A DNA stretch of 64,000 nucleotides. It comes from Agromyces ramosus. Its GTDB lineage: Bacteria; Actinomycetota; Actinomycetes; Actinomycetales; Microbacteriaceae. Of the stretch, positions 1-64,000 are shown piece by piece (positions within the stretch are counted from its first letter, which is position 1; every line of letters begins with the position of its first letter). The translations under genes were made by a program, and so were the position numbers. The DNA is taken from positions 62,001-126,000 of the forward strand of contig NZ_SGWY01000003.1 in assembly GCF_004216665.1 (NCBI RefSeq). Reading direction: 5' to 3'. The notes under the pieces were generated by a model that had not been told where the DNA came from, did not search any database, and was given only the letters and a program-made list of their open reading frames with translations.

Positions 1-1
1 G

Positions 2-637
2 CTCGCGCGGCTGCGCGGACGTCGCCCGCGCGGCGAGGCGTCGGGCGCGGGTGCGCCGCGGCGCGGCTCGGGCCAGCGGTCGGGCGCCGCGACATCCGGT
101 GCCCCGAAGCGCGGCCAGTCGGCTCGATCCCGGGTCTCGGCCGCCGACCTCGCCGCCACCGCGGTCGCCGACGACGACACGTCGACGGCGGACACCGCCG
201 ATGCGCTCACGCCGGGCGCCACGGTGATCGCGCCGGTCCGGCGCGCCGTGGTGCTCGCCGAGGAGAACAAGATCCGCCAGGTCATCACGAACCTGATGGC
301 GAACGCGATCCGGTTCACGTCGGACGACAGCCCGATCGACATCCGCGTGTCGATCGACGACCCGTCCGAGCGGGCCATGATCGAGGTCGTCGACCACGGC
401 GAGGGCATTCCGCCCCAGATCCGAGAGAAGATCTTCCAGCGCTTCTGGCGCGCCGACACCTCGCGCACGCGCGAGACGGGGGGCTCCGGACTCGGCCTCG
501 CGATCGTCTCGTCGATCGTCGCGGCCCACAACGGCGTCGTGGACGTCGTGGAGACGCCCGGAGGCGGAGCCACCTTCCGCGTCTCCCTGCCGCTCGCCGG
601 ATCGGCCGCCGCGCCGCAGCGCGTCATGCAGGGCTGA
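2..637 (+). CDS. Sensor histidine kinase, C-terminal part (5' end outside window)
   Basis: The frame is open from base 2, so the gene starts upstream of the window. What remains is the ATP-binding catalytic domain of a two-component sensor kinase: N box around NKIRQVITNLMANAIRF, G1 box DHGEGIP, F box FQRFWRAD and G2 box GGSGLGLAIV. The first ~75 visible residues are a basic, Ala/Gly/Arg-rich stretch lying just before the N box, which is an unusual linker between the (unseen) dimerisation domain and the catalytic domain. The partner regulator would lie upstream and the signal cannot be inferred. Alternative internal GTG start at 224 is unlikely because it would cut into the domain. Confidence 0.85.
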   Translation, partial: LARLRGRRPRGEASGAGAPRRGSGQRSGAATSGAPKRGQSARSRVSAADLAATAVADDDTSTADTADALTPGATVIAPVRRAVVLAEENKIRQVITNLMANAIRFTSDDSPIDIRVSIDDPSERAMIEVVDHGEGIPPQIREKIFQRFWRADTSRTRETGGSGLGLAIVSSIVAAHNGVVDVVETPGGGATFRVSLPLAGSAAAPQRVMQG

Positions 638-765
638 CCCACCCACCGCGACTCGTCCTCACCAGCGGGCGCCGGGGGAACGCCGTGCGCCGTGCGAGCG
701 CGAACGCGGGGTCGGCGACCGGTGGAGCCGTATCGTGACCCTCGTATCGAGCGAAGGGACCTCAC

Positions 766-1056
766 ATGACCACCTACCACGTCGACGCCGCGCAGGTGTC
801 CGCCGCCACCCAGACCGTGCAGGGCACGATCGGCCGCATCCAGGCCGAGGTCGCGTCCCTGCTCGGGCAGCTCACCGGGCTCCAGTCGTCGTGGTCGGGT
901 CACGCCGCCACGGCGTTCCAGGGTGCCGTGGCCGACTGGCGCGCGACGCAACTGCACGTCGAGCAGAGCCTCGCCCAGCTCAACCACGCGCTCGGCATCG
1001 CCGCGACGCAGTACGCCGAGGCCGAGCAGGCCAATGCGCGGCTCTTCCTGCGCTGA
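766..1056 (+). CDS. WXG100 family (ESAT-6-like) secreted protein
   Basis: This 96-residue protein is all-helical in character, with the WXG turn (WSG) near the middle separating two amphipathic helices. Near the C-terminus is YAEAE, matching the YxxxD/E export signal of type VII secretion substrates. A Shine-Dalgarno (GAAGGGA) precedes the ATG. Such proteins form dimers and are exported by EccC-type ATPases. No type VII machinery gene is visible in this window, so the exporter must be elsewhere. It stands alone, followed by the IS remnant. The family assignment is firm; the function of this member is unknown. Confidence 0.88.
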   Translation: MTTYHVDAAQVSAATQTVQGTIGRIQAEVASLLGQLTGLQSSWSGHAATAFQGAVADWRATQLHVEQSLAQLNHALGIAATQYAEAEQANARLFLR

Positions 1057-1167
1057 TGTGGTGCCCAGTGACGCTGGTTGAGCTGCGACCTGTCGAGAGA
1101 CGGGTGAGGACCTCCCGGTCGGGAGTGGAGCTGTCTCGTTCCCGGACTCGAGACCAGCGAGGTCTTC

Positions 1168-1345
1168 GTGACCCACGCTGATGCTGCGTTGACACTCCGC
1201 CAACGGCTCCGGCTCCCGCAGGAAGTCGTCGACCACGAGTGGACGATGGCCGCAGCCGCGAGCGACTTCCCGGGTGTCGTGGCGAACCGCGGAACGCTGG
1301 GCGCGTCGCTACGTCGAGATGGGCGAGGCAGGCATCAGGCGGCCG
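1168..1345 (+). pseudogene. IS481-type transposase N-terminal remnant (frameshifted, truncated)
   Basis: Starting at GTG 1168 the frame reads MTHADAALTLRQRLRL then a WTMAAAA helix, the usual N-terminal helix-turn-helix of IS481-family transposases. At about 1268-1275 the reading continues one frame over as SWRTAERWARRYVEMGEAGI, the next conserved block, so a single-base insertion breaks the gene. Homology stops near 1340, before any DDE catalytic region, and the tail runs into the 3' end of the opposite-strand lipoprotein. The ~90 bp before the start resembles the leader of such elements, but I cannot define terminal repeats. It is a decayed fragment with no catalytic capacity. Confidence 0.75.
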
Positions 1346-2528
1346 CCGTCACCTGAGCCGCGACGATGGCGGCGATATCGGCCGCACTCGAGCGCGCGGA
1401 CTCGTAGTAGGCGATCGGCGGACCGTACTCGGGCTCGAGCTCCGGGACCGGATACACCGTGACCCGGATCCACGCACCTGCGACTCTGAGATCGATGTTG
1501 CACTCGGCCGCCGCGTCGACGCACCTCGCGATGGCGTCTCCGTCCGCCACGCCGGGGACGGCGACCGGTGTTCCGCCCGCGGCGATCCATGCGTCGTGGT
1601 ACCGGTCGTACGCCCAGGCGCCCGACGGGAGGATCCCGATCTGCCCGATCGCGGCGTCGCTGTCCGACATTCCGAGCGAGCAGCGCTGCGCGCCGGTCTG
1701 CGTGGTCGCGTACCAGTACTGCCCGACATGCGGCCCGTCCCAGTGCGGTCCGACGCTGAGCTCGGGGATCCCCGTGGTCGCCGCGATCGCGTCGGTCGGC
1801 GTCAGGACGTCGCAGGCGGCCTCGCCGATCGTGCTCGGTTTCGAGGGCGCCCACCTCTCGTGCGGCTCCATCGTGCCCACCCTCGCGACCAACGGGTCGA
1901 TGACGGACCGGAATCCGGCGAGCAGGTCGATGGTGGGCGTCCCTGACTGCACCGCGATCCCATCGACGGTGAGCTCCACCCACGTCTGCCCGATCACGCC
2001 GAACAACTCGCAGTAGCCGCCGTCCATCCCATCGGCCGGACCGAGGCATCTCGGACCCTGGACGTGTTCGCCATAGGTCGGATCCGCGATCTGGTAGAGG
2101 TCGACGTAGGCGATGGCATCGTCGATGCCCTCGGGGAGGATGCTGAGCCTCACGCTCTGGCCGTCGATGTCGGGGCCGGTGAACGGATCGACCTGCAGCC
2201 CGTTCGTCCAGGTGCACGCCAGCGCGCCGAGCTGCTCCCCCGCGGCGCGGTCGGGCGTGAGGCGATCGGCCGGGGTCGCGACCGCCAGCGGGCTCGCGAC
2301 CAGGCCCATGAAGTCCTGCAGCGCGGCGCTATCGAGGATGTCGTCGCACGTGGCGTCGATCCGCGGTGCAGGGCCGGGATCGACGACGGGTGCGGTAGTC
2401 GGCGCGATCGTCGTCTCGGGCGGCTGCGTCGGCTCGGGCGGCGCGGCCACGCATCCCCCCAGCGCCATCGCGAGGGTCACGAAGAGGGCTGCGGTCCAGA
2501 GCGGCTGCGACGATCGATGGCGCGACAT
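1335..2528 (-). CDS. Putative lipoprotein of unknown function
   Basis: The chosen start (MSRHRSS) gives a signal peptide ending in lipobox LGGC, followed by a Pro/Thr-rich spacer (PPEPTQPPETTIAPTTAP) and a ~350-residue extracellular part. That part appears to hold two related halves, each with a Cys pair (CDDIL...CTW and CDVL...CSL), of the kind seen in actinobacterial DUF3558-like surface lipoproteins; this match is only suggestive. Longer upstream starts exist but would put ~28 basic residues before the signal peptide. The 3' end overlaps the IS remnant, so the C-terminus may have been altered by that insertion. No function is assigned. Confidence 0.7.
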   Translation of the reverse strand: MSRHRSSQPLWTAALFVTLAMALGGCVAAPPEPTQPPETTIAPTTAPVVDPGPAPRIDATCDDILDSAALQDFMGLVASPLAVATPADRLTPDRAAGEQLGALACTWTNGLQVDPFTGPDIDGQSVRLSILPEGIDDAIAYVDLYQIADPTYGEHVQGPRCLGPADGMDGGYCELFGVIGQTWVELTVDGIAVQSGTPTIDLLAGFRSVIDPLVARVGTMEPHERWAPSKPSTIGEAACDVLTPTDAIAATTGIPELSVGPHWDGPHVGQYWYATTQTGAQRCSLGMSDSDAAIGQIGILPSGAWAYDRYHDAWIAAGGTPVAVPGVADGDAIARCVDAAAECNIDLRVAGAWIRVTVYPVPELEPEYGPPIAYYESARSSAADIAAIVAAQVTAAA

Positions 2529-2613
2529 GCGCTCACGATAGCGGCGCGAGCCGGGGTGGAGGATTCCCTCCGGATAACGGTTTCGGCACGGATCGGGCGC
2601 CGGCCCGGACACG

Positions 2614-2647
2614 ACGATGGGCGCCTCCCGAAGGAGACGCCCATCGT
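2614..2647 (-). terminator. Hairpin downstream of groEL
   Basis: A strong inverted repeat (ACGATGGGCG, one mismatch, then CTCC; loop CGAA) lies 36 bases past the groEL stop codon. There is no clear T-run, as is common in high-GC actinobacteria. It probably ends the groEL transcript before the lipoprotein gene. Confidence 0.7.
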
Positions 2648-2683
2648 GTGATCCGCTGGCCGCAGGGGCCGGATCGAGTCGGA

Positions 2684-4373
<1,690 letters not shown>

Positions 4374-4381
4374 AGACGATT

Positions 4382-4408
4382 CTGGCACTCGACCGTCACG
4401 AGTGCAAG
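4382..4408 (-). promoter_or_regulatory. CIRCE element 2, degenerate
   Basis: CTGGCACTC, nine bases, GAGTGCAAG: the inner GCACTC/GAGTGC arms and the 9-base spacing are intact while the outer TTA/TAA positions have drifted. It lies 8 bases beyond the first CIRCE, giving a paired operator for groEL. Confidence 0.75.
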
Positions 4409-4509
4409 CGAGCACGGATGCCGCGGCCGACCGTTCCGCCCGTGTTCGCCGAGCGCGTGACGAAGGTCGGCACCGTCGCGCGGCGGCACGCGGCGGCATC
4501 CGCCCGGGT

Positions 4510-5568
4510 TCATGGCGCGAACGAGGCCGACCCCTCGTTCGGCACGAGCTCAACCCAGGTGCTGCCGGGCGCCAGGCGGAGTCGGCTGCCGTCGTCGGCC
4601 GTGAGCTCGACTGGAGAGCCGGCGTCGGCCTTCGACCAGGTGCCGTGCGCCGTCCGGCCGCCGACGGAGACCCAGGCCTCGCCGGCGCCGGCCAGTACGG
4701 TGAGCGGCACCTCCTCGTACGGCCATTCGACGGCGACGCGCAGCGTGACCACGTTCGTCGCCCGCACCCGATCCCCCGACGCCTCGAGGTCGGGGAGGCC
4801 GTCCTGCGATCGCAGCCATGCGTACGTCATCGGGTCCCACTCCCACGACGGGTGACTCGACTCCGAGAACACGAGCTCGATCCGGGACGTCGGCACCGCC
4901 GAGAGCGCCGGCGCCGCGAGCGGGTCCGCCGTGCCGTACGCGAACTGCACGGGCGGCGGGGGCAGCCCGGCGTTGCGAGCGATGGCCGCGGCGGCCGCCA
5001 GGACGAGGTCGTGCGGACCCGGCCGGTCGTCCGCGCGCTCGAAGAGGGTGCCGTCGTCCTCGTCGCCCACGAGGTTCACGAGCGGCGTCGCGTGCATGAG
5101 ATCCACGAAGTACTGCTGGCCGCCCGAGTAGGCGATCACGCCGCCGAACGGGCCGGCGATGTCGGGGTCCATGGGCCGCACCGAACGCACCGGTCCGACG
5201 ACGTCGGGGACATCCGAATGCCAGACGGCGAGATAGCGCGTGAGGCCGCCCTCCACCAGCTCCTCGAAGACGATGTCGGCGCGGTTCAGCGCGATCTGCG
5301 GCCGTGCGTCCCAGTGATTGTCGATCTTCACGGCGATCGACGGATGCCGGAGCGCGTCCGCCTCCGCCGGGGTGCCGCGCAACGGCGCGAACGCGATCGC
5401 GATCGGCGCCTCCGGGCCTGCCGGGCGCGGCGTGGAGGTCGGCGTCGGCGTGCCGACGACGAGGTCGACGGAAGCCGCGTCGCACCCGCTCAGCAGCAGT
5501 GCCGATGCCGCGATCGCGACCAGCGGCACGCCCCTCCACCCCAGAACCGGCCGGGACCGCCCTGCCAT
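4510..5568 (-). CDS. DUF3048 (YerB-like) lipoprotein
   Basis: The 352-residue protein has a signal peptide with lipobox LLSGC (Cys29) and a Thr/Pro-rich spacer, then the YerB-type DUF3048 fold: PSIAVKIDNHWDARPQ near residue 75, FEELVEGGLTRYLAVWHS, the arginine-containing VGPVRSVRPMD, and a C-terminal domain with TYAWLRSQDG. It is predicted to sit on the outer face of the membrane. The family is widespread in Gram-positives with no settled biochemical role. It is transcribed alone on this strand, upstream of groEL. Confidence 0.85.
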   Translation of the reverse strand: MAGRSRPVLGWRGVPLVAIAASALLLSGCDAASVDLVVGTPTPTSTPRPAGPEAPIAIAFAPLRGTPAEADALRHPSIAVKIDNHWDARPQIALNRADIVFEELVEGGLTRYLAVWHSDVPDVVGPVRSVRPMDPDIAGPFGGVIAYSGGQQYFVDLMHATPLVNLVGDEDDGTLFERADDRPGPHDLVLAAAAAIARNAGLPPPPVQFAYGTADPLAAPALSAVPTSRIELVFSESSHPSWEWDPMTYAWLRSQDGLPDLEASGDRVRATNVVTLRVAVEWPYEEVPLTVLAGAGEAWVSVGGRTAHGTWSKADAGSPVELTADDGSRLRLAPGSTWVELVPNEGSASFAP

Positions 5569-5640
5569 GGCGCCATGCTAGCCACTTCCGAGTACCCAGG
5601 GGGTCCGGCGCACCGCGCGGGGGCCGGGACCGCACCCCCA

Positions 5641-5770
5641 GTACCGGGCACACGCGTACCGGGCGCACGCCATACCGGACACACCCGGGCACACGCGTAA
5701 TGCCACACGCGTACCGGGGCGCACGCGACATCCGGTGCACACGACACCCGGCACCCACGACGCACGCGGC
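5641..5770. repeat. Degenerate tandem repeat, unit GTACCGGGCACACGC
   Basis: Two adjacent 15-base copies (5641-5655 and 5656-5670) differ at one base. They are followed to about 5770 by decaying copies of the same ACCGG...CACACGC theme with variable spacing. The tract lies in the 258-bp space between the DUF3048 gene and the cold-shock gene and has no convincing coding frame. Confidence 0.7.
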
Positions 5771-5785
5771 GACCCGGATGCACGA

Positions 5786-5813
5786 ACGCGCCGCCGGCTG
5801 ACCGGCGGCGCGT
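5786..5813 (-). terminator. Hairpin downstream of the cold-shock gene
   Basis: A perfect 12-bp stem (ACGCGCCGCCGG, loop CTGA) lies 13 bases past the stop codon of the cold-shock gene. No T-run follows. Confidence 0.75.
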
Positions 5814-5826
5814 CCGAGCTCGTGAC

Positions 5827-6027
5827 CTATGCCGGGCGGACGGCCTCGGCCTGCGGCCCCTTGGAACCCGTGCCGACCTCGAAGACGACCTGCTGGCCCT
5901 CCTCGAGCACCTTGTACCCCGCCATGTCGATGGCGGAGTAGTGGACGAAGACGTCCTGGCCCCCGTCGACGGTGATGAACCCGTAGCCCTTTTCAGCGTT
6001 GAACCACTTGACGGTTCCGTTCGCCAT
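5827..6027 (-). CDS. cspA: Cold-shock protein (CspA family)
   Basis: The 66-residue single cold-shock domain protein reads [18 protein letters not shown], with RNP1 (KGYGFI) and RNP2 (VFVHYSAI) both intact. It binds single-stranded RNA and DNA as an RNA chaperone. The length is typical for the family. The upstream 200 bp before the divergent edge is gene-free and may carry a long structured 5' leader, as cspA genes often do, but I cannot assign a specific thermosensor fold. A hairpin follows, so it is monocistronic. Confidence 0.96.
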
Positions 6028-6236
6028 GCGTTGCTCCCATGTTGCCGTGTGTGTCGATCAGCACGTGCCTGTCGCCTGTACCGGGCCCCCTCGTATCGTG
6101 CTGACAGGGCACCGCTGGCGGCACCGGACGTTCACACGGGATAGAGCGACCAATTCCAGATCCTAACGACGTGACGACGGGGCACAAGGGGCCCGGCGCA
6201 AGGAAATGTCGCAGAATGGCAACGATTCGGTGGAGA

Positions 6237-6782
6237 TCAGCCGCCAGTGGCGGCCGCGTAGTCGGAACCGACCACGAGCACGAGCGGAGTGCCGATCTGG
6301 GCGAACTGCTCCGACAGGCGCACGTCCGCCTCGGGGATCGCCCCGGCGACGCCCCGGGCCGCTCCCTCGAGGTCGGGCGTCGCGTAGTAGACGACCGTCT
6401 CGGTGAGGTCGTTCTCGCTCGCGTTGGCCGTCGTGCCCACAGGGATGCCCGCTGCCGTGAGCGCCTCGCCGGCCCTCGCGGCCAGGCCCGAGGTGGTCGT
6501 CCCGTTCAGCACCGTCACCGGGATGTCGGGCGCGACGGTCGGTGCGGCCGCGGCCACCGGCGAGGGGGTCGGCGTGTTCACGGGCGGCTCGCCGAAGTTC
6601 AGCCGGTCGTTGAACACCACCACGGCGCCGATCCCCACCGCGACGAGCACCACGGTCGCCAGGGCGGCCCATCCGAACGCCACCCAGCCGGCGCCGCGGC
6701 GCGCGGGCGCGCGATGGGCGCCGACTCGTTCGATGCCGTGAGGGATGGAGTCGAATCGATCGCGGGGGAACTTCTGCGCCAT
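6237..6782 (-). CDS. LytR C-terminal domain membrane protein
   Basis: From ATG 6782 (MAQKFPRDRF) the 181-residue protein has a short basic cytoplasmic N-terminus, one membrane helix (GWVAFGWAALATVVLVAVGI), a Pro/Thr spacer, then a ~95-residue LytR_C domain (PVTVLNGTTTSGLAARAG...). LytR_C is the accessory domain of LytR-CpsA-Psr wall-polymer ligases, here without the catalytic part. It lies 28 bases after the DUF3263 gene on the same strand and probably shares its transcript. A more upstream frame overlaps that gene and is rejected. The precise role is unknown; wall-related is an inference. Confidence 0.8.
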   Translation of the reverse strand: MAQKFPRDRFDSIPHGIERVGAHRAPARRGAGWVAFGWAALATVVLVAVGIGAVVVFNDRLNFGEPPVNTPTPSPVAAAAPTVAPDIPVTVLNGTTTSGLAARAGEALTAAGIPVGTTANASENDLTETVVYYATPDLEGAARGVAGAIPEADVRLSEQFAQIGTPLVLVVGSDYAAATGG

Positions 6783-6810
6783 GGGTCCAGTCGTCGGGTC
6801 GGGGCCGCGC

Positions 6811-7110
6811 TCAGTCGAGCGGTCGGCCGATCGAGAGCGAGCGACGCGCCCGCGTCGCCGCGCGCGCCTCGCGCATCCGCTGCAGGCGCTTGACCAGCAT
6901 GGGGTCGTGCCGAAGCGCTGCGGGCGAATCGATGAGGTCACCGAGGATCCGATAGTAACGGGCGGCCGAGATCCCGAACTCCTCTCGGATGGCCTCCGCC
7001 TTGAGCCCCGCGTGCTGCCACGCGCGGCCCTCGAAGGCGAGGACGCGCACGGCGCGGTCGTCGAGGCCCGGCTCGCCGTCGTCGCGGGAGGGCACTCGCT
7101 CGGCGCTCAT
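6811..7110 (-). CDS. DUF3263 protein, small HTH-like
   Basis: This 99-residue actinobacterial protein starts at MSAERVPSRDD. The core (LAFEGRAWQHAGLKAEAIREEFGISAARYYRILGDLID) has the spacing of a helix-turn-helix, as in DUF3263 proteins, with a basic C-terminal tail (RMREARAATRARR). It may bind DNA, but no target is known. It precedes the LytR_C gene with a 28-base gap, the pairing commonly seen in actinobacteria. The earlier start at 7149 is possible but lacks a better ribosome site. Confidence 0.8.
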   Translation of the reverse strand: MSAERVPSRDDGEPGLDDRAVRVLAFEGRAWQHAGLKAEAIREEFGISAARYYRILGDLIDSPAALRHDPMLVKRLQRMREARAATRARRSLSIGRPLD

Positions 7111-7310
7111 GCGTCCTCCTGTCGGGCGGCCGGACGCCACCTGCAGCACATCCTAGGGAACCGAGCCCGTGAGGGCGCCGAGCGGCGCGGCGTGTGACGT
7201 GCCCGACCCCCGGAACACGGGGCGCCCGTCGCGCGTTGCACCGGGTGCGGGGAGACCTGCGAGCATGGTGGTGGCCCGCCGTCATGGCACCCGATCGGAA
7301 GGAGCGCCCT

Positions 7311-7712
7311 ATGGCGTATCGCGTGAACAAGAGCGACGAGCAGTGGCGCGCGGAGCTCGACGCCGACCGGTTCGCGGTGCTTCGCGAGGCGGCGACGGAG
7401 CGGCCCTGGACCGGAGAGCTCCTCGACGAGGAGCGCGCCGGCGTCTACGCCTGCGCCGCGTGCGGTGCCGAGCTGTTCAAGAGCGGCACGAAGTTCGACT
7501 CCGGGTGCGGATGGCCGAGCTTCTACGAGTCCGTGCGTCCCGACGCCGTGGAGCTCATCGAGGACACCACGCTCGGCATGGTGCGCACCGAGGTCCGGTG
7601 TGCGAACTGCGGCTCGCACCTCGGCCACGTGTTCCCCGACGGGTTCGGCACGCCGACGGGCGACCGCTACTGCATGAACTCGATCGCCCTCGACTTCACC
7701 GCGGAGCCCTGA
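7311..7712 (+). CDS. msrB: Peptide-methionine (R)-S-oxide reductase
   Basis: The 133-residue enzyme reduces the R-epimer of methionine sulfoxide in proteins using thioredoxin. It shows both zinc-binding pairs (CAAC and CANC), the substrate block GCGWPSFYE, and the catalytic cysteine in RYCMNSIAL. The ATG is preceded by AAGGAGC at good spacing, which favours it over frames extending upstream. The next gene starts 3 bases after its stop, so the two are co-translated. Length and motifs are complete. Confidence 0.96.
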   Translation: MAYRVNKSDEQWRAELDADRFAVLREAATERPWTGELLDEERAGVYACAACGAELFKSGTKFDSGCGWPSFYESVRPDAVELIEDTTLGMVRTEVRCANCGSHLGHVFPDGFGTPTGDRYCMNSIALDFTAEP

Positions 7713-7715
7713 GGC

Positions 7716-8270
7716 GTGGCGTCCGCGCTCGACGCGGCCCTCGCGAGGCGCTCCGCGTCGAAGGTGACGGATGCCGCTCCCGATGACGCCGTCCTCCTCG
7801 AGCTGCTCGAGGGCGCCTCCCGCGTCGCCGACCACGCCTCGCTCCGACCGTGGCGGGTGATCGCCCTGCGCGGCGCCGCACGGGAGCGACTCGGCGAGGC
7901 GCTCGCCGCGGCCGCCGGCGCGGAGGGCGAGGCGGCGGCCAAGCTCGCGGGCAAGCCCCTGCGCGCGCCGCTGCTCCTGGCGGTCGTGGCGGTGGTCGCA
8001 CCTGAGCACCCCAAGGTCCCCGAGTGGGAGCAGGAGGCGTCGGCCGCCGGCGTGGCGCACCTCATGAGCCTGCTGCTCGACGACGCCGGCTGGGGCGTCA
8101 TGTGGCGCACCGGGCCGTTCACGCGGCATCCGCTCGTCGCCGCCGTGCACGGCCTCGCACCCGACGAGCGACTGCTCGGCTGGCTGTACGTCGGCGGCCT
8201 CCCTGGTGGCCGGCGGGCCGAGCGCCGCACCGACCACGTCGCGGCGAGCCGGCTGACCACGCTCTTCTGA
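7716..8270 (+). CDS. Nitroreductase family protein
   Basis: The 184-residue protein matches small nitroreductase-fold flavoenzymes of the YdjA type: an N-terminal RRSASKVTD segment (usual RRS FMN-phosphate contact), a SLRPWRVIALRG strand, AGVAHLMSLLLDDAGWG helix, and a closing LLGWLYVGG segment. It would bind FMN and use NAD(P)H; the substrate is unknown. The GTG start sits 3 bases after msrB, suggesting one transcript and a shared redox or stress role. The C-terminus after GGLPGGRR is short but near family norm. Confidence 0.82.
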   Translation: MASALDAALARRSASKVTDAAPDDAVLLELLEGASRVADHASLRPWRVIALRGAARERLGEALAAAAGAEGEAAAKLAGKPLRAPLLLAVVAVVAPEHPKVPEWEQEASAAGVAHLMSLLLDDAGWGVMWRTGPFTRHPLVAAVHGLAPDERLLGWLYVGGLPGGRRAERRTDHVAASRLTTLF

Positions 8271-8321
8271 GGCGGCGCGCGGCCGGCGCGGGCTTCGCGC
8301 CATGCTCCGGCGCTCGGGCTG

Positions 8322-9407
8322 CTACTCGCCAGCGGGGGGTGCGGACCCGGTGATGCGCGGCACCGACCCCGTGTGCGGCGCCGGCGGAGCCGCGTGCCGC
8401 CGCCGGGTCCACCCCACGCTGGCGATCACCACCGCGACGAGCGCCAGCACGGTGCCGCCGATCGTCGCCACGTCGACCGGTCGGTCGGCGGTCGGCAGCA
8501 GCAGGTCGAGCGAGAGGGCGGCGGTGAGCTGGCCCGCGACGCCGCAGAGGGCGAGCACGAGCACGCCGACGACGCGCACGAGGACCGCCTGTCCCGCGAT
8601 GAAGATGCAGCCGATCGCGCCGCCCGCGTAGAGCCACCACTCGGTCGGCATGGCCGAGGGCCAGCCCGCGGATGCCGCGTGCACGAGCATCACCACCACG
8701 AGCGCCGTCGAGCCCACCGCGAAGTTCAGCACCGTCGCCGTCAGCGCGCTCTCGGCGGCGCTGCGGACACGGCCGTTCACGGCCTGCTGCCACGCGGCGC
8801 CGAGACCCGCGACGAACGGCAGGACCATGAGGAGGATCGGCACGTCGTGCGCCACCTGCGCCGACACGGCCCACCCGATCGCGGCGAGCGCAAGCAGCGC
8901 CCCGATCACGCGGGACGGCGTGAGCGGCCGCCGCCCGCCGGGGCCGAGGCCCACGAGGTCGAAGACGATGCCGCCCAGCGTCTGGCCCGCCACGATCGCC
9001 ACCGTGAAGAGCGCCACGCCGACGACGCCCGCCGACAGCCCCTGCGTGATCACGAACCACGCGCCGGCGAGCCCGCCGAGCACCATCCACCACGCGAGGC
9101 GGCGCTCGCGCAGCGCCGTGGCCACCCGCCCCAGTCCACGACGGCCGGGCCGCCACGCGGCGAGCACGACGAGGAGGATCACGAGCCCGCTGCCGAACGA
9201 GATCGCGGCGGCCGTGTACGGGTCGTCGATGGCATGGGCGAGCTGCCCGTTGATCCGGGACTGCAGTGCGGTGAGCGCACCGCACGCGAGGGCGAAGGCG
9301 ATGGCCAGCCACATCGGCATGCGGCTGCGGTCGGCGTGGGCATGGCGGTGCGGGTGCTCGGACGGAGCGGCCGGTGCCGCGGCATCCGTGCGGGGATTCT
9401 CGGTCAA
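8322..9407 (-). CDS. DMT-superfamily transporter (YdcZ/DUF606 type)
   Basis: The protein has about ten hydrophobic segments in two similar halves, beginning MWLAIAFALACGALTALQSRINGQLA and repeating with WWLYAGGAIGCIFIAGQAVLV, as in YdcZ-type drug/metabolite transporters. The cytoplasmic N-terminus is His-rich (EHPHRHAHADRS), possibly metal-binding. The TTG start at 9407 lies one base from the tRNA-Thr 3' end with no Shine-Dalgarno, so ATG at 9320 (MPMWLAI, 333 residues) is equally plausible and would drop the His-rich tail. The substrate is unknown. Confidence 0.82.
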   Translation of the reverse strand: MTENPRTDAAAPAAPSEHPHRHAHADRSRMPMWLAIAFALACGALTALQSRINGQLAHAIDDPYTAAAISFGSGLVILLVVLAAWRPGRRGLGRVATALRERRLAWWMVLGGLAGAWFVITQGLSAGVVGVALFTVAIVAGQTLGGIVFDLVGLGPGGRRPLTPSRVIGALLALAAIGWAVSAQVAHDVPILLMVLPFVAGLGAAWQQAVNGRVRSAAESALTATVLNFAVGSTALVVVMLVHAASAGWPSAMPTEWWLYAGGAIGCIFIAGQAVLVRVVGVLVLALCGVAGQLTAALSLDLLLPTADRPVDVATIGGTVLALVAVVIASVGWTRRRHAAPPAPHTGSVPRITGSAPPAGE

Positions 9408-9408
9408 G

Positions 9409-9481
9409 AGCCGGCTGCGGGACTCGAACCCGCAACCACCGCTTTACAAGAGCGGTGCGCTACCAATTGCGCCAAGCCGGC
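9409..9481 (-). tRNA. tRNA-Thr (anticodon TGT)
   Basis: Reading the minus strand gives acceptor GCCGGCT pairing with AGCCGGC, D-loop containing TTGGTAG, anticodon arm CCGCT-CTTGTAA-AGCGG with anticodon TGT (codon ACA), and T arm GCGGG-TTCGAGT-CCCGC. The CCA end is not encoded. The DMT transporter gene follows almost immediately. Confidence 0.97.
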
Positions 9482-9515
9482 GTGAGGCGGAGCCTCCCCG
9501 ACATCCTACCGACAG

Positions 9516-9548
9516 CACGAAGGCCCGGCGGGGGGCCGGGCCTTCGTG
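9516..9548 (-). terminator. Terminator after the DsbA-like gene
   Basis: A perfect 14-bp stem (CACGAAGGCCCGGC) with loop GGGGG lies 20 bases after the DsbA-like stop codon and before tRNA-Thr, separating the two transcripts. Confidence 0.85.
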
Positions 9549-9567
9549 TGCGACGTCCCGGCGACCG

Positions 9568-10497
9568 CTACTGGGCGGGCGTCGGCGTGGGCGTCGGGGT
9601 CGATTCGGAGTCGTTGAACGTCGCGCTCGTCGCCTGCAGCACGAACGCCTGGAACTCCTGCGGGTCCTCCAGCGAGCCGCCGTACTGCTGGCCGTTCACG
9701 AGCACGGTCGGCGTGCCCGTGATCGACGGGAGCTCGGAGTTCGGCACCGGCTGGGTCAGTGCCCGGTTGGTGGCATCCTGCACCCACGACTTGAACTGCA
9801 CGTCGTCGATGCACTTCTCGACGGTCGACTGGCTGTCGACGCCGACCTCCTCGGCGAGCGACTTCAGCTCGTCGTTCGTGAGGCCGGACGTGCCCTCCTC
9901 GGGCTGGTTCTCGAAGAGGATCGCGTTGAAGTCGAAGAACGAGTCGGGCGAGGAGTCCGCCACGCAGGCCGCCGCGTTGGCCGCGCGCAGCGAGTACTGC
10001 GTTCCGGCCGACTTGTTCGTGAGGATCGCGATGGGGTGGATCTCGAGGGTCGCCGCGCCCGATTCGACCATCGTGCGCAGCGACTCGGAGTTCGTCGCCT
10101 CGAACTGGCCGCAGAACGGGCAGAGGTAGTCGATGTACATCACGATGTTGGCGACCTCGCCGCTGTCGTCGGGAACGGTCGCGGTGGGCGTCGCACCCGC
10201 GGCGAGCGCCGAGGTCTCGACGGCCGTGATGCCGCCGCCCTCGCCGGCCGTGAGCACGATGCCGTCGCTGGCCATGTTCTGGGGACCGGGGCCCGCCGGC
10301 TTCACGCTCTGGAAGATGAGCGTGCCGATGAGTGCCGCGATGGCGACGACCGCCACGATGATGCCGCCCTGGATGAGGATCTTGTTGCGGCGCTCCCGCT
10401 TCTTCTGCTCCTCGCGGAGGAGTCGGGCCTTCTCTCGGGCCGCCTCCCTGCGTTCGTTACGGGATGGGCGTGGCTGATTCGATCCGCCGTAGGTCAT
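9568..10497 (-). CDS. Membrane-anchored DsbA-family thiol-disulfide oxidoreductase
   Basis: The 309-residue protein has a charged cytoplasmic N-terminus with a helical Arg/Glu/Lys run (residues 13-38), one membrane helix (about 39-62), and an extracytoplasmic thioredoxin domain of the DsbA_2/Thioredoxin_4 type with active site CPFC (Cys126, Cys129) and cis-proline loop GTPTVLV. It closes with a Ser/Thr/Pro tail. It likely forms or isomerises disulfides in exported proteins. Two further Cys (AAACVAD and EKCIDD) could form a structural disulfide. It faces the MsiK-type ATPase gene divergently and is monocistronic. Confidence 0.9.
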   Translation of the reverse strand: MTYGGSNQPRPSRNERREAAREKARLLREEQKKRERRNKILIQGGIIVAVVAIAALIGTLIFQSVKPAGPGPQNMASDGIVLTAGEGGGITAVETSALAAGATPTATVPDDSGEVANIVMYIDYLCPFCGQFEATNSESLRTMVESGAATLEIHPIAILTNKSAGTQYSLRAANAAACVADSSPDSFFDFNAILFENQPEEGTSGLTNDELKSLAEEVGVDSQSTVEKCIDDVQFKSWVQDATNRALTQPVPNSELPSITGTPTVLVNGQQYGGSLEDPQEFQAFVLQATSATFNDSESTPTPTPTPAQ

Positions 10498-10732
10498 CGA
10501 TGGTCACTCCGGTCGCTGTGAGTGCGCGCGCGTATGCATGCGAACGCACCAACGATAGTAGGAAGCGTGTCTGGGAATCACCCAAGCGGATGCCGCGTGC
10601 GTGCCGCGTCCGGCATGGGAATCGGCCGTACGCGCGGAACCCGGGCCGACGGCGTCGATTCGGTCCTCCCACGCGCGCGTGCGATACTGGGCAGGCGTCG
10701 ACGGCGACGCGCTTCCATTCACTACGGATCGT

Positions 10733-10750
10733 CCGGCACGTACCTGCCGG
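10733..10750. promoter_or_regulatory. Inverted repeat before the sugar ATPase gene (possible operator)
   Basis: CCGGCA, six bases, TGCCGG lies just before the ribosome site of the ATPase gene, in its 5' leader. A possible -10 (GATACT) lies at 10683-10688. A repressor site is plausible but unproven. Confidence 0.3.
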
Positions 10751-10769
10751 TGAAGGAGAACACAGAACC

Positions 10770-11870
<1,101 letters not shown>

Positions 11871-11888
11871 CGTCGCGCACTACACCGG

Positions 11889-11920
11889 GATGCCGGTCGG
11901 GCCTCGGCCCGGCCGGCATC
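11889..11920 (+). terminator. Terminator after the sugar ATPase gene
   Basis: A 15-bp stem (GATGCCGGTCGGGCC, one G-T pair, 2-base loop) lies 18 bases after the stop codon, between the ATPase gene and the DUF4032 gene. Its arms contain the GGATGCC-like word common in this window. Confidence 0.8.
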
Positions 11921-11964
11921 GCCGTTTCCACGGGCGGCTTCGGCGGCGACTACGCTGAACCACG

Positions 11965-13281
11965 ATGAGCGGCTCACTTTCGATCACCTCGGCAATGGCC
12001 GATCCGGCACTCCTCGACCTGCCGTGGGAGCTCCCGCTCGAGTCGTGGCCGAGCGACGCGATCGCGGCGCTCCCGAAGGGCATCTCGCGTCACCTCGTGC
12101 GCTTCGCCCACCTCGGCGGCCACGTGGTGGCGATCAAGGAGACCACGGCCGACATGGCCAAGGGCGAGTACGAGATGCTGCGGATGCTGCAGCGGCTCGA
12201 GATCCCGTGCGTCGAGCCGGTGGCCGTCATCACGAACCGCACGGATGTCGAGGGCGACGCCCTGAAGCCCGTGCTGGTCACCCGGCACCTGCGCTTCTCG
12301 CTGCCCTACCGCGCCCTGTTCTCGCAGACCCTGCGGCCCGATACCGCGACCCGCCTGGTCGACGCCCTCGCCGTGCTGCTCGTGCGTCTGCACATCGTGG
12401 GCTTCTTCTGGGGCGACGTCTCGTTGTCGAACACGCTCTTCCGTCGCGACGCGGGCGCCTTCGCCGCCTACCTCGTGGATGCCGAGACGGGCAAGCTCTA
12501 CGAAGGCGGCCTGTCGAACGGCCAGCGCGAGAACGACCTCGAGATCGCCCGCGTGAACATCGCCGGCGAGCTCCTCGACCTCGAGGCCGGCGGGCGCGTG
12601 GCCGACGAGCTCGATCCGGTCAACATCTCCAACGGCATCGTCGAGGCCTACCGGAGCCTCTGGAAGGAACTCACGGGCTCTGAGTCGTTCTCGACCGCCG
12701 AGCGCTGGCGCATCAGCGAGCGCGTCAACCGGCTCAACGACCTCGGCTTCGACATCGAGGAGCTCGCGATCCGCACGGATGACACGGGCACCACGGTGCG
12801 CATCCAGCCGAAGGTGGTCGACGCGGGCCACCACCAGCGGCGCCTGCTCCGGCTCACGGGCCTCGACGCCGGCGAGAACCAGGCGCGCCGCCTGCTCAAC
12901 GACCTCGACTCGTACCGCGCCGCCTACGGCAAGGCCGAGCTCGACGAGGAGATGGTGGCGCACGAGTGGCTGATGCGTGTGTTCGAGCCCGTCGTGCGCG
13001 CGATCCCCCTCGACCTCCGCGGCAAGCTCGAACCCGCCGAGGTGTTCCACCAGCTGCTCGAGCACCGCTGGTTCATGGCGCAGCAAGCGGGGCACGACAT
13101 CCCCCTCGCCGAGGCGGTCACGTCGTACATCAACGAGGTGCTCCGCCACCGACGCGACGAGGCGACCGTGGTCGGCCCGGCGACCGGATCGACGACGGCG
13201 ATCGACGTCATCGCGCCCGAAACGTCGGCGATCGCCGTCGTCGACCCCGACGACGAGAACGACTGGCGCCTCAAGGTCTGA
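11965..13281 (+). CDS. DUF4032 protein with kinase-like N-terminal fold
   Basis: The 438-residue protein looks like a lipopolysaccharide-kinase (Kdo/WaaP) type protein kinase fold followed by DUF4032. Visible kinase-like motifs are VAIK (residues 55-58, the ATP lysine), GDVSLSN (150-156, the catalytic Asp and Asn), and DAETG (172-176, in place of DFG). The C-terminal half is helical and conserved in actinobacteria. No substrate is known. It begins 94 bases after the ATPase gene, separated by a hairpin, and converges with rlmB with only 12 bases between stops. Kinase activity is an inference from the motifs. Confidence 0.8.
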   Translation: MSGSLSITSAMADPALLDLPWELPLESWPSDAIAALPKGISRHLVRFAHLGGHVVAIKETTADMAKGEYEMLRMLQRLEIPCVEPVAVITNRTDVEGDALKPVLVTRHLRFSLPYRALFSQTLRPDTATRLVDALAVLLVRLHIVGFFWGDVSLSNTLFRRDAGAFAAYLVDAETGKLYEGGLSNGQRENDLEIARVNIAGELLDLEAGGRVADELDPVNISNGIVEAYRSLWKELTGSESFSTAERWRISERVNRLNDLGFDIEELAIRTDDTGTTVRIQPKVVDAGHHQRRLLRLTGLDAGENQARRLLNDLDSYRAAYGKAELDEEMVAHEWLMRVFEPVVRAIPLDLRGKLEPAEVFHQLLEHRWFMAQQAGHDIPLAEAVTSYINEVLRHRRDEATVVGPATGSTTAIDVIAPETSAIAVVDPDDENDWRLKV

Positions 13282-13293
13282 CGCCGCCCGGGG

Positions 13294-14328
13294 TCACGCC
13301 CCGTCCGCGGCGCGCAGCTTCGAGATCTCGTAGAGGGTGACGGATGCCGCGATGCCGGCGTTCAGCGACTCGGTCGACGACTCGATCGGGATCGAGACGA
13401 TGGCGTCGCAGGTCTCGGCGACGAGGCGGGAGAGTCCCTTGCCCTCGCTGCCGACGACCACGACGATCGGGCGGTCGGCCCAGGTCAGGCCGGGCAGCGA
13501 CACGTCGCCGTCACCGTCGAGGCCAAGCACGAAGACGCCGCGCTCCTTCAGCGCCTTCAGCGTCTGCGTGAGGTTGGGCGCCATCGCGACGGGGATGCGT
13601 GCGGCGGCACCGGCCGACGTCTTCCACGCGGCCGAGTTCACGCCGACGGAGCGGCGCTGCGGCACGATCACGCCCTGGCCGCCGAACGCGCCCGTCGAGC
13701 GCAGGATGGCGCCGAGGTTGCGGGGGTCGGTGATCCCGTCGAGGGCCACGAGCAGCGGCGTCTCGTCGCGGGCGAGCACCTCGTCGAGCATCTCGATCGG
13801 GTGCGCGTACTCGTACGGCGGCACCTTGAGGGCGAGGCCCTGGTGCACGCCGCCCTCGCCGGCCAGCCGGTCGAGCTCGGGCCGCATCACCTCGAGGATC
13901 GGGATGCCGCGGTTGGTGGCGATCTTCATCGCCTCCTTGACCCGATCGTCCACCTCGACCCGCGCAGCGACGTACAGCGTCGTCGCGGGGATGCGCGCGC
14001 GCAGCGCCTCGACCACGGAGTTGCGCCCGGTCACGATCTCGGACTCGTCGCCCGACTTCGCACGACGTGCGGCTCCGGATGCCCCGCGCGGGGCACCGGC
14101 GCGCTGGCCCTGTCCGGCGACCTTCCCGGGTGCCCGGCCCTTGCCGCCCGCGGCGGCGTAGCGCTCCTGCGCCGCCTTCCGCTTTCCGGCGGGGTGCCAG
14201 GCGCGGTCCTCGGCCTTCGGCGTCGGGCCCTTGCCCTCGAGCGCCTGTCGGCCCTGGCCTCCGGACCCGACCTGCTTGCCCTTCGCCTTGCGCACGGCTC
14301 CGGCGCGCGGCTTGCTGCTGCCCTTCAT
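13294..14328 (-). CDS. rlmB: 23S rRNA (guanosine-2'-O-)-methyltransferase RlmB
   Basis: This 344-residue SpoU-family enzyme has an extended, Lys/Arg/Gly-rich N-terminus (residues 1-95), a substrate-binding domain ([18 protein letters not shown]), and the knotted SPOUT domain with [28 protein letters not shown] and [18 protein letters not shown]. It methylates G2251 in the ribosomal P-loop of 23S rRNA. The basic tail is much longer than in E. coli and probably binds rRNA. The ATG overlaps the cysS stop (ATGA), so it is translationally coupled to cysS. Confidence 0.92.
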
Positions 14329-15752
14329 GATCCCAAGCTCCAATGCGTGCCGGTCTGGCTGTCTTCGATGGTGATGCCCGCGTCCGAGAGCTCGGCGCGG
14401 ATCCGGTCCGCCGCGGCGAAGTCCTTGGCGGCGCGTGCGGCCTGCCGGTCCTCGATGAGGCGGGTCACGAGCGAGTCGAGCGCGGATGCCGCGGGCGCGG
14501 CATCCGGAGCCCAGTGCTCGTCGCGGGGGTCGATGCCGAGCACCTCGACCATGGCCACGACCTGGCCGTGCATGGTCGCGGCGTCGTGCAGCTCCTCGTC
14601 GTCGAGCGCCTGGTTGCCCGCACGCACGGTGTCGTGCAGGACGGCGAGCGCCTGCGGGACGCCGAGGTCGTCGTCCATGGCGGCGGCGAACGCGTCGGGG
14701 ATGACCGGACTGCCCACCCCCGAGTAGCGCGTGCCGGCGAGTCGGCGCTCGACGCGCACGAGGAAGGAGCGGATGCGGTCGACGGCGGCCTCGGCCTCGG
14801 CGAGCGAGGTGGGCGCGTAGTCGAGCGTGGACCGGTAGTGCGCCGCGCCCAGCAGGTAGCGCACGGCGAGGGGCGAGGCGAGATCGAGGAGCTCGCCGGC
14901 GTACACGGAGTTGCCGAGCGACTTCGACATCTTCTGGCCGCCGACGTTCACGAGGCCGTTGTGCACCCAGTAGCGCGCGAACCCGTGGCCCGCGGCGGTC
15001 GACTGTGCGAGCTCGTTCTCGTGGTGCGGGAAGCGCAGGTCGAGTCCGCCGCCGTGGAGGTCGAACTCCTCGCCCAGGTAGCGCGACGCCATGGCCGAGC
15101 ACTCGATGTGCCAACCGGGACGGCCCGGACCCCACGCGGACTCCCAGGCCGCCGACTCGGGCTCCTCGGGCTTGCGGCCCTTCCAGAGCGCGAAGTCGCG
15201 GGGGTCGCGCTTGCCGCGCGGGTCGGCGTCGGCCGCGGCCTCCATGTGCTCGCGGGACTGGCGGGTGAGCTCGCCGTACGACGGCCAGCTTCCGGTGTCG
15301 AAGTACACGTCGCCCGAGGCATCCGGCGCCGGGTAGGCGTGCCCGAGCTCGATCAGCCGCGCGATGAGCTGCTGCATCTGCTGCACGCTCGCGGTGGCTC
15401 GGGGCTCGTAGGTCGGCGCGAGGATGCCGAGCGAGGCGTAGGCCGCCGTGAACTCGAGCTCGACGCGGTAGGCCAGCGCCCACCACTCCTCCGTGCTCGT
15501 CTCGCGCTCCTCGGCGGAGGCGGCGAGGATCTTGTCGTCGATGTCGGTGACGTTGCGCACGAAGGTGACGTCGTAGCCGCGGTAGCTGAACCAGCGGCGC
15601 ATGATGTCGTACACGAGCGCGCTGCGCAGGTGGCCGATGTGCGGGCTCGACTGCACCGTCGGCCCGCACACGTACATGCCGACGCGCCCCTCGCGGAGGG
15701 GCACGAAGTCACGCAGGGCCTGGGCCTTCGAGTCGTAGAGTCGCACGGTCAC
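14325..15752 (-). CDS. cysS: Cysteinyl-tRNA synthetase
   Basis: The 475-residue class I synthetase has HIGH (38-41), the zinc and cysteine site in [11 protein letters not shown], the WHIECSAM region, and KMSKSLGN, with the C-terminal DALR-type helical domain. Overall length fits CysS (460-475). It charges tRNA-Cys. It is distinguished from MshC, the mycothiol ligase, by the complete C-terminal tRNA-binding domain. It sits between ispDF and rlmB on one strand, the conserved actinobacterial order, and overlaps rlmB by 4 bases. Confidence 0.95.
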
Positions 15753-15817
15753 CCGCCAAGCCTACCGGCGCGCCCCGGCGATGACGGGCGCGCCCGGGCC
15801 GTGCGGCCGGGCATCGC

Positions 15818-17071
15818 TCAGGCCGGCACGACGAGCGCCGTCGCGATCGCCGCGATGCCCTCGCCCCGGCCGGTGAAGCCGAGCTCGTCGGTCGTGGTGG
15901 CGGCGACGGAGACGGGTGCGCCGAGGATGCCCGACAGGAGCGACTCCGCCTCGGCGCGCCGGGGGGCGAGCTTCGGGCGGTTGCCGATGACCTGGAGCGT
16001 GACGTTGCCCACGGCGTATCCCGCCTCCCGGATGCGACGCAGGGTCTCGTTCAGGAACACCTCGCCGTGGGCATCCTCGAATCGGGGGTCGCCGGTGCCG
16101 AACACGCCGCCCACGTCGCCGAGTCCGGCGGCGGCCAGCAGCGCGTCGCAGATCGCGTGGCACGCCGCGTCGCCGTCGCTGTGGCCCGAGAGCCCGCGCT
16201 CGCCCGGCCACTGCAGGCCGGCGAGCCAGAGGGGGGTGCGCGGGTCGTCGGCGAAGGCGTGCACGTCGACGCCCGTGCCGACGCGCGGCAGGGCGGGTGC
16301 GCCGCCGGCGCGCCCCGCGGGTTCGGCGGAGGCGGGGGTCGACGTGCCATGCGGCTCGACGCCGGCGGGGCCGGCGTGGCCGCGCGCCGCGACGAGCGAC
16401 TCCGCCCGGCGCAGGTCGGAGGGCAGCGTGACCTTGAACGACCGTGCGTCGCCCGGCACGACGTCGACCGCGAAGCCGGCGGATGCCGCGAGCGCCGCGT
16501 CATCCGTGAACTCGGTCGTCGCGGCGGCGTACGCGGCCTGCAGGGCCGACCGCGGGAATCCCTGCGGCGTCTGCACGGCGGCGAGCTGCGACCGGTCGAC
16601 GGTCTCCAGCACCCGGCCGTGCGGGCCGACGCGCTTGATGGTGTCGACGACGTCGAGCGCGGGGACGACGCCGTGTCCACGTGCGCGCACCGCGGCGAGG
16701 ACCTCGTCGAAGACGATCGACGGCGTCAGCGGTCGGGCGGCGTCGTGCACGAGCACGGTGTCGACGACGCGCGGCACCACCGCGAGGCCGCGCGCGACGG
16801 AGGTCTGACGCGTGTCGCCGCCCGCGACCACCTCGAGGGGGGCGGATGCCGCGTCCGCGAGGGGCTGGAGGCGCGTGCGGGCCTCGTCGACGCGATCGCC
16901 GGGCACGACGACCACGAGGTGCGGCGTCTCGCGCATGCCGAGCACGGCATCCACCGCGACCCCGAGGATGGTGTCGTCGCCGAGGGGGACGAACGCCTTG
17001 GGCTCGGCGTGGCCGAGCCGCGTTCCGCTGCCCGCGGCCACGACGATGACGGCGACCCGTGACGCGCTCAT
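15818..17071 (-). CDS. ispDF: Bifunctional IspD-IspF of the MEP isoprenoid pathway
   Basis: The 417-residue fusion starts at [11 protein letters not shown]. The first ~230 residues are IspD (MEP cytidylyltransferase) with the CTP loop AAGSGTRLG (12-20) and [10 protein letters not shown] Gly/Pro/Ala-rich linker follows. The last ~160 are IspF (MECDP synthase) with GTGVDVHAF, the metal-binding [16 protein letters not shown], and [11 protein letters not shown]. The two enzymes catalyse non-consecutive steps of the MEP pathway, with IspE between them. It lies downstream of carD, 91 bases from its stop. The start at 17071 is preferred since the extension upstream is an arginine-rich shadow frame. 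Confidence 0.94.
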
Positions 17072-17119
17072 GCGTCGAGCGTAGCGCGCACCGTGCGCCG
17101 CAGGGCACGCCGGCTCGAC

Positions 17120-17137
17120 AGCGCTCGTCGGAGCGCT
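17120..17137 (-). terminator. Small hairpin between carD and ispDF
   Basis: AGCGCTC, loop GTCG, GAGCGCT: a 7-bp stem 25 bases past the carD stop. It could partly end carD transcription; no T-run is present. Confidence 0.4.
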
Positions 17138-17162
17138 CCCGAGTCGGGCGTGGTGGCCGCTG

Positions 17163-17645
17163 CTAGGAGGCGAGGACCTCGTCGAGCACCGTCGAGGCCT
17201 GCTCCTCGTCGGTCTTCTCGGCGAGCGCGAGCTCGGAGATGAGGATCTGGCGTGCCTTCGCGAGCATGCGCTTCTCACCGGCCGAGAGGCCGCGGTCCTG
17301 ATCGCGACGCCACAGGTCGCGCACGACCTCGGAGACCTTGATCACGTCGCCGGAGGCGAGCTTCTCGAGGTTCGCCTTGTAGCGGCGGGACCAGTTGGTG
17401 GGCTCCTCGGTGAACGGAGCGCGAAGCACCTCGAAGACCTTGTCGAGGCCTTCCTTTCCGATGACGTCACGAACGCCGACGAGGTCGACGTTCTCAGCCG
17501 GAACCTCGATGACGAGGTCGCCCTGCGTGACGTTCAGCTTGAGGTAGAGCTTCTCTTCACCCTTGATGATCCGTTTCTTCACCTCGGTGATCGTTGCGGC
17601 TCCGTGGTGGGGGTAAACGACGGTTTCGCCAACCTCAAAAAGCAT
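17163..17645 (-). CDS. carD: CarD family RNA polymerase-binding regulator
   Basis: The 160-residue protein begins [19 protein letters not shown], the RNA-polymerase-interacting Tudor-like domain shared with transcription-repair coupling factor. It continues into a helical DNA-binding domain ([17 protein letters not shown]...). CarD stabilises open promoter complexes, above all at rRNA promoters. An in-frame ATG 21 bases upstream is less likely, since the family starts at this MLF. The start lies 160 bases from the divergent lipoprotein gene; ispDF follows, as in other actinobacteria. Confidence 0.95.
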
Positions 17646-17805
17646 GAATGAATGTCCTTTCGGCAACTTTCAGGATATCACATTCGGGATCATGCTAAGG
17701 TTCGCCACCCTCCCCGGGCGGGCTCCAGCCGTAGGCTACACTCGGATCGATTCACTTCGCGCGGGCACGCATCCGTTCGCGCGCACGCTCGCACTTGGAG
17801 GTTCT

Positions 17806-18288
17806 GTGAAGGCGCGTCTCGCGGCATCCGCTGCTCTGGCCCTCGGTCTCGCACTGGGCGCGAGCGGCTGCTCGATGCTCACCTACCAGGCGACGACCGA
17901 GCACTACGACGCGAGCGACGGCGTCTCACTCGACGTGGGCGACCTCCAACTCCGCAACGTCCTCGTGGTCAGCGAGGACGGCGAAGACGGCAACCTCATC
18001 ATGACCGTCGTCAACAACGGCGACGACGACGTCGAGCTCGGCGTGCAGTTCGGCGAGGGCGGCGGCGACGTGCAGACCATCGACATCGAGGCGGGCAGCA
18101 CCGTCGCGTTCGGCGTCGACGCCGCCGAGAGCGAGGAGCAGCTCGAGCCGCTGCTGCTCGAGGGCATCGATACGCAGCCCGGCGCCCTGCTCACCATGTA
18201 CTTCCAGTACGGCGACGCCGAGGGCATCGACAAGCAGGTGCCGGTGCTCGACGCCCGCCTGCCCGAGTACGCCGACCTGGCACCGTAG
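17806..18288 (+). CDS. Small lipoprotein, unknown function
   Basis: From the GTG at 17806 (strong GGAGG site 5 bases upstream) the 160-residue protein has a signal peptide with lipobox GASGC and a ~130-residue exported domain rich in Asp, Glu and Gly. The domain has a beta-sandwich look (LQLRNVLVVSEDGEDGNLIMTVVNNGDDDVEL), recalling LpqE or DUF461/PCu(A)C-like lipoproteins found beside carD or phosphate genes in actinobacteria. The copper-binding Met/His pattern of PCu(A)C is not evident, so no metal function is claimed. It converges with regX3. Confidence 0.72.
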   Translation: MKARLAASAALALGLALGASGCSMLTYQATTEHYDASDGVSLDVGDLQLRNVLVVSEDGEDGNLIMTVVNNGDDDVELGVQFGEGGGDVQTIDIEAGSTVAFGVDAAESEEQLEPLLLEGIDTQPGALLTMYFQYGDAEGIDKQVPVLDARLPEYADLAP

Positions 18289-18320
18289 GCCGCTCGCGGT
18301 CGAACGGATGCCGAGCGGGC

Positions 18321-19001
18321 TCAGGCCTCGAAGCGGTACCCGAGCCCCCGCACGGTGACGAGCTGCACCGGCTCCGACGGCTGCAGCTCGATCTTCGATC
18401 GGATGCGCTTGATGTGCACGTCGAGGGTCTTCGTGTCGCCGAAGTAGTCGGAACCCCACACGCGGTCGATCAGCTGCCCCCGTGTGAGCACCCGCCCGGG
18501 GTTGCGCATCAGCAGTTCGAGCAGCTCGAATTCCTTGAGCGGCATGGGCACGGGCTCGCCGTCGACCTCGACCGTGTGCCGATCGACGTCCATGCGCACG
18601 CGCCCGCCCTCGAGCACCGCCTCGTCGAAGTCCTCGACCTCGATCCGACGCCGCAGCACGGCGCGGATCCTGGCGAGCAGCTCGCGCGTCGAGTACGGCT
18701 TCGTGACGTAGTCGTCGGCGCCGAGCTCGAGACCCACCACGATGTCGATCTCGGAGTCCTTCGCGGTGAGCATGATGATCGGCACCGTCGAACGCGTGCG
18801 GAGCTCGCGGCACACCTCGGTGCCCGGCAGCCCCGGGAGCATCAGGTCGAGGAGCACCAGGTCGGCGCCGTCCCGGTCGAACGCCGTGATGGCCGACGGC
18901 CCGTCGGCCGCCACCTCCACCTCGTAGCCCTCGCGCTCGAGCAGGAAGCTCAGCGGATCGCTCAGGGCGATCTCGTCCTCGACGAGCAGGATGCGGGTCA
19001 C
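18321..19001 (-). CDS. regX3: Response regulator RegX3 (OmpR family)
   Basis: The 226-residue regulator has a receiver domain (TRILLVEDE, phosphoacceptor Asp in VLLDLMLPG, Lys in VTKPYS) and an OmpR/PhoB winged helix (LKEFELLELLMRNPGRVLTRGQLI...GLGYRF). It is the likely DNA-binding partner of SenX3 and would bind PHO-box direct repeats. The GTG start overlaps the senX3 stop (GTGA), so the pair is coupled. phoU lies just beyond senX3, and pstSCAB is ~10 kb away. The assignment to RegX3/PhoP class rests on sequence and context. Confidence 0.9.
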   Translation of the reverse strand: MTRILLVEDEIALSDPLSFLLEREGYEVEVAADGPSAITAFDRDGADLVLLDLMLPGLPGTEVCRELRTRSTVPIIMLTAKDSEIDIVVGLELGADDYVTKPYSTRELLARIRAVLRRRIEVEDFDEAVLEGGRVRMDVDRHTVEVDGEPVPMPLKEFELLELLMRNPGRVLTRGQLIDRVWGSDYFGDTKTLDVHIKRIRSKIELQPSEPVQLVTVRGLGYRFEA

Positions 19002-20305
19002 CTGGGTTCTCCTCGGTCTGCGGCGGCGACGCGTGTCGCCCGTCCGGAGGCGCCGCCCTTGCGGCGACCGCTGCGGTTGGTCTTCTTCGCGGTGGTCCCG
19101 GCGGCGGCATCCGTCACCGGCCGCGCCCCGCCCTCGCCGACCGGCGGCGTGGACCCGGGCTGCTCGGATGTCGGCACCTGGAGCACCTCGGCGAGCGGGA
19201 GCCGGATCATGAACGTCGAGCCTCGGCCGGGCCGGGACCAGGCGCGCACGTCGCCGCCGTGGTTCTGCACGGTGTGCTTCACGATGCTGAGGCCCAGCCC
19301 CGAGCCGCCCGTGTTGCGCGAGCGGGCCTGGTCGACCCGGTAGAAGCGCTCGAAGATGCGCTCGAGGTCGTCGCCCTCGATGCCGACCCCCTGGTCGGTG
19401 ATCGCGATCTCGACGGTGTCGCCGACGACCTTCGCCCCCACGCCGACGCGCCCGCCCTCGTTGGAATAGGCGATCGCGTTCGAGACGAGGTTGTGCACGG
19501 CGACCACCAGCAGCGCACGATCGCCGTAGACCTCCGCCTTGGTGGATGCTCGCACGGCGATCGCCACCTGCTTCGCGGCCGCCACCACGCGGTTCTGGTC
19601 GACCGCGGCGGCCACGACCTCGTCGATGGGCACGATCACGTCGGGGCGCAGGGCATCGCGCGCCTGCAGCCGGGAGAGCTCGATGACCTCGCTCGTGATG
19701 TGCGCCAGCCGGCTCGCCTCGACCGAGAGGCGGCCGGCGAATCGCCGCACCTGCTCGGGCTCGTCCGCCGCCGAGTCGAGCGCCTCCGCCAGCAGGCTCA
19801 CGGAGGAGATCGGGGTCTTCAGCTCGTGACTGATGTTCGCCACGAAGTCGCGTCGCACCTCGTCGAGGCGGTGCGCCTCCGTGCGGTCCTCGGCGAGGAG
19901 GAGGACGAATCGGGTGCCCAGCCGCGCGACGAGCACGCGCAGCCGGACCGTGCCCTCGCCGTAGGGCCCGCGGGCGACGTCGATCTCGTCGGCGATGGTG
20001 TCGCCGCTGCGGCGCACCGCGGCCACCAGGTCGAGGAGTTCGGCGTGCACGAGCGCCTGCTGGCGCACCAGTCCGAGTGCCAGCGCGCCCGGCGAGGCCT
20101 TGAGCACGTTGTTCGACGGATCGAGCACGACCCCGGCGGACTCGAGCACCTCGAGCACCTGGTCGATGCCGTCGGGAATGGTGGGCGCGACCACCTTGGC
20201 GGCGCTCGAGCCACGGCGCTCGGCCACGTGCAGCACGATCATGAAGGCGGCACCGAGGAAGATGCCGAAGGCCAGTGCCGTGAGCACCACCCACATGGAG
20301 TCCAT
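18998..20305 (-). CDS. senX3: Sensor histidine kinase SenX3
   Basis: The 435-residue kinase has one N-terminal membrane helix (MWVVLTALAFGIFLGAAFMIVL), a PAS-like sensor segment (LEVLESAGVVLDPSNNVLKAS), the phosphoacceptor histidine in DFVANISHELKTPI, N box NLVSNAIAYS, G1 DQGVGIEG, and G2 GGSGLGLSIV. A ~55-residue Pro/Lys/Arg-rich tail follows. It lacks a large periplasmic sensor, as expected if it reads phosphate status through PstSCAB and PhoU. It is coupled to regX3 by a 4-base overlap and divergent from phoU. Confidence 0.91.
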   Translation of the reverse strand: MDSMWVVLTALAFGIFLGAAFMIVLHVAERRGSSAAKVVAPTIPDGIDQVLEVLESAGVVLDPSNNVLKASPGALALGLVRQQALVHAELLDLVAAVRRSGDTIADEIDVARGPYGEGTVRLRVLVARLGTRFVLLLAEDRTEAHRLDEVRRDFVANISHELKTPISSVSLLAEALDSAADEPEQVRRFAGRLSVEASRLAHITSEVIELSRLQARDALRPDVIVPIDEVVAAAVDQNRVVAAAKQVAIAVRASTKAEVYGDRALLVVAVHNLVSNAIAYSNEGGRVGVGAKVVGDTVEIAITDQGVGIEGDDLERIFERFYRVDQARSRNTGGSGLGLSIVKHTVQNHGGDVRAWSRPGRGSTFMIRLPLAEVLQVPTSEQPGSTPPVGEGGARPVTDAAAGTTAKKTNRSGRRKGGASGRATRVAAADRGEPR

Positions 20306-20365
20306 GGCTTCACCCTAACCAGTGGATTCGGGCACTCCGCCCGTTGTGTCGCCGTCCGGCGGTAG

Positions 20366-20408
20366 GTTAACGAGTGTTCAGGATCAGGGCACCTGCTGTT
20401 CACCCGCC
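20366..20408. promoter_or_regulatory. PHO-box-like direct repeats between senX3 and phoU
   Basis: Four units follow at 10-, 11- and 11-base steps: GTTAACGAGT, GTTCAGGATCA, GGGCACCTGCT, GTTCACCCGCC. The last fits the 11-bp GTTCACC unit known for actinobacterial PhoP/RegX3 operators. The array is placed to control phoU and possibly senX3-regX3. Confidence 0.65.
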
Positions 20409-20489
20409 GCGGGGAGGATGTCCGGGGCCGGATCGAACCGGCATGCCCGCGTGCGCTTCGGCGCGGGACCGAGCAGACAAGGATTTCAC

Positions 20490-21149
20490 ATGCGTGAGGT
20501 GTTCCAGCAGGAACTGCGCGAGGTGCAGGACCGACTCGTCGAGATCGCCGAGCTCGTCGCCATCTCGATCGAGAAGGCGACGACGGCGTTCAACGAATCG
20601 GACGTGAGCCTCGCGGAGGAGGTCATCGCCGAGGACCCCCGCATCGACCAGGCGGCGGCCGCGCTCGACGAGCTCGCGATCACGATCCTCGCCAGGCAGC
20701 AGCCCGTCGCCCGCGACCTCCGCATCGTCGTGAGCGCGCTGCGGATCAGCGCCTCGCTGGAGCGCATGGGCGATCTGTCCACGCACATCTCGCAGCTCGC
20801 GCGCTACCGCTTCCCCGACAAGGTGGTGCCGAAGTCGCTGCGCTCGACGTTCGCCGAGATGGGCGCGCTCGACGTCGAGATCGCGCGGAAGCTCACCGCG
20901 CTCCTCCGCAGTGAGGACGTGCAGATGGCCGAGGAGATCCGCAACGAGGACGACAAGATCGATGCGCTGCACCTCTCGGTCTTCGACAAGGTGCTCGGCG
21001 AGAAGTGGAAGGGCGAGGCGGTCGACACGGTCGACGCAACGCTCGCGAGCCGCTACCACGAGCGGTTCGCCGACCACGCCGTCGCGATCGCGAAGATGGT
21101 GCAGTACCTGGCGACCGGCGACTGGGTGCCCGAGAAGGCCTCGGTCTGA
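20490..21149 (+). CDS. phoU: Phosphate signalling protein PhoU
   Basis: The 219-residue all-helical protein has two PhoU repeats, each with the acidic metal-binding pattern (E/DxxxD): RIDQAAAALDELAITILARQQPVARDLR and DDKIDALHLSVFDKVL. PhoU links the Pst transporter to the sensor kinase and keeps the regulon off when phosphate is ample. It faces senX3-regX3 divergently across 184 bases that carry a PHO-box-like array. The ATG has only a weak GGA upstream, 5 bases away. Confidence 0.94.
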   Translation: MREVFQQELREVQDRLVEIAELVAISIEKATTAFNESDVSLAEEVIAEDPRIDQAAAALDELAITILARQQPVARDLRIVVSALRISASLERMGDLSTHISQLARYRFPDKVVPKSLRSTFAEMGALDVEIARKLTALLRSEDVQMAEEIRNEDDKIDALHLSVFDKVLGEKWKGEAVDTVDATLASRYHERFADHAVAIAKMVQYLATGDWVPEKASV

Positions 21150-21174
21150 GGCGAGTCCGTCCGAGAAGCCGCCG

Positions 21175-21203
21175 AGGGCGGGGGATGCGACATCCCCCGC
21201 CCT
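21175..21203. terminator. Bidirectional terminator between phoU and gpm
   Basis: A perfect 13-bp stem (AGGGCGGGGGATG, loop CGA) lies between the convergent phoU and phosphoglycerate mutase genes and can end both transcripts. Confidence 0.85.
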
Positions 21204-21222
21204 TCGTCGTCGATCGGGACGG

Positions 21223-21969
21223 CTACTTCTTGCCCTGGGCGGCCACGGCGGCCGCGCCGGCCGCGGCGGCCTCCGGGTCGAGGTAGCGGCCGGGCTCGAG
21301 CGGCATGAAGTCGTCGCCCAGCTCGTAGACGAGCGGGATGCCCGTGGGGATGTTCAGCTCGGCGATGTCCTCGTCGGAGATGCCGTCGAGGTGCTTCACG
21401 AGCGCCCGCAGCGAGTTGCCGTGCGCGGTGACGAGCACCGTCTTCCCCGTCGCGAGGTCGGGGATGATGTCGGACTCCCAGTAGGGCAGCATGCGGGCGA
21501 TGACGTCCTTCAGGCACTCGGTGCGCGGCAGCTCGTCGTCGGTGAGGTCGGCGTAGCGCGGGTCCCCGACCTGCGACCACTGGTCGTCGTCGGCGAGCGG
21601 CGGCGGGGGCACGTCGAATGAGCGGCGCCAGAGCTGGAACTGCTCGGGGCCGTACTTCTCGAGCGTCTCGGCCTTGTCGAGGCCCTGCAGCGCACCGTAG
21701 TGGCGCTCGTTGAGCCGCCATGACCGGCGCACGTCGATCCAGGCGCGGTCGGCGACGTCGAGCGCGATGTTCGCGGTCTGGATGGCCCGGGTGAGCACCG
21801 ACGTGTGCTGCACGTCGGGCAGCACGCCGCTCTCGACGAGGAGCTCGCCGGCGCGGTTCGCCTCCTCCGTGCCGATGTCGCTGAGCCGCACGTCGACCCA
21901 ACCGGTGAACAGGTTCTTCTGGTTCCATTCGCTGTTGCCGTGGCGCAGCAGCACGAGCGTGTGAGGCAT
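21223..21969 (-). CDS. gpmA: 2,3-bisphosphoglycerate-dependent phosphoglycerate mutase
   Basis: The 248-residue dPGM interconverts 3- and 2-phosphoglycerate in glycolysis. It has the phospho-histidine motif [10 protein letters not shown] (RHG), the substrate-binding block [16 protein letters not shown], the PRTECLKD segment, and second catalytic histidine in [13 protein letters not shown]-terminal Ala-rich tail ends in QGKK. The start at [11 protein letters not shown] is fixed by the family N-terminus. It is monocistronic, divergent from the frameshifted methyltransferase. Confidence 0.95.
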
Positions 21970-22044
21970 GGGGAACAGCCTAGCCGCGGCGGCATCCGCG
22001 CCAGAGCCGCGGGTCGCCCGGTGACGTGCTGCGAGACTGGTGGC

Positions 22045-22852
22045 ATGCCCGTCGGATCCATCACGCGCGGCACGACGAACACCAACCGACTGCGCCGCGT
22101 CGACCGGTGGATCGCCGAGCAGCCGGCCCTCCTCCACGCCGTCGACCCGTTCGTCGTCGACCTCGGGTACGGTGCGAGCGCCGTGACCACGTTGGAGCTG
22201 GCCACCCGCCTCCGGAAGGCGCGCCCCGACGTGCAGGTCCTGGGCCTCGAGATCGATCCCGCGCGGGTGCGCACCGCCCGGGAGCAGCTCGCCCGCACCC
22301 GCACGGGCGACGGGCACTTCCCCGCCGACCTGCCCGTCGGGTTCGGCGTCGGCGGCTTCGAGGTGCCGACGCCCGGCGGACGGGCGCCCGCGGTGATCCG
22401 GGCCTTCAACGTGCTGCGCCAGTACGGTGAATCGGAGGTCGGCCACGCGTGGCGCACCATGTCCGCGCGGCTCGCGCCCGGCGGGCTCGTCGTCGAGGGC
22501 ACGTGCGACGAGCTCGGCCGCGTCTCGAGCTGGGTGGGCGTCACCGCATCCGGTCCGCGCACCTTCACCATGAGCCTCCCGATCCGGCCTCGAGACGCCG
22601 TCGATCGTGGCGGAGCGCCTGCCGAAGGCGCTGATCCACCGGAACGTGCCCGGCGAGCCCATCCACGAACTGCTGGGCACGCTCGACCGGGCGTGGCGCG
22701 TCCACGCGCCGATGTTGGTCTACGGCGGATCGCAGCGGTGGATCGCCGCCGTGGCCACGCTGCGCCACGAGGGGTGGCCCGTCATCGGCGGCCCGCGCCG
22801 CGCACGACTCGGCGAGCTCACGGTGCCCTGGGACGCGGTGGCGCCGCGCTGA
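22045..22852 (+). pseudogene. SAM-dependent methyltransferase-like gene with internal frameshift
   Basis: The frame from ATG 22045 encodes ~180 residues with a SAM-binding start ([14 protein letters not shown]) and a late Rossmann strand ([15 protein letters not shown]). At about 22580-22590, after FTMSL, the sequence continues one frame over as [24 protein letters not shown] to a normal end at 22852. A 2-base deletion or 1-base insertion would account for it. The two halves make one expected ~268-residue actinobacterial methyltransferase. Either the gene is broken or the base call is wrong; without that change it would be intact. The target molecule is unknown. Confidence 0.72.
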
Positions 22853-22917
22853 CACCCGGCAGCGGTCGGATGCCGCGTCGCCGCGCCCGGCGGTCGGTCT
22901 GTGGCCGCCCGGGCGTC

Positions 22918-23997
22918 TCAGTCCGCCGGCAGCAGCGCCCGGGCGCCGTCGAGGTCGAGCCCCGTCGAGGTGAGGAGGTCGACGAGGTACGGCCGCAGCG
23001 CGGTGATGGTGTTCCGGTCGCCGACGGGGCCGTCGGGGAGGATGGCGACGGGATCGAGGTGACGTGCGATCTCGGAGAACGCCTGCCGGGCGACCGGCTG
23101 CACCGAGACGTCGCGAAGCGAGTCCGAGAGCACGCCGAGCGCCACCGCGACGCGGGCGTGCACGTCGGCGACCTCGGGTCGCGGGCGGCCGTCGCGCAGG
23201 ATCCACTCGATGCGACGGGCGATGATGCGGAGGTTCCTCGTCGCGAGGTCGAGCCCGGCGAGCATTACGCGCTGGCGTTCGAGGTCGAAGCGCGACCGGC
23301 GCACGATCGGCGAGACGCGCGCGATGGCGAGCCCCGAGTCGACCGAGGACATCCAGGCCTCGACGAGCGGCTGCGTGGCCCGGGCCCGCGAGAGCGCGGG
23401 GCCGGCGGCATCCGTGCGGCCGGAGCGCAGGGCGGCGGCGAGCTCTTCCAGCACCGCGACGTGCTCGGCGATGAGCCGGCGACCCTCGCGCATCGCCGCC
23501 CGATGCGGGTCGCGCGGGATGATCGCGGTCGCGAGGAGCGCGAACGTGCCGCCGACGATCGCGTCGAGCGTGCGCACGAACGGTCCCCCGTCGGGCGCCG
23601 GCACGAGCATGACGAGCGTGCACTGCACGGCGGCCGCGATGGCGAAGGCGGCGTTCGCCGACACGAGCCGCGCCAGCGCCAGCGTGAGGGCGAGGGCGAC
23701 CGCGTACTGCAGCACGCCGGCGCCGAACGCGAGCAGGAGCACCTCGGCGAGCACGATGCCGAGCGTCATCGCGATCACCGTTTCGAGCACCCGCACCGGC
23801 CGGGCATCGCGCACGAAGCCGAGCGCCGTGATCGCCACGATCGCGGCGATGAGCGGCTGGTCGTGGCCGAGCACGAAGGAGGCGAACGCGTAGGCGGCGA
23901 CCGCAGTCGCCGTGATCTGCAGGATGGCGGGCACCGAGTCGCGCAGCCGGACGGACCCGGCCGCGAGACGCGCGGCGAGTCCGCCGGCGACGCTCAC
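22918..23997 (-). CDS. FUSC-family membrane protein
   Basis: The 359-residue protein has about six hydrophobic segments at the N-terminus (VPAILQITATAVAAYAFASF, LIAAIVAITALGFV, VIAMTLGIVLAEVLLLAFG and others) and a ~200-residue cytoplasmic helical part with many Arg and Leu. This is the FUSC/ArAE layout of aromatic-acid or toxic-compound exporters; half-length compared with proteobacterial members. The GTG start overlaps the ygfZ stop (GTGA), so it is coupled to ygfZ. The transported compound is unknown. Confidence 0.8.
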   Translation of the reverse strand: MSVAGGLAARLAAGSVRLRDSVPAILQITATAVAAYAFASFVLGHDQPLIAAIVAITALGFVRDARPVRVLETVIAMTLGIVLAEVLLLAFGAGVLQYAVALALTLALARLVSANAAFAIAAAVQCTLVMLVPAPDGGPFVRTLDAIVGGTFALLATAIIPRDPHRAAMREGRRLIAEHVAVLEELAAALRSGRTDAAGPALSRARATQPLVEAWMSSVDSGLAIARVSPIVRRSRFDLERQRVMLAGLDLATRNLRIIARRIEWILRDGRPRPEVADVHARVAVALGVLSDSLRDVSVQPVARQAFSEIARHLDPVAILPDGPVGDRNTITALRPYLVDLLTSTGLDLDGARALLPAD

Positions 23998-25151
23998 TTG
24001 CGGACGCCGAGCCTTGGCAGTCTCGGCACGTCGACGGCCGCGCCGGCGTCGGCCGGAACGATCTCGACCTGTGCGGCGGCGACGTCGATGCCGTGGCTCT
24101 CGACGATGAGGGGGAGGTCGGCCGGCACGGCCCGCTTCACGACCGCCAGCGCGACGGGACCCAGCTCGTGGTGCATGGCGCTCGAGGTGATGCGGCCGAC
24201 CTCGCGGCGCTCGGGCGCCTCGCCCTCGGCCGGCTCGGGACGGACCTTCTCGCCGACGACGAGGTCGCCGCGCGCCGGGAGCACGGTGTCGCTGCCGTCG
24301 AGGTGCAGCAGCACGAGCCGGCGCGGCGGACGGCCCAGGTTCAGCACCTTCGCGACCGTCTCCTGGCCCTTGTAGCAGCCCTTGCCGAGGTCGACCGCGC
24401 TGCGGAGCCAGTCGAGCTCGTGCGGGATGGACCGGTCGTCGACCTCGGTCGCGAGGCGGGGACGCCACGCGGCGATGCGCAGCGCCTCTGCGGCGAGCGC
24501 ACCCGCGACGGCCACGCGCCCGGCACGCACCGCGGCCGCCGCGTCGGCCAGAGCGGCGCGCGGCACGATGCGCTCGATCCAGTGCCAGCCGGATGCCGGG
24601 TGGCCGGCGTCGGGGGCGTACCGGTGCGCGGTCGGGGCGGGCTCCGCCCAGGGGTCGACCCAGTCGAGGGCGATGCCGTTCGGGTCGTGCGCCGCCGCCG
24701 CGGCATCCAGCGCGGACGTGGTCATCGCGCCGAGGACGCCGAACTCGGGCGTGCGGTCGGCGACCTCCACCCGCAGCATGAACCGCATGCGGTCGAGGAA
24801 GGCCGCCAGCGGCGCGGCATCCGCACCCTCGACGATGAGCCAGGCGGTCTCGCCGTCGTCGACGACATGCACCACGTGCTCGATGCGGCCGGATGCGTCG
24901 AGGAAGAGCGCCTCGGCGGCGGCGCCGGGAGCGAGCCGGTCGAGCGCCTGGCTGGCCATCGAGTGCAGCCAGGTCAACCGATCGGGGCCGGCGACGGTGA
25001 GCACGCCGCGATCGGAGAGATCGACGATCGCCTCGCCGCGCTCGAGGCGCCGCTGCTCGACGATCGGGTTGCCGTAGTGGCCGGGGACCCCGGAGTCGAC
25101 GCCCTCGGCGGGCACCGCCCCGTCGAGCCCCATGAACGGCGAGCCGGTCAT
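23994..25151 (-). CDS. ygfZ: YgfZ/GcvT-family folate-binding protein
   Basis: The 385-residue protein carries the YgfZ signature KGCYKGQE, with its conserved Cys, and the folate-binding GcvT fold (WLHSMASQALDRLAPG near the N-terminus). YgfZ proteins help repair or assemble iron-sulfur clusters in a folate-dependent way. The ATG overlaps the nitrobindin-like stop by one base (TGATG), and the stop overlaps the FUSC start, so three genes are tightly coupled. The Ala-rich insert in the middle is longer than in E. coli YgfZ (326 residues). Confidence 0.9.
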   Translation of the reverse strand: MTGSPFMGLDGAVPAEGVDSGVPGHYGNPIVEQRRLERGEAIVDLSDRGVLTVAGPDRLTWLHSMASQALDRLAPGAAAEALFLDASGRIEHVVHVVDDGETAWLIVEGADAAPLAAFLDRMRFMLRVEVADRTPEFGVLGAMTTSALDAAAAAHDPNGIALDWVDPWAEPAPTAHRYAPDAGHPASGWHWIERIVPRAALADAAAAVRAGRVAVAGALAAEALRIAAWRPRLATEVDDRSIPHELDWLRSAVDLGKGCYKGQETVAKVLNLGRPPRRLVLLHLDGSDTVLPARGDLVVGEKVRPEPAEGEAPERREVGRITSSAMHHELGPVALAVVKRAVPADLPLIVESHGIDVAAAQVEIVPADAGAAVDVPRLPRLGVRK

Positions 25152-25759
25152 CAGTCGACCTTCGCGAGGCGTGCCGAGGCGTGGGTGCGCAGGTCCTGCC
25201 CGAGCGCGGCGATGTCCCAGGCCCACAGCAGGTGGCCGTCGACGAGCCCGTAGAGGCGGGTGGCGGCGGCGTAGTCCTTCGCGCCGGCCGTGCGCATGAC
25301 GGCGTCGGTGGCGAGGTCGATGCGCGGTCCCTTCACCTGGCCGAGGTAGAGCTCGGCGACGCCGCCCGGATGCACCAGCGAGACCTCGAGGTCGAAGCCG
25401 CCGTCGGCGTTGCGGAGGGTCTCGACCGACTCCGCGTCGGGGAATCGCGTCGCACCCACCGCGGGGAGCAGGGCCGGACCCGCATCGCCCTCGCCGAGCT
25501 CCCGCTCGATGCGCCAGTAGCCCGTCTCGGTCGCGAGCGGCTTGGGGTCGCCGTCGGGCGCCTCGGGGAACAGCCAGGTGTACGACGTGTAGTTGAGGTG
25601 CGGCAGCCCGTCGTGGCTGAAGCTCACGCGCTGCCCGAACTCGTGGGTGATCGACCCGTCGCCCACCTTGTAGTCGATCACGCCCGATCCCTCCCAGACC
25701 CCGATGAGCCAGGAGAGCGGGACGAGCTCGGCGGGCAGGCCGACGGGCAGCTCGATCAT
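25151..25759 (-). CDS. FABP-family (nitrobindin-like) heme-binding protein
   Basis: The 202-residue beta-barrel protein begins with the nitrobindin-type motif GVWEGSG and LSWLIGVW, followed by strands such as GYWRIERELG and VSLVHPGG. Nitrobindins bind heme through a C-terminal histidine and react with nitric oxide or peroxynitrite. A His is present in LRTHASARL near the end, consistent with heme ligation, though not proven. It heads a coupled operon with ygfZ and the FUSC gene; linking NO/heme chemistry to Fe-S repair is an inference. Confidence 0.85.
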   Translation of the reverse strand: MIELPVGLPAELVPLSWLIGVWEGSGVIDYKVGDGSITHEFGQRVSFSHDGLPHLNYTSYTWLFPEAPDGDPKPLATETGYWRIERELGEGDAGPALLPAVGATRFPDAESVETLRNADGGFDLEVSLVHPGGVAELYLGQVKGPRIDLATDAVMRTAGAKDYAAATRLYGLVDGHLLWAWDIAALGQDLRTHASARLAKVD

Positions 25760-25762
25760 GCC

Positions 25763-25879
25763 CTAGCGCTGCCCCTTGAAGAGCTTGTAGACGACGACGC
25801 CGCTGATCCACGCGATCGCGAGGCTTGCGAGCCCGAGCAGGCCGATGAAGAGGAGTTCGAGGGCGAGCAGCTGCGACAT
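25763..25879 (-). CDS. Small membrane protein, 38 residues
   Basis: A short frame reads [19 protein letters not shown], continues as a second hydrophobic stretch ([15 protein letters not shown]) and ends KGQR. It is a single long hydrophobic helix with a short basic C-terminal tail, just 3 bases before the nitrobindin-like gene on the same strand, so it is probably co-transcribed with it. Start ATG at 25879. I do not recognise a named family. Similar tiny membrane proteins are common in actinobacteria beside heme or redox genes; function unknown. Confidence 0.6.
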
Positions 25880-25896
25880 GCTCCGAGTCTACCCGT

Positions 25897-26211
25897 TCAC
25901 CCGAGGGCGACGGGCGCGACCAGGACCGCCGCGAGGGCGACCACGACGGCGGCGCCGGCGACGCTGGCGCTCGCCCTCGTCACGAAGCCGCCGGGCCGTC
26001 GCGACGCCAGTTGCGCGATGAGCGCGCCGAGCACGGATGCCGCGAGGACGATGCCCAGGGCGCCGTAGACCGCCAGGGGCGAGCCGTCGCCGATCCACTC
26101 GCCGGTGCCGGTGTACGCGAACGACACGACCACCACGGCGCCGACGATCGCGATGACCCAGACGAGCACGATCCCCGGCCAACCGTCACGCGTCTCAGAA
26201 CCCGCCTGCAT
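25897..26211 (-). CDS. Small integral membrane protein, unknown function
   Basis: From ATG 26211 (GGGGAG about 5 bases upstream) the 104-residue protein has three hydrophobic segments: [42 protein letters not shown] and [20 protein letters not shown]. It has no recognisable catalytic motif. It is transcribed divergently from glnR (78 bases between starts) and ends 17 bases before the 38-residue membrane protein, so it may head the operon with ygfZ. An upstream start at 26253 is possible but would add residues with no ribosome site. Confidence 0.6.
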
Positions 26212-26289
26212 GCTCTCCCCGTCCGCCGCGCGAACGCCGGGGCCCGGCGTCACGTAGTATTGACCGCACCTTACTACTGGAGGGTGTGC

Positions 26290-26982
26290 GTGGCGCAGTT
26301 GCTGATCCTGTCGCCGGCGGCCAACGACGATGTTCTCCCGGCGCTGTCATTACTGACTCACCGAACGCGGGTCATCCCCGCTTCGCCTGAGCAGCTGGTC
26401 CGAGCGCCGGAATCCGATCTCGTGTTCCTCGATGCGCGCACCAATCTCGCCGGCGCGAAGGCCCTCTCGCAGATCCTCCGCACGACCGGGCTGTCCGTTC
26501 CGCTGCTCCTCATCGTCACCGAGGGCGGGCTCACGGCGGTGACGCCCGACTGGGGCGTCGACGACGTCGTGCTCGTCGATGCGGGCCCGGCCGAGGTCGA
26601 CGCCCGCATCCGCCTCGCGCTCGGGCGTGCGCAGTCCTCGCAGCCCACCGAGCGCATCCAGACCTCCGGCGTCGTCATCGACGAGGCGAGCTACTCCGCG
26701 AAGGTGCACGGCCGCACCCTCGACCTCACCTACAAGGAGTTCGAGCTGCTGCGCTTCCTCGCGGCGCATCCGTCGCGTGTCTTCACCCGCGAGCAGCTGC
26801 TCAGCGAGGTGTGGGGATACGACTACTTCGGCGGCACCCGCACGGTCGACGTGCACGTCCGGCGGCTGCGCGCGAAGCTCGGCGACCTCGACAGCCTCAT
26901 CGGCACGGTGCGCAACGTGGGCTACCGGTTCAACGTCCACGAGGAGGACGACCAGGGCGCGCCGACCGTCACCGCACGTTAA
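26290..26982 (+). CDS. glnR: GlnR-type nitrogen regulator (OmpR family, atypical receiver)
   Basis: The 230-residue protein matches GlnR: receiver-like domain with [11 protein letters not shown] and the hallmark [16 protein letters not shown], then the winged helix [49 protein letters not shown]. GlnR is the global nitrogen regulator of actinobacteria. Its receiver lacks the usual acidic pocket, so it acts without phosphorylation by a kinase partner. No kinase gene is adjacent. The GTG at 26290, 5 bases after GGAGGG, gives the expected length. It lies directly upstream of ppk1, near the phosphate genes. Confidence 0.88.
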
Positions 26983-26999
26983 CGCAGGCCTCACCGCTC
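26967..26999 (+). promoter_or_regulatory. Degenerate PHO-box-like repeats before ppk1
   Basis: Three 11-base units run CGTCACCGCAC, GTTAACGCAGG, CCTCACCGCTC, in phase with each other. They overlap the end of glnR and lie 29 bases before the ppk1 start codon. Match to the PHO unit is weaker than at pstS, so this is tentative. Confidence 0.35.
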
Positions 27000-27027
27000 G
27001 CGAGGCCCCGAATGGCATGATGAGTGG

Positions 27028-29202
27028 ATGACCGACAGCGCCCTCGACGAAGACCGCACCGCCAGCGACTTCGACGACGACTTCGAACCGTTCGACATCG
27101 AAGGCGCGCCCGAACTCCCCGCCGAGCGCTACCTCGACCGAGAGCTGAGCTGGCTCGCATTCAACCAGCGCGTGCTCGAGCTCGCCGAGGACCCGCGGCT
27201 GCCGGTGCTCGAGCGGGCCAACTTCCTCGCGATCTTCGCCTCGAACCTCGACGAGTTCTTCATGGTCCGCGTCGCCGGCCTGAAGCGGCGCATCATCACC
27301 GGCCTCGCCGTTCCCACCAACGTCGGCCGCGCGCCGCACGACGTGCTGAGCGACATCTCGCGGAAGGCGCACGAGCTGCAGGAGCGGCATGCGGCCGTGT
27401 ACCAGGAGCTCGTGAAGCCGGCGCTCGCCGAGGCGGGCATCCGCGTCGTGTCGTGGGCGGAGCTCGGCGAGCGCGAGACGGCGCACCTGCGCGGGTACTT
27501 CTCGGGGCAGATCTTCCCGGTGCTGATGCCGCTCGCGGTCGACCCGGCGCATCCGTTCCCCTACATCTCCGGCCTCTCCCTCAACCTCTCGGTGCGCGTG
27601 CGCAACAGCCGCACGGGCCGCCAGGAGTTCGCCCGCGTCAAGGTGCCGCAGATGCTGCCGCGCTTCGTGCGCGTCGACCCCGACGAGTCGATCGAGGACG
27701 CGCGGTACGTCACCCTCGAGGAGCTCATCGCGAACCACCTCGGCGACCTCTTCCCCGGCATGGAGATCGTGGAGCACCACGTGTTCCGCGTCACCCGCAA
27801 CGAGGACGTCGAGATCGAGGAGGACGAGACCGAGAACCTCATCAAGGCGCTCGAGAAGGAGCTGCTGCGCCGCCGCTTCGGGCCGCCCATCCGCCTCGAG
27901 ATCACTGACGACATGGACGACGTCACGCTCGGCCTGCTGGTGCGCGAGCTCGATGTCACCGAGCAGGAGGTCTTCCGCCTGCCGGCGCCGCTCGACCTCG
28001 GCGGGCTCTTCGACCTCGCCCGACTCGACCGCCCCGAGCTGCACTACCCCACGCACGTGCCGACCACGGCGCTGCAGCTGCAGCCCTCCGAGTCGAACCT
28101 CAGCGCCGACGTCTTCGCCGCGATCTCGCGCAAGGACGTGCTCCTGCACCACCCCTACGAATCGTTCGCGACGAGCGTGCAGGCGTTCCTCGAGCAGGCC
28201 GCCGCCGACCCCGACGTCCTCGCGATCAAGCAGACGCTCTACCGCACCTCGGGCGACAGCCCGATCGTCGAGGCGCTCATCGACGCGGCGGAATCGGGCA
28301 AGCAGGTGCTCGCCCTCGTCGAGATCAAGGCGCGGTTCGACGAGCAGGCCAACATCTCCTGGGCGCGCAAGCTCGAGAAGGCCGGGGTGCATGTGGTCTA
28401 CGGGCTCGTCGGCCTGAAGACCCACTGCAAGCTCGCGCTCGTCATCCGCCAGGAGAAGGGCGGACTCCGCCACTACAGCCACATCGGCACGGGCAACTAC
28501 AACCCCAAGACGAGCCGCATCTACGAGGACCTCGGGCTGCTCACGGCCGACGACCAGGTCGGCAAGGACCTGACGCGCCTCTTCAACGAGCTCTCGGGCT
28601 ATGCCATCGAGAAGAAGTTCAAGCGCCTCCTCGTCGCGCCCCTCCACCTGCGCAAGGGACTCCTCAAGCTCATCGCGGGCGAGGTGCGCAACGCCGAGCT
28701 CGGGCGTCCGGCGGGCATCCGCTTCAAGGTGAACTCGATCGTCGACGAGGCGATCATCGACGCCCTCTACCGCGCGTCGAACGCGGGCGTGCCCGTCGAG
28801 GTGTGGGTGCGCGGCATCTGCAGCCTGCGCCCGGGCATCCCCGGCCTCAGCGAGAACATCCGCGTGCGCTCGATCCTCGGCCGCTACCTCGAGCACTCGC
28901 GGATCTTCTCCTTCGAGAACGACGGGGACCCGCAGATCTACATCGGGTCGGCCGACATGATGCACCGCAACCTCGACCGGCGCATCGAGGCGCTCGTGCG
29001 CCTCACCGACCCCGACCACCTCGCCGAGATCGGCTCCCTGTTCGACCGGGCGATGGATCCGCGGACGAGCTCGTGGCACCTCGACGGCGAGGGCGTCTGG
29101 ACCCGCCGCTCGACCGACGAGTCGGGGCATCCGCTCGACGACCTGCAGGTGAAGATGATGCAGCAGATCGGGCAGCGTACCCGTTCCGGGAAGCGCCGTT
29201 GA
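27028..29202 (+). CDS. ppk1: Polyphosphate kinase 1
   Basis: The 724-residue enzyme reversibly makes polyphosphate from ATP. It shows the N-terminal domain ([18 protein letters not shown]), the linking helix bundle, and the catalytic histidine region [20 protein letters not shown]. The ATP site residues ([21 protein letters not shown]) are present. The N-terminal ~28 residues are acidic. The stop overlaps the mutT1 TTG start by 2-3 bases, coupling the two genes. A degenerate PHO-box-like tract precedes it. Confidence 0.95.
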
Positions 29203-30134
29203 CGACCGCGGTCTACGCCGCCGGCGCCGTCTGCTGGCGCATCATCGACGGCAAGGTGCACGTGCTGGTGGTCCACCGCACGGTGTACGGCGACGTCACC
29301 ATCCCCAAGGGCAAGGTCGACCCCGGCGAGTCGCTCCCCCGCACCGCCGTGCGCGAGATCGCCGAGGAGACGGGGCTCGAGGTGGCCCTCGGCGTGCCGC
29401 TCGGCGTCTCGCGCTACCCGCTGCCGAGCGGCCGCGAGAAGATCGTGCACTACTGGTCGGCCGAGGTGAGCGAGCGGGCCGTGCAGCGGTCCACGTTCAA
29501 GCCGAACGCCGAGATCGCCGCACTCGAGTGGGTCACGATCAGGCGGGCGCGCGGCTACCTCAGCTACGAGCCCGACGTCGAGATCCTCGACACCTTCGCG
29601 AAGCTCGTCGACCAGGGCGTCACCCGCACCTTCCCGCTGCTGCTGGTGCGGCACGGCAAGGCGGTCGGGCGCAACGGCTGGAAGGCGCCGGATGCCGCGA
29701 GGCCGCTCGTCGAGCGCGGCGTTCAACAGGCGGCGGGGCTCGTCGACACCGTCACGGCATGGGCGCCGAAGCGGATCGTGTCGTCGCCCGCGGTGCGGTG
29801 CGTCACCACGGTCGCCCCGCTCGCGGCGGCCACCGGCATCACGGTGAAGCGCGAGGAGGGCATCAGCCAGGACGCGTGGGAATCGGGCCACGACGAGGTG
29901 CGCCGCGTGATCGGCAAGCGGGTGCGCTCCGGGAAGTCCGCGGTGATCTGCAGCCACGGCCCCGTCCTGCCCGAGATCGTGCGCGAGATCGCCCTCGCCA
30001 CCGGCACGCCCCTGGGCTCCTACGTGACGGATGCCGCCGGCCTCGAGCCGGGCGCGTTCAGCGTCGTGCACCTCTCCGCCACGAACTCGGGGTCCGGCAT
30101 CATCGCGATCGAGACGCACGCGCCGAGGGCCTGA
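29199..30134 (+). CDS. mutT1: NUDIX hydrolase fused to histidine phosphatase (MutT1 type)
   Basis: The 311-residue fusion has an N-terminal NUDIX domain with a full Nudix box ([19 protein letters not shown]-x5-E-x7-REUXEEXGU) and a C-terminal SixA/phosphoglycerate-mutase-like domain beginning [11 protein letters not shown] and containing VICSHGP. MutT1 of mycobacteria has this architecture and hydrolyses 8-oxo-dGTP and diadenosine polyphosphates, and lies beside ppk1 there too. Start TTG 29199 overlaps the ppk1 stop (TTGA). There is no separate Shine-Dalgarno, so translational coupling is likely. Confidence 0.9.
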
Positions 30135-30220
30135 GCGGTCGCGGTCGATGGGCGCACCACTCGCGCCCGCCTCCGACCCTCGGCGGACTCCCAGCCCGCG
30201 GCATCCGAGCGACAGGGCTC

Positions 30221-30242
30221 GTTCACCTCCCGTTTACCGTCG
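30221..30242 (+). promoter_or_regulatory. PHO box upstream of pstS
   Basis: Two exact 11-base units, GTTCACCTCCC and GTTTACCGTCG, in register, ~90 bases before the pstS start. Weaker continuing units follow. A TAGCGT -10-like hexamer lies at 30270-30275. Best match in the window to a RegX3/PhoP operator. Confidence 0.75.
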
Positions 30243-30332
30243 TGGCGGAAGCTCGTAAGGCGCGATCGTTAGCGTCACAGGCGGGTCGGCACCGGCCCCA
30301 CACCTGCAATCGAACCCCGGAAGGGAATTCAC

Positions 30333-31424
30333 GTGAACCTCAAGCGTTTCGGCGTGCCCGCCGTCATCGCCGTCACCGCGGCGATCGCGCTCAGCTCCTG
30401 TGCTGCGAACGAGAGCGGCGCCGCCCCCTCGGAGTCGGCCTCGTCGCTCTCGGGCAACCTCGTCGGCGCCGGCGCGTCCTCGCAGGACGCCGCCCAGCAG
30501 GCGTGGATCGCCGGCTTCCAGACGGCCAACCCCGACGTCACGATCGACTACGACCCCTCGGGCTCGGGCGCAGGCCGCGAGACCTTCCTCGAGGGCGCGA
30601 GCGACTTCGCCGGCTCCGACCGTGCGTTCGACGACGAGGAGGTCGCCGCCGGCGGCTTCGCCAAGTGCGCTCCCGACACCGACATCATCGAGCTCCCGAT
30701 GTACATCTCGCCGATCGCGGTGATCTTCAACGTGGAGGGCGTCGACACGCTCAACCTCGACGCCGCGACGATCGCCGGGATCTTCGCCGGCAACATCACG
30801 AAGTGGAACGACGCGGCCATCGTCGCGCTGAACCCCGACGCGACGCTGCCCGACCTGGCCATCACGCCGGTGCACCGTTCCGACGACTCGGGCACGACGG
30901 AGAACTTCACCGACTACCTCGGCGCGGCGGCTCCCGACGTGTGGACGTACGAGGCCGACGGCGTGTGGCCCTTCGAGGGCGGCGAGGCGGCCCAGGGCAC
31001 GTCGGGCGTCGTCGACGCCGTCACCAACGGAACCGGCACCGTCGGCTACGCCGACGCCTCGCGTGCCGGCGACCTCGGCACGGTCGCGGTGCAGGTCGGC
31101 GACGAGTTCGTCGAGTTCTCGCCCGAGGCCGCCGCGGCCATCGTCGACGCCTCGCCCGAGGTGGAGGGTCGTTCCGAGGGTGACATCGCGATCGAGATCG
31201 ACCGCACCTCCGAGGAGGCCGGCGTCTACCCGATCGTGCTCGTGAGCTACATCATCGGCTGCCAGCAGTACGCCGACTCGGAGAACGTCGAGCTCGTGAA
31301 GTCCTACTTCTCGTACATGGCGAGCCCCGAGGGCCAGGACGTCGCGGCCGAGGCCGCGGGCTCCGCGCCGATCTCGGACACGCTGCGCGAGCAGGTCACG
31401 GCTGCGATCGACTCGATCCAGTAG
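30333..31424 (+). CDS. pstS: Phosphate-binding lipoprotein PstS
   Basis: The 363-residue solute-binding protein has a lipoprotein signal with lipobox LSSC and the phosphate-binding pattern GAGASSQDAAQQAW, PSGSGAGRETFLEG, and HRSDDSGTTENFTDYL. It captures phosphate outside the membrane for PstCAB. The gene has GGAAGGGAA before its ATG, and a PHO box farther upstream, so it should be induced on phosphate limitation. A strong hairpin follows, likely giving more PstS than channel subunits. Confidence 0.96.
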   Translation: MNLKRFGVPAVIAVTAAIALSSCAANESGAAPSESASSLSGNLVGAGASSQDAAQQAWIAGFQTANPDVTIDYDPSGSGAGRETFLEGASDFAGSDRAFDDEEVAAGGFAKCAPDTDIIELPMYISPIAVIFNVEGVDTLNLDAATIAGIFAGNITKWNDAAIVALNPDATLPDLAITPVHRSDDSGTTENFTDYLGAAAPDVWTYEADGVWPFEGGEAAQGTSGVVDAVTNGTGTVGYADASRAGDLGTVAVQVGDEFVEFSPEAAAAIVDASPEVEGRSEGDIAIEIDRTSEEAGVYPIVLVSYIIGCQQYADSENVELVKSYFSYMASPEGQDVAAEAAGSAPISDTLREQVTAAIDSIQ

Positions 31425-31431
31425 TAGGTTC

Positions 31432-31477
31432 GTGCCCGACCCCGAAGGTTCTTCGCGAACGCACCGGGGTCGGGCAC
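31432..31477 (+). terminator. Attenuating hairpin between pstS and pstC
   Basis: A 13-bp perfect stem (GTGCCCGACCCCG) with a 20-base loop that can fold further, 7 bases past the pstS stop. It probably lets only some transcripts continue into pstCAB, or protects the pstS message. Confidence 0.75.
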
Positions 31478-31523
31478 GGCCGCGTCCCACATTCGAACCA
31501 CCTGAACTCGAGGATCACGCCAG

Positions 31524-32462
31524 ATGAGCACCGCATCCACCGCCATCAAGGCGAAGCAGCGACCGGGCGATCGGGTCTTCTCCGGCTCGGCCGTGTTCGC
31601 GGGCTCCATGATCCTCGTGACGCTCGCCGCCGTGGCGCTCTTCCTGATCGTGCAGAGCATCCCGGCCTTCTTCGCGTCGCATGAGGACGCCTCGATCCTC
31701 CCCGAGAGCTTCTGGTCCTACGTCGGCCCCCTCCTCTTCGGCACCATCTGGGCCGCGGCGCTCGCGCTCATCATGGCCGTGCCGATCTCGATCGGCATCG
31801 CCCTCTTCATCTCGCACTACGCGCCTCGCCGGCTGGCCTCCGTGCTCGGCTACATCGTCGACCTCCTCGCCGCGGTGCCCTCCGTGGTCTTCGGCCTGTG
31901 GGGCATCGGCGTGCTGGCCCCGGCGGTGCAGCCGATCTACGCCTGGCTGGTCGACAACGTCGGCTGGTTCCCGCTCTTCTCCGGGCCCGTCTCGGGCACG
32001 GGCCGCACGATCCTCACCGCGGGCATCGTGCTCGCCGTCATGGTGCTGCCGATCATGACGGCGATCTGCCGTGAGGTCTTCCTGCAGACGCCGGTGCTCC
32101 ACGAGGAGGCGGCGCTCGCGCTGGGCGCCACCCGCTGGGAGATGATCCGCACGGCCGTGCTGCCCTTCGGCCGCTCGGGCATCGTCTCGGCGGCCGTGCT
32201 CGGCCTCGGGCGCGCGCTCGGCGAGACGATGGCCGTGGCCATGGTGCTCTCGGCGAGCGGCGCGGTGACGTTCCAGCTGCTCACCTCGGTCAATCCGTCG
32301 ACGATCGCGGCGAACATCGCCCTCAGCTTCCCCGAGGCGTTCGGCATCAACGTCAACGTGCTCATCGCGACCGGCCTCATCCTCTTCATCGTGACCTTCG
32401 TGGTCAATGCCATCGCCCGCTGGATCGTCAGCCGCCGTCAGGAATTCTCGGGAGCCAACTGA
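31524..32462 (+). CDS. pstC: Phosphate ABC permease PstC
   Basis: The 312-residue membrane subunit has six predicted helices, including SGSAVFAGSMILVTLAAVALFLIV and ALALIMAVPISIGIALFI, and the cytoplasmic coupling loop EEAALALGATRWEMIRTAVLPF, which contacts PstB. It forms the phosphate channel with PstA. ATG at 31524. It overlaps the pstA start by one base (TGATG), so pstC and pstA are translated together. Confidence 0.95.
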   Translation: MSTASTAIKAKQRPGDRVFSGSAVFAGSMILVTLAAVALFLIVQSIPAFFASHEDASILPESFWSYVGPLLFGTIWAAALALIMAVPISIGIALFISHYAPRRLASVLGYIVDLLAAVPSVVFGLWGIGVLAPAVQPIYAWLVDNVGWFPLFSGPVSGTGRTILTAGIVLAVMVLPIMTAICREVFLQTPVLHEEAALALGATRWEMIRTAVLPFGRSGIVSAAVLGLGRALGETMAVAMVLSASGAVTFQLLTSVNPSTIAANIALSFPEAFGINVNVLIATGLILFIVTFVVNAIARWIVSRRQEFSGAN

Positions 32463-33562
32463 TGACCATGACGACCAAGCCCGAGCCCACGACGTCAGTC
32501 GCCACACCGATCCAGAACTCGCTCACGGCGGGTCGCCTGCCGACGCCCGCGCCCTGGCTCATCCTGGGGGCCGCGATCGCCGTGTCGGCGGCGATCTTCG
32601 GCGTGATGGGCCTGGCCGGCGAGGCCGGCTACAACTGGGGCGGCGCCCTCCTCGTCGGCGCCCTGCTCTACATCCCCTCGATATGGCTCTTCTCGATGCT
32701 CGTCGAGGGGCGCCGCCGTGCGATGGACCGCCTGGTCACGGCGCTCGTGACGGGCGCGTTCGTGCTGGCGATGATCCCCTTGATCTCGCTCACGATCACG
32801 GTCATCACCTTCGGCCTCAACCGGTTCGACGCCGACTTCTTCACGATGTCGATGCGCAACGTGACCGGCGAGGGCGGCGGCGTGCTGCACGCGATCGTCG
32901 GCACGCTCCTGATGACCGGCACGGCGGCGATCATCTCGATCCCGATCGGCCTCATGACCTCGATCTACCTGGTCGAGTACGGCCGCGGCCAGCTGGCGCG
33001 CGGCATCACGTTCCTCGTGGACGTCATGACCGGCATCCCGTCGATCGTGGCCGGCCTCTTCGCCTACGCACTGTTCTCGATCTTCCTCGGCCCCGGCACC
33101 CGCACCGGCATCGCCGGCGCCGTCGCCCTCGCGGTGCTCATGATCCCGGTCGTCGTGCGATCGAGCGAGGAGATGCTCCGACTCGTGCCGAACGAGCTGC
33201 GCGAGGCCTCGTACGCGCTCGGCGTGCCGAAGTGGCTCACCATCGTCAAGGTCGTGCTGCCCACCTCGATCGCCGGCATCACGACGGGCATCATGCTCTC
33301 GATCGCCCGCGTCATCGGCGAGACCGCGCCCCTGCTCATCGCGGCGGGCTTCACCCAGAGCATGAACTGGAACCTCTTCGACGGCCGGATGTCGTCGCTG
33401 CCCGTCTTCGTCTACACGCAGTACGCCAACCAGGGCAATCCGCCCGAGGCGTACCTCGACCGCGCGTGGGCGGCCGCCCTCACGCTCATCCTCATCGTCA
33501 TGGCGCTGAACCTCATCGCCCGACTCGTCGCCCGCTTCTTCGCCCCCAAGTTCGGTCGCTGA
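32462..33562 (+). CDS. pstA: Phosphate ABC permease PstA
   Basis: The 366-residue membrane subunit is PstA with an N-terminal extension (two extra hydrophobic segments before the usual core: WLILGAAIAVSAAIFGVMGL and LLVGALLYIPSIWLF). The coupling loop is LREASYALGVPKWLTIVKVVLP. It pairs with PstC to form the channel. The longer N-terminus is typical of actinobacterial PstA. The start overlaps the pstC stop (TGATG); pstB follows 24 bases later. Confidence 0.95.
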   Translation: MTMTTKPEPTTSVATPIQNSLTAGRLPTPAPWLILGAAIAVSAAIFGVMGLAGEAGYNWGGALLVGALLYIPSIWLFSMLVEGRRRAMDRLVTALVTGAFVLAMIPLISLTITVITFGLNRFDADFFTMSMRNVTGEGGGVLHAIVGTLLMTGTAAIISIPIGLMTSIYLVEYGRGQLARGITFLVDVMTGIPSIVAGLFAYALFSIFLGPGTRTGIAGAVALAVLMIPVVVRSSEEMLRLVPNELREASYALGVPKWLTIVKVVLPTSIAGITTGIMLSIARVIGETAPLLIAAGFTQSMNWNLFDGRMSSLPVFVYTQYANQGNPPEAYLDRAWAAALTLILIVMALNLIARLVARFFAPKFGR

Positions 33563-33586
33563 ACCGAACGCCCAGATAGGAAATCC

Positions 33587-34366
33587 GTGTCCAAGCGCAT
33601 CGAAGTCCGTGACCTCAACGTCTACTACGGCAAGTTCCTCGCCGTGGAGGGCGTGAACCTCGAGATCGAGCCCCGCAGCGTCACCGCGTTCATCGGCCCG
33701 TCGGGCTGCGGCAAGTCCACGTTCCTCCGCACCCTCAACCGCATGCACGAGGTCATCCCCGGCGCACGCGTCGAGGGCGAGGTGCTCATCGACGGCAACA
33801 ACCTCTACGACCCCGACGTCGATCCCGTGCTCGTGCGCCGCCAGGTGGGCATGGTGTTCCAGCGCCCGAACCCGTTCCCCACGATGTCGATCAAGGAGAA
33901 CGTGCTCGCGGGCGTGAAGCTCAACAACAAGCGCATCTCGAAGTCCGACGCCGACGACCTCGTCGAGAAGTCGCTGCTCGGCGCGAACCTCTGGAACGAG
34001 GTGAAGGACCGCCTCGACCGACCGGGCTCCGGCCTTTCGGGTGGCCAGCAGCAGCGCCTCTGCATCGCCCGCGCCATCGCGGTGGCGCCCGAGGTCATCC
34101 TCATGGACGAGCCGTGCTCCGCGCTCGACCCGATCTCGACGCTCGCGATCGAGGACCTCATCGAGGAGCTGAAGCTGCAGTACACGATCGTGATCGTGAC
34201 GCACAACATGCAGCAGGCGAGCCGCGTGTCCGACAAGACGGCGTTCTTCAACATCGCCGGCACCGGCAAGCCCGGCAACCTGATCGAGTACGCCGACACC
34301 ACGACGATCTTCTCGAACCCGAGCGTCAAGGCGACCGAGGACTACGTCTCCGGCCGCTTCGGCTGA
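33587..34366 (+). CDS. pstB: Phosphate ABC ATPase PstB
   Basis: The 259-residue ATPase has Walker [11 protein letters not shown]-loop [11 protein letters not shown] typical of PstB, signature [16 protein letters not shown], Walker [13 protein letters not shown], and H-loop IVTHNMQQA. It powers phosphate import through PstCA and also conveys the signal to SenX3 via PhoU. GTG start at 33587 with AGGAAA upstream. Its stop lies only 3 bases from the stop of the opposite-strand aminotransferase-like gene, without an obvious hairpin between them. Confidence 0.96.
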
Positions 34367-34369
34367 TCG

Positions 34370-35257
34370 TCAGTCGCGCGGCGTGAGCAGGTAGTCGTTG
34401 AGCGCCCGCGTCTCGTCGGCGTCGTAGGGCATGGGCCGCCCGTCGAGCTCGGTGATGCCCGCGGCGAGGCGCACGCTCGACACGAGCCACGCGGCATCCG
34501 CGGTCGCGAGGTCGGCGACGGGGATGTCGCGGTACTCGGTGCGCCGGCCGGATGCCTCGAGGTGCTCGAAGAGGCTCATCTGGGTCGTGCCGTGCAGGAT
34601 CGCGCCCGACGGAGCCGGCGTCGACCACACGTCGCCGCGACGCAGGATGACGCTCGACGTGGGCCCCTCCATCACGTACCCGTCGCTCGTGACGAAGATC
34701 GTGTCGTCGGCGCCGCGCCGCCTGGCCTCGCGGAGCGCGGCCATGTTCACCGCGTAGCTCAGGGTCTTCGCTCCGAGCAGCAGCCACGGCGCGCGCTCGG
34801 CCGTGCCCCGCGCGTAGCCGCGATCGAGCGTGACCACGCGGATGCCGCGCTCCCGCACCGCGCTGAAATCGGCGGCCGGCGCGACATGCAGCCACGCCGT
34901 GGGCGCCGGGCCGTGCTCGACGCCCCGGCTGAGCACGAGCTTCAGCGCGAACTCGCCCGTGGTGGGGAGGGCGGCGACCGCACGGGCGATCGCCGCCTCC
35001 CACTGCGGCAGGTTGGGCTCGGGCAGCTCGCAGATGCGTGCCGAGTTGCGCAGTCGCTCGAGGTGCGGTCGCGACTCCTGGGCGTGCCCGTCGACCACGC
35101 CGATCGTCTCGAAGATGCCGTCGCCGCGCTGGGTCGACAGCTCCCCCACGCGCAGCGCCGGGGCCGACGCGTCGACCTCGCGGAACGTCGCGTCGAGCTC
35201 CCCGACGGCGGCGTCGGCGGGCAGCGGTTCGATGAGGAGCGTGAGGGTCTCGGCCAT
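34370..35257 (-). CDS. pabC: PLP class IV enzyme, probable 4-amino-4-deoxychorismate lyase
   Basis: The 295-residue fold-type IV PLP enzyme has the active-site lysine in LGAKTLSYAVNM and the cofactor region VTSDGYVMEGPTSSVILRRGDV, with GTTQMSLFEHL later. This family includes aminodeoxychorismate lyase (PabC, folate synthesis), branched-chain aminotransferase and D-amino acid transaminase. Length and the absence of an IlvE-type N-terminal arginine cluster favour PabC, but the substrate is not certain. It is monocistronic and converges with pstB. Folate synthesis would fit folD-glyA elsewhere in the window (loose). Confidence 0.75.
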   Translation of the reverse strand: MAETLTLLIEPLPADAAVGELDATFREVDASAPALRVGELSTQRGDGIFETIGVVDGHAQESRPHLERLRNSARICELPEPNLPQWEAAIARAVAALPTTGEFALKLVLSRGVEHGPAPTAWLHVAPAADFSAVRERGIRVVTLDRGYARGTAERAPWLLLGAKTLSYAVNMAALREARRRGADDTIFVTSDGYVMEGPTSSVILRRGDVWSTPAPSGAILHGTTQMSLFEHLEASGRRTEYRDIPVADLATADAAWLVSSVRLAAGITELDGRPMPYDADETRALNDYLLTPRD

Positions 35258-35504
35258 GCTCCGATGCTACGCGGCACGGCCGGGGTCACCGTGCCGACCG
35301 CGACGGGCGCACGGCGCCGCGACGGGCGGCAGCAGCGGGCACCCCGACGGCAGCAGGGGCATCCGGGCATGAGAATACCGGGCCGCAGAACGCCTCTCGG
35401 CGCGTGGCCGCTCGGAGCGGCGAATATTGGAGCCCGGGGTTACTGCGGCCCGGCACATCAAGTGTAAACGAGGCGCGGGGGTGGTTCATTCCCACCCGGC
35501 GGCG

Positions 35505-36143
35505 TCAGTCGAGCGAGTCGCGCCGCCAGAGGCGCGCGCACGACGCGAACTCGTCGGCGAGCTGCGTGAGGCGCAGCGCCCGCTGCGTGAGCTCGCGGGG
35601 GCGGTCGGGGTTCACGGCGTCCGAGGCATCCGCGTCGTCGGCGAGGCTCGTGAAGCCCGCGGCCACGACGCGTGCGAAGGCGGCCGCGCGCTCGAGGGCG
35701 ACGGCGAAATCGCCCGCGAACAGCCCGTGGAGGATGCGGTCGGCCAGCTCCTGCACCTCGGCGGGGCCCGCGGGGATCGGTGCGCCCGCGACCACCTGGT
35801 CGATGGTGTGCGACACCTCGGTGCCGCGCTGGAAGGCGAGGCTGATGCCGACCGGATCCTGGCGGATCAGCGTGCGCAGCAGGTACACGCGCCAGAGCGC
35901 GCCGGGGAGGCTCTTCGCCGATGCCTGCGACCAGAGCTCGGCGATCGCGTCGATGCCGTGCTCGTCGGTGTACGTGATGAGGCGGGCGACCACCGCGGGG
36001 TCGGGGTCGGCGCGCACTCGGGACAGGATCGCCGCGGCGCTGTCGTGCGCGATTCGGCTGAGCGACGCGGGATCCTCCGCGCCGAGGTACCCCTCGAACA
36101 TGCCGGGCGGGAAACGCGTGGGTCGGTGGAAGTCGGAAGCCAT
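35505..36143 (-). CDS. Conserved hypothetical protein, helical
   Basis: From ATG 36143 (MASDFHRPTRFPPGMFEG) this is a 212-residue, mostly helical protein without signal peptide or membrane segment. Distinct blocks are GYLGAEDPASLSRIAHDSAAAI, LPGALWRVYLLRTLIRQDP and LADRILHGLFAGDFAVALERAAAFARVVAAGF. It appears to be a conserved actinobacterial protein without a known function. I do not recognise its fold. It precedes tRNA-Lys on the opposite strand. The 247 bp between it and pabC hold no clear gene. Confidence 0.65.
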   Translation of the reverse strand: MASDFHRPTRFPPGMFEGYLGAEDPASLSRIAHDSAAAILSRVRADPDPAVVARLITYTDEHGIDAIAELWSQASAKSLPGALWRVYLLRTLIRQDPVGISLAFQRGTEVSHTIDQVVAGAPIPAGPAEVQELADRILHGLFAGDFAVALERAAAFARVVAAGFTSLADDADASDAVNPDRPRELTQRALRLTQLADEFASCARLWRRDSLD

Positions 36144-36233
36144 CGCCGCACACATTACCCGCCTTCCCCGTGTGACGGCAGCCCGTCGAGGCCGCCCCGC
36201 CACCTCCCCGCGCACCGGGTAATGTGGTGGCGC

Positions 36234-36306
36234 GGGCCTCTAGCTCAGTTGGCAGAGCAGCGGACTTTTAATCCGCGGGTCGTGGGTTCGAGCCCCACGG
36301 GGCCCA
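36234..36306 (+). tRNA. tRNA-Lys (anticodon TTT)
   Basis: Acceptor GGGCCTC pairs with GGGGCCC, D arm GCTC...GAGC, anticodon arm GCGGA-CTTTTAA-TCCGC with anticodon TTT, T arm GTGGG-TTCGAGC-CCCAC, discriminator A. CCA is not encoded in full. Confidence 0.97.
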
Positions 36307-36514
36307 CCCTCCTTTGCATCATCGCCGCGGGGCTGTCAAGGCCTTCCCGCGACTCCGAGACCGGCGTAGAACTGTCAGCACGGGTCATCACGATCCGAAC
36401 AGAGGCGGGCCGGGCCGGTCGGCGCAGCGCAGACGACCACGCGCATCCCAGGACGCGACGACCGGCTCCGGTCCACCGCCGACCGCACACGGATTCGATG
36501 GGGAATGGTGCGAG

Positions 36515-36772
36515 ATGCTCCCCCGAAACGACACGACGACTGCCTCCCACGTGGAGTTGACACCGCTCAGCCCGACGATGTGGCGTGTGTGCGACGACCG
36601 CTTCGACGCAGGCGAACTGCGTCAGGTCGTCGGCTACCTCCACGCGATCGGCTCCGAGTTCGAGATGCTGTGGATGCGCCCGCATCCCGGCGGCGTCTAC
36701 CGCTATCCCACGATGGAGGCCGCGCTGGACGCGATCTCACTCCGGCTCGAACTCACCTCAGACCTGCGCTGA
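36515..36772 (+). CDS. Small hypothetical protein, 85 residues
   Basis: The frame from ATG 36515 encodes MLPRNDTTTASHVELTPLSP and then TMWRVCDDRFDAGELRQVVGYL and MEAALDAISLRLEL. It reads like a small mixed alpha/beta protein of the type scattered in Microbacteriaceae, with a conserved aromatic-Arg pattern (WRVCD, GGVYRYP). No signal or membrane segment is seen. The ribosome site is weak. It lies ~200 bases downstream of tRNA-Lys. Function unknown; coding status is likely but not certain. Confidence 0.55.
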   Translation: MLPRNDTTTASHVELTPLSPTMWRVCDDRFDAGELRQVVGYLHAIGSEFEMLWMRPHPGGVYRYPTMEAALDAISLRLELTSDLR

Positions 36773-36910
36773 CCGGCGGCGCGCCTGGACGGCGACGGCC
36801 GGGCACCGCCCGACGGGGGTTCGAGCTACACGGTCAGTTCGACGAGGGCCACTGGGTCCTCGTCGAGCTCGAACGTCCCCGCCACGGCGGCTCCTCCCCA
36901 GGTTCCCCTC

Positions 36911-36930
36911 CCTGCACGACATCGTGCAGG
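36911..36930. repeat. Inverted repeat downstream of the 85-residue gene
   Basis: CCTGCACGA, CA, TCGTGCAGG: a perfect 9-bp stem in a 296-bp gene-free stretch (36773-37068). A second weaker pair, CCCCGTT (36976) with AACGGGG (36998), follows. No coding frame is convincing here; a terminator is the simplest reading. Confidence 0.5.
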
Positions 36931-37068
36931 TGAGACACACGCTAATCCCGCCGGGTCTCGCCCGCCATACTTGCGCCCCGTTCTGGGGGACACCGGAAAC
37001 GGGGCTCCCGGTCCGATTTGTCGATCGCGGCACCGGAAATCGGTGAAGGGATGTCGCGATCCTCCGAC

Positions 37069-38109
37069 TCAGCCGACCAGCGAACGGAACCCCGCCATCA
37101 GGGCGATGCGTTCCGCGGAGTTCCGGGCGAGGGGCGTGACCGCGAGCGTCGTGACCCCGGCGGCGCGGAACGCCGCGACGCGCTCGGCGACGTACGACGC
37201 GGGGCCGATGAGCGACACGGCGCGCACGAGCTCGTCGGGGACGGCGGCGACGGCCTCGTCACGCCGCCCATCGAGGTACAGGTCCTGGATCAGCGCCGCC
37301 TCGGCCTCGAAGCCGTAGCTCGCGATGAGGTCGTTGTAGAAGTTCTTGCCACGGGCGCCCATGCCGCCGACGTAGAGCGCGAGCTGCGGCTTCACGAGCG
37401 CGAGCACCGCCTCGGGATGCTCCGTGATGGCCAGGGCCGGGCTGGCGAACACGTCGAGGGGCGCGAGGTCGTCGGCCCGCTTGGCGGCACCGGCGGCGAG
37501 CGCCGCGCCCCAGACCTCGCCCGCACGCTCGGGATGGAAGAACATCGGCAGCCATCCATCGGCGATCTCCGCGGTCTGCTCGACCGACTTCGGGCCGAGC
37601 GAGGCGATCGTGATCGGGATGCGTTCCCGCACGGGGTGGTTGATGAGCTTCAACGGCTTGCCGAGTCCGGTGCCCTCGCCCTCGGGCAGCGGGATGCGGT
37701 ACTTGGCGCCCGCGTGCACCACCGGCTCGCGCCGCCACGTCATGCGGCAGATCTCGACGATCTCGCGCGTGCGGGAGAGCGGGGCGTCGTAGCGCACGCC
37801 GTGGAAGCCCTCGATGACCTGGGGTCCGGATGCCCCGATGCCGAGCTCGAAGCGGCCGTCGGAGACGTAGTCGAGTCCCGCCGCCGTCATCGCCGTCAGC
37901 GTGGGCGTGCGGGTGTACAGCTGCAGGATGCCGGAGGCGAGCGTGATCGTCGAGGTCCGCGCCGCGAGGAAGCCGAGCTGGCTGACCGCGTCGAACGAGT
38001 ACGCCTCGGGCACGGCGACCAGGTCGACGCCCGCCCGTTCGAGCTCGGCCACCTCGTCGGCCGCCTCGCGGAACCCGCCCGCGTAGTTCAGGAACATGCC
38101 GACGCGCAT
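37069..38109 (-). CDS. LLM-class (luciferase-like) F420-dependent oxidoreductase
   Basis: The 346-residue TIM-barrel protein has the family patterns GMFLNYAGGFREAADEVAELERAGVD, AVSQLGFLAARTSTITLASGI, GRFELGIGASGPQVIEGFHG and PITIASLGPKSVEQTAEIADGW. These enzymes use F420 or FMN; actinobacteria most often use F420 in this class. The substrate is unknown. It is monocistronic. The upstream 100 bases contain no recognised regulator site. Distinguishing F420 from FMN use is an inference from family membership in actinobacteria. Confidence 0.85.
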   Translation of the reverse strand: MRVGMFLNYAGGFREAADEVAELERAGVDLVAVPEAYSFDAVSQLGFLAARTSTITLASGILQLYTRTPTLTAMTAAGLDYVSDGRFELGIGASGPQVIEGFHGVRYDAPLSRTREIVEICRMTWRREPVVHAGAKYRIPLPEGEGTGLGKPLKLINHPVRERIPITIASLGPKSVEQTAEIADGWLPMFFHPERAGEVWGAALAAGAAKRADDLAPLDVFASPALAITEHPEAVLALVKPQLALYVGGMGARGKNFYNDLIASYGFEAEAALIQDLYLDGRRDEAVAAVPDELVRAVSLIGPASYVAERVAAFRAAGVTTLAVTPLARNSAERIALMAGFRSLVG

Positions 38110-38211
38110 CCGTCACTCCTCGTCGTGTGCTGGGCCCGGCGTCGTGTCGACGGGCACCTCAGACCCTAACCGACGGTCCGCGACCGGCAGGGGTCGATTG
38201 TGCACACCCGA

Positions 38212-39102
38212 CTACGTGGGGATGAAGACGATGGGATCGGTCGTGGGTTGCGGCGAACCGCCGGACGGCTCGACCGTGATCCCGACCGCCACTCCCGGCG
38301 TGAACGAGCCGTCGAGCACGCGCCATGTCTCGGGACCGGCCACGTCGAACGTGCCGGCCGAGTCGGCGCCGGCGTCGTCGATGTACCAGAGCTCGTAGGT
38401 CTGGTCGGCGTCGAGCGCGGGCAGCCCCTCGACGATGACACCCGAGCGCCCCGCGGCCGCCGAGGAGACGAGCGTGACCTCGCCGCCGCCCTCGACCTCG
38501 TGCGTCTGCGACTGCGCGTCGGGCGCCTCGGCGATCGCGGCCATCTCGCGCTGCGCACCCCAGCCGTTCGGTCCGGTCCACCCGATGCCGATGACGGCAC
38601 CGGCGATGAGCACCACAGCGGCCGCGGCCGCCCCGATGATCGCACCGGGGCGCTGGAACCAGCGGCGGCGCGCGGCGGACTCGGCGCGGCCGACGGGGCG
38701 ATCGGAGCCCCCGGCCGCCGGCGTCGGGCTCGGCGTCGGCGCGGTGGGCGCGACCGGGGGCGCCGGCGCCGCCGCCTCGGGGACGTCGGGCGCGGCATCC
38801 GCTGCGACCTGCGGGGTCGAGTCGAGCTCGGCCATCAGCCGCGCCTTGAGCGACGGCGGCGGCGCGACCGGCTCGCCCTGCTCGGCGAGGTGCGCGGCGG
38901 ACTCCGCATAGGCGTCGACCTCGTCGCGCAGCTCGGGTGAGGCGGCGAGGGCGCGCTCGAACTCGGCCCGCTCGTCGTGGTCGAGTGCGTCGAGGGCGTA
39001 TGCGGCGGCGAGGCCGTGGAACGCCTCGACCGAGATCGGCTCGCCCGAACGCGCGCCGGCGTCTCGGCGCCCACGCTCCAGCTCGTCGTCGTGGCCGGTC
39101 AT
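38212..39102 (-). CDS. rskA: Anti-sigma factor RskA type
   Basis: From ATG 39102 (MTGHDDELERGRRD) the 296-residue protein has a cytoplasmic helical region (AAYALDALDHDERAEFERAL...), a Pro/Ala-rich linker, one membrane helix (GAIIGAAAAAVVLIAGAVIGIGW), and an extracytoplasmic RskA domain with SGVIVEGLPALDADQTYELWYID. RskA binds SigK and is inactivated by regulated proteolysis. The start overlaps the sigK stop (ATGA), so the pair is coupled. Longer than Mycobacterium RskA (232) mainly through the linker. Confidence 0.88.
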   Translation of the reverse strand: MTGHDDELERGRRDAGARSGEPISVEAFHGLAAAYALDALDHDERAEFERALAASPELRDEVDAYAESAAHLAEQGEPVAPPPSLKARLMAELDSTPQVAADAAPDVPEAAAPAPPVAPTAPTPSPTPAAGGSDRPVGRAESAARRRWFQRPGAIIGAAAAAVVLIAGAVIGIGWTGPNGWGAQREMAAIAEAPDAQSQTHEVEGGGEVTLVSSAAAGRSGVIVEGLPALDADQTYELWYIDDAGADSAGTFDVAGPETWRVLDGSFTPGVAVGITVEPSGGSPQPTTDPIVFIPT

Positions 39103-39695
39103 GTCGTCACCCCCAATGCGGTCCTCAGGCGGATCATCCCGTCGCGCAACCGAGTCTTCACCGTGCCGAGCGGAACGTGGAGCCGGTCGGCGATCTCGCG
39201 CTGCGTGAGGCCGCCGTAGTACGCGAGCGCCACGCACTCGCGCTGCAGGTCGCTGAGATCGCCGAGTGCTCCGCGCACGCGGTCGTGCTCGACGCTCGTC
39301 TCGGCCGCCTCGGCGACCGTGTCGACGGGCACGTCAAGGTCGCGGGCGCCGATGCGCAGGTCTCGGTCGCGAGCGGCCTGCGCCGATCGGATGCGGTCGA
39401 CCGCGCGACGGTGGGCGAGCGTGAACATCCACGCGATGGCGCTGCCCTTGGCGGCATCGAAGCGGGCCGCGGTCTGCCAGATCTCGAGGTACACGTCCTG
39501 CGTCACCTCCTCGGCCTGGGCGGCGTCGACGACGAGGCGTCGGATGAGTCCGAAGAGCCGCGGCGACGTCTCGTCGTAGAGCGCGCCGAAGGCCGCACGG
39601 TCGCCTCGACCGACCCGCCCGAGCAGTTCGTCGGGGGTCGGACGCGGCGCCGGCGCGATGGGATCGCCGTTGCCGTCTGCCACGTGTTCCAGCAT
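39099..39695 (-). CDS. sigK: ECF sigma factor SigK type
   Basis: The 198-residue ECF sigma factor has region 2 (LYDETSPRLFGLIRRLVVDAAQAEEVTQDVYLEIW, then WMFTLAHRRAVDRIR) and region 4 (LSDLQRECVALAYYGGLTQREIADRLHVPLGTVKTRLRDGM). This spacing and the partnered RskA match SigK of Mycobacterium. It starts at MLEHVADGNG, 346 bases from the divergent fasciclin gene. Autoregulation with RskA is likely but no -35/-10 of the SigK type was found by eye. Other ECF groups with zinc-free anti-sigma are possible. Confidence 0.86.
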   Translation of the reverse strand: MLEHVADGNGDPIAPAPRPTPDELLGRVGRGDRAAFGALYDETSPRLFGLIRRLVVDAAQAEEVTQDVYLEIWQTAARFDAAKGSAIAWMFTLAHRRAVDRIRSAQAARDRDLRIGARDLDVPVDTVAEAAETSVEHDRVRGALGDLSDLQRECVALAYYGGLTQREIADRLHVPLGTVKTRLRDGMIRLRTALGVTT

Positions 39696-40041
39696 GGCAG
39701 ATCGGCAGGGCCTCGTCTCCGATGTCACGGCTGCGGGCAGCGCCGCGGCGAGCACGGGCGTCATGCGAGCGCCCCCGGGTCGGCGCGGCGCGGGGCCCGC
39801 GCATCCGCGCCGTCGACGCCGGCGCGCCGGACGGCGGTCGGGGCGATGCGGGCGGGGGCGGTCACGGGGTCCTGCTTCCTGGGTCTGCCAGTGATTCGCA
39901 GCGGACCTCGGATGTGATTGCCGGATGCCGCGGCGGCCCGCCGCGGCATCCGCTCCCGATCCCGTCCAATCCGATCCGCCGAGGGCGCCGAACCCCTCGC
40001 ATCGGCCCGGACCGGGTCGCCATCCACGAAGGAGTACACCG
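39696..40041. other. Gene-free region between sigK and the fasciclin gene
   Basis: This 346-bp stretch separates two divergent transcripts and should hold both promoters. I see no intact gene in it. It holds the hairpin at 39922-39952. No clear -10/-35 pair of the SigK type (CCATCC...CCGAAT) was seen. Confidence 0.6.
39922..39952. repeat. Hairpin built from the GGATGCCGC word
   Basis: CGGATGCCGCGGCGG and its reverse complement flank a single central C, giving a 15-bp perfect stem. It lies mid-way between divergent promoters, so it is not an ordinary terminator. Its arms are the window-wide GGATGCCGC/GCGGCATCC word. Confidence 0.8.
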
Positions 40042-40710
40042 ATGCGATCCTCGTCACGCAGCACTCGCACCGCCCTCGCCGCCTTCTCGATCGTCGCGGT
40101 CGCGACGCTCGGGCTCGCCGGCTGCAGCATGAGCGGCGCCGCCACCGAGAGCGAAGAACCCGCCATGTCCGAATCGGCCGAGCCGACCGAGGAGGCCATG
40201 GAGATGGACCCCGCGGCCGACCTCGTCGGACCCGGGTGCGCGGCGTACGCCGAGCAGGTGCCCGACGGCGCCGGCTCCGTCGCCGGGATGTCGGCCGACC
40301 CGGTCGCGGTCGCCGCCTCGAACAACCCGCTCCTGACCACGCTCACGGCGGCGGTCTCGGGACAGCTCAACCCCGAGGTCGACCTCGTCGACACGCTGAA
40401 CGGCGACGAGTTCACGGTGTTCGCACCCGTCGACGACGCGTTCGCGAAGATCGACGCGGCCACCATCGAGGCGCTGAAGACCGACTCGGCGACGCTGTCG
40501 AGCATCCTGACCTACCACGTCGTGCCCGGGCAGCTCTCGCCCGACGCGGTCGTCGGCACCCTGACGACCGTGCAGGGCGGCACCGTCGAGGTGACCGGCT
40601 CCGGCGACGAACTGATGGTCAACGACGCCGCGGTCATCTGCGGCGGCGTGCACACGGCCAATGCGACCGTGTACCTCATCGACTCGGTGCTCATGCCGCC
40701 TGCGGCGTAA
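40042..40710 (+). CDS. Fasciclin-domain lipoprotein (MPT70/MPT83-like)
   Basis: From ATG 40042 (GAAGGAG upstream) the 222-residue protein has a lipoprotein signal (lipobox LAGC), an acidic Ser/Glu/Met-rich spacer, then one fasciclin (FAS1) domain: [49 protein letters not shown] and INDSV-like [11 protein letters not shown]. In mycobacteria the SigK regulon contains the FAS1 proteins MPT70 and MPT83. Here the FAS1 gene is divergent from sigK-rskA. Two Cys (GCAAYAE and VICGG) may form a disulfide. The exact role is adhesion or surface function in general terms. Confidence 0.9.
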
Positions 40711-40719
40711 CCGTTCCGA

Positions 40720-40763
40720 CGACGAACGGCCCCGACGACTTCCGGCGTCGGGGCCGTCCGTCG
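40720..40763 (+). terminator. Terminator after the fasciclin gene
   Basis: A 12-bp perfect inner stem (ACGGCCCCGACG) is extended by 5 bp past one mismatch. It lies 9 bases from the stop codon and separates this gene from the MarP-like protease. Confidence 0.85.
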
Positions 40764-40840
40764 TGTGCGGCCCGCTTCCAGCGGTCTCCGAGGCGGATGC
40801 CGCAGGCTGGTGATCCGCGACACGAGGGAACGGAGCGAGA

Positions 40841-42016
40841 ATGGGCTGGAGCCTGGTGCTCGACGTGCTGCTCGTGCTCGTGTTCATCGGGGCGGCGGTG
40901 AACGGCTACCGTGCGGGCCTCCTGCACACGGCGGCCGGCCTCGTGGGACTCGTCCTCGGCGGCATCGCGGCGTTCTTCGTGATGCCGTGGGTCGCCGGGC
41001 TCATCCCCGCCCCCGAGTGGCGCGCACCCGCGGCGATCGCGGCGGCGCTCGTGCTGCTCTCGCTCGGCGCGTGGCTCGGCGCCGTCGTGGGGCGCGCGCT
41101 CCGGCACGGTGCGCGGGCGGCGAAGCTCGGCGTGCTCGACCGCATCCTCGGTGCGATCGGCAACCTCCTCGTCACCGCATTCGTCGTGGCGCTCGTGGGC
41201 TCGAGCGTCTCGGCCATGGGCGTGCCCGTGCTCTCGCCCGCGCTCGCGGGATCGCGCGTGCTCACGACGCTCGACCAGGTCACGCCCGCACCCGCCCGCA
41301 CGCTGCTCGCGGAACTCCGCACCGCGGCGCTCGGCCAGGGCATCCCGTGGCTCGTCGAGGTGCTCGACGGACCGACGGAGGCTCCCGAGCTGCCGACGGG
41401 CGGCGTCGACGACGCCGAGCTCGCGCGCGCCGCGGCATCCGTGGTGCGCGTGACCGGCACGGCGTTCCAGTGCGGCAGCAATCTCTCGGGCAGCGGGTTC
41501 GTGGTGGCCGAGGACCGCATCGTGACCAACGCGCACGTGGTCGCCGGGGTCACCGAGCCGATCATCGAGGCACCCGGGCAGCCGGCCCTCGGCGGGCGCG
41601 TCGTCGCGTTCGACCCCGAGAACGACCTCGCGCTCATCGCCGTCTCGGGGCTCCTGACCCCGCCCCTCGCCATCGCCGACGCCGGCGCGGGCTCGGACGT
41701 GGCCGTCGCCGGCTACCCGTTCGGCGGACCGCTCGAACTGCGCCCGGCACGCGTGATGTCGATCGAGCCGATCACGATCGAGGAGTCGGGGCGCACCTCG
41801 ACGCGCGAGATCATGACCCTCGCCGCCGACGTCGACCACGGCAACTCGGGCGGACCCGTGCTCGGCGGCGACGGCTCGGTGAGCGGCGTCGTGTTCGCGA
41901 AGTCGGACTCCGTCGAGAACGTGGGGTACGCGATCCCCGTCTCGACGCTCTCGCCGCTCGCCGAGCAGGCGCCCGCCCTCGAGGCGCAGGTGGACTCGGG
42001 GTCGTGCGTCGGATGA
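40841..42016 (+). CDS. MarP-like membrane serine protease (CvpA + trypsin-like)
   Basis: The 391-residue protein has an N-terminal CvpA-like membrane domain with four hydrophobic segments (VLDVLLVLVFIGAAVNGYRAGLL and others) and a C-terminal chymotrypsin-fold protease with His in TNAHVV, Asp in ENDLALIAV and Ser in GNSGGPV. Two Cys (FQCGSN and GSCVG) can form the disulfide that activates MarP in oxidising conditions. MarP of Mycobacterium supports acid resistance by cleaving the wall hydrolase RipA. The family match is strong; acid resistance here is inferred. Confidence 0.88.
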   Translation: MGWSLVLDVLLVLVFIGAAVNGYRAGLLHTAAGLVGLVLGGIAAFFVMPWVAGLIPAPEWRAPAAIAAALVLLSLGAWLGAVVGRALRHGARAAKLGVLDRILGAIGNLLVTAFVVALVGSSVSAMGVPVLSPALAGSRVLTTLDQVTPAPARTLLAELRTAALGQGIPWLVEVLDGPTEAPELPTGGVDDAELARAAASVVRVTGTAFQCGSNLSGSGFVVAEDRIVTNAHVVAGVTEPIIEAPGQPALGGRVVAFDPENDLALIAVSGLLTPPLAIADAGAGSDVAVAGYPFGGPLELRPARVMSIEPITIEESGRTSTREIMTLAADVDHGNSGGPVLGGDGSVSGVVFAKSDSVENVGYAIPVSTLSPLAEQAPALEAQVDSGSCVG

Positions 42017-42094
42017 CGACGCCCTCGCGGCCTGCGTTCCGCGCGTCGCATCCCGGCGGGCAGGGCGGCGCCGCCCGGCACGCCCGGCGGCGCG

Positions 42095-43027
42095 TCAGTC
42101 GGCGCTGAAGCCGTCGAACCGGATGCCCCAGGTGAGCTGCCACTCCTCGCCCGGGTCGAGCCAGCGCAGGCCGCGACCCGAGTTGAACGCCTCGGCGGGT
42201 GCGGTCATCGGCTCCACCGCGATGGCGACGTCGCCGTCCTCTCCGGGGAAGCTCCTCGTCGTGAACACCTGCACGTAGTCGAACTCGTCGTCGGCCCGGA
42301 TCGAGACGCTGCGCCCGTCGGGGGCCGTGAGCGTGTGCAGCACCTGGCCGCCGTCGCTCGCCAGCTCGCCGAACGCGTCGTCGAGCTCGACGTCGCCGAC
42401 CCTGCGTCCCTCGCGGAAGTCCCACTCGGTGCCGTCGACGGGCACCTCGCCCGTGGGCAGCAGGCGGTCGTCGACCTCGATGTGGCTCGCCGCGTCGAGG
42501 CGGAGCGTGAGGTCGGCCGTCGGCACGCCGCCGATCTTCAGGTACGGGTGCGTGCCGATGGCCACGGGCGCGGCCTCGGCGCCGAGGTTCTCGACGAAGT
42601 GCGTGACCTGCAGCCCGTCGGCGACGAGCTCGTAGTGCACCGCGGTGCCGAGCAGGAACGGATAGCCGAGCTGGGGGTAGATCGTCGCGGCGAGGGTGAC
42701 CGAGTCGCGTTCGCGGGCGATCGGCTTGTACTCGGTGTAGCGGAGCAGTCCGTGGATCGCGTTGTTGCGCGCGGGCTCGGTGATCGCGAGGCGGTGCTCG
42801 ACGCCGTCGTTGGTCCACACGCCGTCGCGGATCCGGTTCGGCCACGGTGCGAGCACGATGCCCGCCCCCATGGGCTGGGGCTGGTCCTCCGCGTACGGCG
42901 GCACGAGGTCGATGTCGTTGATGGTCAGGGTGCGGATGCCGGCGGCCACTGCGGTGATCGTGGCGCGCAGGTCGCCGCTGGCCGTCGACGTCTCGAGCAC
43001 GAACTGCTCGCCCGTGGGAAGGGTCAT
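42095..43027 (-). CDS. galM: Aldose 1-epimerase family protein
   Basis: The 310-residue beta-sandwich protein has the galactose mutarotase patterns LAPWPNRIRDG, AIHGLLRYTEY, GTHPYLKIGG and VFTTRSFPGEDGDVAIAVEPMTAPAEAFNSG, with catalytic Glu and His positions in place. It interconverts anomers of hexoses before GalK acts. Its ATG overlaps the DeoR regulator stop (ATGA), so it is coupled to that regulator and lies divergent from galT-galK. Other aldose epimerase roles remain possible. Confidence 0.9.
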   Translation of the reverse strand: MTLPTGEQFVLETSTASGDLRATITAVAAGIRTLTINDIDLVPPYAEDQPQPMGAGIVLAPWPNRIRDGVWTNDGVEHRLAITEPARNNAIHGLLRYTEYKPIARERDSVTLAATIYPQLGYPFLLGTAVHYELVADGLQVTHFVENLGAEAAPVAIGTHPYLKIGGVPTADLTLRLDAASHIEVDDRLLPTGEVPVDGTEWDFREGRRVGDVELDDAFGELASDGGQVLHTLTAPDGRSVSIRADDEFDYVQVFTTRSFPGEDGDVAIAVEPMTAPAEAFNSGRGLRWLDPGEEWQLTWGIRFDGFSAD

Positions 43028-43887
43028 GGATCCACTTTAGGGTCTCGTGCGAGCTGCACGGCGAGCCCCGCTGCCTCGAGCTCGGCGACGAGCGGCAGCG
43101 GCGCGGCGGCATCCGTCACGAGCACGTCGAACGCGTCGATCGGGGCGATGCGGCCCAGGTGCACCTCGCCGAGCTTCGAGCCGTCGGCGACGACGATCGA
43201 CCGGGCCGCCGCGCGCAGCATGAGCGACTTCACCGCCGCCTCGGGTAGGTTCGAGTTGGTGACCCCGTGCATCGGGTCGATGCCGTTGCAGCCGATGAAC
43301 GCGAGGTCGACGTGCACCTCGTCGAGCATCGAGCCGGCGAGCGGATGCACGAGCGAGTGCTGCTTCGGGCGCAGCGTGCCGCCCGTGACGACGACCGTGA
43401 ACCGCGGGATCTCGTCCTCGAGCTCCAGGGCGATCGAGAGGCCGTTCGTGAAGACCACGAGATCGTCCAGGTCGGCGCGGGCGCGCAGGGCGCGGGCGAT
43501 CTGCAGCGTCGTGGTGCCGACGTCGAGGATCACGCTCTGGCCGCTGCGCACGAGCGAGGCGGCGTGCTCGCCGATCAGCCGCTTGGGCTCCACGGATGCG
43601 GCGAGCGCCTCCTCGAACGTCGGCTCGCGATCGGGCCGCTCGGCCTCGAGCAGCGAGGAGGCCGGGACCGCGCCGCCGTGCACGCGGCGGATCGATCCCT
43701 CGCGTTCGAGCGCGTCGAGGTCGGCGCGCGCGGTGACGGTGGTGACGCCGAACGCCGCGCTGAGCTCCGCGACCCGCACGAATCCGCGCTCGGCGACGAG
43801 CGCCATGGCCAGCTGGCGGCGGCGGGGCGCATCGAGCGGCGGAGCGGCCGCCCCGGCCGAGACATCCGTCGGTGCGGCATCCGTCAT
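43024..43887 (-). CDS. DeoR family transcriptional regulator, galactose locus
   Basis: From ATG 43887 (MTDAAPTDVSA) the 287-residue regulator has the DeoR helix-turn-helix (RRQLAMALVAERGFVRVAELSAAFGVTTVTARADLDALEREG) and the sugar-phosphate sensing DeoR C-terminal domain (VILDVGTTTLQIARAL, VTGGTLRPKQHSLVHP, ADGSKLGEVHLG). An alternative ATG at 43911 adds MRDAHNAR. It is coupled to galM and divergent from galT-galK. Two direct repeats in the shared promoter region are the likely operator. The effector would be a sugar phosphate. Confidence 0.88.
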   Translation of the reverse strand: MTDAAPTDVSAGAAAPPLDAPRRRQLAMALVAERGFVRVAELSAAFGVTTVTARADLDALEREGSIRRVHGGAVPASSLLEAERPDREPTFEEALAASVEPKRLIGEHAASLVRSGQSVILDVGTTTLQIARALRARADLDDLVVFTNGLSIALELEDEIPRFTVVVTGGTLRPKQHSLVHPLAGSMLDEVHVDLAFIGCNGIDPMHGVTNSNLPEAAVKSLMLRAAARSIVVADGSKLGEVHLGRIAPIDAFDVLVTDAAAPLPLVAELEAAGLAVQLARDPKVDP

Positions 43888-43915
43888 ACGTGCATTGTGC
43901 GCGTCCCGCATGTTC

Positions 43916-43951
43916 TTTGCAATACGAAACCCGGTTGTTTGCGAAACGAAA
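43916..43951. promoter_or_regulatory. Direct-repeat operator between the DeoR regulator and galT
   Basis: TTTGCAATACGAAA and TTTGCGAAACGAAA (12 of 14 identical) start 22 bases apart, two helical turns, in the divergent promoter region. CGAAA-type repeats are typical DeoR-family sites. A -10-like TAGGGT follows at 43958-43963. Confidence 0.65.
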
Positions 43952-43969
43952 GTCGCGTAGGGTGGCGGC

Positions 43970-45133
43970 GTGCACCACACCGAACAGAGCGGATCACCGG
44001 CATCCGGCGCCATCGTGGACCCCCGAATCGCGGTGCGTCCTTCGACACTCGCCGACGGTCGGGAGCTCATCTACTTCGACGACGCCGACACGACGCTGCC
44101 GGCCGAACGCGCGATCGACGAACGCACGCTCGACCCGCGACCCGCCACCGCGCACATGCGACAGGACCCGCTCACCGGCGAGTGGATCTCGATCGCGGCC
44201 GCGCGGCAGAACCGGGTCTTCCTCCCGCCGGCCGACCTCGACCCGCTGGCCCCGCAGAAGCCGGGCAACCCGTCGGAGATCCCGAGCACCTACGACGTCG
44301 CGGTGTTCGAGAACCGGTCGCCCTCGTTCGGGCCGGAGCTCGCCGCGGCGGATGCCGCCAGCAGCGAGGCCCTGGCCGCACTGCGTCGGGTCGGCCTCGA
44401 GCGCACGTCGACCTCGGTGGGCCGGTGCGAGGTGGTGTGCTTCAGCCCCGAGCACGAGGGTTCCTTCGGCACGCTCAGCGTCTCGCGCGCCCGCACGGTG
44501 ATCGAGGCGTGGGCGCAGCGCACGGCCGTCCTCTCGGCCCTGCACGGCGTCGAGGAGGTCTTCCCCTTCGAGAACCGCGGGCGCGAGATCGGCGTCACGC
44601 TCCCCCACCCGCACGGCCAGATCTACGCCTACCCCTACGTCACACCGCGCACCGAGCGCCTGCTCGCGGCGATCGACGACTACGGGCCGACCCTCATGGG
44701 CGACATCCTCGAGCGCGAGCGCAACGGCCCGCGCGTGCTCCTCGCCGGCGAGCACTGGACGGCGTTCGTGCCGTTCGCGGCGCGCTGGCCGATCGAGGTG
44801 CACCTGCTGCCCCACCGCCACGTGCCCGACTTCGCCGAGACGACGCTCGCCGAGCGCGACGAGCTGGCCTCGCTCTACCTGCGGCTGCTGCGCGGCGTCG
44901 ACCGCCTCTACGACACGCCCACGCCCTACATCGCGGCGTGGCACCAGGCCCCCGTGCACGAGCATCGCGGCGACGTGCGGCTCATGCTGCAGCTGACGAG
45001 CCCGCGTCGGGCCGCCGACAAGCTGAAGTACCTCGCGGGCTCCGAGGCCGCGATGGGAGCATGGATCGGGGACGTGGCCCCCGAGGCGCAGGCCGACGCG
45101 CTGCGACGGGCGATCGGAGGGGTCGAGGCATGA
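43970..45133 (+). CDS. galT: Galactose-1-phosphate uridylyltransferase
   Basis: The 387-residue enzyme swaps UMP between UDP-glucose and galactose-1-phosphate in the Leloir pathway. It has RQDPLTGEWISIAAARQNR, the uridylylated histidine motif HPHGQIYAYPY, and HLLPHRHVPDF. The GTG start follows a TAGGGT hexamer by 6 bases, so the message may be leaderless; AGGG could also act as a weak ribosome site. The stop overlaps the galK ATG (ATGA). Complete length. Confidence 0.94.
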   Translation: MHHTEQSGSPASGAIVDPRIAVRPSTLADGRELIYFDDADTTLPAERAIDERTLDPRPATAHMRQDPLTGEWISIAAARQNRVFLPPADLDPLAPQKPGNPSEIPSTYDVAVFENRSPSFGPELAAADAASSEALAALRRVGLERTSTSVGRCEVVCFSPEHEGSFGTLSVSRARTVIEAWAQRTAVLSALHGVEEVFPFENRGREIGVTLPHPHGQIYAYPYVTPRTERLLAAIDDYGPTLMGDILERERNGPRVLLAGEHWTAFVPFAARWPIEVHLLPHRHVPDFAETTLAERDELASLYLRLLRGVDRLYDTPTPYIAAWHQAPVHEHRGDVRLMLQLTSPRRAADKLKYLAGSEAAMGAWIGDVAPEAQADALRRAIGGVEA

Positions 45134-46287
45134 ACGAGGTCGCCGACGCGATGCACGGGTTCGCCGAGTGGTACGGGCGCGCGCCCATCGGCGCATGGTC
45201 CGCGCCCGGCCGGGTCAACCTCATCGGGGAGCACACCGACTACAACGACGGATTCGTGTTCCCGTTCGCCATCGACCACCGCACCGCGGTGGCGCTCGGC
45301 GACCGCGACGACCGCGTCGTGCGCGTGGCGTCGAGCTTCGCGCCCGAGGCGGTGGAGATCCACCTCGACGAGCTCACGCCCGACGCCGTCGACGGCTGGG
45401 CAGCCTACCCGCTCGGGGTGGCGTGGGCCCTCGGCGAGCACGGCGCCGACCTCCCGCATGTGCGCGGCGTCGACCTGTACATCACGAGCTCGGTGCCGAT
45501 CGGCGCCGGCCTGTCCTCGTCGGCGGCCATCGAGTGCGCCGTCGCCGTCGCGCTCGACGAGCACTGGGGCCTCGGCTTCGATCGCCCCACCCTCGCGAAG
45601 GTCGGCCAGCTCGCCGAGAACCGCGTGGTGGGCGCCCCGACCGGGATCATGGACCAATCGGCGTCGCTGCTCGGCGAGGCCGACGCCGGCGTCTTCCTCG
45701 ACTGCCGCAGCCTCGACGCCGACGTGATCCCGCTCGGATTCTCGGCCGACGGCCTGACGCTGCTCGTCATCGACACGAAGGTCGAGCACGCGCACGCCTC
45801 CGGGGGCTACGCCGCGCGTCGCGCCTCCTGTGAGGCGGGCGCCGCGGCCCTCGGCGCCGACTCGCTGCGCGACCTGCGACCCGACGACCTCGAGCGGGCC
45901 GCCGGACTGCTCGACGACGAGACGTTCCGCCGCGTCCGCCACGTGGTCACCGAGGACCAGCGGGTGCTCGACACCGTGCGCACGCTGCGCGAGCAGGGAC
46001 CCGGGGCGATCGGTCCGTTCCTCGACGCGTCGCACGTCTCGATGCGCGACGACTTCGAGATCTCGGTGCCCGAGCTCGACCTCGCCGTCGCGACGGCGCA
46101 GGCGAACGGCGCGATCGGCGCCCGCATGACCGGCGGGGGCTTCGGCGGTTCCGCCATCGCCCTCGTGATCGACGGGTTGGTGCCCGTGATCACCCGGGAG
46201 GTGCTGGCGGCGTTCGCCGAGCACGGCTACCGCGAGCCGTCCATCTTCGCCGTGCACCCGAGCCAGGGCGCCCGGCGCGACGCCTAA
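45130..46287 (+). CDS. galK: Galactokinase
   Basis: The 385-residue GHMP kinase phosphorylates galactose at C1. Motifs: galactose signature GRVNLIGEHTDYNDGFVFP, the ATP loop PIGAGLSSSAAIE, and the third GHMP motif MTGGGFGGSAIAL. It is coupled to galT by a 4-base overlap. Together with galM they make the Leloir entry steps; no UDP-galactose epimerase is in the window. Likely controlled by the adjacent DeoR regulator. Confidence 0.95.
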   Translation: MNEVADAMHGFAEWYGRAPIGAWSAPGRVNLIGEHTDYNDGFVFPFAIDHRTAVALGDRDDRVVRVASSFAPEAVEIHLDELTPDAVDGWAAYPLGVAWALGEHGADLPHVRGVDLYITSSVPIGAGLSSSAAIECAVAVALDEHWGLGFDRPTLAKVGQLAENRVVGAPTGIMDQSASLLGEADAGVFLDCRSLDADVIPLGFSADGLTLLVIDTKVEHAHASGGYAARRASCEAGAAALGADSLRDLRPDDLERAAGLLDDETFRRVRHVVTEDQRVLDTVRTLREQGPGAIGPFLDASHVSMRDDFEISVPELDLAVATAQANGAIGARMTGGGFGGSAIALVIDGLVPVITREVLAAFAEHGYREPSIFAVHPSQGARRDA

Positions 46288-46368
46288 CGCGTGTCGGTGC
46301 CCGCACTCGAGCGGCGACGGACGATCTCGTCGATCCAGGTCGGCGCGTAGCCGCGCGTGGGCACCCGG

Positions 46369-47382
46369 TCAGCCCGGGAGCGATGGCGGCAGCCCGAACG
46401 AGGGCAGCACACTGCGCTCGAACCGGGTCATGGCGCAGACGCGGTCGCCGCTGAGGTCGAGGACGAGAAGGCCGGTGCCCTGCCGGAGGCCGTCGTCGGC
46501 GACGCGCACGTACAGCGCGAAAGCCGGTTGGCCGTTCGCCCGCGTCGGCACGAGGTCGTAGGTGCGTCCCGGCCGGATGATGGCGGCGCAGAACCGGGCG
46601 ACGGCGTCGCGGCCGGCGTACTCGAACGGGATCGGCGGCATCGAAACCGTGACGTCCTCCGTGAGCAGGTCGACGAGTGCCGCGATGTCGGCGGACTCGT
46701 AGGCGCGGACGAACCTCGCGACGAGCGCGCGCTCCGCCGGCGAATCGGGAGCGGGAGCCGGTTCGCGCTCGCCGCTCGACGGGAGGCGGCCCCGCAGGCC
46801 GGCGCGAGCCCGCTTCAGGGCGCTGTCGACCGATCCGACGGTCGAGTCGAGCATGCCGGCCACCTCGCGCGCGTGGTAGCCGAGCACGTCGCGCAGGATG
46901 AGCACGGCGAGCTGGCGAGGCGGCAGGAGCTGGAGGGCGGTCACGAACGCCAGCGAGATCGCCTCGGCCTGCTCGGTGCGGGCCTCCGGCCCGGGCGATG
47001 CGGTCGCAGCACCCGCGAGGAGCGCGTCGGGGTACGGCTCGAGCCAGGGGAGCTCCCCCATTCCCGTCGGCTCCGGCGGCTCGACGTCGGGGATGTCCCA
47101 CTCCTTGGCCCGCCGGCGCCGGGCGGCGCGGCGCGCGTTGAGGCACCGGTTGGTGGCGATCCGGTAGAGCCAGGTGCGGAGCGACGCCCGCTCCTCGAAG
47201 CTGTCGAGGCCCTGCCACGCGCTCAGCAGCGTGTCCTGGAGCGCGTCCTCGGCGTCCTGGAACGATCCGAGCATCCGGTAGCAGTGCACCTGCAACTCCC
47301 GACGGTGCGGCTCCACGAGCACCCCGAACGCGTCGCCGTCGCCGGCGCGCGCCCTGGCGACCAGGTCCGTCTCGTCGATCAC
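46369..47382 (-). CDS. ECF sigma factor with SnoaL-like C-terminal domain (SigX5/SigG type)
   Basis: The 337-residue sigma factor has region 2 (LVEPHRRELQVHCYRMLGSFQDAEDALQDTLLSAWQGLD), region 4 (ALQLLPPRQLAVLILRDVLGYHAREVAGMLDSTVGSVDSALKRARAGL), and a C-terminal NTF2/SnoaL-like domain (LVARFVRAYESADIAALVDLLTEDVTVSMPP). Such sigma factors lack a separate anti-sigma and are thought to be controlled by the SnoaL-like domain. GTG start 47382. It is divergent from a degenerate SDR gene, a pairing seen in other actinobacteria; co-regulation is inferred. Confidence 0.86.
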   Translation of the reverse strand: MIDETDLVARARAGDGDAFGVLVEPHRRELQVHCYRMLGSFQDAEDALQDTLLSAWQGLDSFEERASLRTWLYRIATNRCLNARRAARRRRAKEWDIPDVEPPEPTGMGELPWLEPYPDALLAGAATASPGPEARTEQAEAISLAFVTALQLLPPRQLAVLILRDVLGYHAREVAGMLDSTVGSVDSALKRARAGLRGRLPSSGEREPAPAPDSPAERALVARFVRAYESADIAALVDLLTEDVTVSMPPIPFEYAGRDAVARFCAAIIRPGRTYDLVPTRANGQPAFALYVRVADDGLRQGTGLLVLDLSGDRVCAMTRFERSVLPSFGLPPSLPG

Positions 47383-47532
47383 CGTCTGATCGCCTCCGTC
47401 CGCACGTATCCGCCCCTGCCGGTATGGACACCGGCCGGGTCGCGAACCGGGCGGTCGATGTGCGCCCGGTTCCAGGCCGTCGCGGTGTCTGCATCATCGA
47501 CGGATCCACGTCACGACGCAAGGAGGAAGCCC

Positions 47533-48324
47533 ATGCTGTTGCACGACAAGGTCGCGGTCGTCTACGGGGCGGGGGGCGCCATCGGCGCCGCCGTCGCGCG
47601 GGCCTTCGCCTCCGAGGGGGCCCGCGTCGTCCTGACCGGACGCTCCCTCGGACCCGTCGACGCGGTGGCCGAGCAGATCATCGCCGCCGGCGGTTCCGCC
47701 GACGCCGCACAGGTGGACGCGCTCGACGAGCCGGCGATCGACCGCCACCTGCAATCGGTGATCGACGCGGCCGGCCGCGTCGACATCTCGTTCAACGCGG
47801 TCGGCATCCCGAACGCGGAGATCCTGGGCGTCCCCCTGGTCGACCTGGAGGCAGGCCTGTTCGCGCTGCCCGTCACGACCTACGCGATGTCGTACTTCCT
47901 GACGGCCCGCCTCGCGGCCCGTCGGATGGTCGCGAGGGCGTCGGGGGTGATCATGACCGTCACGGCCTCGCACGCGCGCACGGGCATCCCGTCGGTGGGC
48001 GGCTACGGACCCGCGATGGCCGCCAAGGAGGCGCTCACCCGAGCGTTGTCGGCCGAGCTCGCACCACGGGGCATCCGAGTGGTCGGCCTGCGGCCGCAGG
48101 CCATGCCCGAGAGCCGCACGATCAGGGACGCCTACGAACCTCGCGCCGAGGCCCTGGGGATGACCTGGGACCAGTGGCTGGAGGTGCTCGCCGGCCGCAC
48201 CCACCCCCGACGCCTCATGACGCTCGCGGAGCTGGCCGACATGGCGGCGTTCCTGGCATCCGACCGAGCGAGCGGGGTCACCGGCACGACGCTCAACCTG
48301 ACGATGGGAAGCCTCGACGACTAG
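47533..48324 (+). CDS. SDR-family protein lacking the catalytic tyrosine
   Basis: The 263-residue Rossmann protein has the cofactor loop YGAGGAIGAAVARAF (like TGxxxGIG), NAVGIPN, and the strand TVTASHARTG. The usual YxxxK pair is missing its tyrosine: the local sequence is GGYGPAMAAKEAL, so the lysine is kept but the residue four before it is Ala, and the nearby Tyr is seven before. It is therefore a degenerate or altered SDR. AGGAGGAAG precedes the ATG. It faces the ECF sigma gene divergently. Confidence 0.83.
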   Translation: MLLHDKVAVVYGAGGAIGAAVARAFASEGARVVLTGRSLGPVDAVAEQIIAAGGSADAAQVDALDEPAIDRHLQSVIDAAGRVDISFNAVGIPNAEILGVPLVDLEAGLFALPVTTYAMSYFLTARLAARRMVARASGVIMTVTASHARTGIPSVGGYGPAMAAKEALTRALSAELAPRGIRVVGLRPQAMPESRTIRDAYEPRAEALGMTWDQWLEVLAGRTHPRRLMTLAELADMAAFLASDRASGVTGTTLNLTMGSLDD

Positions 48325-48339
48325 GCGCCGCCGCGCTCG

Positions 48340-48873
48340 TCAGGGCTCGACCGGGCTGGGCGTTCCGCCGGTGATCCGGACGAGCTCGTCGAAGGTGGTG
48401 GGGAACACCGTCTTCGCGTGCCCCGCGGCCGCCCACACCTCGGCATACTCGGCCAATTGCACGTCGACGATCGTGCGCACAGGCGCGGGGTGCCCGACGG
48501 GGGCGACGCCGCCGATCACCTGGCCGGTCGCCGACTTCACCGTCTCCTTCGACGCGCGACGGATCGTGCCGCCGAGGCGGTCGCCGAGCCAGTCGGTGTC
48601 GACCCGGTGCGCGCCCGAAGTGAGCACGAGGATCGGCTCGTCGTCGATCGTGAAGACGAGCGAGTTGGCGATCTGCCCCACCTCGACGCCGAGCGCGTCC
48701 GCGGCGAGTTGCGCCGTGGTCACGGCGTCGTCGAACCAGACGATGCTCGGTTCGAGTCCCTCGGCGGCGAGCACGCTCGCGACGCGGTCGACGGCAGGGT
48801 GCGATGGCCCGCGCCCGCGCACTGGCATCGGCTCGGCTGCGGGCTGGTTCGTCGGCTGCGACTCGGCTGGCAT
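48340..48873 (-). CDS. YbaK/EbsC family aminoacyl-tRNA deacylase
   Basis: The 177-residue protein has the YbaK fold: VWFDDAVTTAQLAADALGVEVGQIANSLVF, the lysine patch [22 protein letters not shown] and a TIVDVQL strand. YbaK-type enzymes remove misacylated amino acids (Cys or Ala) from tRNA-Pro. An N-terminal ~20-residue Pro/Ala-rich extension is present. It is monocistronic, convergent with the SDR gene and divergent from the APC permease with 54 bases between starts. The exact misacyl substrate is unclear. Confidence 0.87.
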   Translation of the reverse strand: MPAESQPTNQPAAEPMPVRGRGPSHPAVDRVASVLAAEGLEPSIVWFDDAVTTAQLAADALGVEVGQIANSLVFTIDDEPILVLTSGAHRVDTDWLGDRLGGTIRRASKETVKSATGQVIGGVAPVGHPAPVRTIVDVQLAEYAEVWAAAGHAKTVFPTTFDELVRITGGTPSPVEP

Positions 48874-48927
48874 GCGTCGATCCTACGATTCCGGCGTCAC
48901 CGCTTCACGCTGGAGTAGGGTTCCCGC

Positions 48928-50217
48928 GTGACCGCAGCCCAACCTCCCGCCGATGATCGCCTCGCCCGCCGCCTCGGCCTCCGCGATGCCGTGGTCATCG
49001 GACTCGCGTCGATGATCGGTGCGGGGGTCTTCGCCGTCTGGGGCCCGGCCGCCCAGGCGAGCGGCGCCTGGCTCCTGGCGGGCCTCGCGATCGCCGGGTT
49101 CGTGGCCTTCGCGAACGCGGGCTCGACGGGCCAACTCGCGGCGCGGTATCCGGAATCGGGCGGCGCCTACCGGTACGGCCGGGAGCGGCTCGGCGAGTGG
49201 CCGGGGTTCCTCGCGGGCTGGGGATTCGTGGTCGGCAAGACGGCCAGCTGCGCGGCGATGGCGATGACCGCGGCCGACTACCTCCTGCCCGGTCCGTGGG
49301 AGAAGCCCGTCGCGGTGCTCGCCGTCGTCGCGCTCTCGGCCGTGAACCTCCGCGGCATCACCCGCACCGCGCGTGCGGCCGCGATCATCGTGGTCGTGGT
49401 GCTCGGGGTGCTCGCCCTCGTGCTGGCCTCGGGCGTGGCGGACCTGGTCCAGGTCGGCGTCCGGTCGCAGCAGGAGCAGGGCGTGCCCGACGCGGGCTGG
49501 TACGGGGTGCTGCAGTCCGCGGGCCTGCTGTTCTTCGCGTTCGCCGGCTACGCGCGCATCGCGACGCTCGGCGAGGAGGTGCGCGATCCGGCGCGCACCA
49601 TCCCCCGCGCGATCGCGATCGCCCTGGGCGTGGTCGTCGCCGTGTACGGCGCGCTGGCCGTGGTGCTCCTGCTCGTGCTCGGACCCGCGTACCTGGCCGC
49701 GGGCGTCGATGCGCCGCTCGCCGATCTCGTGGCCGTGAGCGGGTGGGCGTGGGCCGTGCCCGTGGTGCAGGTCGGCGCGGGACTCGCCGCGCTCGGCGCC
49801 CTGCTCGCCCTCATCGCGGGCATCGGCCGCACGGCCCTGGCCATGGCGAGGGATCGTGAGCTGCCGGCGCCGCTCGCCGCGGTGCATCCGCGGTTCGGGG
49901 TCCCGCACGTCGCCGAGATCGCGGTGGCCGTGGCGGTCGTCGTGCTCGTGCTCGTGGCCGACCTCCGGGGTGCGATCGGATTCAGCTCGTTCGGCGTGCT
50001 CGTGTACTACCTCGTCGCGAACGCCTCGGCGCTCACCCAGCCGTCGACCGAGCGTCGCGTGCCGCGGTGGCTGAGCGCCGCCGGGGCGATCGGATGCCTC
50101 GTGCTGGTCGCGACCCTGCCGGTCGAGTCGGTGCTCGCGGGTCTCGCCGTGTTCGCCGTGGGGGCCGTGTACCGGTCGGTGCGACTTGCGGTGGCGCGGC
50201 GACGGACGGACGGCTGA
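48928..50217 (+). CDS. APC-family amino acid permease
   Basis: The 429-residue transporter has about twelve hydrophobic segments, beginning with the APC motif GLRDAVVIGLASMIGAGVFAVWGPAA and including SGGAYRYGRERLGEWPGFLAGWGFVVGK and FFAFAGYARIATLGEEVRDP. It probably imports amino acids or amines by proton exchange. GTG start 48928 with GGAGTAGGG upstream. The gamma-carbonic anhydrase gene follows 38 bases later on the same strand. The substrate is not evident. Confidence 0.88.
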   Translation: MTAAQPPADDRLARRLGLRDAVVIGLASMIGAGVFAVWGPAAQASGAWLLAGLAIAGFVAFANAGSTGQLAARYPESGGAYRYGRERLGEWPGFLAGWGFVVGKTASCAAMAMTAADYLLPGPWEKPVAVLAVVALSAVNLRGITRTARAAAIIVVVVLGVLALVLASGVADLVQVGVRSQQEQGVPDAGWYGVLQSAGLLFFAFAGYARIATLGEEVRDPARTIPRAIAIALGVVVAVYGALAVVLLLVLGPAYLAAGVDAPLADLVAVSGWAWAVPVVQVGAGLAALGALLALIAGIGRTALAMARDRELPAPLAAVHPRFGVPHVAEIAVAVAVVVLVLVADLRGAIGFSSFGVLVYYLVANASALTQPSTERRVPRWLSAAGAIGCLVLVATLPVESVLAGLAVFAVGAVYRSVRLAVARRRTDG

Positions 50218-50255
50218 GTCGTGATCGGCCGCGCCGGCCCCCGTAGGCTGGCGCC

Positions 50256-50792
50256 ATGAGCGCAGATCCCTCGGCCCGCATCCTCACCATCGCCGACGTG
50301 CCCGCGCCGGTCGTGCACGAGCGCGCCTTCGTGGCCGCCGGTGCCGTGATCGTCGGCGACGTGCGCCTCGAGGCGGGCTCGAGCGTCTGGTACAACGCGG
50401 TGCTGCGCGCCGAGGCGGAGCCCATCGTGCTCGGCGCCGACGCGAACCTGCAGGACACCGTGGTCTGCCACGTCGACGCCGGCTTCCCGCTCACGATCGG
50501 ACGCGGCGTGTCGGTGGGGCACGGCGCCGTGCTGCACGGCTGCACGGTGGAGGACGACTGCCTCGTCGGCATGGGCGCGACCGTGCTGAACGGCGCGGTG
50601 ATCGGATCGGGCTCGCTCGTCGCGGCAGGCGCCGTCGTGCTCGAGGGCACCGTCGTGCCGCCAGGATCGCTCGTGGCGGGCGTGCCCGCGAAGGTGCGGC
50701 GCGAGCTCACCGAGCCGGAGCGCGACGGCATCCGGCGCAACGCCGCCGCCTACCTGCGCCATGTCGAGGAGCACACCGCGCCCGTCGACTGA
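50256..50792 (+). CDS. Gamma-carbonic anhydrase family protein
   Basis: The 178-residue left-handed beta-helix protein is built of hexapeptide repeats (AAGAVIVGDVRLEAGSSVWYNAVLRAEAEPIVLGADANLQ...). The three zinc-ligand histidines of Cam are at VCHVDAG and VGHGAVLHGC, and the catalytic-region Glu/Gln pattern is similar. It should form trimers with sites at subunit faces. CaiE/PaaY/YrdA-type members may hydrate CO2 or act on acyl compounds; activity is not proven. It trails the APC permease and may share its transcript. Confidence 0.87.
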   Translation: MSADPSARILTIADVPAPVVHERAFVAAGAVIVGDVRLEAGSSVWYNAVLRAEAEPIVLGADANLQDTVVCHVDAGFPLTIGRGVSVGHGAVLHGCTVEDDCLVGMGATVLNGAVIGSGSLVAAGAVVLEGTVVPPGSLVAGVPAKVRRELTEPERDGIRRNAAAYLRHVEEHTAPVD

Positions 50793-50836
50793 TCTCGAGG
50801 ACGCGTCCGCGCTGCGGCGCGTGCGAGCCCGACCGG

Positions 50837-52165
50837 TCAGGCTCGCTCGGGCGCGAGCCGGTTGCGAAGCCGGCGGACCCGCCGCACGATCCAGCGCAGG
50901 GGCAGGGCGACGAGCATCGCCGCGACGCCCTCGAACGACCGGTCGTGCCGTCCGAGCATCCGCTTGCGCTCGAACGCCCGGCGCAGCGCGCCGCCCGCGA
51001 GGTTGTACCGCCGCCGCGCGAGCGGGAGGGGCCCATCCCGTCGACGCGCGACGAGCCGGTCGAGCCGCACGAGCCAGTCGTCGGCGTCGGCGCCGTGGAA
51101 GTAGTTGTCGCCGAGCCACTCCGGCTCGGGGTGCCTCGCGGCGCCCGAGACCAGGTCGCCCGCACCACCGAACAGCCCGCTGCCGACGAACACGGTGTTG
51201 ATGAGCTTCGGTTCGACCCCGAACTCGTCGATCACGAGCGACGGCACGCCCTCGGCCACCGCCTCGAGCACCGCGGTGGAGCTCACGGTGACGAGGGCGG
51301 ACGCCCGCGCGAGGTGGTCGGCCATCGGGCCGTCCTCCACCACGAGGTTCGGGGGCAGGGTGCCGCCGAGCTCGGCGCGCACCTGCGGGTCCGCGAGCAG
51401 CTCGGCGAAGTCGTAGGACTCGGCATGGGTCTGCGCCTCGCCGGCACGGGCGCGCACCTTGACCACCACCCGGCGCTGCGGACGCCGGCGGGCGGCATCC
51501 GCGAGCCACCCGAGGAGGCGCACCCGGTCCTCCCGAAGCGACGGGACCTTCGCCTGCGCGGCGAACAGGAGGTCGGTGCGTGCCGCGTCGAATCCCGCCG
51601 TGCCGTGACCAGCGGACCCTGCGGGGGCCGCGCCCGCCGCGCCGGCTCCGGCGTGCTGCCGGGCCGCCGTCCGCAGGAACGGGAGGGTCGCGAGCCCGAG
51701 CTCGACGGGCAGGCCGAGGAGCTCGGCGTTCGCGCGGAACTCCCGCACCTCGCGTCGGCTGTGCAGCACGATGAGGTCGACCTGCTCCCGGTAGATCACG
51801 GCCTTCGGCTCGGCCGGGATCGTGAGGCCGGGGAAGCCGCTCATGAGCACCGGTCGATCGTCGGACGCACCGATCACGGGTGCGACCACCCGCACGAGCG
51901 GCCCCCGGAGCGCGAGCAGCACCGCCTCGGGCCGGAGCCCGCCGACCAGTCCGGCGAGCGCGTCGAGCTCGACCACGTCGACGTCCGCCGGGGCGACGCG
52001 CGATCCGGCGAGCGCCACCCTGAGCTGGCGCGCGCTCGGCTGCGCGGGCGTGGCCAGCACGACGAGGCGCATGCGCCAGGCATCCGTGGGCAGCTGCGAC
52101 GCGAGCGCGGCGCCCCATTTCACGTACGAGTCGGTGTCGGCGACGACGAGGAGCGTGCCGCTCAC
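50837..52165 (-). CDS. Putative glycosyltransferase (DUF6716/polysialyltransferase-like)
   Basis: The 442-residue protein has an N-terminal Rossmann-like half (MSGTLLVVADTDSYVKWGAAL; VPSLREDRVRLLGWLAD) and a C-terminal GT-B-like half with VVEDGPMADHLARASALVTVSSTAVLEAVAEGVPSLVIDEFG, reminiscent of bacterial polysialyltransferases and CDP-glycerol-type transferases. It has no signal peptide. Its GTG start overlaps the neuB-like stop (GTGA), so it belongs to the nonulosonic acid operon. Its likely role is moving the CMP-activated sugar onto a surface polymer, inferred from context. Confidence 0.72.
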   Translation of the reverse strand: MSGTLLVVADTDSYVKWGAALASQLPTDAWRMRLVVLATPAQPSARQLRVALAGSRVAPADVDVVELDALAGLVGGLRPEAVLLALRGPLVRVVAPVIGASDDRPVLMSGFPGLTIPAEPKAVIYREQVDLIVLHSRREVREFRANAELLGLPVELGLATLPFLRTAARQHAGAGAAGAAPAGSAGHGTAGFDAARTDLLFAAQAKVPSLREDRVRLLGWLADAARRRPQRRVVVKVRARAGEAQTHAESYDFAELLADPQVRAELGGTLPPNLVVEDGPMADHLARASALVTVSSTAVLEAVAEGVPSLVIDEFGVEPKLINTVFVGSGLFGGAGDLVSGAARHPEPEWLGDNYFHGADADDWLVRLDRLVARRRDGPLPLARRRYNLAGGALRRAFERKRMLGRHDRSFEGVAAMLVALPLRWIVRRVRRLRNRLAPERA

Positions 52166-53037
52166 GCAGGCACCCGGCGCAGCTTGGCCCGCGGCGCCTC
52201 CTCACCGGGGAAGACGCGCTTCACGCCGTCGCCCATGGCCTCGCCGATGATGCGGATGTCGCGCACGAGGTGCTCGAGGCCCTGCGGCTCGAGCGAGGCG
52301 GCCTGGTCGCTGCCCCACATGGCGCGGTCGAGGGTGATGTGGCGCTCCACCGCGACGGCGCCGAGCGCCACCGCCGCGAGGGAGATCTGCAGGCCGCACT
52401 CGTGGCCCGAGTAGCCGATCGGCACGCCGGGATAGCGCCTCTGCAGCGTGTCGATCATGCGCAGGTTGGCCTCCTCGGCGGGCATCGGGTAGCTCGACGT
52501 GGCGTGCATGAGCACGAGGCGATCGGTGCCGAGCGCCTCGATGGCGCGATCGATCTCCTCGATCGTCGACATGCCGGTCGAGAGGATCACGGGCTTGGCG
52601 GTGCGGGCGACGGCGTCGAGCAGCTCGAGGTCGGTCACCGACGCCGACGCGATCTTGTGCGCGACCACGTCGAGCCCCTCGAGGAACTCGACCGACGGCA
52701 CGTCCCACGGCGACGCGAACCAGTCGACCCCTGCGCGCATCGCGTACGACGCGATCTCGAGGTACTCGGCCTCGCCGAACTCCACGCGGCGCCGGTAGTC
52801 GAGGTAGCTCATCGTGCCCCAGGGCGTCTCGCGCGGCACGTCGCGCATGTGCTCGGGCGTGGCGATCTCGGGGGTGCGCTTCTGGAACTTCACGGCCTGG
52901 GCGCCGCACTCGACCGCCACGTCGATCAGTCGCTTGGCGATCCCGACGTCGCCGTTGTGGTTCAGGCCGATCTCGCCGATCACGTAGACGGGCAGGCCGG
53001 GACCGATCACCGATCGGCCGATGCGCACAGCGGTCAT
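52162..53037 (-). CDS. neuB: NeuB-like nonulosonic acid synthase without SAF domain
   Basis: The 291-residue TIM barrel has the NeuB signatures GEIGLNHNGDVGIAKRLIDVAVECGAQAVKFQ, DVPSVEFLEGLDVVAHKIAS, STGMSTIEEIDRAIEAL, HATSSYPMPAEEANLRM and GYSGHECGLQISLAAVALGA. It would condense phosphoenolpyruvate with a hexose or hexosamine (or its 6-phosphate). Usual NeuB is ~345 residues with a C-terminal SAF (antifreeze-like) lid; here the protein ends right after the barrel. It lies 4 bases after the NeuA-like gene and overlaps the glycosyltransferase start. Confidence 0.85.
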   Translation of the reverse strand: MTAVRIGRSVIGPGLPVYVIGEIGLNHNGDVGIAKRLIDVAVECGAQAVKFQKRTPEIATPEHMRDVPRETPWGTMSYLDYRRRVEFGEAEYLEIASYAMRAGVDWFASPWDVPSVEFLEGLDVVAHKIASASVTDLELLDAVARTAKPVILSTGMSTIEEIDRAIEALGTDRLVLMHATSSYPMPAEEANLRMIDTLQRRYPGVPIGYSGHECGLQISLAAVALGAVAVERHITLDRAMWGSDQAASLEPQGLEHLVRDIRIIGEAMGDGVKRVFPGEEAPRAKLRRVPA

Positions 53038-53041
53038 TCGC

Positions 53042-54364
53042 TCACTCCTCCTCGTTCGAGGCGCCGGTCGCGCCCCTCGTCATACGGGCTCCGACGATGA
53101 GGTCGGAGAGTTCTCGCACGGCCCCGTCGCCGCCCCGGCGGCGCAGCACGAGGCGGGCACCGGCGAGCACCTCGGGCGTCGCATCGGCCACGGCGATCGG
53201 CCAGCCCACGAGCTCGAGCGCGGGCAGGTCGCCACGGTCGTTGCCGAGGTACGCGATGCGATCGAGCCGGATGCCGCGGGCCGCCGCCCACTCGCGCAGC
53301 ACCGCGCCCTTGTCGGCGACGCCCTGCGCGCACTCCACCCCGAGCTTCTCGGCCCGGCGGCCGACCACCGGGTTCTCCTCGGCGGACAGGATCAGCACGG
53401 GCACGCCGGCGGCCCGGAGACGTGCGATGCCGTGACCGTCGCTGCGGCTCACGCGCACGGTCTCCCGTCCGAGCTGGTCGACCATCACCATGTCATCGGT
53501 GTGCACGCCGTCGAAGTCGGTGACGAGCGCGTCGACCTCGACGAGCGGATGCCGCGGCTCGTCGCCGGGGTGGTGGCGTGCCGCCGCGAGCGCCCGGTCG
53601 ACCTGCGGCGCGATCGCCCGCGCCCGCTCGAGGTCGGCGGCGTCGTCGATCTCGATCGCGTGGTCGGCGGGCACGGGCCGGATGCCGACGCGCCCGAAGA
53701 AGCGGTGGCCCGCAGCGAGGAACCCCGCGGTGCGGAACACGTAGAACGCACCCGTCTCGGCGTACTCGGGCTCGCGGTCCTGCCGGCGCGGACGGTGCGC
53801 GGCGTCGTGGTTCACGCCGGAGGCGCCCGCGACGGCGTCGTCGCGCCACAGGAAGACGTGCGACGCCGCGGCCGAGAACACGACGTCCCGCTCGCCGGAC
53901 GTGACCCATTCGATCGCGGCGTCGAGGTCGGCGGGGTCGATGAACGGCGACGTCGCCTGGATGAACACGGTGAGCTCGTCGCCCGCCGCGGCGTCGAGTC
54001 CGAGCGCCCCGAGCGCATGCCGGAGGGCCGACTCGCTCGACGCGGTGGCGCCGGCGAGCTCGGCAGGACGCGCGACGACCTCGGCGCCCGCGTGGCGCGC
54101 CGCCTCGGCGATCCCGTCGTCGTCGGTCGTGACGACCACGCGCCCGATCCGCTCCGCGGCGAGCGCGGCGAGCACCGCCCGTGCGACGAGCGGGATGCCC
54201 CCGACGCGTGCCACGTTCTTGCCCGGAAGTCCCTGCGAGCCGCCCCGCGCCGGGATGATCGCCGTCGCCAGTGCCGTCGGCGGGACCGCCGCGCGCGGAC
54301 CGGCGGCCACGCGAGGCGCGCGACCCGCCGCGGCGGGCGCGTGCCGGAGGTCGACGTGGGTCAT
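53042..54364 (-). CDS. neuA: CMP-nonulosonate synthetase fused to KdsC-like HAD phosphatase
   Basis: The 440-residue fusion has a NeuA-type CTP transferase (IIPARGGSQGLPGKN near residue 37-51; FIQATSPFIDPADLDAAI; ETGAFYVF) and a C-terminal HAD domain with nucleophile DFDGVHTDD, ILSAEENPVVGRRAEKL and GNDRGDLPALELVG. HAD partner domains of this type act on 9-phosphates of Neu5Ac/Kdn or Kdo-8-P. It starts at ATG 54364 with an Ala/Arg-rich 30-residue leader. It heads the operon, with neuB 4 bases downstream. The sugar made cannot be fixed from sequence; Kdn-9-P dephosphorylation is a reasoned guess. Confidence 0.85.
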   Translation of the reverse strand: MTHVDLRHAPAAAGRAPRVAAGPRAAVPPTALATAIIPARGGSQGLPGKNVARVGGIPLVARAVLAALAAERIGRVVVTTDDDGIAEAARHAGAEVVARPAELAGATASSESALRHALGALGLDAAAGDELTVFIQATSPFIDPADLDAAIEWVTSGERDVVFSAAASHVFLWRDDAVAGASGVNHDAAHRPRRQDREPEYAETGAFYVFRTAGFLAAGHRFFGRVGIRPVPADHAIEIDDAADLERARAIAPQVDRALAAARHHPGDEPRHPLVEVDALVTDFDGVHTDDMVMVDQLGRETVRVSRSDGHGIARLRAAGVPVLILSAEENPVVGRRAEKLGVECAQGVADKGAVLREWAAARGIRLDRIAYLGNDRGDLPALELVGWPIAVADATPEVLAGARLVLRRRGGDGAVRELSDLIVGARMTRGATGASNEEE

Positions 54365-54474
54365 GGCGCGAAGCTATGCCGCCCGGACGGCCGGGCGGTG
54401 CACGCCGGGTGAACACGGGGCGACCGTCAGGTCGACGGCCGATGCCGCCGGTGCCCGCGCGCGCCGACGACGAA

Positions 54475-54509
54475 GCGGATGCCCCGGGCACCCGGCCCGC
54501 GGCATCCGC
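54475..54509 (-). terminator. Hairpin between folD and the neuA-like gene
   Basis: GCGGATGCC pairs with GGCATCCGC around an inner GC-rich loop, 16 bases past the folD stop. It uses the same word that recurs across the window and probably ends the folD-glyA transcript. Confidence 0.6.
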
Positions 54510-54524
54510 TCGCGTTCGTCGCTC

Positions 54525-55409
54525 CTACCGGTGCAGGCGCTGCTCGGCCGACTTCACGACGTTCGCCAGGAGCATGGCACGGGTCATCGGCCCGACGCCG
54601 CCCGGGTTCGGCGAGAGGTGGCCCGCGACCTCGGCGACGCCCGGGTCGACGTCGCCGGTGAGCCGGCCCTTGCCGGTCTCCTCGTCCTGCACGCGCGTGA
54701 TGCCGACGTCGAGCACGGCCGCGCCGGGCTTGATCCAGTCGGGCTGCACGAGGTGCGGCACGCCCACGGCGGCCACGACGATGTCGGCGCGGCGCACCTC
54801 GGCCGCGAGGTCCTGCGTGCGCGAGTGCGTCAGCGTGACCGTCGCGTCGAGGCCCTTGCGGGTGAACAGCAGCCCGAGCGGACGACCCACGGTGAGGCCG
54901 CGTCCGATCACGGTGACGTGGCGTCCCCGGATCGGCACGTCGTAGCGACGCAGCATCTCGACGATGCCGGCGGGCGTGCACGGCAGCGGCGAGTGCAGCT
55001 CGCCCTCGATTCCGAGCACGAGCCGGCCGAGGTTGGTCGGGTGCAGGCCGTCGGCGTCCTTGTCGGGGTCGATGAGCTCGAGCATCGCGTTCTCGTCGTG
55101 GCCCGCCGGCAGCGGGAGCTGCACGATGTAGCCCGTCACCTCGTGCGCCGAGTTGAGGTCGTGGATCGCCCGGCGCACGTCGGCGGTGGTCGCCGACGCG
55201 GGCAGGTCGACGCGGATCGACTCGATGCCGACCTCGGCGCAGTCGCGGTGCTTGCCCGCGACGTAGGAGCGCGACCCCGGGTCATCGCCGACGAGGAGCG
55301 TGCCGAGGCCCGGCACGACCCCGTGTGCGCGCAGCAAGGCGATGCGCGACGCGAGCTCCCCCTTCACCGCCGTCGCGGTCGCGATGCCGTCGAGCGTGAT
55401 CGCCGTCAT
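54525..55409 (-). CDS. folD: Methylenetetrahydrofolate dehydrogenase/cyclohydrolase FolD
   Basis: The 294-residue bifunctional enzyme interconverts 5,10-methylene-, methenyl- and 10-formyl-THF with NADP. Motifs: [18 protein letters not shown] with the catalytic Lys, [28 protein letters not shown], and the nucleotide loop [16 protein letters not shown]. It follows glyA with 8 bases between, so the two are co-transcribed. The ZTP riboswitch before glyA should control both. Confidence 0.96.
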
Positions 55410-55417
55410 GCCGCTCC

Positions 55418-56707
55418 CTACTGCTGGAGGCCGGGGTAGAGCGGGAACGCCGCCGTGAGGGCCTCGACGCGCGAGCGGAGCGACGCGACATCCGCCTCGC
55501 CCTGCAGCGCGAGCGCGATGAGGTCGGCGACCTCGGTGAACTCGGCGTCGCCGAAGCCGCGGGTGGCGAGCGCGGGGGTGCCGATCCGCAGGCCCGAGGT
55601 GACCATCGGCGGGCGCGGGTCGAAGGGCACCGCGTTGCGGTTCACGGTGATGAGCGCCTCGTGGAGCAGGTCCTCAGCCTGCTGTCCGTCGATCTTCGAG
55701 TTGCGCAGGTCGGCGAGCACGAGGTGCACGTCGGTGCCGCCCGTGAGCACGTCGACGCCGGCGGCGCGCGAGTCGTCGGCGGTGAGCCGCTCCGCGAGGA
55801 TCTGCGCACCGCGGATGGTGCGCTCCTGGCGATCCCGGAACTCGGCGGATGCCGCGATCTTGAACGCCGTGGCCTTGGCCGCGATCACGTGCATGAGGGG
55901 ACCGCCCTGCTGGCCCGGGAACACGTTGGAGTTGAGCTTCTTCGCGAGCTCCATGTCGCGCGCGACGATGAAGCCCGAGCGGGGGCCGCCGATCGTCTTG
56001 TGAACGGTCGACGACACGACGTCGGCGTGCGGCACGGGGTTCGGGTGCAGGCCTGCGGCCACCAGGCCGGCGAAGTGCGCCATGTCGACCCAGAGCTTCG
56101 CGCCCACCTCGTCGGCGATCGCGCGGAACGCGGCGAAGTCGAGGTGGCGCGGGTAGGCGGACCAGCCGGCGATGATGACCTGCGGCTTGTGCTCGAGGGC
56201 CTTGTCGCGCACGACGTCCATGTCGACGAGGAAGGTCTCGGGGTTCACGCCGTAGGAGACGGCGTTGTAGAGCTTGCCCGAGAAGTTGAGCTTCATGCCG
56301 TGCGTGAGGTGGCCGCCGTGCGCGAGCTCGAGCCCGAGGATCGTGTCGCCGGGGGTGGCGATCGCCGCGAGCACGGCCGCGTTGGCGGTGGCGCCCGAGT
56401 GCGGCTGCACGTTCGCGTACTCCGCGCCGAACAGGCTCTTCGCGCGCTCGATGGCGAGCGATTCGGCGATGTCGACGAACTCGCAGCCGCCGTAGTAGCG
56501 GCGGCCGGGGTAGCCCTCGGCGTACTTGTTCGTGAGCACCGAGCCCTGGGACTGCAGCACCGAGACGGGAACGAAGTTCTCGCTCGCGATCATCTCGAGG
56601 TAATCGCGCTGGCGTCCGAGCTCGAGATCGAGGACTTCGGCGATCTCGGGGTCGACCTCGGACAGCGGCTGATTGAAGACGGATTCGGCCAAGACTGGCT
56701 CCTTCAT
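55418..56707 (-). CDS. glyA: Serine hydroxymethyltransferase
   Basis: The 429-residue PLP enzyme converts serine and THF to glycine and methylene-THF. It has the start [20 protein letters not shown], the block [38 protein letters not shown], and the PLP-lysine region [17 protein letters not shown]. The length fits SHMT. The start at 56707 is chosen because the region upstream is a riboswitch, not coding. It feeds one-carbon units to folD next door. Confidence 0.97.
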
Positions 56708-56728
56708 GACATGCGGACCTGATGGGTG

Positions 56729-56758
56729 CTGCTGCGAGCGCGACTCGCGCGGCAGCAG
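56729..56758 (-). terminator. Expression-platform hairpin downstream of the ZTP aptamer
   Basis: CTGCTGC ... GCAGCAG arms enclose GCGCGA-C-TCGCGC, giving a long hairpin between the aptamer and the glyA start codon. It is well placed for ligand-controlled termination or ribosome-site masking; there is no T-run. Confidence 0.55.
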
Positions 56759-56765
56759 TCGCACC

Positions 56766-56838
56766 GGCCCAGGCGAGCGGTCGGTCCGTGCCAGTCGCTC
56801 CCCGATGGGACTCCATCTCAACGCCAGTCGCGACGCTC
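56766..56838 (-). ncRNA. ZTP (pfl) riboswitch upstream of glyA-folD
   Basis: On the minus strand the leader contains, in order, TCGCGACTGGCG, a short hairpin (GATGGAGTCCCATC), CGGGGAGCGACT, and GACCGCTCGCCTGGGC. These match the conserved blocks of the pfl/ZTP RNA, which senses ZMP/ZTP when 10-formyl-THF is short and turns on folate genes. glyA and folD are classic targets. A -10-like TATGCT (56842-56847) puts the transcript start just before the aptamer. Confidence 0.8.
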
Positions 56839-56982
56839 GCAAGCATAGCAACGGATGCCCGGCGCGGGCCGCTCGCCCACGGGAAGGCTGTCATACGGCG
56901 TCCCGACATGGCAGGATGGTGTCGACGCCATTTGTTAGGACTCCTGCCTTACCGGCCGGACCGTTGCCCACCACGAGGACGC

Positions 56983-58704
56983 ATGCATCGACGCACCGCC
57001 CCCGACCGCCGCCGAGCCCCCTCGGCCACCCGTCCGGCCACTCGCCCGGCCACCCGTCCGGCCCGCCGCCTCGGCCGCCGATTCGCCGCGCTCGCGAGCC
57101 TCGTCGCGATCGCGGCGGCGGGGTCGCTCACCGCCTGCACCGCCGAACAGAACGGAGACGCCGTGACCGGCATCATCCCCGCCCCCACGTCCTTCGTGCT
57201 CCACGAGGGGGCGCCGTTCCGGCTCACCGAGTCGTCGCGGCTCGTCGCGGCCGGCGAGGGCGCGTCGGCGGTGGCCGAGACGTTCGCCCGGCAGGCGCGG
57301 GCGGCGACGGGGTTCGAGCTGCCCGTCGTCGAGGGGGAGCCGGCGGCATCCGACCTCGCGTTCGTGGTCGCCGACGGCGAGGCGCCCGACGCGGCGCCCG
57401 AGGGCTACACGCTCGAGTCGGGCGACGGCGGGGTGCGGGTCGCGGCCGACACCGCGACGGGACTCTTCCGCGGCACCCAGTCGCTGCGGCAGCTGCTGCC
57501 GGCGGCGATCGAGCGAGCGGATGCCGCGACGGCGCCCGACGGCGGATGGATCGTGCCCGCGGCATCCGTCGAGGACGCCCCGCGCTTCGCCTACCGGGGC
57601 GCCATGCTCGACGTCGCCCGGCACTTCTTCCCCGTCGAGGACGTGCTCCGCTACCTCGATGCCATCGCGCTCGTGAAGCTCAACGTGCTGCACCTGCACC
57701 TCACCGACGACCAGGGCTGGCGCATCCGCATCGACTCGTGGCCCGAGCTCACGGGCGTCGGCGCCGCGACCTCGGTGGGCGGGGACGGCGGCGGCTCCTA
57801 CACGAAGGACGACTACCGCCGCATCGTCGAGTACGCCGCCGAGCGGTTCATCACGATCGTGCCCGAGATCGACCTGCCCGGGCACACGAACGCCGCACTC
57901 AGCGCGTACCCCGAGCTCAACTGCGACGGCGTCGCACCCGCGCCGTACGAGGGCGTCGAGGTCGGCTTCTCGTCGCTCTGCGCCTCGCCCGAGCGAGCCG
58001 AAGCGACCGACCGGTTCCTGGCCGACGTCACGCGCGAGCTCGCCGAGCTCACGCCCGGACCGTGGCTGCACCTCGGCGGCGACGAGTCGCTCTCGACGAG
58101 TCGCGACGATTACCTCGACCTCGTGCGGCGGATGACCCGGGCCGCAGCAGCGACCGGCAAGACGGTCATCGGGTGGCACGAGATGGGCGCCTCGCGGGAG
58201 CTGCCCGCCGGCACCGTCGGGCAGTACTGGAGCTTCGTCGAGCCCGAGGGCGACGCGGCGGAGCTCACCCGCTCGTTCGTCGAGCAGGGCGGCAGCGTGA
58301 TCCTCTCCCCCGCCGACGTCGCCTACCTCGACATGAAGTACGTCGACGATCCGCAGAACGCCCTCGGCCACACGCTCGGCCTCGACTGGGCGAAGGGGCC
58401 GACCACGATCGACGAGGCGTACCTCTGGGAACCGTCGTCGATCATCCCGGGCGTCGACGAGCCGGACATCCTGGGCGTCGAGGCGCCGATCTGGACCGAG
58501 ACGCTCGCGTCGATCTCGGACGTGGAGTTCATGGCGTTCCCCCGGCTGACGGCGATCGCCGAGATCGGCTGGTCGCCGGCGCCCGCCGTCGGCGACTCGC
58601 GGGACACGGAGGAGTTCTTCGGCCGGGTCGCGGCGCTCGGCACGCACTGGGACGAAGCGGGCATCGCGTACTACCCCGTGCGCGGGGTCCCCTGGCACGA
58701 ATAG
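56983..58704 (+). CDS. Beta-N-acetylhexosaminidase (GH20) lipoprotein
   Basis: From ATG 56983 (GAGGA upstream) the 573-residue protein has a basic, Pro-rich N-terminus, a lipoprotein signal with lipobox-like LTAC, an N-terminal GH20b domain (FRLTESSRLVAAGEGAS...) and the GH20 barrel with LHLHLTDDQGWRIRIDSW, the catalytic pair in HLGGDES (Asp-Glu), and LGVEAPIWTET. It should release GlcNAc or GalNAc from the ends of chitin oligomers, peptidoglycan or glycans. It lies a few hundred bases upstream of the sugar ABC importer genes on the opposite strand. Confidence 0.9.
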   Translation: MHRRTAPDRRRAPSATRPATRPATRPARRLGRRFAALASLVAIAAAGSLTACTAEQNGDAVTGIIPAPTSFVLHEGAPFRLTESSRLVAAGEGASAVAETFARQARAATGFELPVVEGEPAASDLAFVVADGEAPDAAPEGYTLESGDGGVRVAADTATGLFRGTQSLRQLLPAAIERADAATAPDGGWIVPAASVEDAPRFAYRGAMLDVARHFFPVEDVLRYLDAIALVKLNVLHLHLTDDQGWRIRIDSWPELTGVGAATSVGGDGGGSYTKDDYRRIVEYAAERFITIVPEIDLPGHTNAALSAYPELNCDGVAPAPYEGVEVGFSSLCASPERAEATDRFLADVTRELAELTPGPWLHLGGDESLSTSRDDYLDLVRRMTRAAAATGKTVIGWHEMGASRELPAGTVGQYWSFVEPEGDAAELTRSFVEQGGSVILSPADVAYLDMKYVDDPQNALGHTLGLDWAKGPTTIDEAYLWEPSSIIPGVDEPDILGVEAPIWTETLASISDVEFMAFPRLTAIAEIGWSPAPAVGDSRDTEEFFGRVAALGTHWDEAGIAYYPVRGVPWHE

Positions 58705-58833
58705 CGCACGTGTCAGGAGCGCCCTTCCGGCTCTCCCACCTGAGGACTATGCTCCCGACCGGCGCGGTACGGTGGCCAGGCGACACGTGCCCGGGCGACA
58801 CCGTGTCGTGCCCCACACGAGAGGGGTGACCAC

Positions 58834-59223
58834 ATGTCCGGCGTGGTGCATTTCGAGATCCCGGCCGACGACCAGGAACGAGCACGGGGGTTCTACCGGG
58901 ACGCCTTCGACTGGCGGCTCGACGTCCTGCCCGACCTGGGATACACCAACGTGGTGACGACCCCGGTCGACGAGACGACGCAGGCGCCGCTCGAGCCAGG
59001 GGCGATCAACGGCGGCATGTTCGAGCGCACCGCCGACCTGCCCAACCCGATCATCACGGTCGACGTCGACGACATCGACGCGGCACTCGAGCGCATCACC
59101 TCGCTCGGCGGCGCGGTCGTGCAGGCGAAGACCGCGATCCCGGGCATGGGGTACTTCGGGTACTTCCGCGACACCGAGGGGAACGTGCTCGGGCTCTGGA
59201 CGACGGCGGCCGACGCCGCCTGA
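58834..59223 (+). CDS. VOC family (glyoxalase-like) protein
   Basis: The 129-residue protein is a single VOC fold, starting VVHFEIPADDQERARGFYRDAFDWRLDVL and ending GYFGYFRDTEGNVLGLWTT. Two beta-alpha-beta modules make a metal site using His/Glu in VHFEI and EGNVLGLW. VOC proteins include glyoxalase I, dioxygenases and resistance proteins; the function of this one is unknown. It lies between the GH20 gene and the ABC genes. Confidence 0.85.
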   Translation: MSGVVHFEIPADDQERARGFYRDAFDWRLDVLPDLGYTNVVTTPVDETTQAPLEPGAINGGMFERTADLPNPIITVDVDDIDAALERITSLGGAVVQAKTAIPGMGYFGYFRDTEGNVLGLWTTAADAA

Positions 59224-59251
59224 GGCGCGCGCCGGCCGGGTGAGCGGGGCA

Positions 59252-59273
59252 GACGGATGCCGGGGCATCCGTC
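59252..59273. terminator. Bidirectional terminator from the GGATGCC word
   Basis: GACGGATGCC, GG, GGCATCCGTC: a perfect 10-bp stem between the convergent VOC gene and ABC permease gene. Confidence 0.75.
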
Positions 59274-59287
59274 GCCCCCTCCTCGAC

Positions 59288-60196
59288 CTACTTGACGCTG
59301 CCCGCCGTGAGGCCGCCGACGAGGCGCTTCTCGATGATCATGAAGAGGATCACGACGGGGATGATCGCCACGATGGACACGCCGAACACGTAGTGCCACG
59401 AGGTCTCGTACTGGCCGACGAACTTCGTGAGCGCCACCGAGAGCGGCTGGTTGCCGGCGGTGGAGAGGATCACGAGCGAGGCGGCGAACTCGTTCCAGCA
59501 CGCCACGAACGTGAACACGATCGCGGTCACGATGCCGGGCCACACGAGCGGCAGCTGGATCCGGAAGAGCACCGTCAGGCGCCCGGCGCCGTCGATCTGC
59601 GCCGCCTCGTCGATCTCCTTCGGCACCCCGGCGAAGAACGAGTGCATGATCCACACCGCGAACGAGAGGTTGAACGCGGCGTTGATGAAGATCATCGCGG
59701 CCCAGGTGTCGATCAGGCCGAGGGTGACGAACTGGCGGAAGAGGCCCGACGTGAGCACCGCGGGCTGCAGCATCTGCGTGACGATCACGAGGAAGAGGAA
59801 CACGAAGCGCCCGGGGAACCGGAATCGCGCGGTGTAGTACGCGGCCGGCATCGCGACCGCGAGCACGAGCACGGTCGCGAAGACCGCGATGACGATGGTC
59901 GAGATGAGGTTCTGCGGCAGGGGCGTCTCCGGGGTCGACCACATGTTGACGTAGTTCTCCCAGTGCCACTCCGTGGGGAGGTACGTGGGATCGACCGAGC
60001 GGATCTGCGCCTTGGTCTTCACCGAGCCGAAGAACATGATCGTGTACGGCAGGACGAAGATCGCCAGCACGATGAAGCCGCCGAGCATGCGCAGCAGCAC
60101 GCGGCCGATGGACACCTGGTCCTCGGTGTAGCGACGTCGGCGGTTCGATGGCGCGGGCGCGCCGATCGCCTCGAAGGCGGGTGCGGTGACGGCCAC
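59288..60196 (-). CDS. Sugar ABC permease (MalG type)
   Basis: The 302-residue CUT1 permease has six predicted helices (GRVLLRMLGGFIVLAIFVLPYTIMFF and others) and the EAA coupling loop EIDEAAQIDGAGRLTVLFRIQLPLV, with a characteristic N-terminal charged stretch. It forms the channel with the adjacent MalF-type permease and needs an external ATPase. The gap to that permease is 3 bases, so they are one transcript. Confidence 0.91.
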   Translation of the reverse strand: MAVTAPAFEAIGAPAPSNRRRRYTEDQVSIGRVLLRMLGGFIVLAIFVLPYTIMFFGSVKTKAQIRSVDPTYLPTEWHWENYVNMWSTPETPLPQNLISTIVIAVFATVLVLAVAMPAAYYTARFRFPGRFVFLFLVIVTQMLQPAVLTSGLFRQFVTLGLIDTWAAMIFINAAFNLSFAVWIMHSFFAGVPKEIDEAAQIDGAGRLTVLFRIQLPLVWPGIVTAIVFTFVACWNEFAASLVILSTAGNQPLSVALTKFVGQYETSWHYVFGVSIVAIIPVVILFMIIEKRLVGGLTAGSVK

Positions 60197-60199
60197 GGC

Positions 60200-61189
60200 T
60201 CAGACCTCCTTCGTGGGCTTGACGACCTTCACGTACACCGCGACGATCACGATGACGATGAGGAAGGCGACGACCGAGAGCGCGCTCGCGACGTCGACCT
60301 TGTGCTGGTTCTGGATGTACTTGAAGATCAGCGTCATGATCGTGTCGGCGTCGTAGCCGGGGATCGAGCCGGTCATCACCTTCAGGATCGGCAGCGAGTT
60401 GAAGACGTTGATGATGTTGATGAGCACGGCCACGCTGAGGGCGCCGCGCAGCTGCGGGAGGATGACGCTCACGTAGGTGCGCATCGGCCCGGCGCCGTCC
60501 ATCTTGGCCGCCTCGAGCACGTCGCCGGGGATGGTCGCGAGGCCGGCGAGGATCGTGTACGTGGTGAACGGCAGCGAGACGAACACCGCGACGACGATCG
60601 ACCACGCGAACGCGGTGGCCGGGTTGCGGGTCCACCCGTACCCCTCGGGCGTGTCGACGAGGCCGATGTCGACGAGGAACTTGTTGATGATGCCGAAGTA
60701 CGGCTCGAGGCCGTAGTACACCACCATGGTCGTCATCACGACGGATGCCGCCCACGGGATGATCACCGCGAGGCGCACGATGCGCCGCCCCGGGAACGCC
60801 TTGTTGAGCACCTGCGCGAGCCCGAGCGAGATGACGACCGTCGCCGCGACGACGACCACCACCCAGACGATCGTGCGCGCGAAGATCGGCCAGAAGTAGG
60901 GGAACGAGAAGACCTCGACGTAGTTGTCGAAGCCGACCGAGCCGTGGTCGACGCCCGAGATCGAGATGTCGCGCGTCGAGTTGAAGAACATGACGACGGC
61001 CGGGAACAGCACGACGCCGAAGATGAGGATGAGGGCCGGCCCGATCCACGGCAGCGACGCGAGGAAGTCGCGTCCGCCGGGCCTGCGGCCGGTGCGGGAG
61101 TCGGTCCCGCCGGGGCGGGGGCGGCCGGTGGCCGCCCCCGCGGGGGTCGATGACGTGTCGGTCGTGGTGCTCATGATGTCGATGGTCAC
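60200..61189 (-). CDS. Sugar ABC permease (MalF type)
   Basis: The 329-residue CUT1 permease has an N-terminal Ser/Thr/Pro-rich extension (an internal ATG at 61174 gives a shorter form) and six helices, including PWIGPALILIFGVVLFPAVVMFF. Its coupling loop is GDVLEAAKMDGAGPMRTYVSVILPQL. It pairs with the MalG-type subunit. It lies 46 bases downstream of the binding-protein gene. Confidence 0.91.
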   Translation of the reverse strand: MTIDIMSTTTDTSSTPAGAATGRPRPGGTDSRTGRRPGGRDFLASLPWIGPALILIFGVVLFPAVVMFFNSTRDISISGVDHGSVGFDNYVEVFSFPYFWPIFARTIVWVVVVVAATVVISLGLAQVLNKAFPGRRIVRLAVIIPWAASVVMTTMVVYYGLEPYFGIINKFLVDIGLVDTPEGYGWTRNPATAFAWSIVVAVFVSLPFTTYTILAGLATIPGDVLEAAKMDGAGPMRTYVSVILPQLRGALSVAVLINIINVFNSLPILKVMTGSIPGYDADTIMTLIFKYIQNQHKVDVASALSVVAFLIVIVIVAVYVKVVKPTKEV

Positions 61190-61235
61190 CGATCCCTCCG
61201 GTGGTGCTTCGGTGCGGTTGCGGTCGTCGCGGGGA

Positions 61236-62483
61236 TCAGCCCGCGTCGGCCTGCGCCTGGATCTCGGTCAGGACCTCCTGCGCCGGCTTCGTCTGGAGCT
61301 GGCCGAAGAGCGCCTTGAACGCGGCATCCGTGGCCGCCCACTGCGGGTTCGTGCTCGGGTAGAACTGCGCGTCGGGCAGCACCTCGAGGAACGGCGCGAG
61401 CGCCTCCTCGCCGCCGAGCGCCTCGGCGCCCGACTTCGTGACCGGCAGGAAGCCCTCGGCCTGCACCCACGGCACGTAGACGTCGGACGTGTAGTAGTAG
61501 TCGAGGAACTTCGTGATCGCGTCCTGCTTGTCGCCGTCGTTCTGGAAGGCCATCAGCTGGTCCATGACGCCGAGCGTGAAGGGGCTGCCGTCCTGGGTGG
61601 GGATGGGCACGATCGAGTAGTCGAGGTCGGGGTTGTTCTCCTCGATCTGGCCGACGGTCGGCGGGAGGCCGACCTGCATGCCGATCTTGCCCTGGATGAA
61701 GATGTCCATGAGCGGCGAGCGGTCGGTCGAGCCGGGGTCGGCCTGCGTCGCGCCGGCGTCGATCATCTTCTTGATCTGCTCGGCGCCGGGGAGGTTCGCC
61801 GGGTCGTCGACCGTGATCTCGGTCGCGTCGCCGAACGTGCCTCCGCCGCCCCAGAGCCACACGGCCGCCTCGGCCTGCGCCTCCTCCGAGCCGAGCGGCA
61901 TGCCGTATCCCGCGGTGCCGCCGCCGAGCGCGGAGATCTTGGTCGCCGCGTCGAGCAGCTCGTCCCAGGTGGTGGGCGGCGCCGCGACGCCCGCCTGCTC
62001 GAGCAGGGCGTTGTTGACGAACAGCGCGCGCGCCGACGCGATGAGCGGCAGCGCGTAGGCCGTGCCGTCGACCTCGGCGTTGGCGAGGAAGGACTCCTGG
62101 AAGTCGCCGTAGGTGTCGGCCGAAACGACCTCCTCGGCCGGGTAGAGCAGGCCGTCGGCCGCGAACCCCGCGAACGGGCCGCCGTTGTAGATGTCGGGTG
62201 CCTCGCCGCCCTGGACCTTCGTGGCGATCACGCTCTCGAGGTTGTCCCACGACTGCACCTCGAGGTTCACGCTGATGTCGGGGTTCTCCTCCTCGAAGCC
62301 CTCGATGACGTCCTCCCACAGGCCCTGGGTGCTGTCGGAGTAGCTCGGGACGAGCAGGTCCAGCGTGGTCCCGCCGGCCTCGTCCCCGGAGCCGGAGCCG
62401 CCGCCGAACCCGCAGGACGCGAGCGTGAGCGATGCTGCGGCGGCTACCGCGACCGCGGCGCTGAGACGCAGTGACTTCTTCAT
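61236..62483 (-). CDS. Sugar ABC solute-binding lipoprotein
   Basis: The 415-residue binding protein has a lipoprotein signal with lipobox LASC (Cys24), an Asp/Gly-rich spacer, and CUT1-type motifs LDLLVPSYSDSTQGLWEDVIEGFEEENPDISVNLEVQSWDNLESVIATK and KQDAITKFLDYYY. It delivers a sugar or oligosaccharide to the two downstream permeases. The GH20 enzyme, SIS protein and ROK kinase nearby point to an amino sugar or chitin-type ligand, which is inferred. Confidence 0.9.
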   Translation of the reverse strand: MKKSLRLSAAVAVAAAASLTLASCGFGGGSGSGDEAGGTTLDLLVPSYSDSTQGLWEDVIEGFEEENPDISVNLEVQSWDNLESVIATKVQGGEAPDIYNGGPFAGFAADGLLYPAEEVVSADTYGDFQESFLANAEVDGTAYALPLIASARALFVNNALLEQAGVAAPPTTWDELLDAATKISALGGGTAGYGMPLGSEEAQAEAAVWLWGGGGTFGDATEITVDDPANLPGAEQIKKMIDAGATQADPGSTDRSPLMDIFIQGKIGMQVGLPPTVGQIEENNPDLDYSIVPIPTQDGSPFTLGVMDQLMAFQNDGDKQDAITKFLDYYYTSDVYVPWVQAEGFLPVTKSGAEALGGEEALAPFLEVLPDAQFYPSTNPQWAATDAAFKALFGQLQTKPAQEVLTEIQAQADAG

Positions 62484-62855
62484 TGTGCTTCCTCACTCTG
62501 GTGGATGGGGCACCTGACGCAGACTGAGCCTCGCGCGACGGTGCGTTGGCCGGGAAACATGCAGCGCGAGCAGGCCGTGATGATGCTTCCTGACTGTTTC
62601 GCCGATGAATCGATCATGTTCGTTCATGCGACGCACGAAATGTATGACGGATGCCGCACGCCCGTCAAGACAGGAAACGTATTCGTTACCGGATTTTGTT
62701 CAGATCCCTCACAAACGGAGAATTCTCGCCGGTCCCAAGTAATCGATCGTTCACTTGATCGATAGACATCACGAACAGTCATCTGCAATCATTGACTCGT
62801 CATGCCGCCGTGTGCACGTCACGCGCGGACCTCCCACCCACCTGGAGCACCGACC
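62484..62855. other. Divergent regulatory region, AT-richer than its surroundings
   Basis: This 372-bp stretch separates the importer genes from the SIS gene and must hold both promoters. Its middle (about 62570-62810) is clearly less GC-rich than the flanks. It has an inverted repeat ATCGATC...GATCGAT at 62742-62763 and a similar ATCGATCATG near 62608. The short frame at 62505-62765 is judged non-coding. Confidence 0.6.
62742..62763. promoter_or_regulatory. Inverted repeat, possible operator
   Basis: ATCGATC, 8 bases, GATCGAT. It lies in the divergent promoter region of the amino-sugar genes and does not resemble a terminator because of its placement. A repressor site is the simplest idea. 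Confidence 0.4.
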
Positions 62856-63767
62856 GTGAGCGAACCGCAGAGCCCCTCCGTCACCCCCGCAGCGCACATG
62901 GCGGCGGAACTCGCCTCCCAGCCGGAGACGTGGGCTCGCGCGGCGTCGATGACCCGGGAGCACGCGCTGCTCCCGGCTCCCGGCGCGCGCGTCGCCGTGG
63001 TCGGCTGCGGCACCTCGTGGTTCATGGCGCAGTCGTACGCGTGGCTGCGCGAGACGGGCGGGCGCGGCGAGACCGACGCGTTCGCGGCATCCGAGGCCTT
63101 CGTCGACCGCGGATACGACGCCGTCGTCGCGCTCACCCGCTCCGGCACCACCACCGAGGTGCTCGAACTCGTCGAGCGCCTGCGCGGACGGGTGCGCACG
63201 GTGGGCGTCATCGGCGACCCGACCTCGCCGCTCGTCGACCTCGTCGACGACGCCGTGACCCTGCCCTTCGCCGACGAGCGGTCGGTGGTGCAGACCCGCT
63301 TCGCGACCTCCGCCCTCGCGCTCTTCCGCGCCTCACTCGGCGAGGACCTGGCGGGAGCGGTGGCCGACGCCCGGGTCGCGGTCGCCGAGGAGCTCGACCC
63401 CGCCCTCGTCGACGCCGAGCAGGTCACGTTCCTCGGCCGCGGCTGGACCGTCGGACTCGCCCACGAGGCGGCGCTCAAGATGCGCGAGGCCTCGCAGTCG
63501 TGGACCGAGTCGTATCCCGCGATGGAGTACCGCCACGGTCCCATCTCGATCGCGGCGCCGGGCCGGGTCACGTGGCAGTTCGGCGAGCCGCCCGCGGGCC
63601 TCGCCGACGACGTCGCCGTCACCGGCGCGCGCTTCGAGGCGGGCGGACTCGACCCGATGGCCGAGCTCGTGCGGGCCCAGCGCCTGGCCCTCGCCCGCGC
63701 GCTCGCCCGGGGCCTCGACCCCGACACGCCCCGCAACCTCACCCGCTCGGTCATCCTCGGCGGCTGA
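62856..63767 (+). CDS. SIS domain sugar isomerase/deaminase-like protein
   Basis: From GTG 62856 (CTGGAG about 8 bases upstream) the 303-residue protein has two SIS-type folds: RVAVVGCGTSWFMAQSYAWLRET with TRSGTTTEVLELVERL, and VTFLGRGWTVGLAHEAALKMREASQSWTESYPAMEYRHGPI. This double-SIS plan is like the isomerase half of GlmS and AgaS-type deaminases; it has no glutaminase domain. It probably acts on an amino-sugar phosphate. It is followed 5 bases later by a ROK kinase gene, making a catabolic pair. Confidence 0.85.
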   Translation: MSEPQSPSVTPAAHMAAELASQPETWARAASMTREHALLPAPGARVAVVGCGTSWFMAQSYAWLRETGGRGETDAFAASEAFVDRGYDAVVALTRSGTTTEVLELVERLRGRVRTVGVIGDPTSPLVDLVDDAVTLPFADERSVVQTRFATSALALFRASLGEDLAGAVADARVAVAEELDPALVDAEQVTFLGRGWTVGLAHEAALKMREASQSWTESYPAMEYRHGPISIAAPGRVTWQFGEPPAGLADDVAVTGARFEAGGLDPMAELVRAQRLALARALARGLDPDTPRNLTRSVILGG

Positions 63768-63772
63768 CGGCC

Positions 63773-64000
63773 ATGACCGAGATCGCGGATGCCGCGCCGG
63801 CGCCCCTCGGGCCCGGCGAGGTCGTGCTGGCGTTCGACGTGGGCGGCACCGACACCAAGTCGGCCCTCGTCGACCGCGGCGGACGCCTGCTCGGCCTGCG
63901 CCGCACGCCGACGCCGCTCGACGGCGGGCGCACCGCAGAGGCCGTCGTCGGCCTCGTCGCCGAGCTCGCGGCCGAGCTGCGCGCCGCGCACCCCGACCTT
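63773..64000 (+). CDS. ROK family sugar kinase, 5' part (runs off window)
   Basis: ATG 63773 begins MTEIADAAPAPLGPGEVVLAFDVGGTDTKSALVD. The DVGGTDTK segment is the ATP-binding phosphate-1 motif of ROK kinases, which include N-acetylglucosamine and N-acetylmannosamine kinases. Only 76 codons are in the window and the gene continues. It begins 5 bases after the SIS gene stop, so they are co-transcribed. Confidence 0.85.
   Translation, partial: MTEIADAAPAPLGPGEVVLAFDVGGTDTKSALVDRGGRLLGLRRTPTPLDGGRTAEAVVGLVAELAAELRAAHPDL

Follow-up and report, generated by a model that had tools for sequence, protein, structure and literature searches.

Described clusters and the Agromyces locus

BT1713 (PDB 3e81) is presumably the phosphatase of the Kdn-9-phosphate pathway of Bacteroides thetaiotaomicron, and its residues E56 and K67 are what we take to be the specificity residues of a Kdn-9-phosphate phosphatase; a literature search for papers on the residues of this enzyme yielded nothing relevant. 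In Streptomyces coelicolor, teichulosonic acid has the SCO4873-4882 region ascribed to it (Ostash 2014, through an excerpt of PMC13011467), so the genes for such polymers are less obscure than was claimed in a preliminary description of the Agromyces DNA considered here, which had them as less well described than the polymers. The third point of reference is NeuE, encoded in polysialic acid region 2 (neuDBACES) of Escherichia coli K1. In excerpts of the respective papers, its role in the capsule is described as not determined (PMC5654933), priming is proposed for it (PMC5517516), and so is a structural role, NeuE being dispensable in K1 when NeuS is overproduced (PMC2408645).

The window, that is, the whole stretch of DNA that was analyzed, comprises 64,000 nucleotides of Agromyces ramosus. 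The genes, domains and upstream neighbor that matter here are:

53042..54364, minus strand: NeuA-HAD (ATG start at 54364; 440 aa), fused CMP-nonulosonate synthetase and Kdn-9-phosphate-phosphatase-like domain; Pfam PF02348 (CTP_transf_3), 76 bits, plus HAD; PDB 9t4z (PpNeuA), 3mmz, 3e81
53612..54265, minus strand: CMP-synthetase domain of NeuA-HAD (residues 34-251); PDB matches 9t4z, 1qwj, 1eyr
53084..53539, minus strand: HAD type C0 phosphatase domain of NeuA-HAD (residues 276-427); catalytic set plus BT1713 residues E56 and K67
52162..53037, minus strand: NeuB (ATG; 291 aa; no SAF), nonulosonate synthase, predicted Kdn-9-phosphate synthase; PF03102, 268 bits
50837..52165, minus strand: DUF6716/NeuE-family GT-B protein (GTG; 442 aa), predicted CMP-Kdn transferase; PF20471, 411.8 bits, E 2.6e-123
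54525..55409, minus strand: folD (Pfam), upstream neighbor outside the pathway, likewise adjoining in L070 and L073

Four bases (TCGC) separate NeuA-HAD from NeuB, and the start of DUF6716 overlaps the NeuB stop by four (GTGA); coordinates and Pfam assignments alike bear out the tight coupling of three minus-strand genes that had been noticed previously. The trio adjoins folD-glyA. With the Bacteroides pathway it has in common a type C0 HAD phosphatase bearing E56 and K67, a NeuB-type synthase and a CMP-synthetase, but in Agromyces the phosphatase and NeuA form one protein (some actinobacteria add NeuB to the fusion), and a NeuE-family gene accompanies the set. The E. coli K1 region likewise encodes NeuA, NeuB and a DUF6716 protein, whose position marks it as NeuE; K1 differs in that NeuC and NeuS are also present, its NeuB carries SAF, and its NeuA has a GDSL esterase-like domain as fusion partner.

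In Streptomyces loci, polyST/GT2 lies divergent from DUF6716, NeuA-HAD, NeuB and a partner gene (308-356 aa), an order that appears to fit the labels given to SCO4877-4881 in the excerpted text of PMC2267785. Gene order and these published labels suggest that L058-L060, L062, L065 and L066 are of the SCO4877-4882 type. Judged through these loci, the SCO4873-4882 cluster and the Agromyces operon have DUF6716, NeuA-HAD, a SAF-less NeuB and the HAD residues in common. The Streptomyces order is DUF6716, NeuA-HAD, NeuB, whereas that of Agromyces is NeuA-HAD, NeuB, DUF6716, and the Agromyces window is without a GT2 of the Streptomyces type and without the sialyltransferase-fold partner. The polymerase family polyST (PF07388), present in 57 of the best 80 of at least 579 relatives (100-bit threshold), has no match in the Agromyces genome itself; an HMM made from actinobacterial polyST did not match K1 NeuS, though both match PF07388. 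For the partner family, VIA-align gives Z 14.3 to 5wc6 and its first 12 rows are all sialyltransferases, while Foldseek alone ranks a plant UGT highest (E 4.9e-4), its first sialyltransferase coming 14th; the assignment of a sialyltransferase fold rests on the VIA-align order and on motifs. Profile comparison of this family with DUF6716 found no similarity (0.6%).

Spread and linkage of the gene set

In a sample of 120 Microbacteriaceae genomes, with membership of the NeuB clade set at >520 bits (the next best score is 237), the clade occurs in 32 and DUF6716 in 32. Because 31 genomes are common to both, chance grouping can be dismissed (Fisher p 2e-26, kinship ignored). The NeuB clade is found without DUF6716 in genome G030 and at 5 of the 67 loci whose flanks are complete (among the best 80 of at least 579 relatives, from which all the named loci come, with families counted there at 100 bits); DUF6716 occurs without a NeuB of the clade in genome G066 and as a second copy at L061. 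At 8 of these best 80 loci of at least 579, NeuA, HAD and NeuB constitute a single open frame, confirmed by Pfam for L082, and the three reactions are therefore tied together. The earlier proposal of one pathway to a CMP-activated nonulosonate is supported.

The synthase and the phosphatase

The preliminary description had called the synthase SAF-less. Pfam finds no SAF domain (PF08666) in the window NeuB, and this is a property of the whole clade: all 80 sequences compared (the window and 79 loci, the best of at least 579 relatives) are SAF-less, with a tail of 1-31 aa after R287. L086, whose NeuB reads in two frames, was excluded from this comparison. In the meningococcal enzyme, according to an excerpt of PMC6795526, Arg314 of the SAF domain positions the N-acetyl group of ManNAc. 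A distant relative, PDB 6ncs (NeuB-like, 290-residue chain), is apparently also without SAF, since the match extends to residue 271 of that chain and leaves no room for one unless the construct was cut; it differs from the Agromyces protein in the residues that follow the KFQ motif. Against characterized synthase models, NeuB falls under both cut-offs, scoring 258.3 bits with the Neu5Ac synthase TIGR03569 (cut-off 399.65), its best equivalog, and 204.2 bits with the pseudaminic acid synthase TIGR03586 (cut-off 340.25).

The complete catalytic set (D, D, S, K, D, D) is present in the HAD half and in 68 of 68 relatives among the best 80 of at least 579, and in the same sequences the counterparts of BT1713 E56 and K67 are kept without exception. 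The corresponding positions are R/T in E. coli KdsC, R/S in 3mn1 and A/Q in 3n1u; the deposited variant 4hgq carries A in place of E56. In blastp, BT1713 (94.0 bits) exceeds KdsC (75.9 bits), while the PDB ranking puts 3n1u above BT1713. The suggestion that this domain suits a Kdn-9-phosphate phosphatase is thus backed by E56 and K67, whole-domain NCBIfam profiles being undecided (KdsC 93.6 bits, cut-off 208, vs Kdn-9-phosphatase NF058599 91.8 bits, cut-off 180; both under).

No HAD was found at 12 of the best 80 of at least 579 loci, 4 of them with cut flanks. Nine of the corresponding whole genomes, their completeness not stated, were searched (L097, L150 and L157 were left out), and no HAD homolog was found elsewhere in them. 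The NeuB active site is nevertheless unchanged in the 8 HAD-less loci that were compared, which argues either that another phosphatase serves there or that the 9-phosphate is not obligatory; no NeuB column discriminating the presence of HAD was found (68 vs 8 sequences).

Precursor supply and the identity of the sugar

The gene set had been described as lacking a UDP-GlcNAc epimerase, and that absence extends to the whole genome (99.98% complete): neither Epimerase_2 (PF02350) nor NanE (PF04131) has a match in it, and there is therefore no recognized ManNAc or LegG-type step. One ManA is present. With no ManNAc source found and ManA at hand, the Kdn route from mannose-6-phosphate that was originally suggested gains support.

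A nonulosonate other than Kdn (Neu5Ac, legionaminic or pseudaminic acid) is quite unlikely as the product of the operon, although several facts are in its favor: the NeuB family covers all such synthases, the best equivalog of this member is the Neu5Ac synthase model, and PseF is the best-scoring model for the NeuA half (109.1 bits, cut-off 205.7). Epimerase_2, moreover, absent from 20 of the 32 DUF6716-bearing Microbacteriaceae genomes, is present in the other 12, including G079 of the same genus. In spite of G079, the Neu5Ac and legionaminic acid readings lose ground because Epimerase_2 and NanE have no match anywhere in the Agromyces ramosus genome. The pseudaminic acid reading encounters only four weak, partial matches to the PseB-type dehydratase family PF02719 (best 45 bits, low cut-off 20.2), which are probably general NAD-binding proteins. 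NeuB lies below both equivalog cut-offs, the 17 neighboring window genes compared with Pfam include no amino-sugar precursor enzyme, and HAD bears the residues of a Kdn-9-phosphate phosphatase. On these genomic data there is good, though not conclusive, support for the Kdn-9-phosphate route.

The third gene belongs to the NeuE family

Profiles group the third gene with NeuE of E. coli K1. The latter matches PF20471 with 56.6 bits (cut-off 27), and an HMM of 35 actinobacterial DUF6716 proteins (68 relatives thinned by identity to 34, plus the window) finds it with 54.5 bits, the best of 500 shuffles scoring -0.5; of the other K1 GT-B proteins, KpsS scores 15.7 and NeuS, NeuC and KpsC give no match. 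What had been a putative surface-sugar transferase remains a predicted one and now has a family name. RefSeq already labels K1 NeuE as DUF6716. A search of one library on the word DUF6716 found no paper, which cannot show that the NeuE link is unpublished.

Nineteen columns are invariant in the 35 actinobacterial proteins, K236, R238, E243, H247, S295, S296 and E301 among them, and suggest a working active site. K1 NeuE retains 9 of the 19 and differs at H247, E301, G316 and N323; two alignments disagree on its residue at E243 (D by MAFFT, S by HMMER) and at H247 (Y or a gap). The Agromyces protein thus still has residues missing from K1 NeuE, and no match to a NeuS-type (PF07388) polymerase accompanies it in the genome.

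The AF2 model of the DUF6716 protein (pLDDT 91.2) is closest in fold to UDP-GlcNAc 2-epimerases and UDP-sugar glycosyltransferases. The best match is a 2-epimerase (8sxy; Z 21.0, rmsd 3.7, 304 aligned) and NeuC (5zlr) scores Z 18.3; the gene also occupies the place expected for neuC. That the protein is a diverged, NeuC-like epimerase supplying ManNAc, with Neu5Ac as product, is nonetheless highly improbable. Epimerase_2 does not match it, NeuC and a DUF6716 protein exist side by side in E. coli K1, and the motifs GDT, HxEAGLR and PEExNR, invariant in nine epimerases (of a set of 11; L169, read on the wrong strand, and L175, in which no frame was found, were left out), are without an acidic counterpart in the corresponding segments of the 35 DUF6716 proteins. 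These motifs, including those of the N-terminal domain, were mapped by eye because hhalign aligns residues 219-315 only, at 14% probability. The epimerase assignment, suggested by fold, is accordingly rejected on motifs.

Among the 50 fold-match rows listed for DUF6716, other GT-B proteins are named and no sialyltransferase, which says nothing of families beyond the list; a PDB sequence search returned one chance match (E 2.1). HP and D/E-D/E-G are motifs of bacterial sialyltransferases (excerpt of PMC2169525). The HP motif of GT38, GT52 and GT80 is not in DUF6716, where the residue after H247 is variable (I, A, N and L are commonest), and at sequence level no D/E-D/E-G run occurs among the 19 invariant columns. 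K-x-R (K236, R238) is present in 35 of 35.

DUF6716 might instead be a non-catalytic organizer of a membrane-bound polymerase complex, a role already suggested for E. coli NeuE, with a transferase encoded elsewhere doing the work. The dispensability of K1 NeuE under NeuS overproduction (PMC2408645, in excerpt) and its retention of less than half of the invariant columns speak for this reading, but the 19 columns look like those of a working active site and the one polymerase family searched for, PF07388, has no match in the Agromyces genome; we consider it unlikely. A broader proposal is possible, if doubtful: DUF6716/NeuE may be a CMP-nonulosonate glycosyltransferase family of its own (GT-B, no HP motif). 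In Agromyces, Curtobacterium and their relatives it would by itself prime, and perhaps polymerize, Kdn on a wall carrier; in Streptomyces and E. coli K1 it would do the priming for a polymerase of the PF07388 type, with K1 NeuE decayed and mainly scaffolding. If that last point is true, the conflicting proposals for NeuE would be explained.

A predicted pathway and its meaning

The three-gene operon probably makes Kdn and attaches it to a lipid-linked wall glycan. ManA would convert fructose-6-phosphate to mannose-6-phosphate, which the SAF-less NeuB would condense with PEP to Kdn-9-phosphate; the HAD domain would remove the phosphate and the NeuA domain would make CMP-Kdn. The DUF6716 protein, whose C-terminal tail is hydrophobic-basic, may be held at the membrane by this basic C-terminus, and most likely moves Kdn from CMP-Kdn to the lipid-linked wall glycan, which would be a teichulosonic-acid-type polymer. 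We infer the substrate and product of the route, the donor, acceptor and product of the transferase, and that Kdn ends up in the wall; gene families, intact phosphatase signature, three-gene linkage, the kinship with NeuE and the lack of a recognized ManNAc route in the genome are read directly from the DNA. New here is the NeuE-family membership of the third gene, and the operon itself is a new, pared-down version of a cluster type already described.

With its three genes, the operon offers a model for nonulosonic-acid surface glycans; transfer in this model would depend on a single candidate protein. For the HAD fold of structure 3mmz, a function as Kdn-9-phosphate phosphatase is suggested. 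Streptomyces clusters appear to hold a sialyltransferase-fold family that has no name in Pfam. Agromyces provides a NeuE relative with apparently intact conserved residues and no NeuS, so that the question of what NeuE does may be answerable with one purified enzyme.

The Operon and Its Surroundings

The three genes lie on the minus strand and together span positions 50837-54364:

54364..53042, minus strand: NeuA-HAD, a CMP-synthetase fused to a HAD phosphatase, 440 aa
53037..52162, minus strand: NeuB, a synthase without a SAF domain, 291 aa
52165..50837, minus strand: DUF6716 protein (PF20471, the NeuE family of GT-B proteins), 442 aa

The tight coupling attributed to these genes in the preliminary description is borne out, the junctions being one 4-base gap and one 4-base overlap; a purine-rich GAGGAGGAG precedes the NeuB ATG. 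The operon and its gene families are assigned with certainty. The same-strand upstream genes are folD and glyA; a gamma carbonic anhydrase-like gene, an amino-acid permease, galT, galK and a GH20 hexosaminidase are nearby in the window. The galT and galK genes (44015-46287 in the window, ~5 kb from the operon) keep their position in three other loci (L069, L070 and L073); galactose occurs in the Streptomyces polymer discussed below, but a tie between these genes and the operon is only a guess. The genome that contains the window is 3.84 Mb in size and 99.98% complete, and the closest named relative of its NeuB, among the matches listed, is that of Agromyces fucosus (89%).

Distribution and Linkage

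The NeuB clade is sharply bounded: it scores >520 bits in 32 of 120 Microbacteriaceae genomes, the next best score being 237 bits. DUF6716 is found in 32 of the 120 genomes, and 31 have both (Fisher p 2e-26, uncorrected for kinship among the 120); NeuB adjoins DUF6716 in 29 of the 30 loci fetched around DUF6716. The grouping of the two is more than chance. Phylum-wide, DUF6716 has a match in 22 of 396 genomes, with 17 above the cut-off.

The best 80 named loci of at least 579 relatives found with the window NeuB include NeuA at 76 loci, the HAD domain at 68, DUF6716 at 70, a PF07388-type polysialyltransferase (polyST) at 57, a GT2 at 58 and H3, an unannotated partner family, at 59. Among the 67 of these 80 loci that are flanked by 6.5 kb or more on each side, DUF6716 is present in 62, and 14 of the 67 have it without polyST and without GT2; H3 accompanies it in six of these 14, and eight have none of the three. 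Two divergent DUF6716 genes surround a single NeuA/NeuB pair at four loci (L089, L109, L067 and L068, Aeromicrobium among them).

The Identity of the Sugar

The operon had been noted to lack a UDP-GlcNAc epimerase, and this now extends to the whole genome, in which a profile search gave no match to Epimerase_2. NanE likewise has no match in that genome, and the PseB-type family has weak ones only; a single type I phosphomannose isomerase is present. Epimerase_2 is absent from 20 of the 32 DUF6716-bearing genomes and present in 12, including G079, which is of the same genus; in G057, another of the 12, the epimerase adjoins a second NeuB, of another clade.

The window NeuB scores below the cut-offs of both the Neu5Ac synthase and the Pse synthase models. 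Its description as SAF-less is upheld: in all 80 of the 80 clade sequences the chain ends 1-31 residues beyond the last conserved arginine, leaving no room for the domain, whereas E. coli K1 NeuB has it. In the meningococcal enzyme, it is Arg314 of the SAF domain that holds the N-acetyl group of ManNAc in position (PMC6795526). Mapping by eye the pocket residues of that enzyme listed in the same paper (N74 and F288 not placed) finds E25, Q55, K129, Y186, S213, H215 and E234 kept, with T110 changed to S, F112 to W and N184 to S. The simplest reading is a route by way of Man-6-P and Kdn-9-P to Kdn, and the nonulosonate is likely Kdn.

The Phosphatase and Its Fusions

The fused HAD domain had been proposed to suit a Kdn-9-phosphate route. 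Residue conservation and blastp favor this; the NCBIfam profiles and the PDB ranking are less clear. The HAD catalytic residues are intact in every one of the 68 domains, and so are E56 and K67 of BT1713 (the Kdn-9-P phosphatase of Bacteroides thetaiotaomicron), which we take to be its specificity-setting residues. At these two positions E. coli KdsC has R/T, 3mn1 has R/S and 3n1u has A/Q; 4hgq, a PDB variant, carries A in place of E56. In blastp the HAD half scores 94.0 bits with BT1713 and 75.9 with E. coli KdsC. The NCBIfam models give 93.6 bits for KdsC and 91.8 for Kdn-9-phosphatase, both far below cut-off, and a PDB search ranked 3n1u above BT1713. The family has a solved structure in PDB entry 3mmz, which its depositors call a putative HAD hydrolase; where the two align, its sequence is the same as that of the HAD half of the Streptomyces aureus NeuA-HAD at L118.

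NeuA, HAD and NeuB share one open frame of ~680-720 aa at eight of the best 80 of at least 579 loci (L082, which was Pfam-checked, L088, L090, L094, L095, L098, L104 and L114; Microtetraspora, Acrocarpospora, Herbidospora, two Streptosporangium, two Nonomuraea and Arthrobacter castelli), so that three reactions are tied together. As judged from its domains, such a frame would encode a three-domain enzyme leading from sugar phosphate to CMP-nonulosonate. At 12 of the same 80 loci (best of at least 579), four of them with cut flanks, the HAD domain was not found. Whole-genome searches of nine of the genomes concerned (L080, L083-L086, L091, L108 from Glaciihabitans, L139 and L145) yielded a HAD homologue in 0 of 9, and in 2 of 2 control genomes; L139 and L145, both Streptomyces, have a NeuA-NeuB fusion without HAD. 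The NeuB active site is unchanged in the eight HAD-less loci compared. These genomes either argue more strongly than any other finding against the 9-phosphate being obligatory, or have another phosphatase that has taken over. For A. ramosus itself, a phosphorylated route is likely. NeuA and NeuB are each split over two frames at L086 (Curtobacterium sp. MCBD17_032), where either the copy is broken or frameshifted or the sequence itself is in error.

The DUF6716 Protein and NeuE

A PDB sequence search with DUF6716 found no convincing relative. Its structural model (35 sequences; pLDDT 91.2) has a GT-B fold that is closest to UDP-GlcNAc 2-epimerases (8sxy: Z 21.0, rmsd 3.7, 304 aligned), with plant UDP-sugar transferases next (Z 18-19). 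The fold suggests an epimerase, but the acidic epimerase motifs, mapped in part by eye, are absent and that assignment was rejected.

In E. coli K1, neuC and neuS flank a gene that RefSeq labels 'DUF6716 putative glycosyltransferase' (UTI89_RS16400) and that is, by position, neuE. Pfam DUF6716 scores 56.6 bits on K1 NeuE; in the reverse test, an HMM of 35 actinobacterial DUF6716 proteins scores 54.5 bits on NeuE (best of 500 NeuE shuffles, -0.5) and 15.7 on KpsS, there confined to a VTxxSTA stretch, with no match to NeuS, NeuC or KpsC. K1 NeuE keeps nine of the 19 invariant columns (G113, S136, Q204, P208, R214, K236, R238, S295 and S296) and has D10 and D12 as well, but deviates at Q47, R126 (K), A202, E243 (D), H247 (Y), L285, A298, E301 (Y), G316 and N323. 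The two proteins also have in common a hydrophobic-basic C-terminus, which in the window DUF6716 reads GVAAMLVALPLRWIV followed by a net charge of +6; among 35 aligned DUF6716 C-termini, 34 carry a net basic charge and 15 include a segment whose mean hydropathy is >=1.0.

The C-terminal end of K1 NeuE is a membrane anchor according to PMC2408645, which also presents NeuE as an export accessory that is dispensable with excess NeuS. Other papers treat it as a putative priming sialyltransferase (PMC5517516) or count it, along with NeuS and KpsC, among the fewest proteins needed to make new polysialic acid, in a role described as not exactly determined (PMC5654933). PF07388 finds no match in the A. 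ramosus genome, and the DUF6716 there therefore cannot just be the helper of a NeuS of that family. The balance tips modestly toward DUF6716 being an active transferase that would use CMP-Kdn.

Partner Proteins and the Streptomyces Teichulosonic Acid Cluster

H3 is encoded at L105:5903-6799, L118:9008-10027 and 57 further loci (best 80 of at least 579) and has no Pfam match. Its invariants include DDG and an H-R pair within a YFPHRRES consensus, which resemble the D/E-D/E-G and HP motifs described for bacterial sialyltransferases (PMC2169525). VIA-align of the H3 model (pLDDT 88.8) places the bacterial polysialyltransferase 5wc6 at the top (Z 14.3, rmsd 4.8, 272 aligned), and rows 1-12 are all sialyltransferases; Foldseek alone puts a plant UGT first. 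This supports CMP-nonulosonate chemistry for the fuller clusters, and H3 is probably of the SCO4882 type.

Nine stretches from a single genus with large genomes (L058-L066) were compared; the genus is Streptomyces, as the NeuB stretch of L062 is the one also seen at L118, from Streptomyces aureus. Six of them (L058-L060, L062, L065 and L066; Pfam for L058) have polyST and GT2 in one direction and DUF6716, NeuA-HAD, NeuB and a partner of 308-356 aa in the opposite one; L063 and L064 are variant arrangements. L061 has DUF6716 alone, the second such gene of a Streptomyces genome, with NeuA/NeuB not nearby. The six-locus layout fits the S. coelicolor labels in PMC2267785: SCO4877 hypothetical, 4878 glycosyltransferase, 4879 conserved hypothetical, 4880 putative transferase and 4881 polysaccharide biosynthesis. 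The exact SCO numbering is uncertain because PMC8269224 sets sialic acid synthase against SCO4880. The preliminary description regarded the genes for such wall polymers as less well described; they are less obscure than that, since in S. coelicolor SCO4873-4882 is named the teichulosonic-acid region, after Ostash 2014 (PMC13011467). The polymer includes galactose and Kdn (PMC11481543 and PMC7831098). Set beside the Streptomyces locus, the Agromyces operon is a pared-down relative of an already described cluster and, by analogy with Streptomyces, a wall polymer would be a fairly likely destination for its product.
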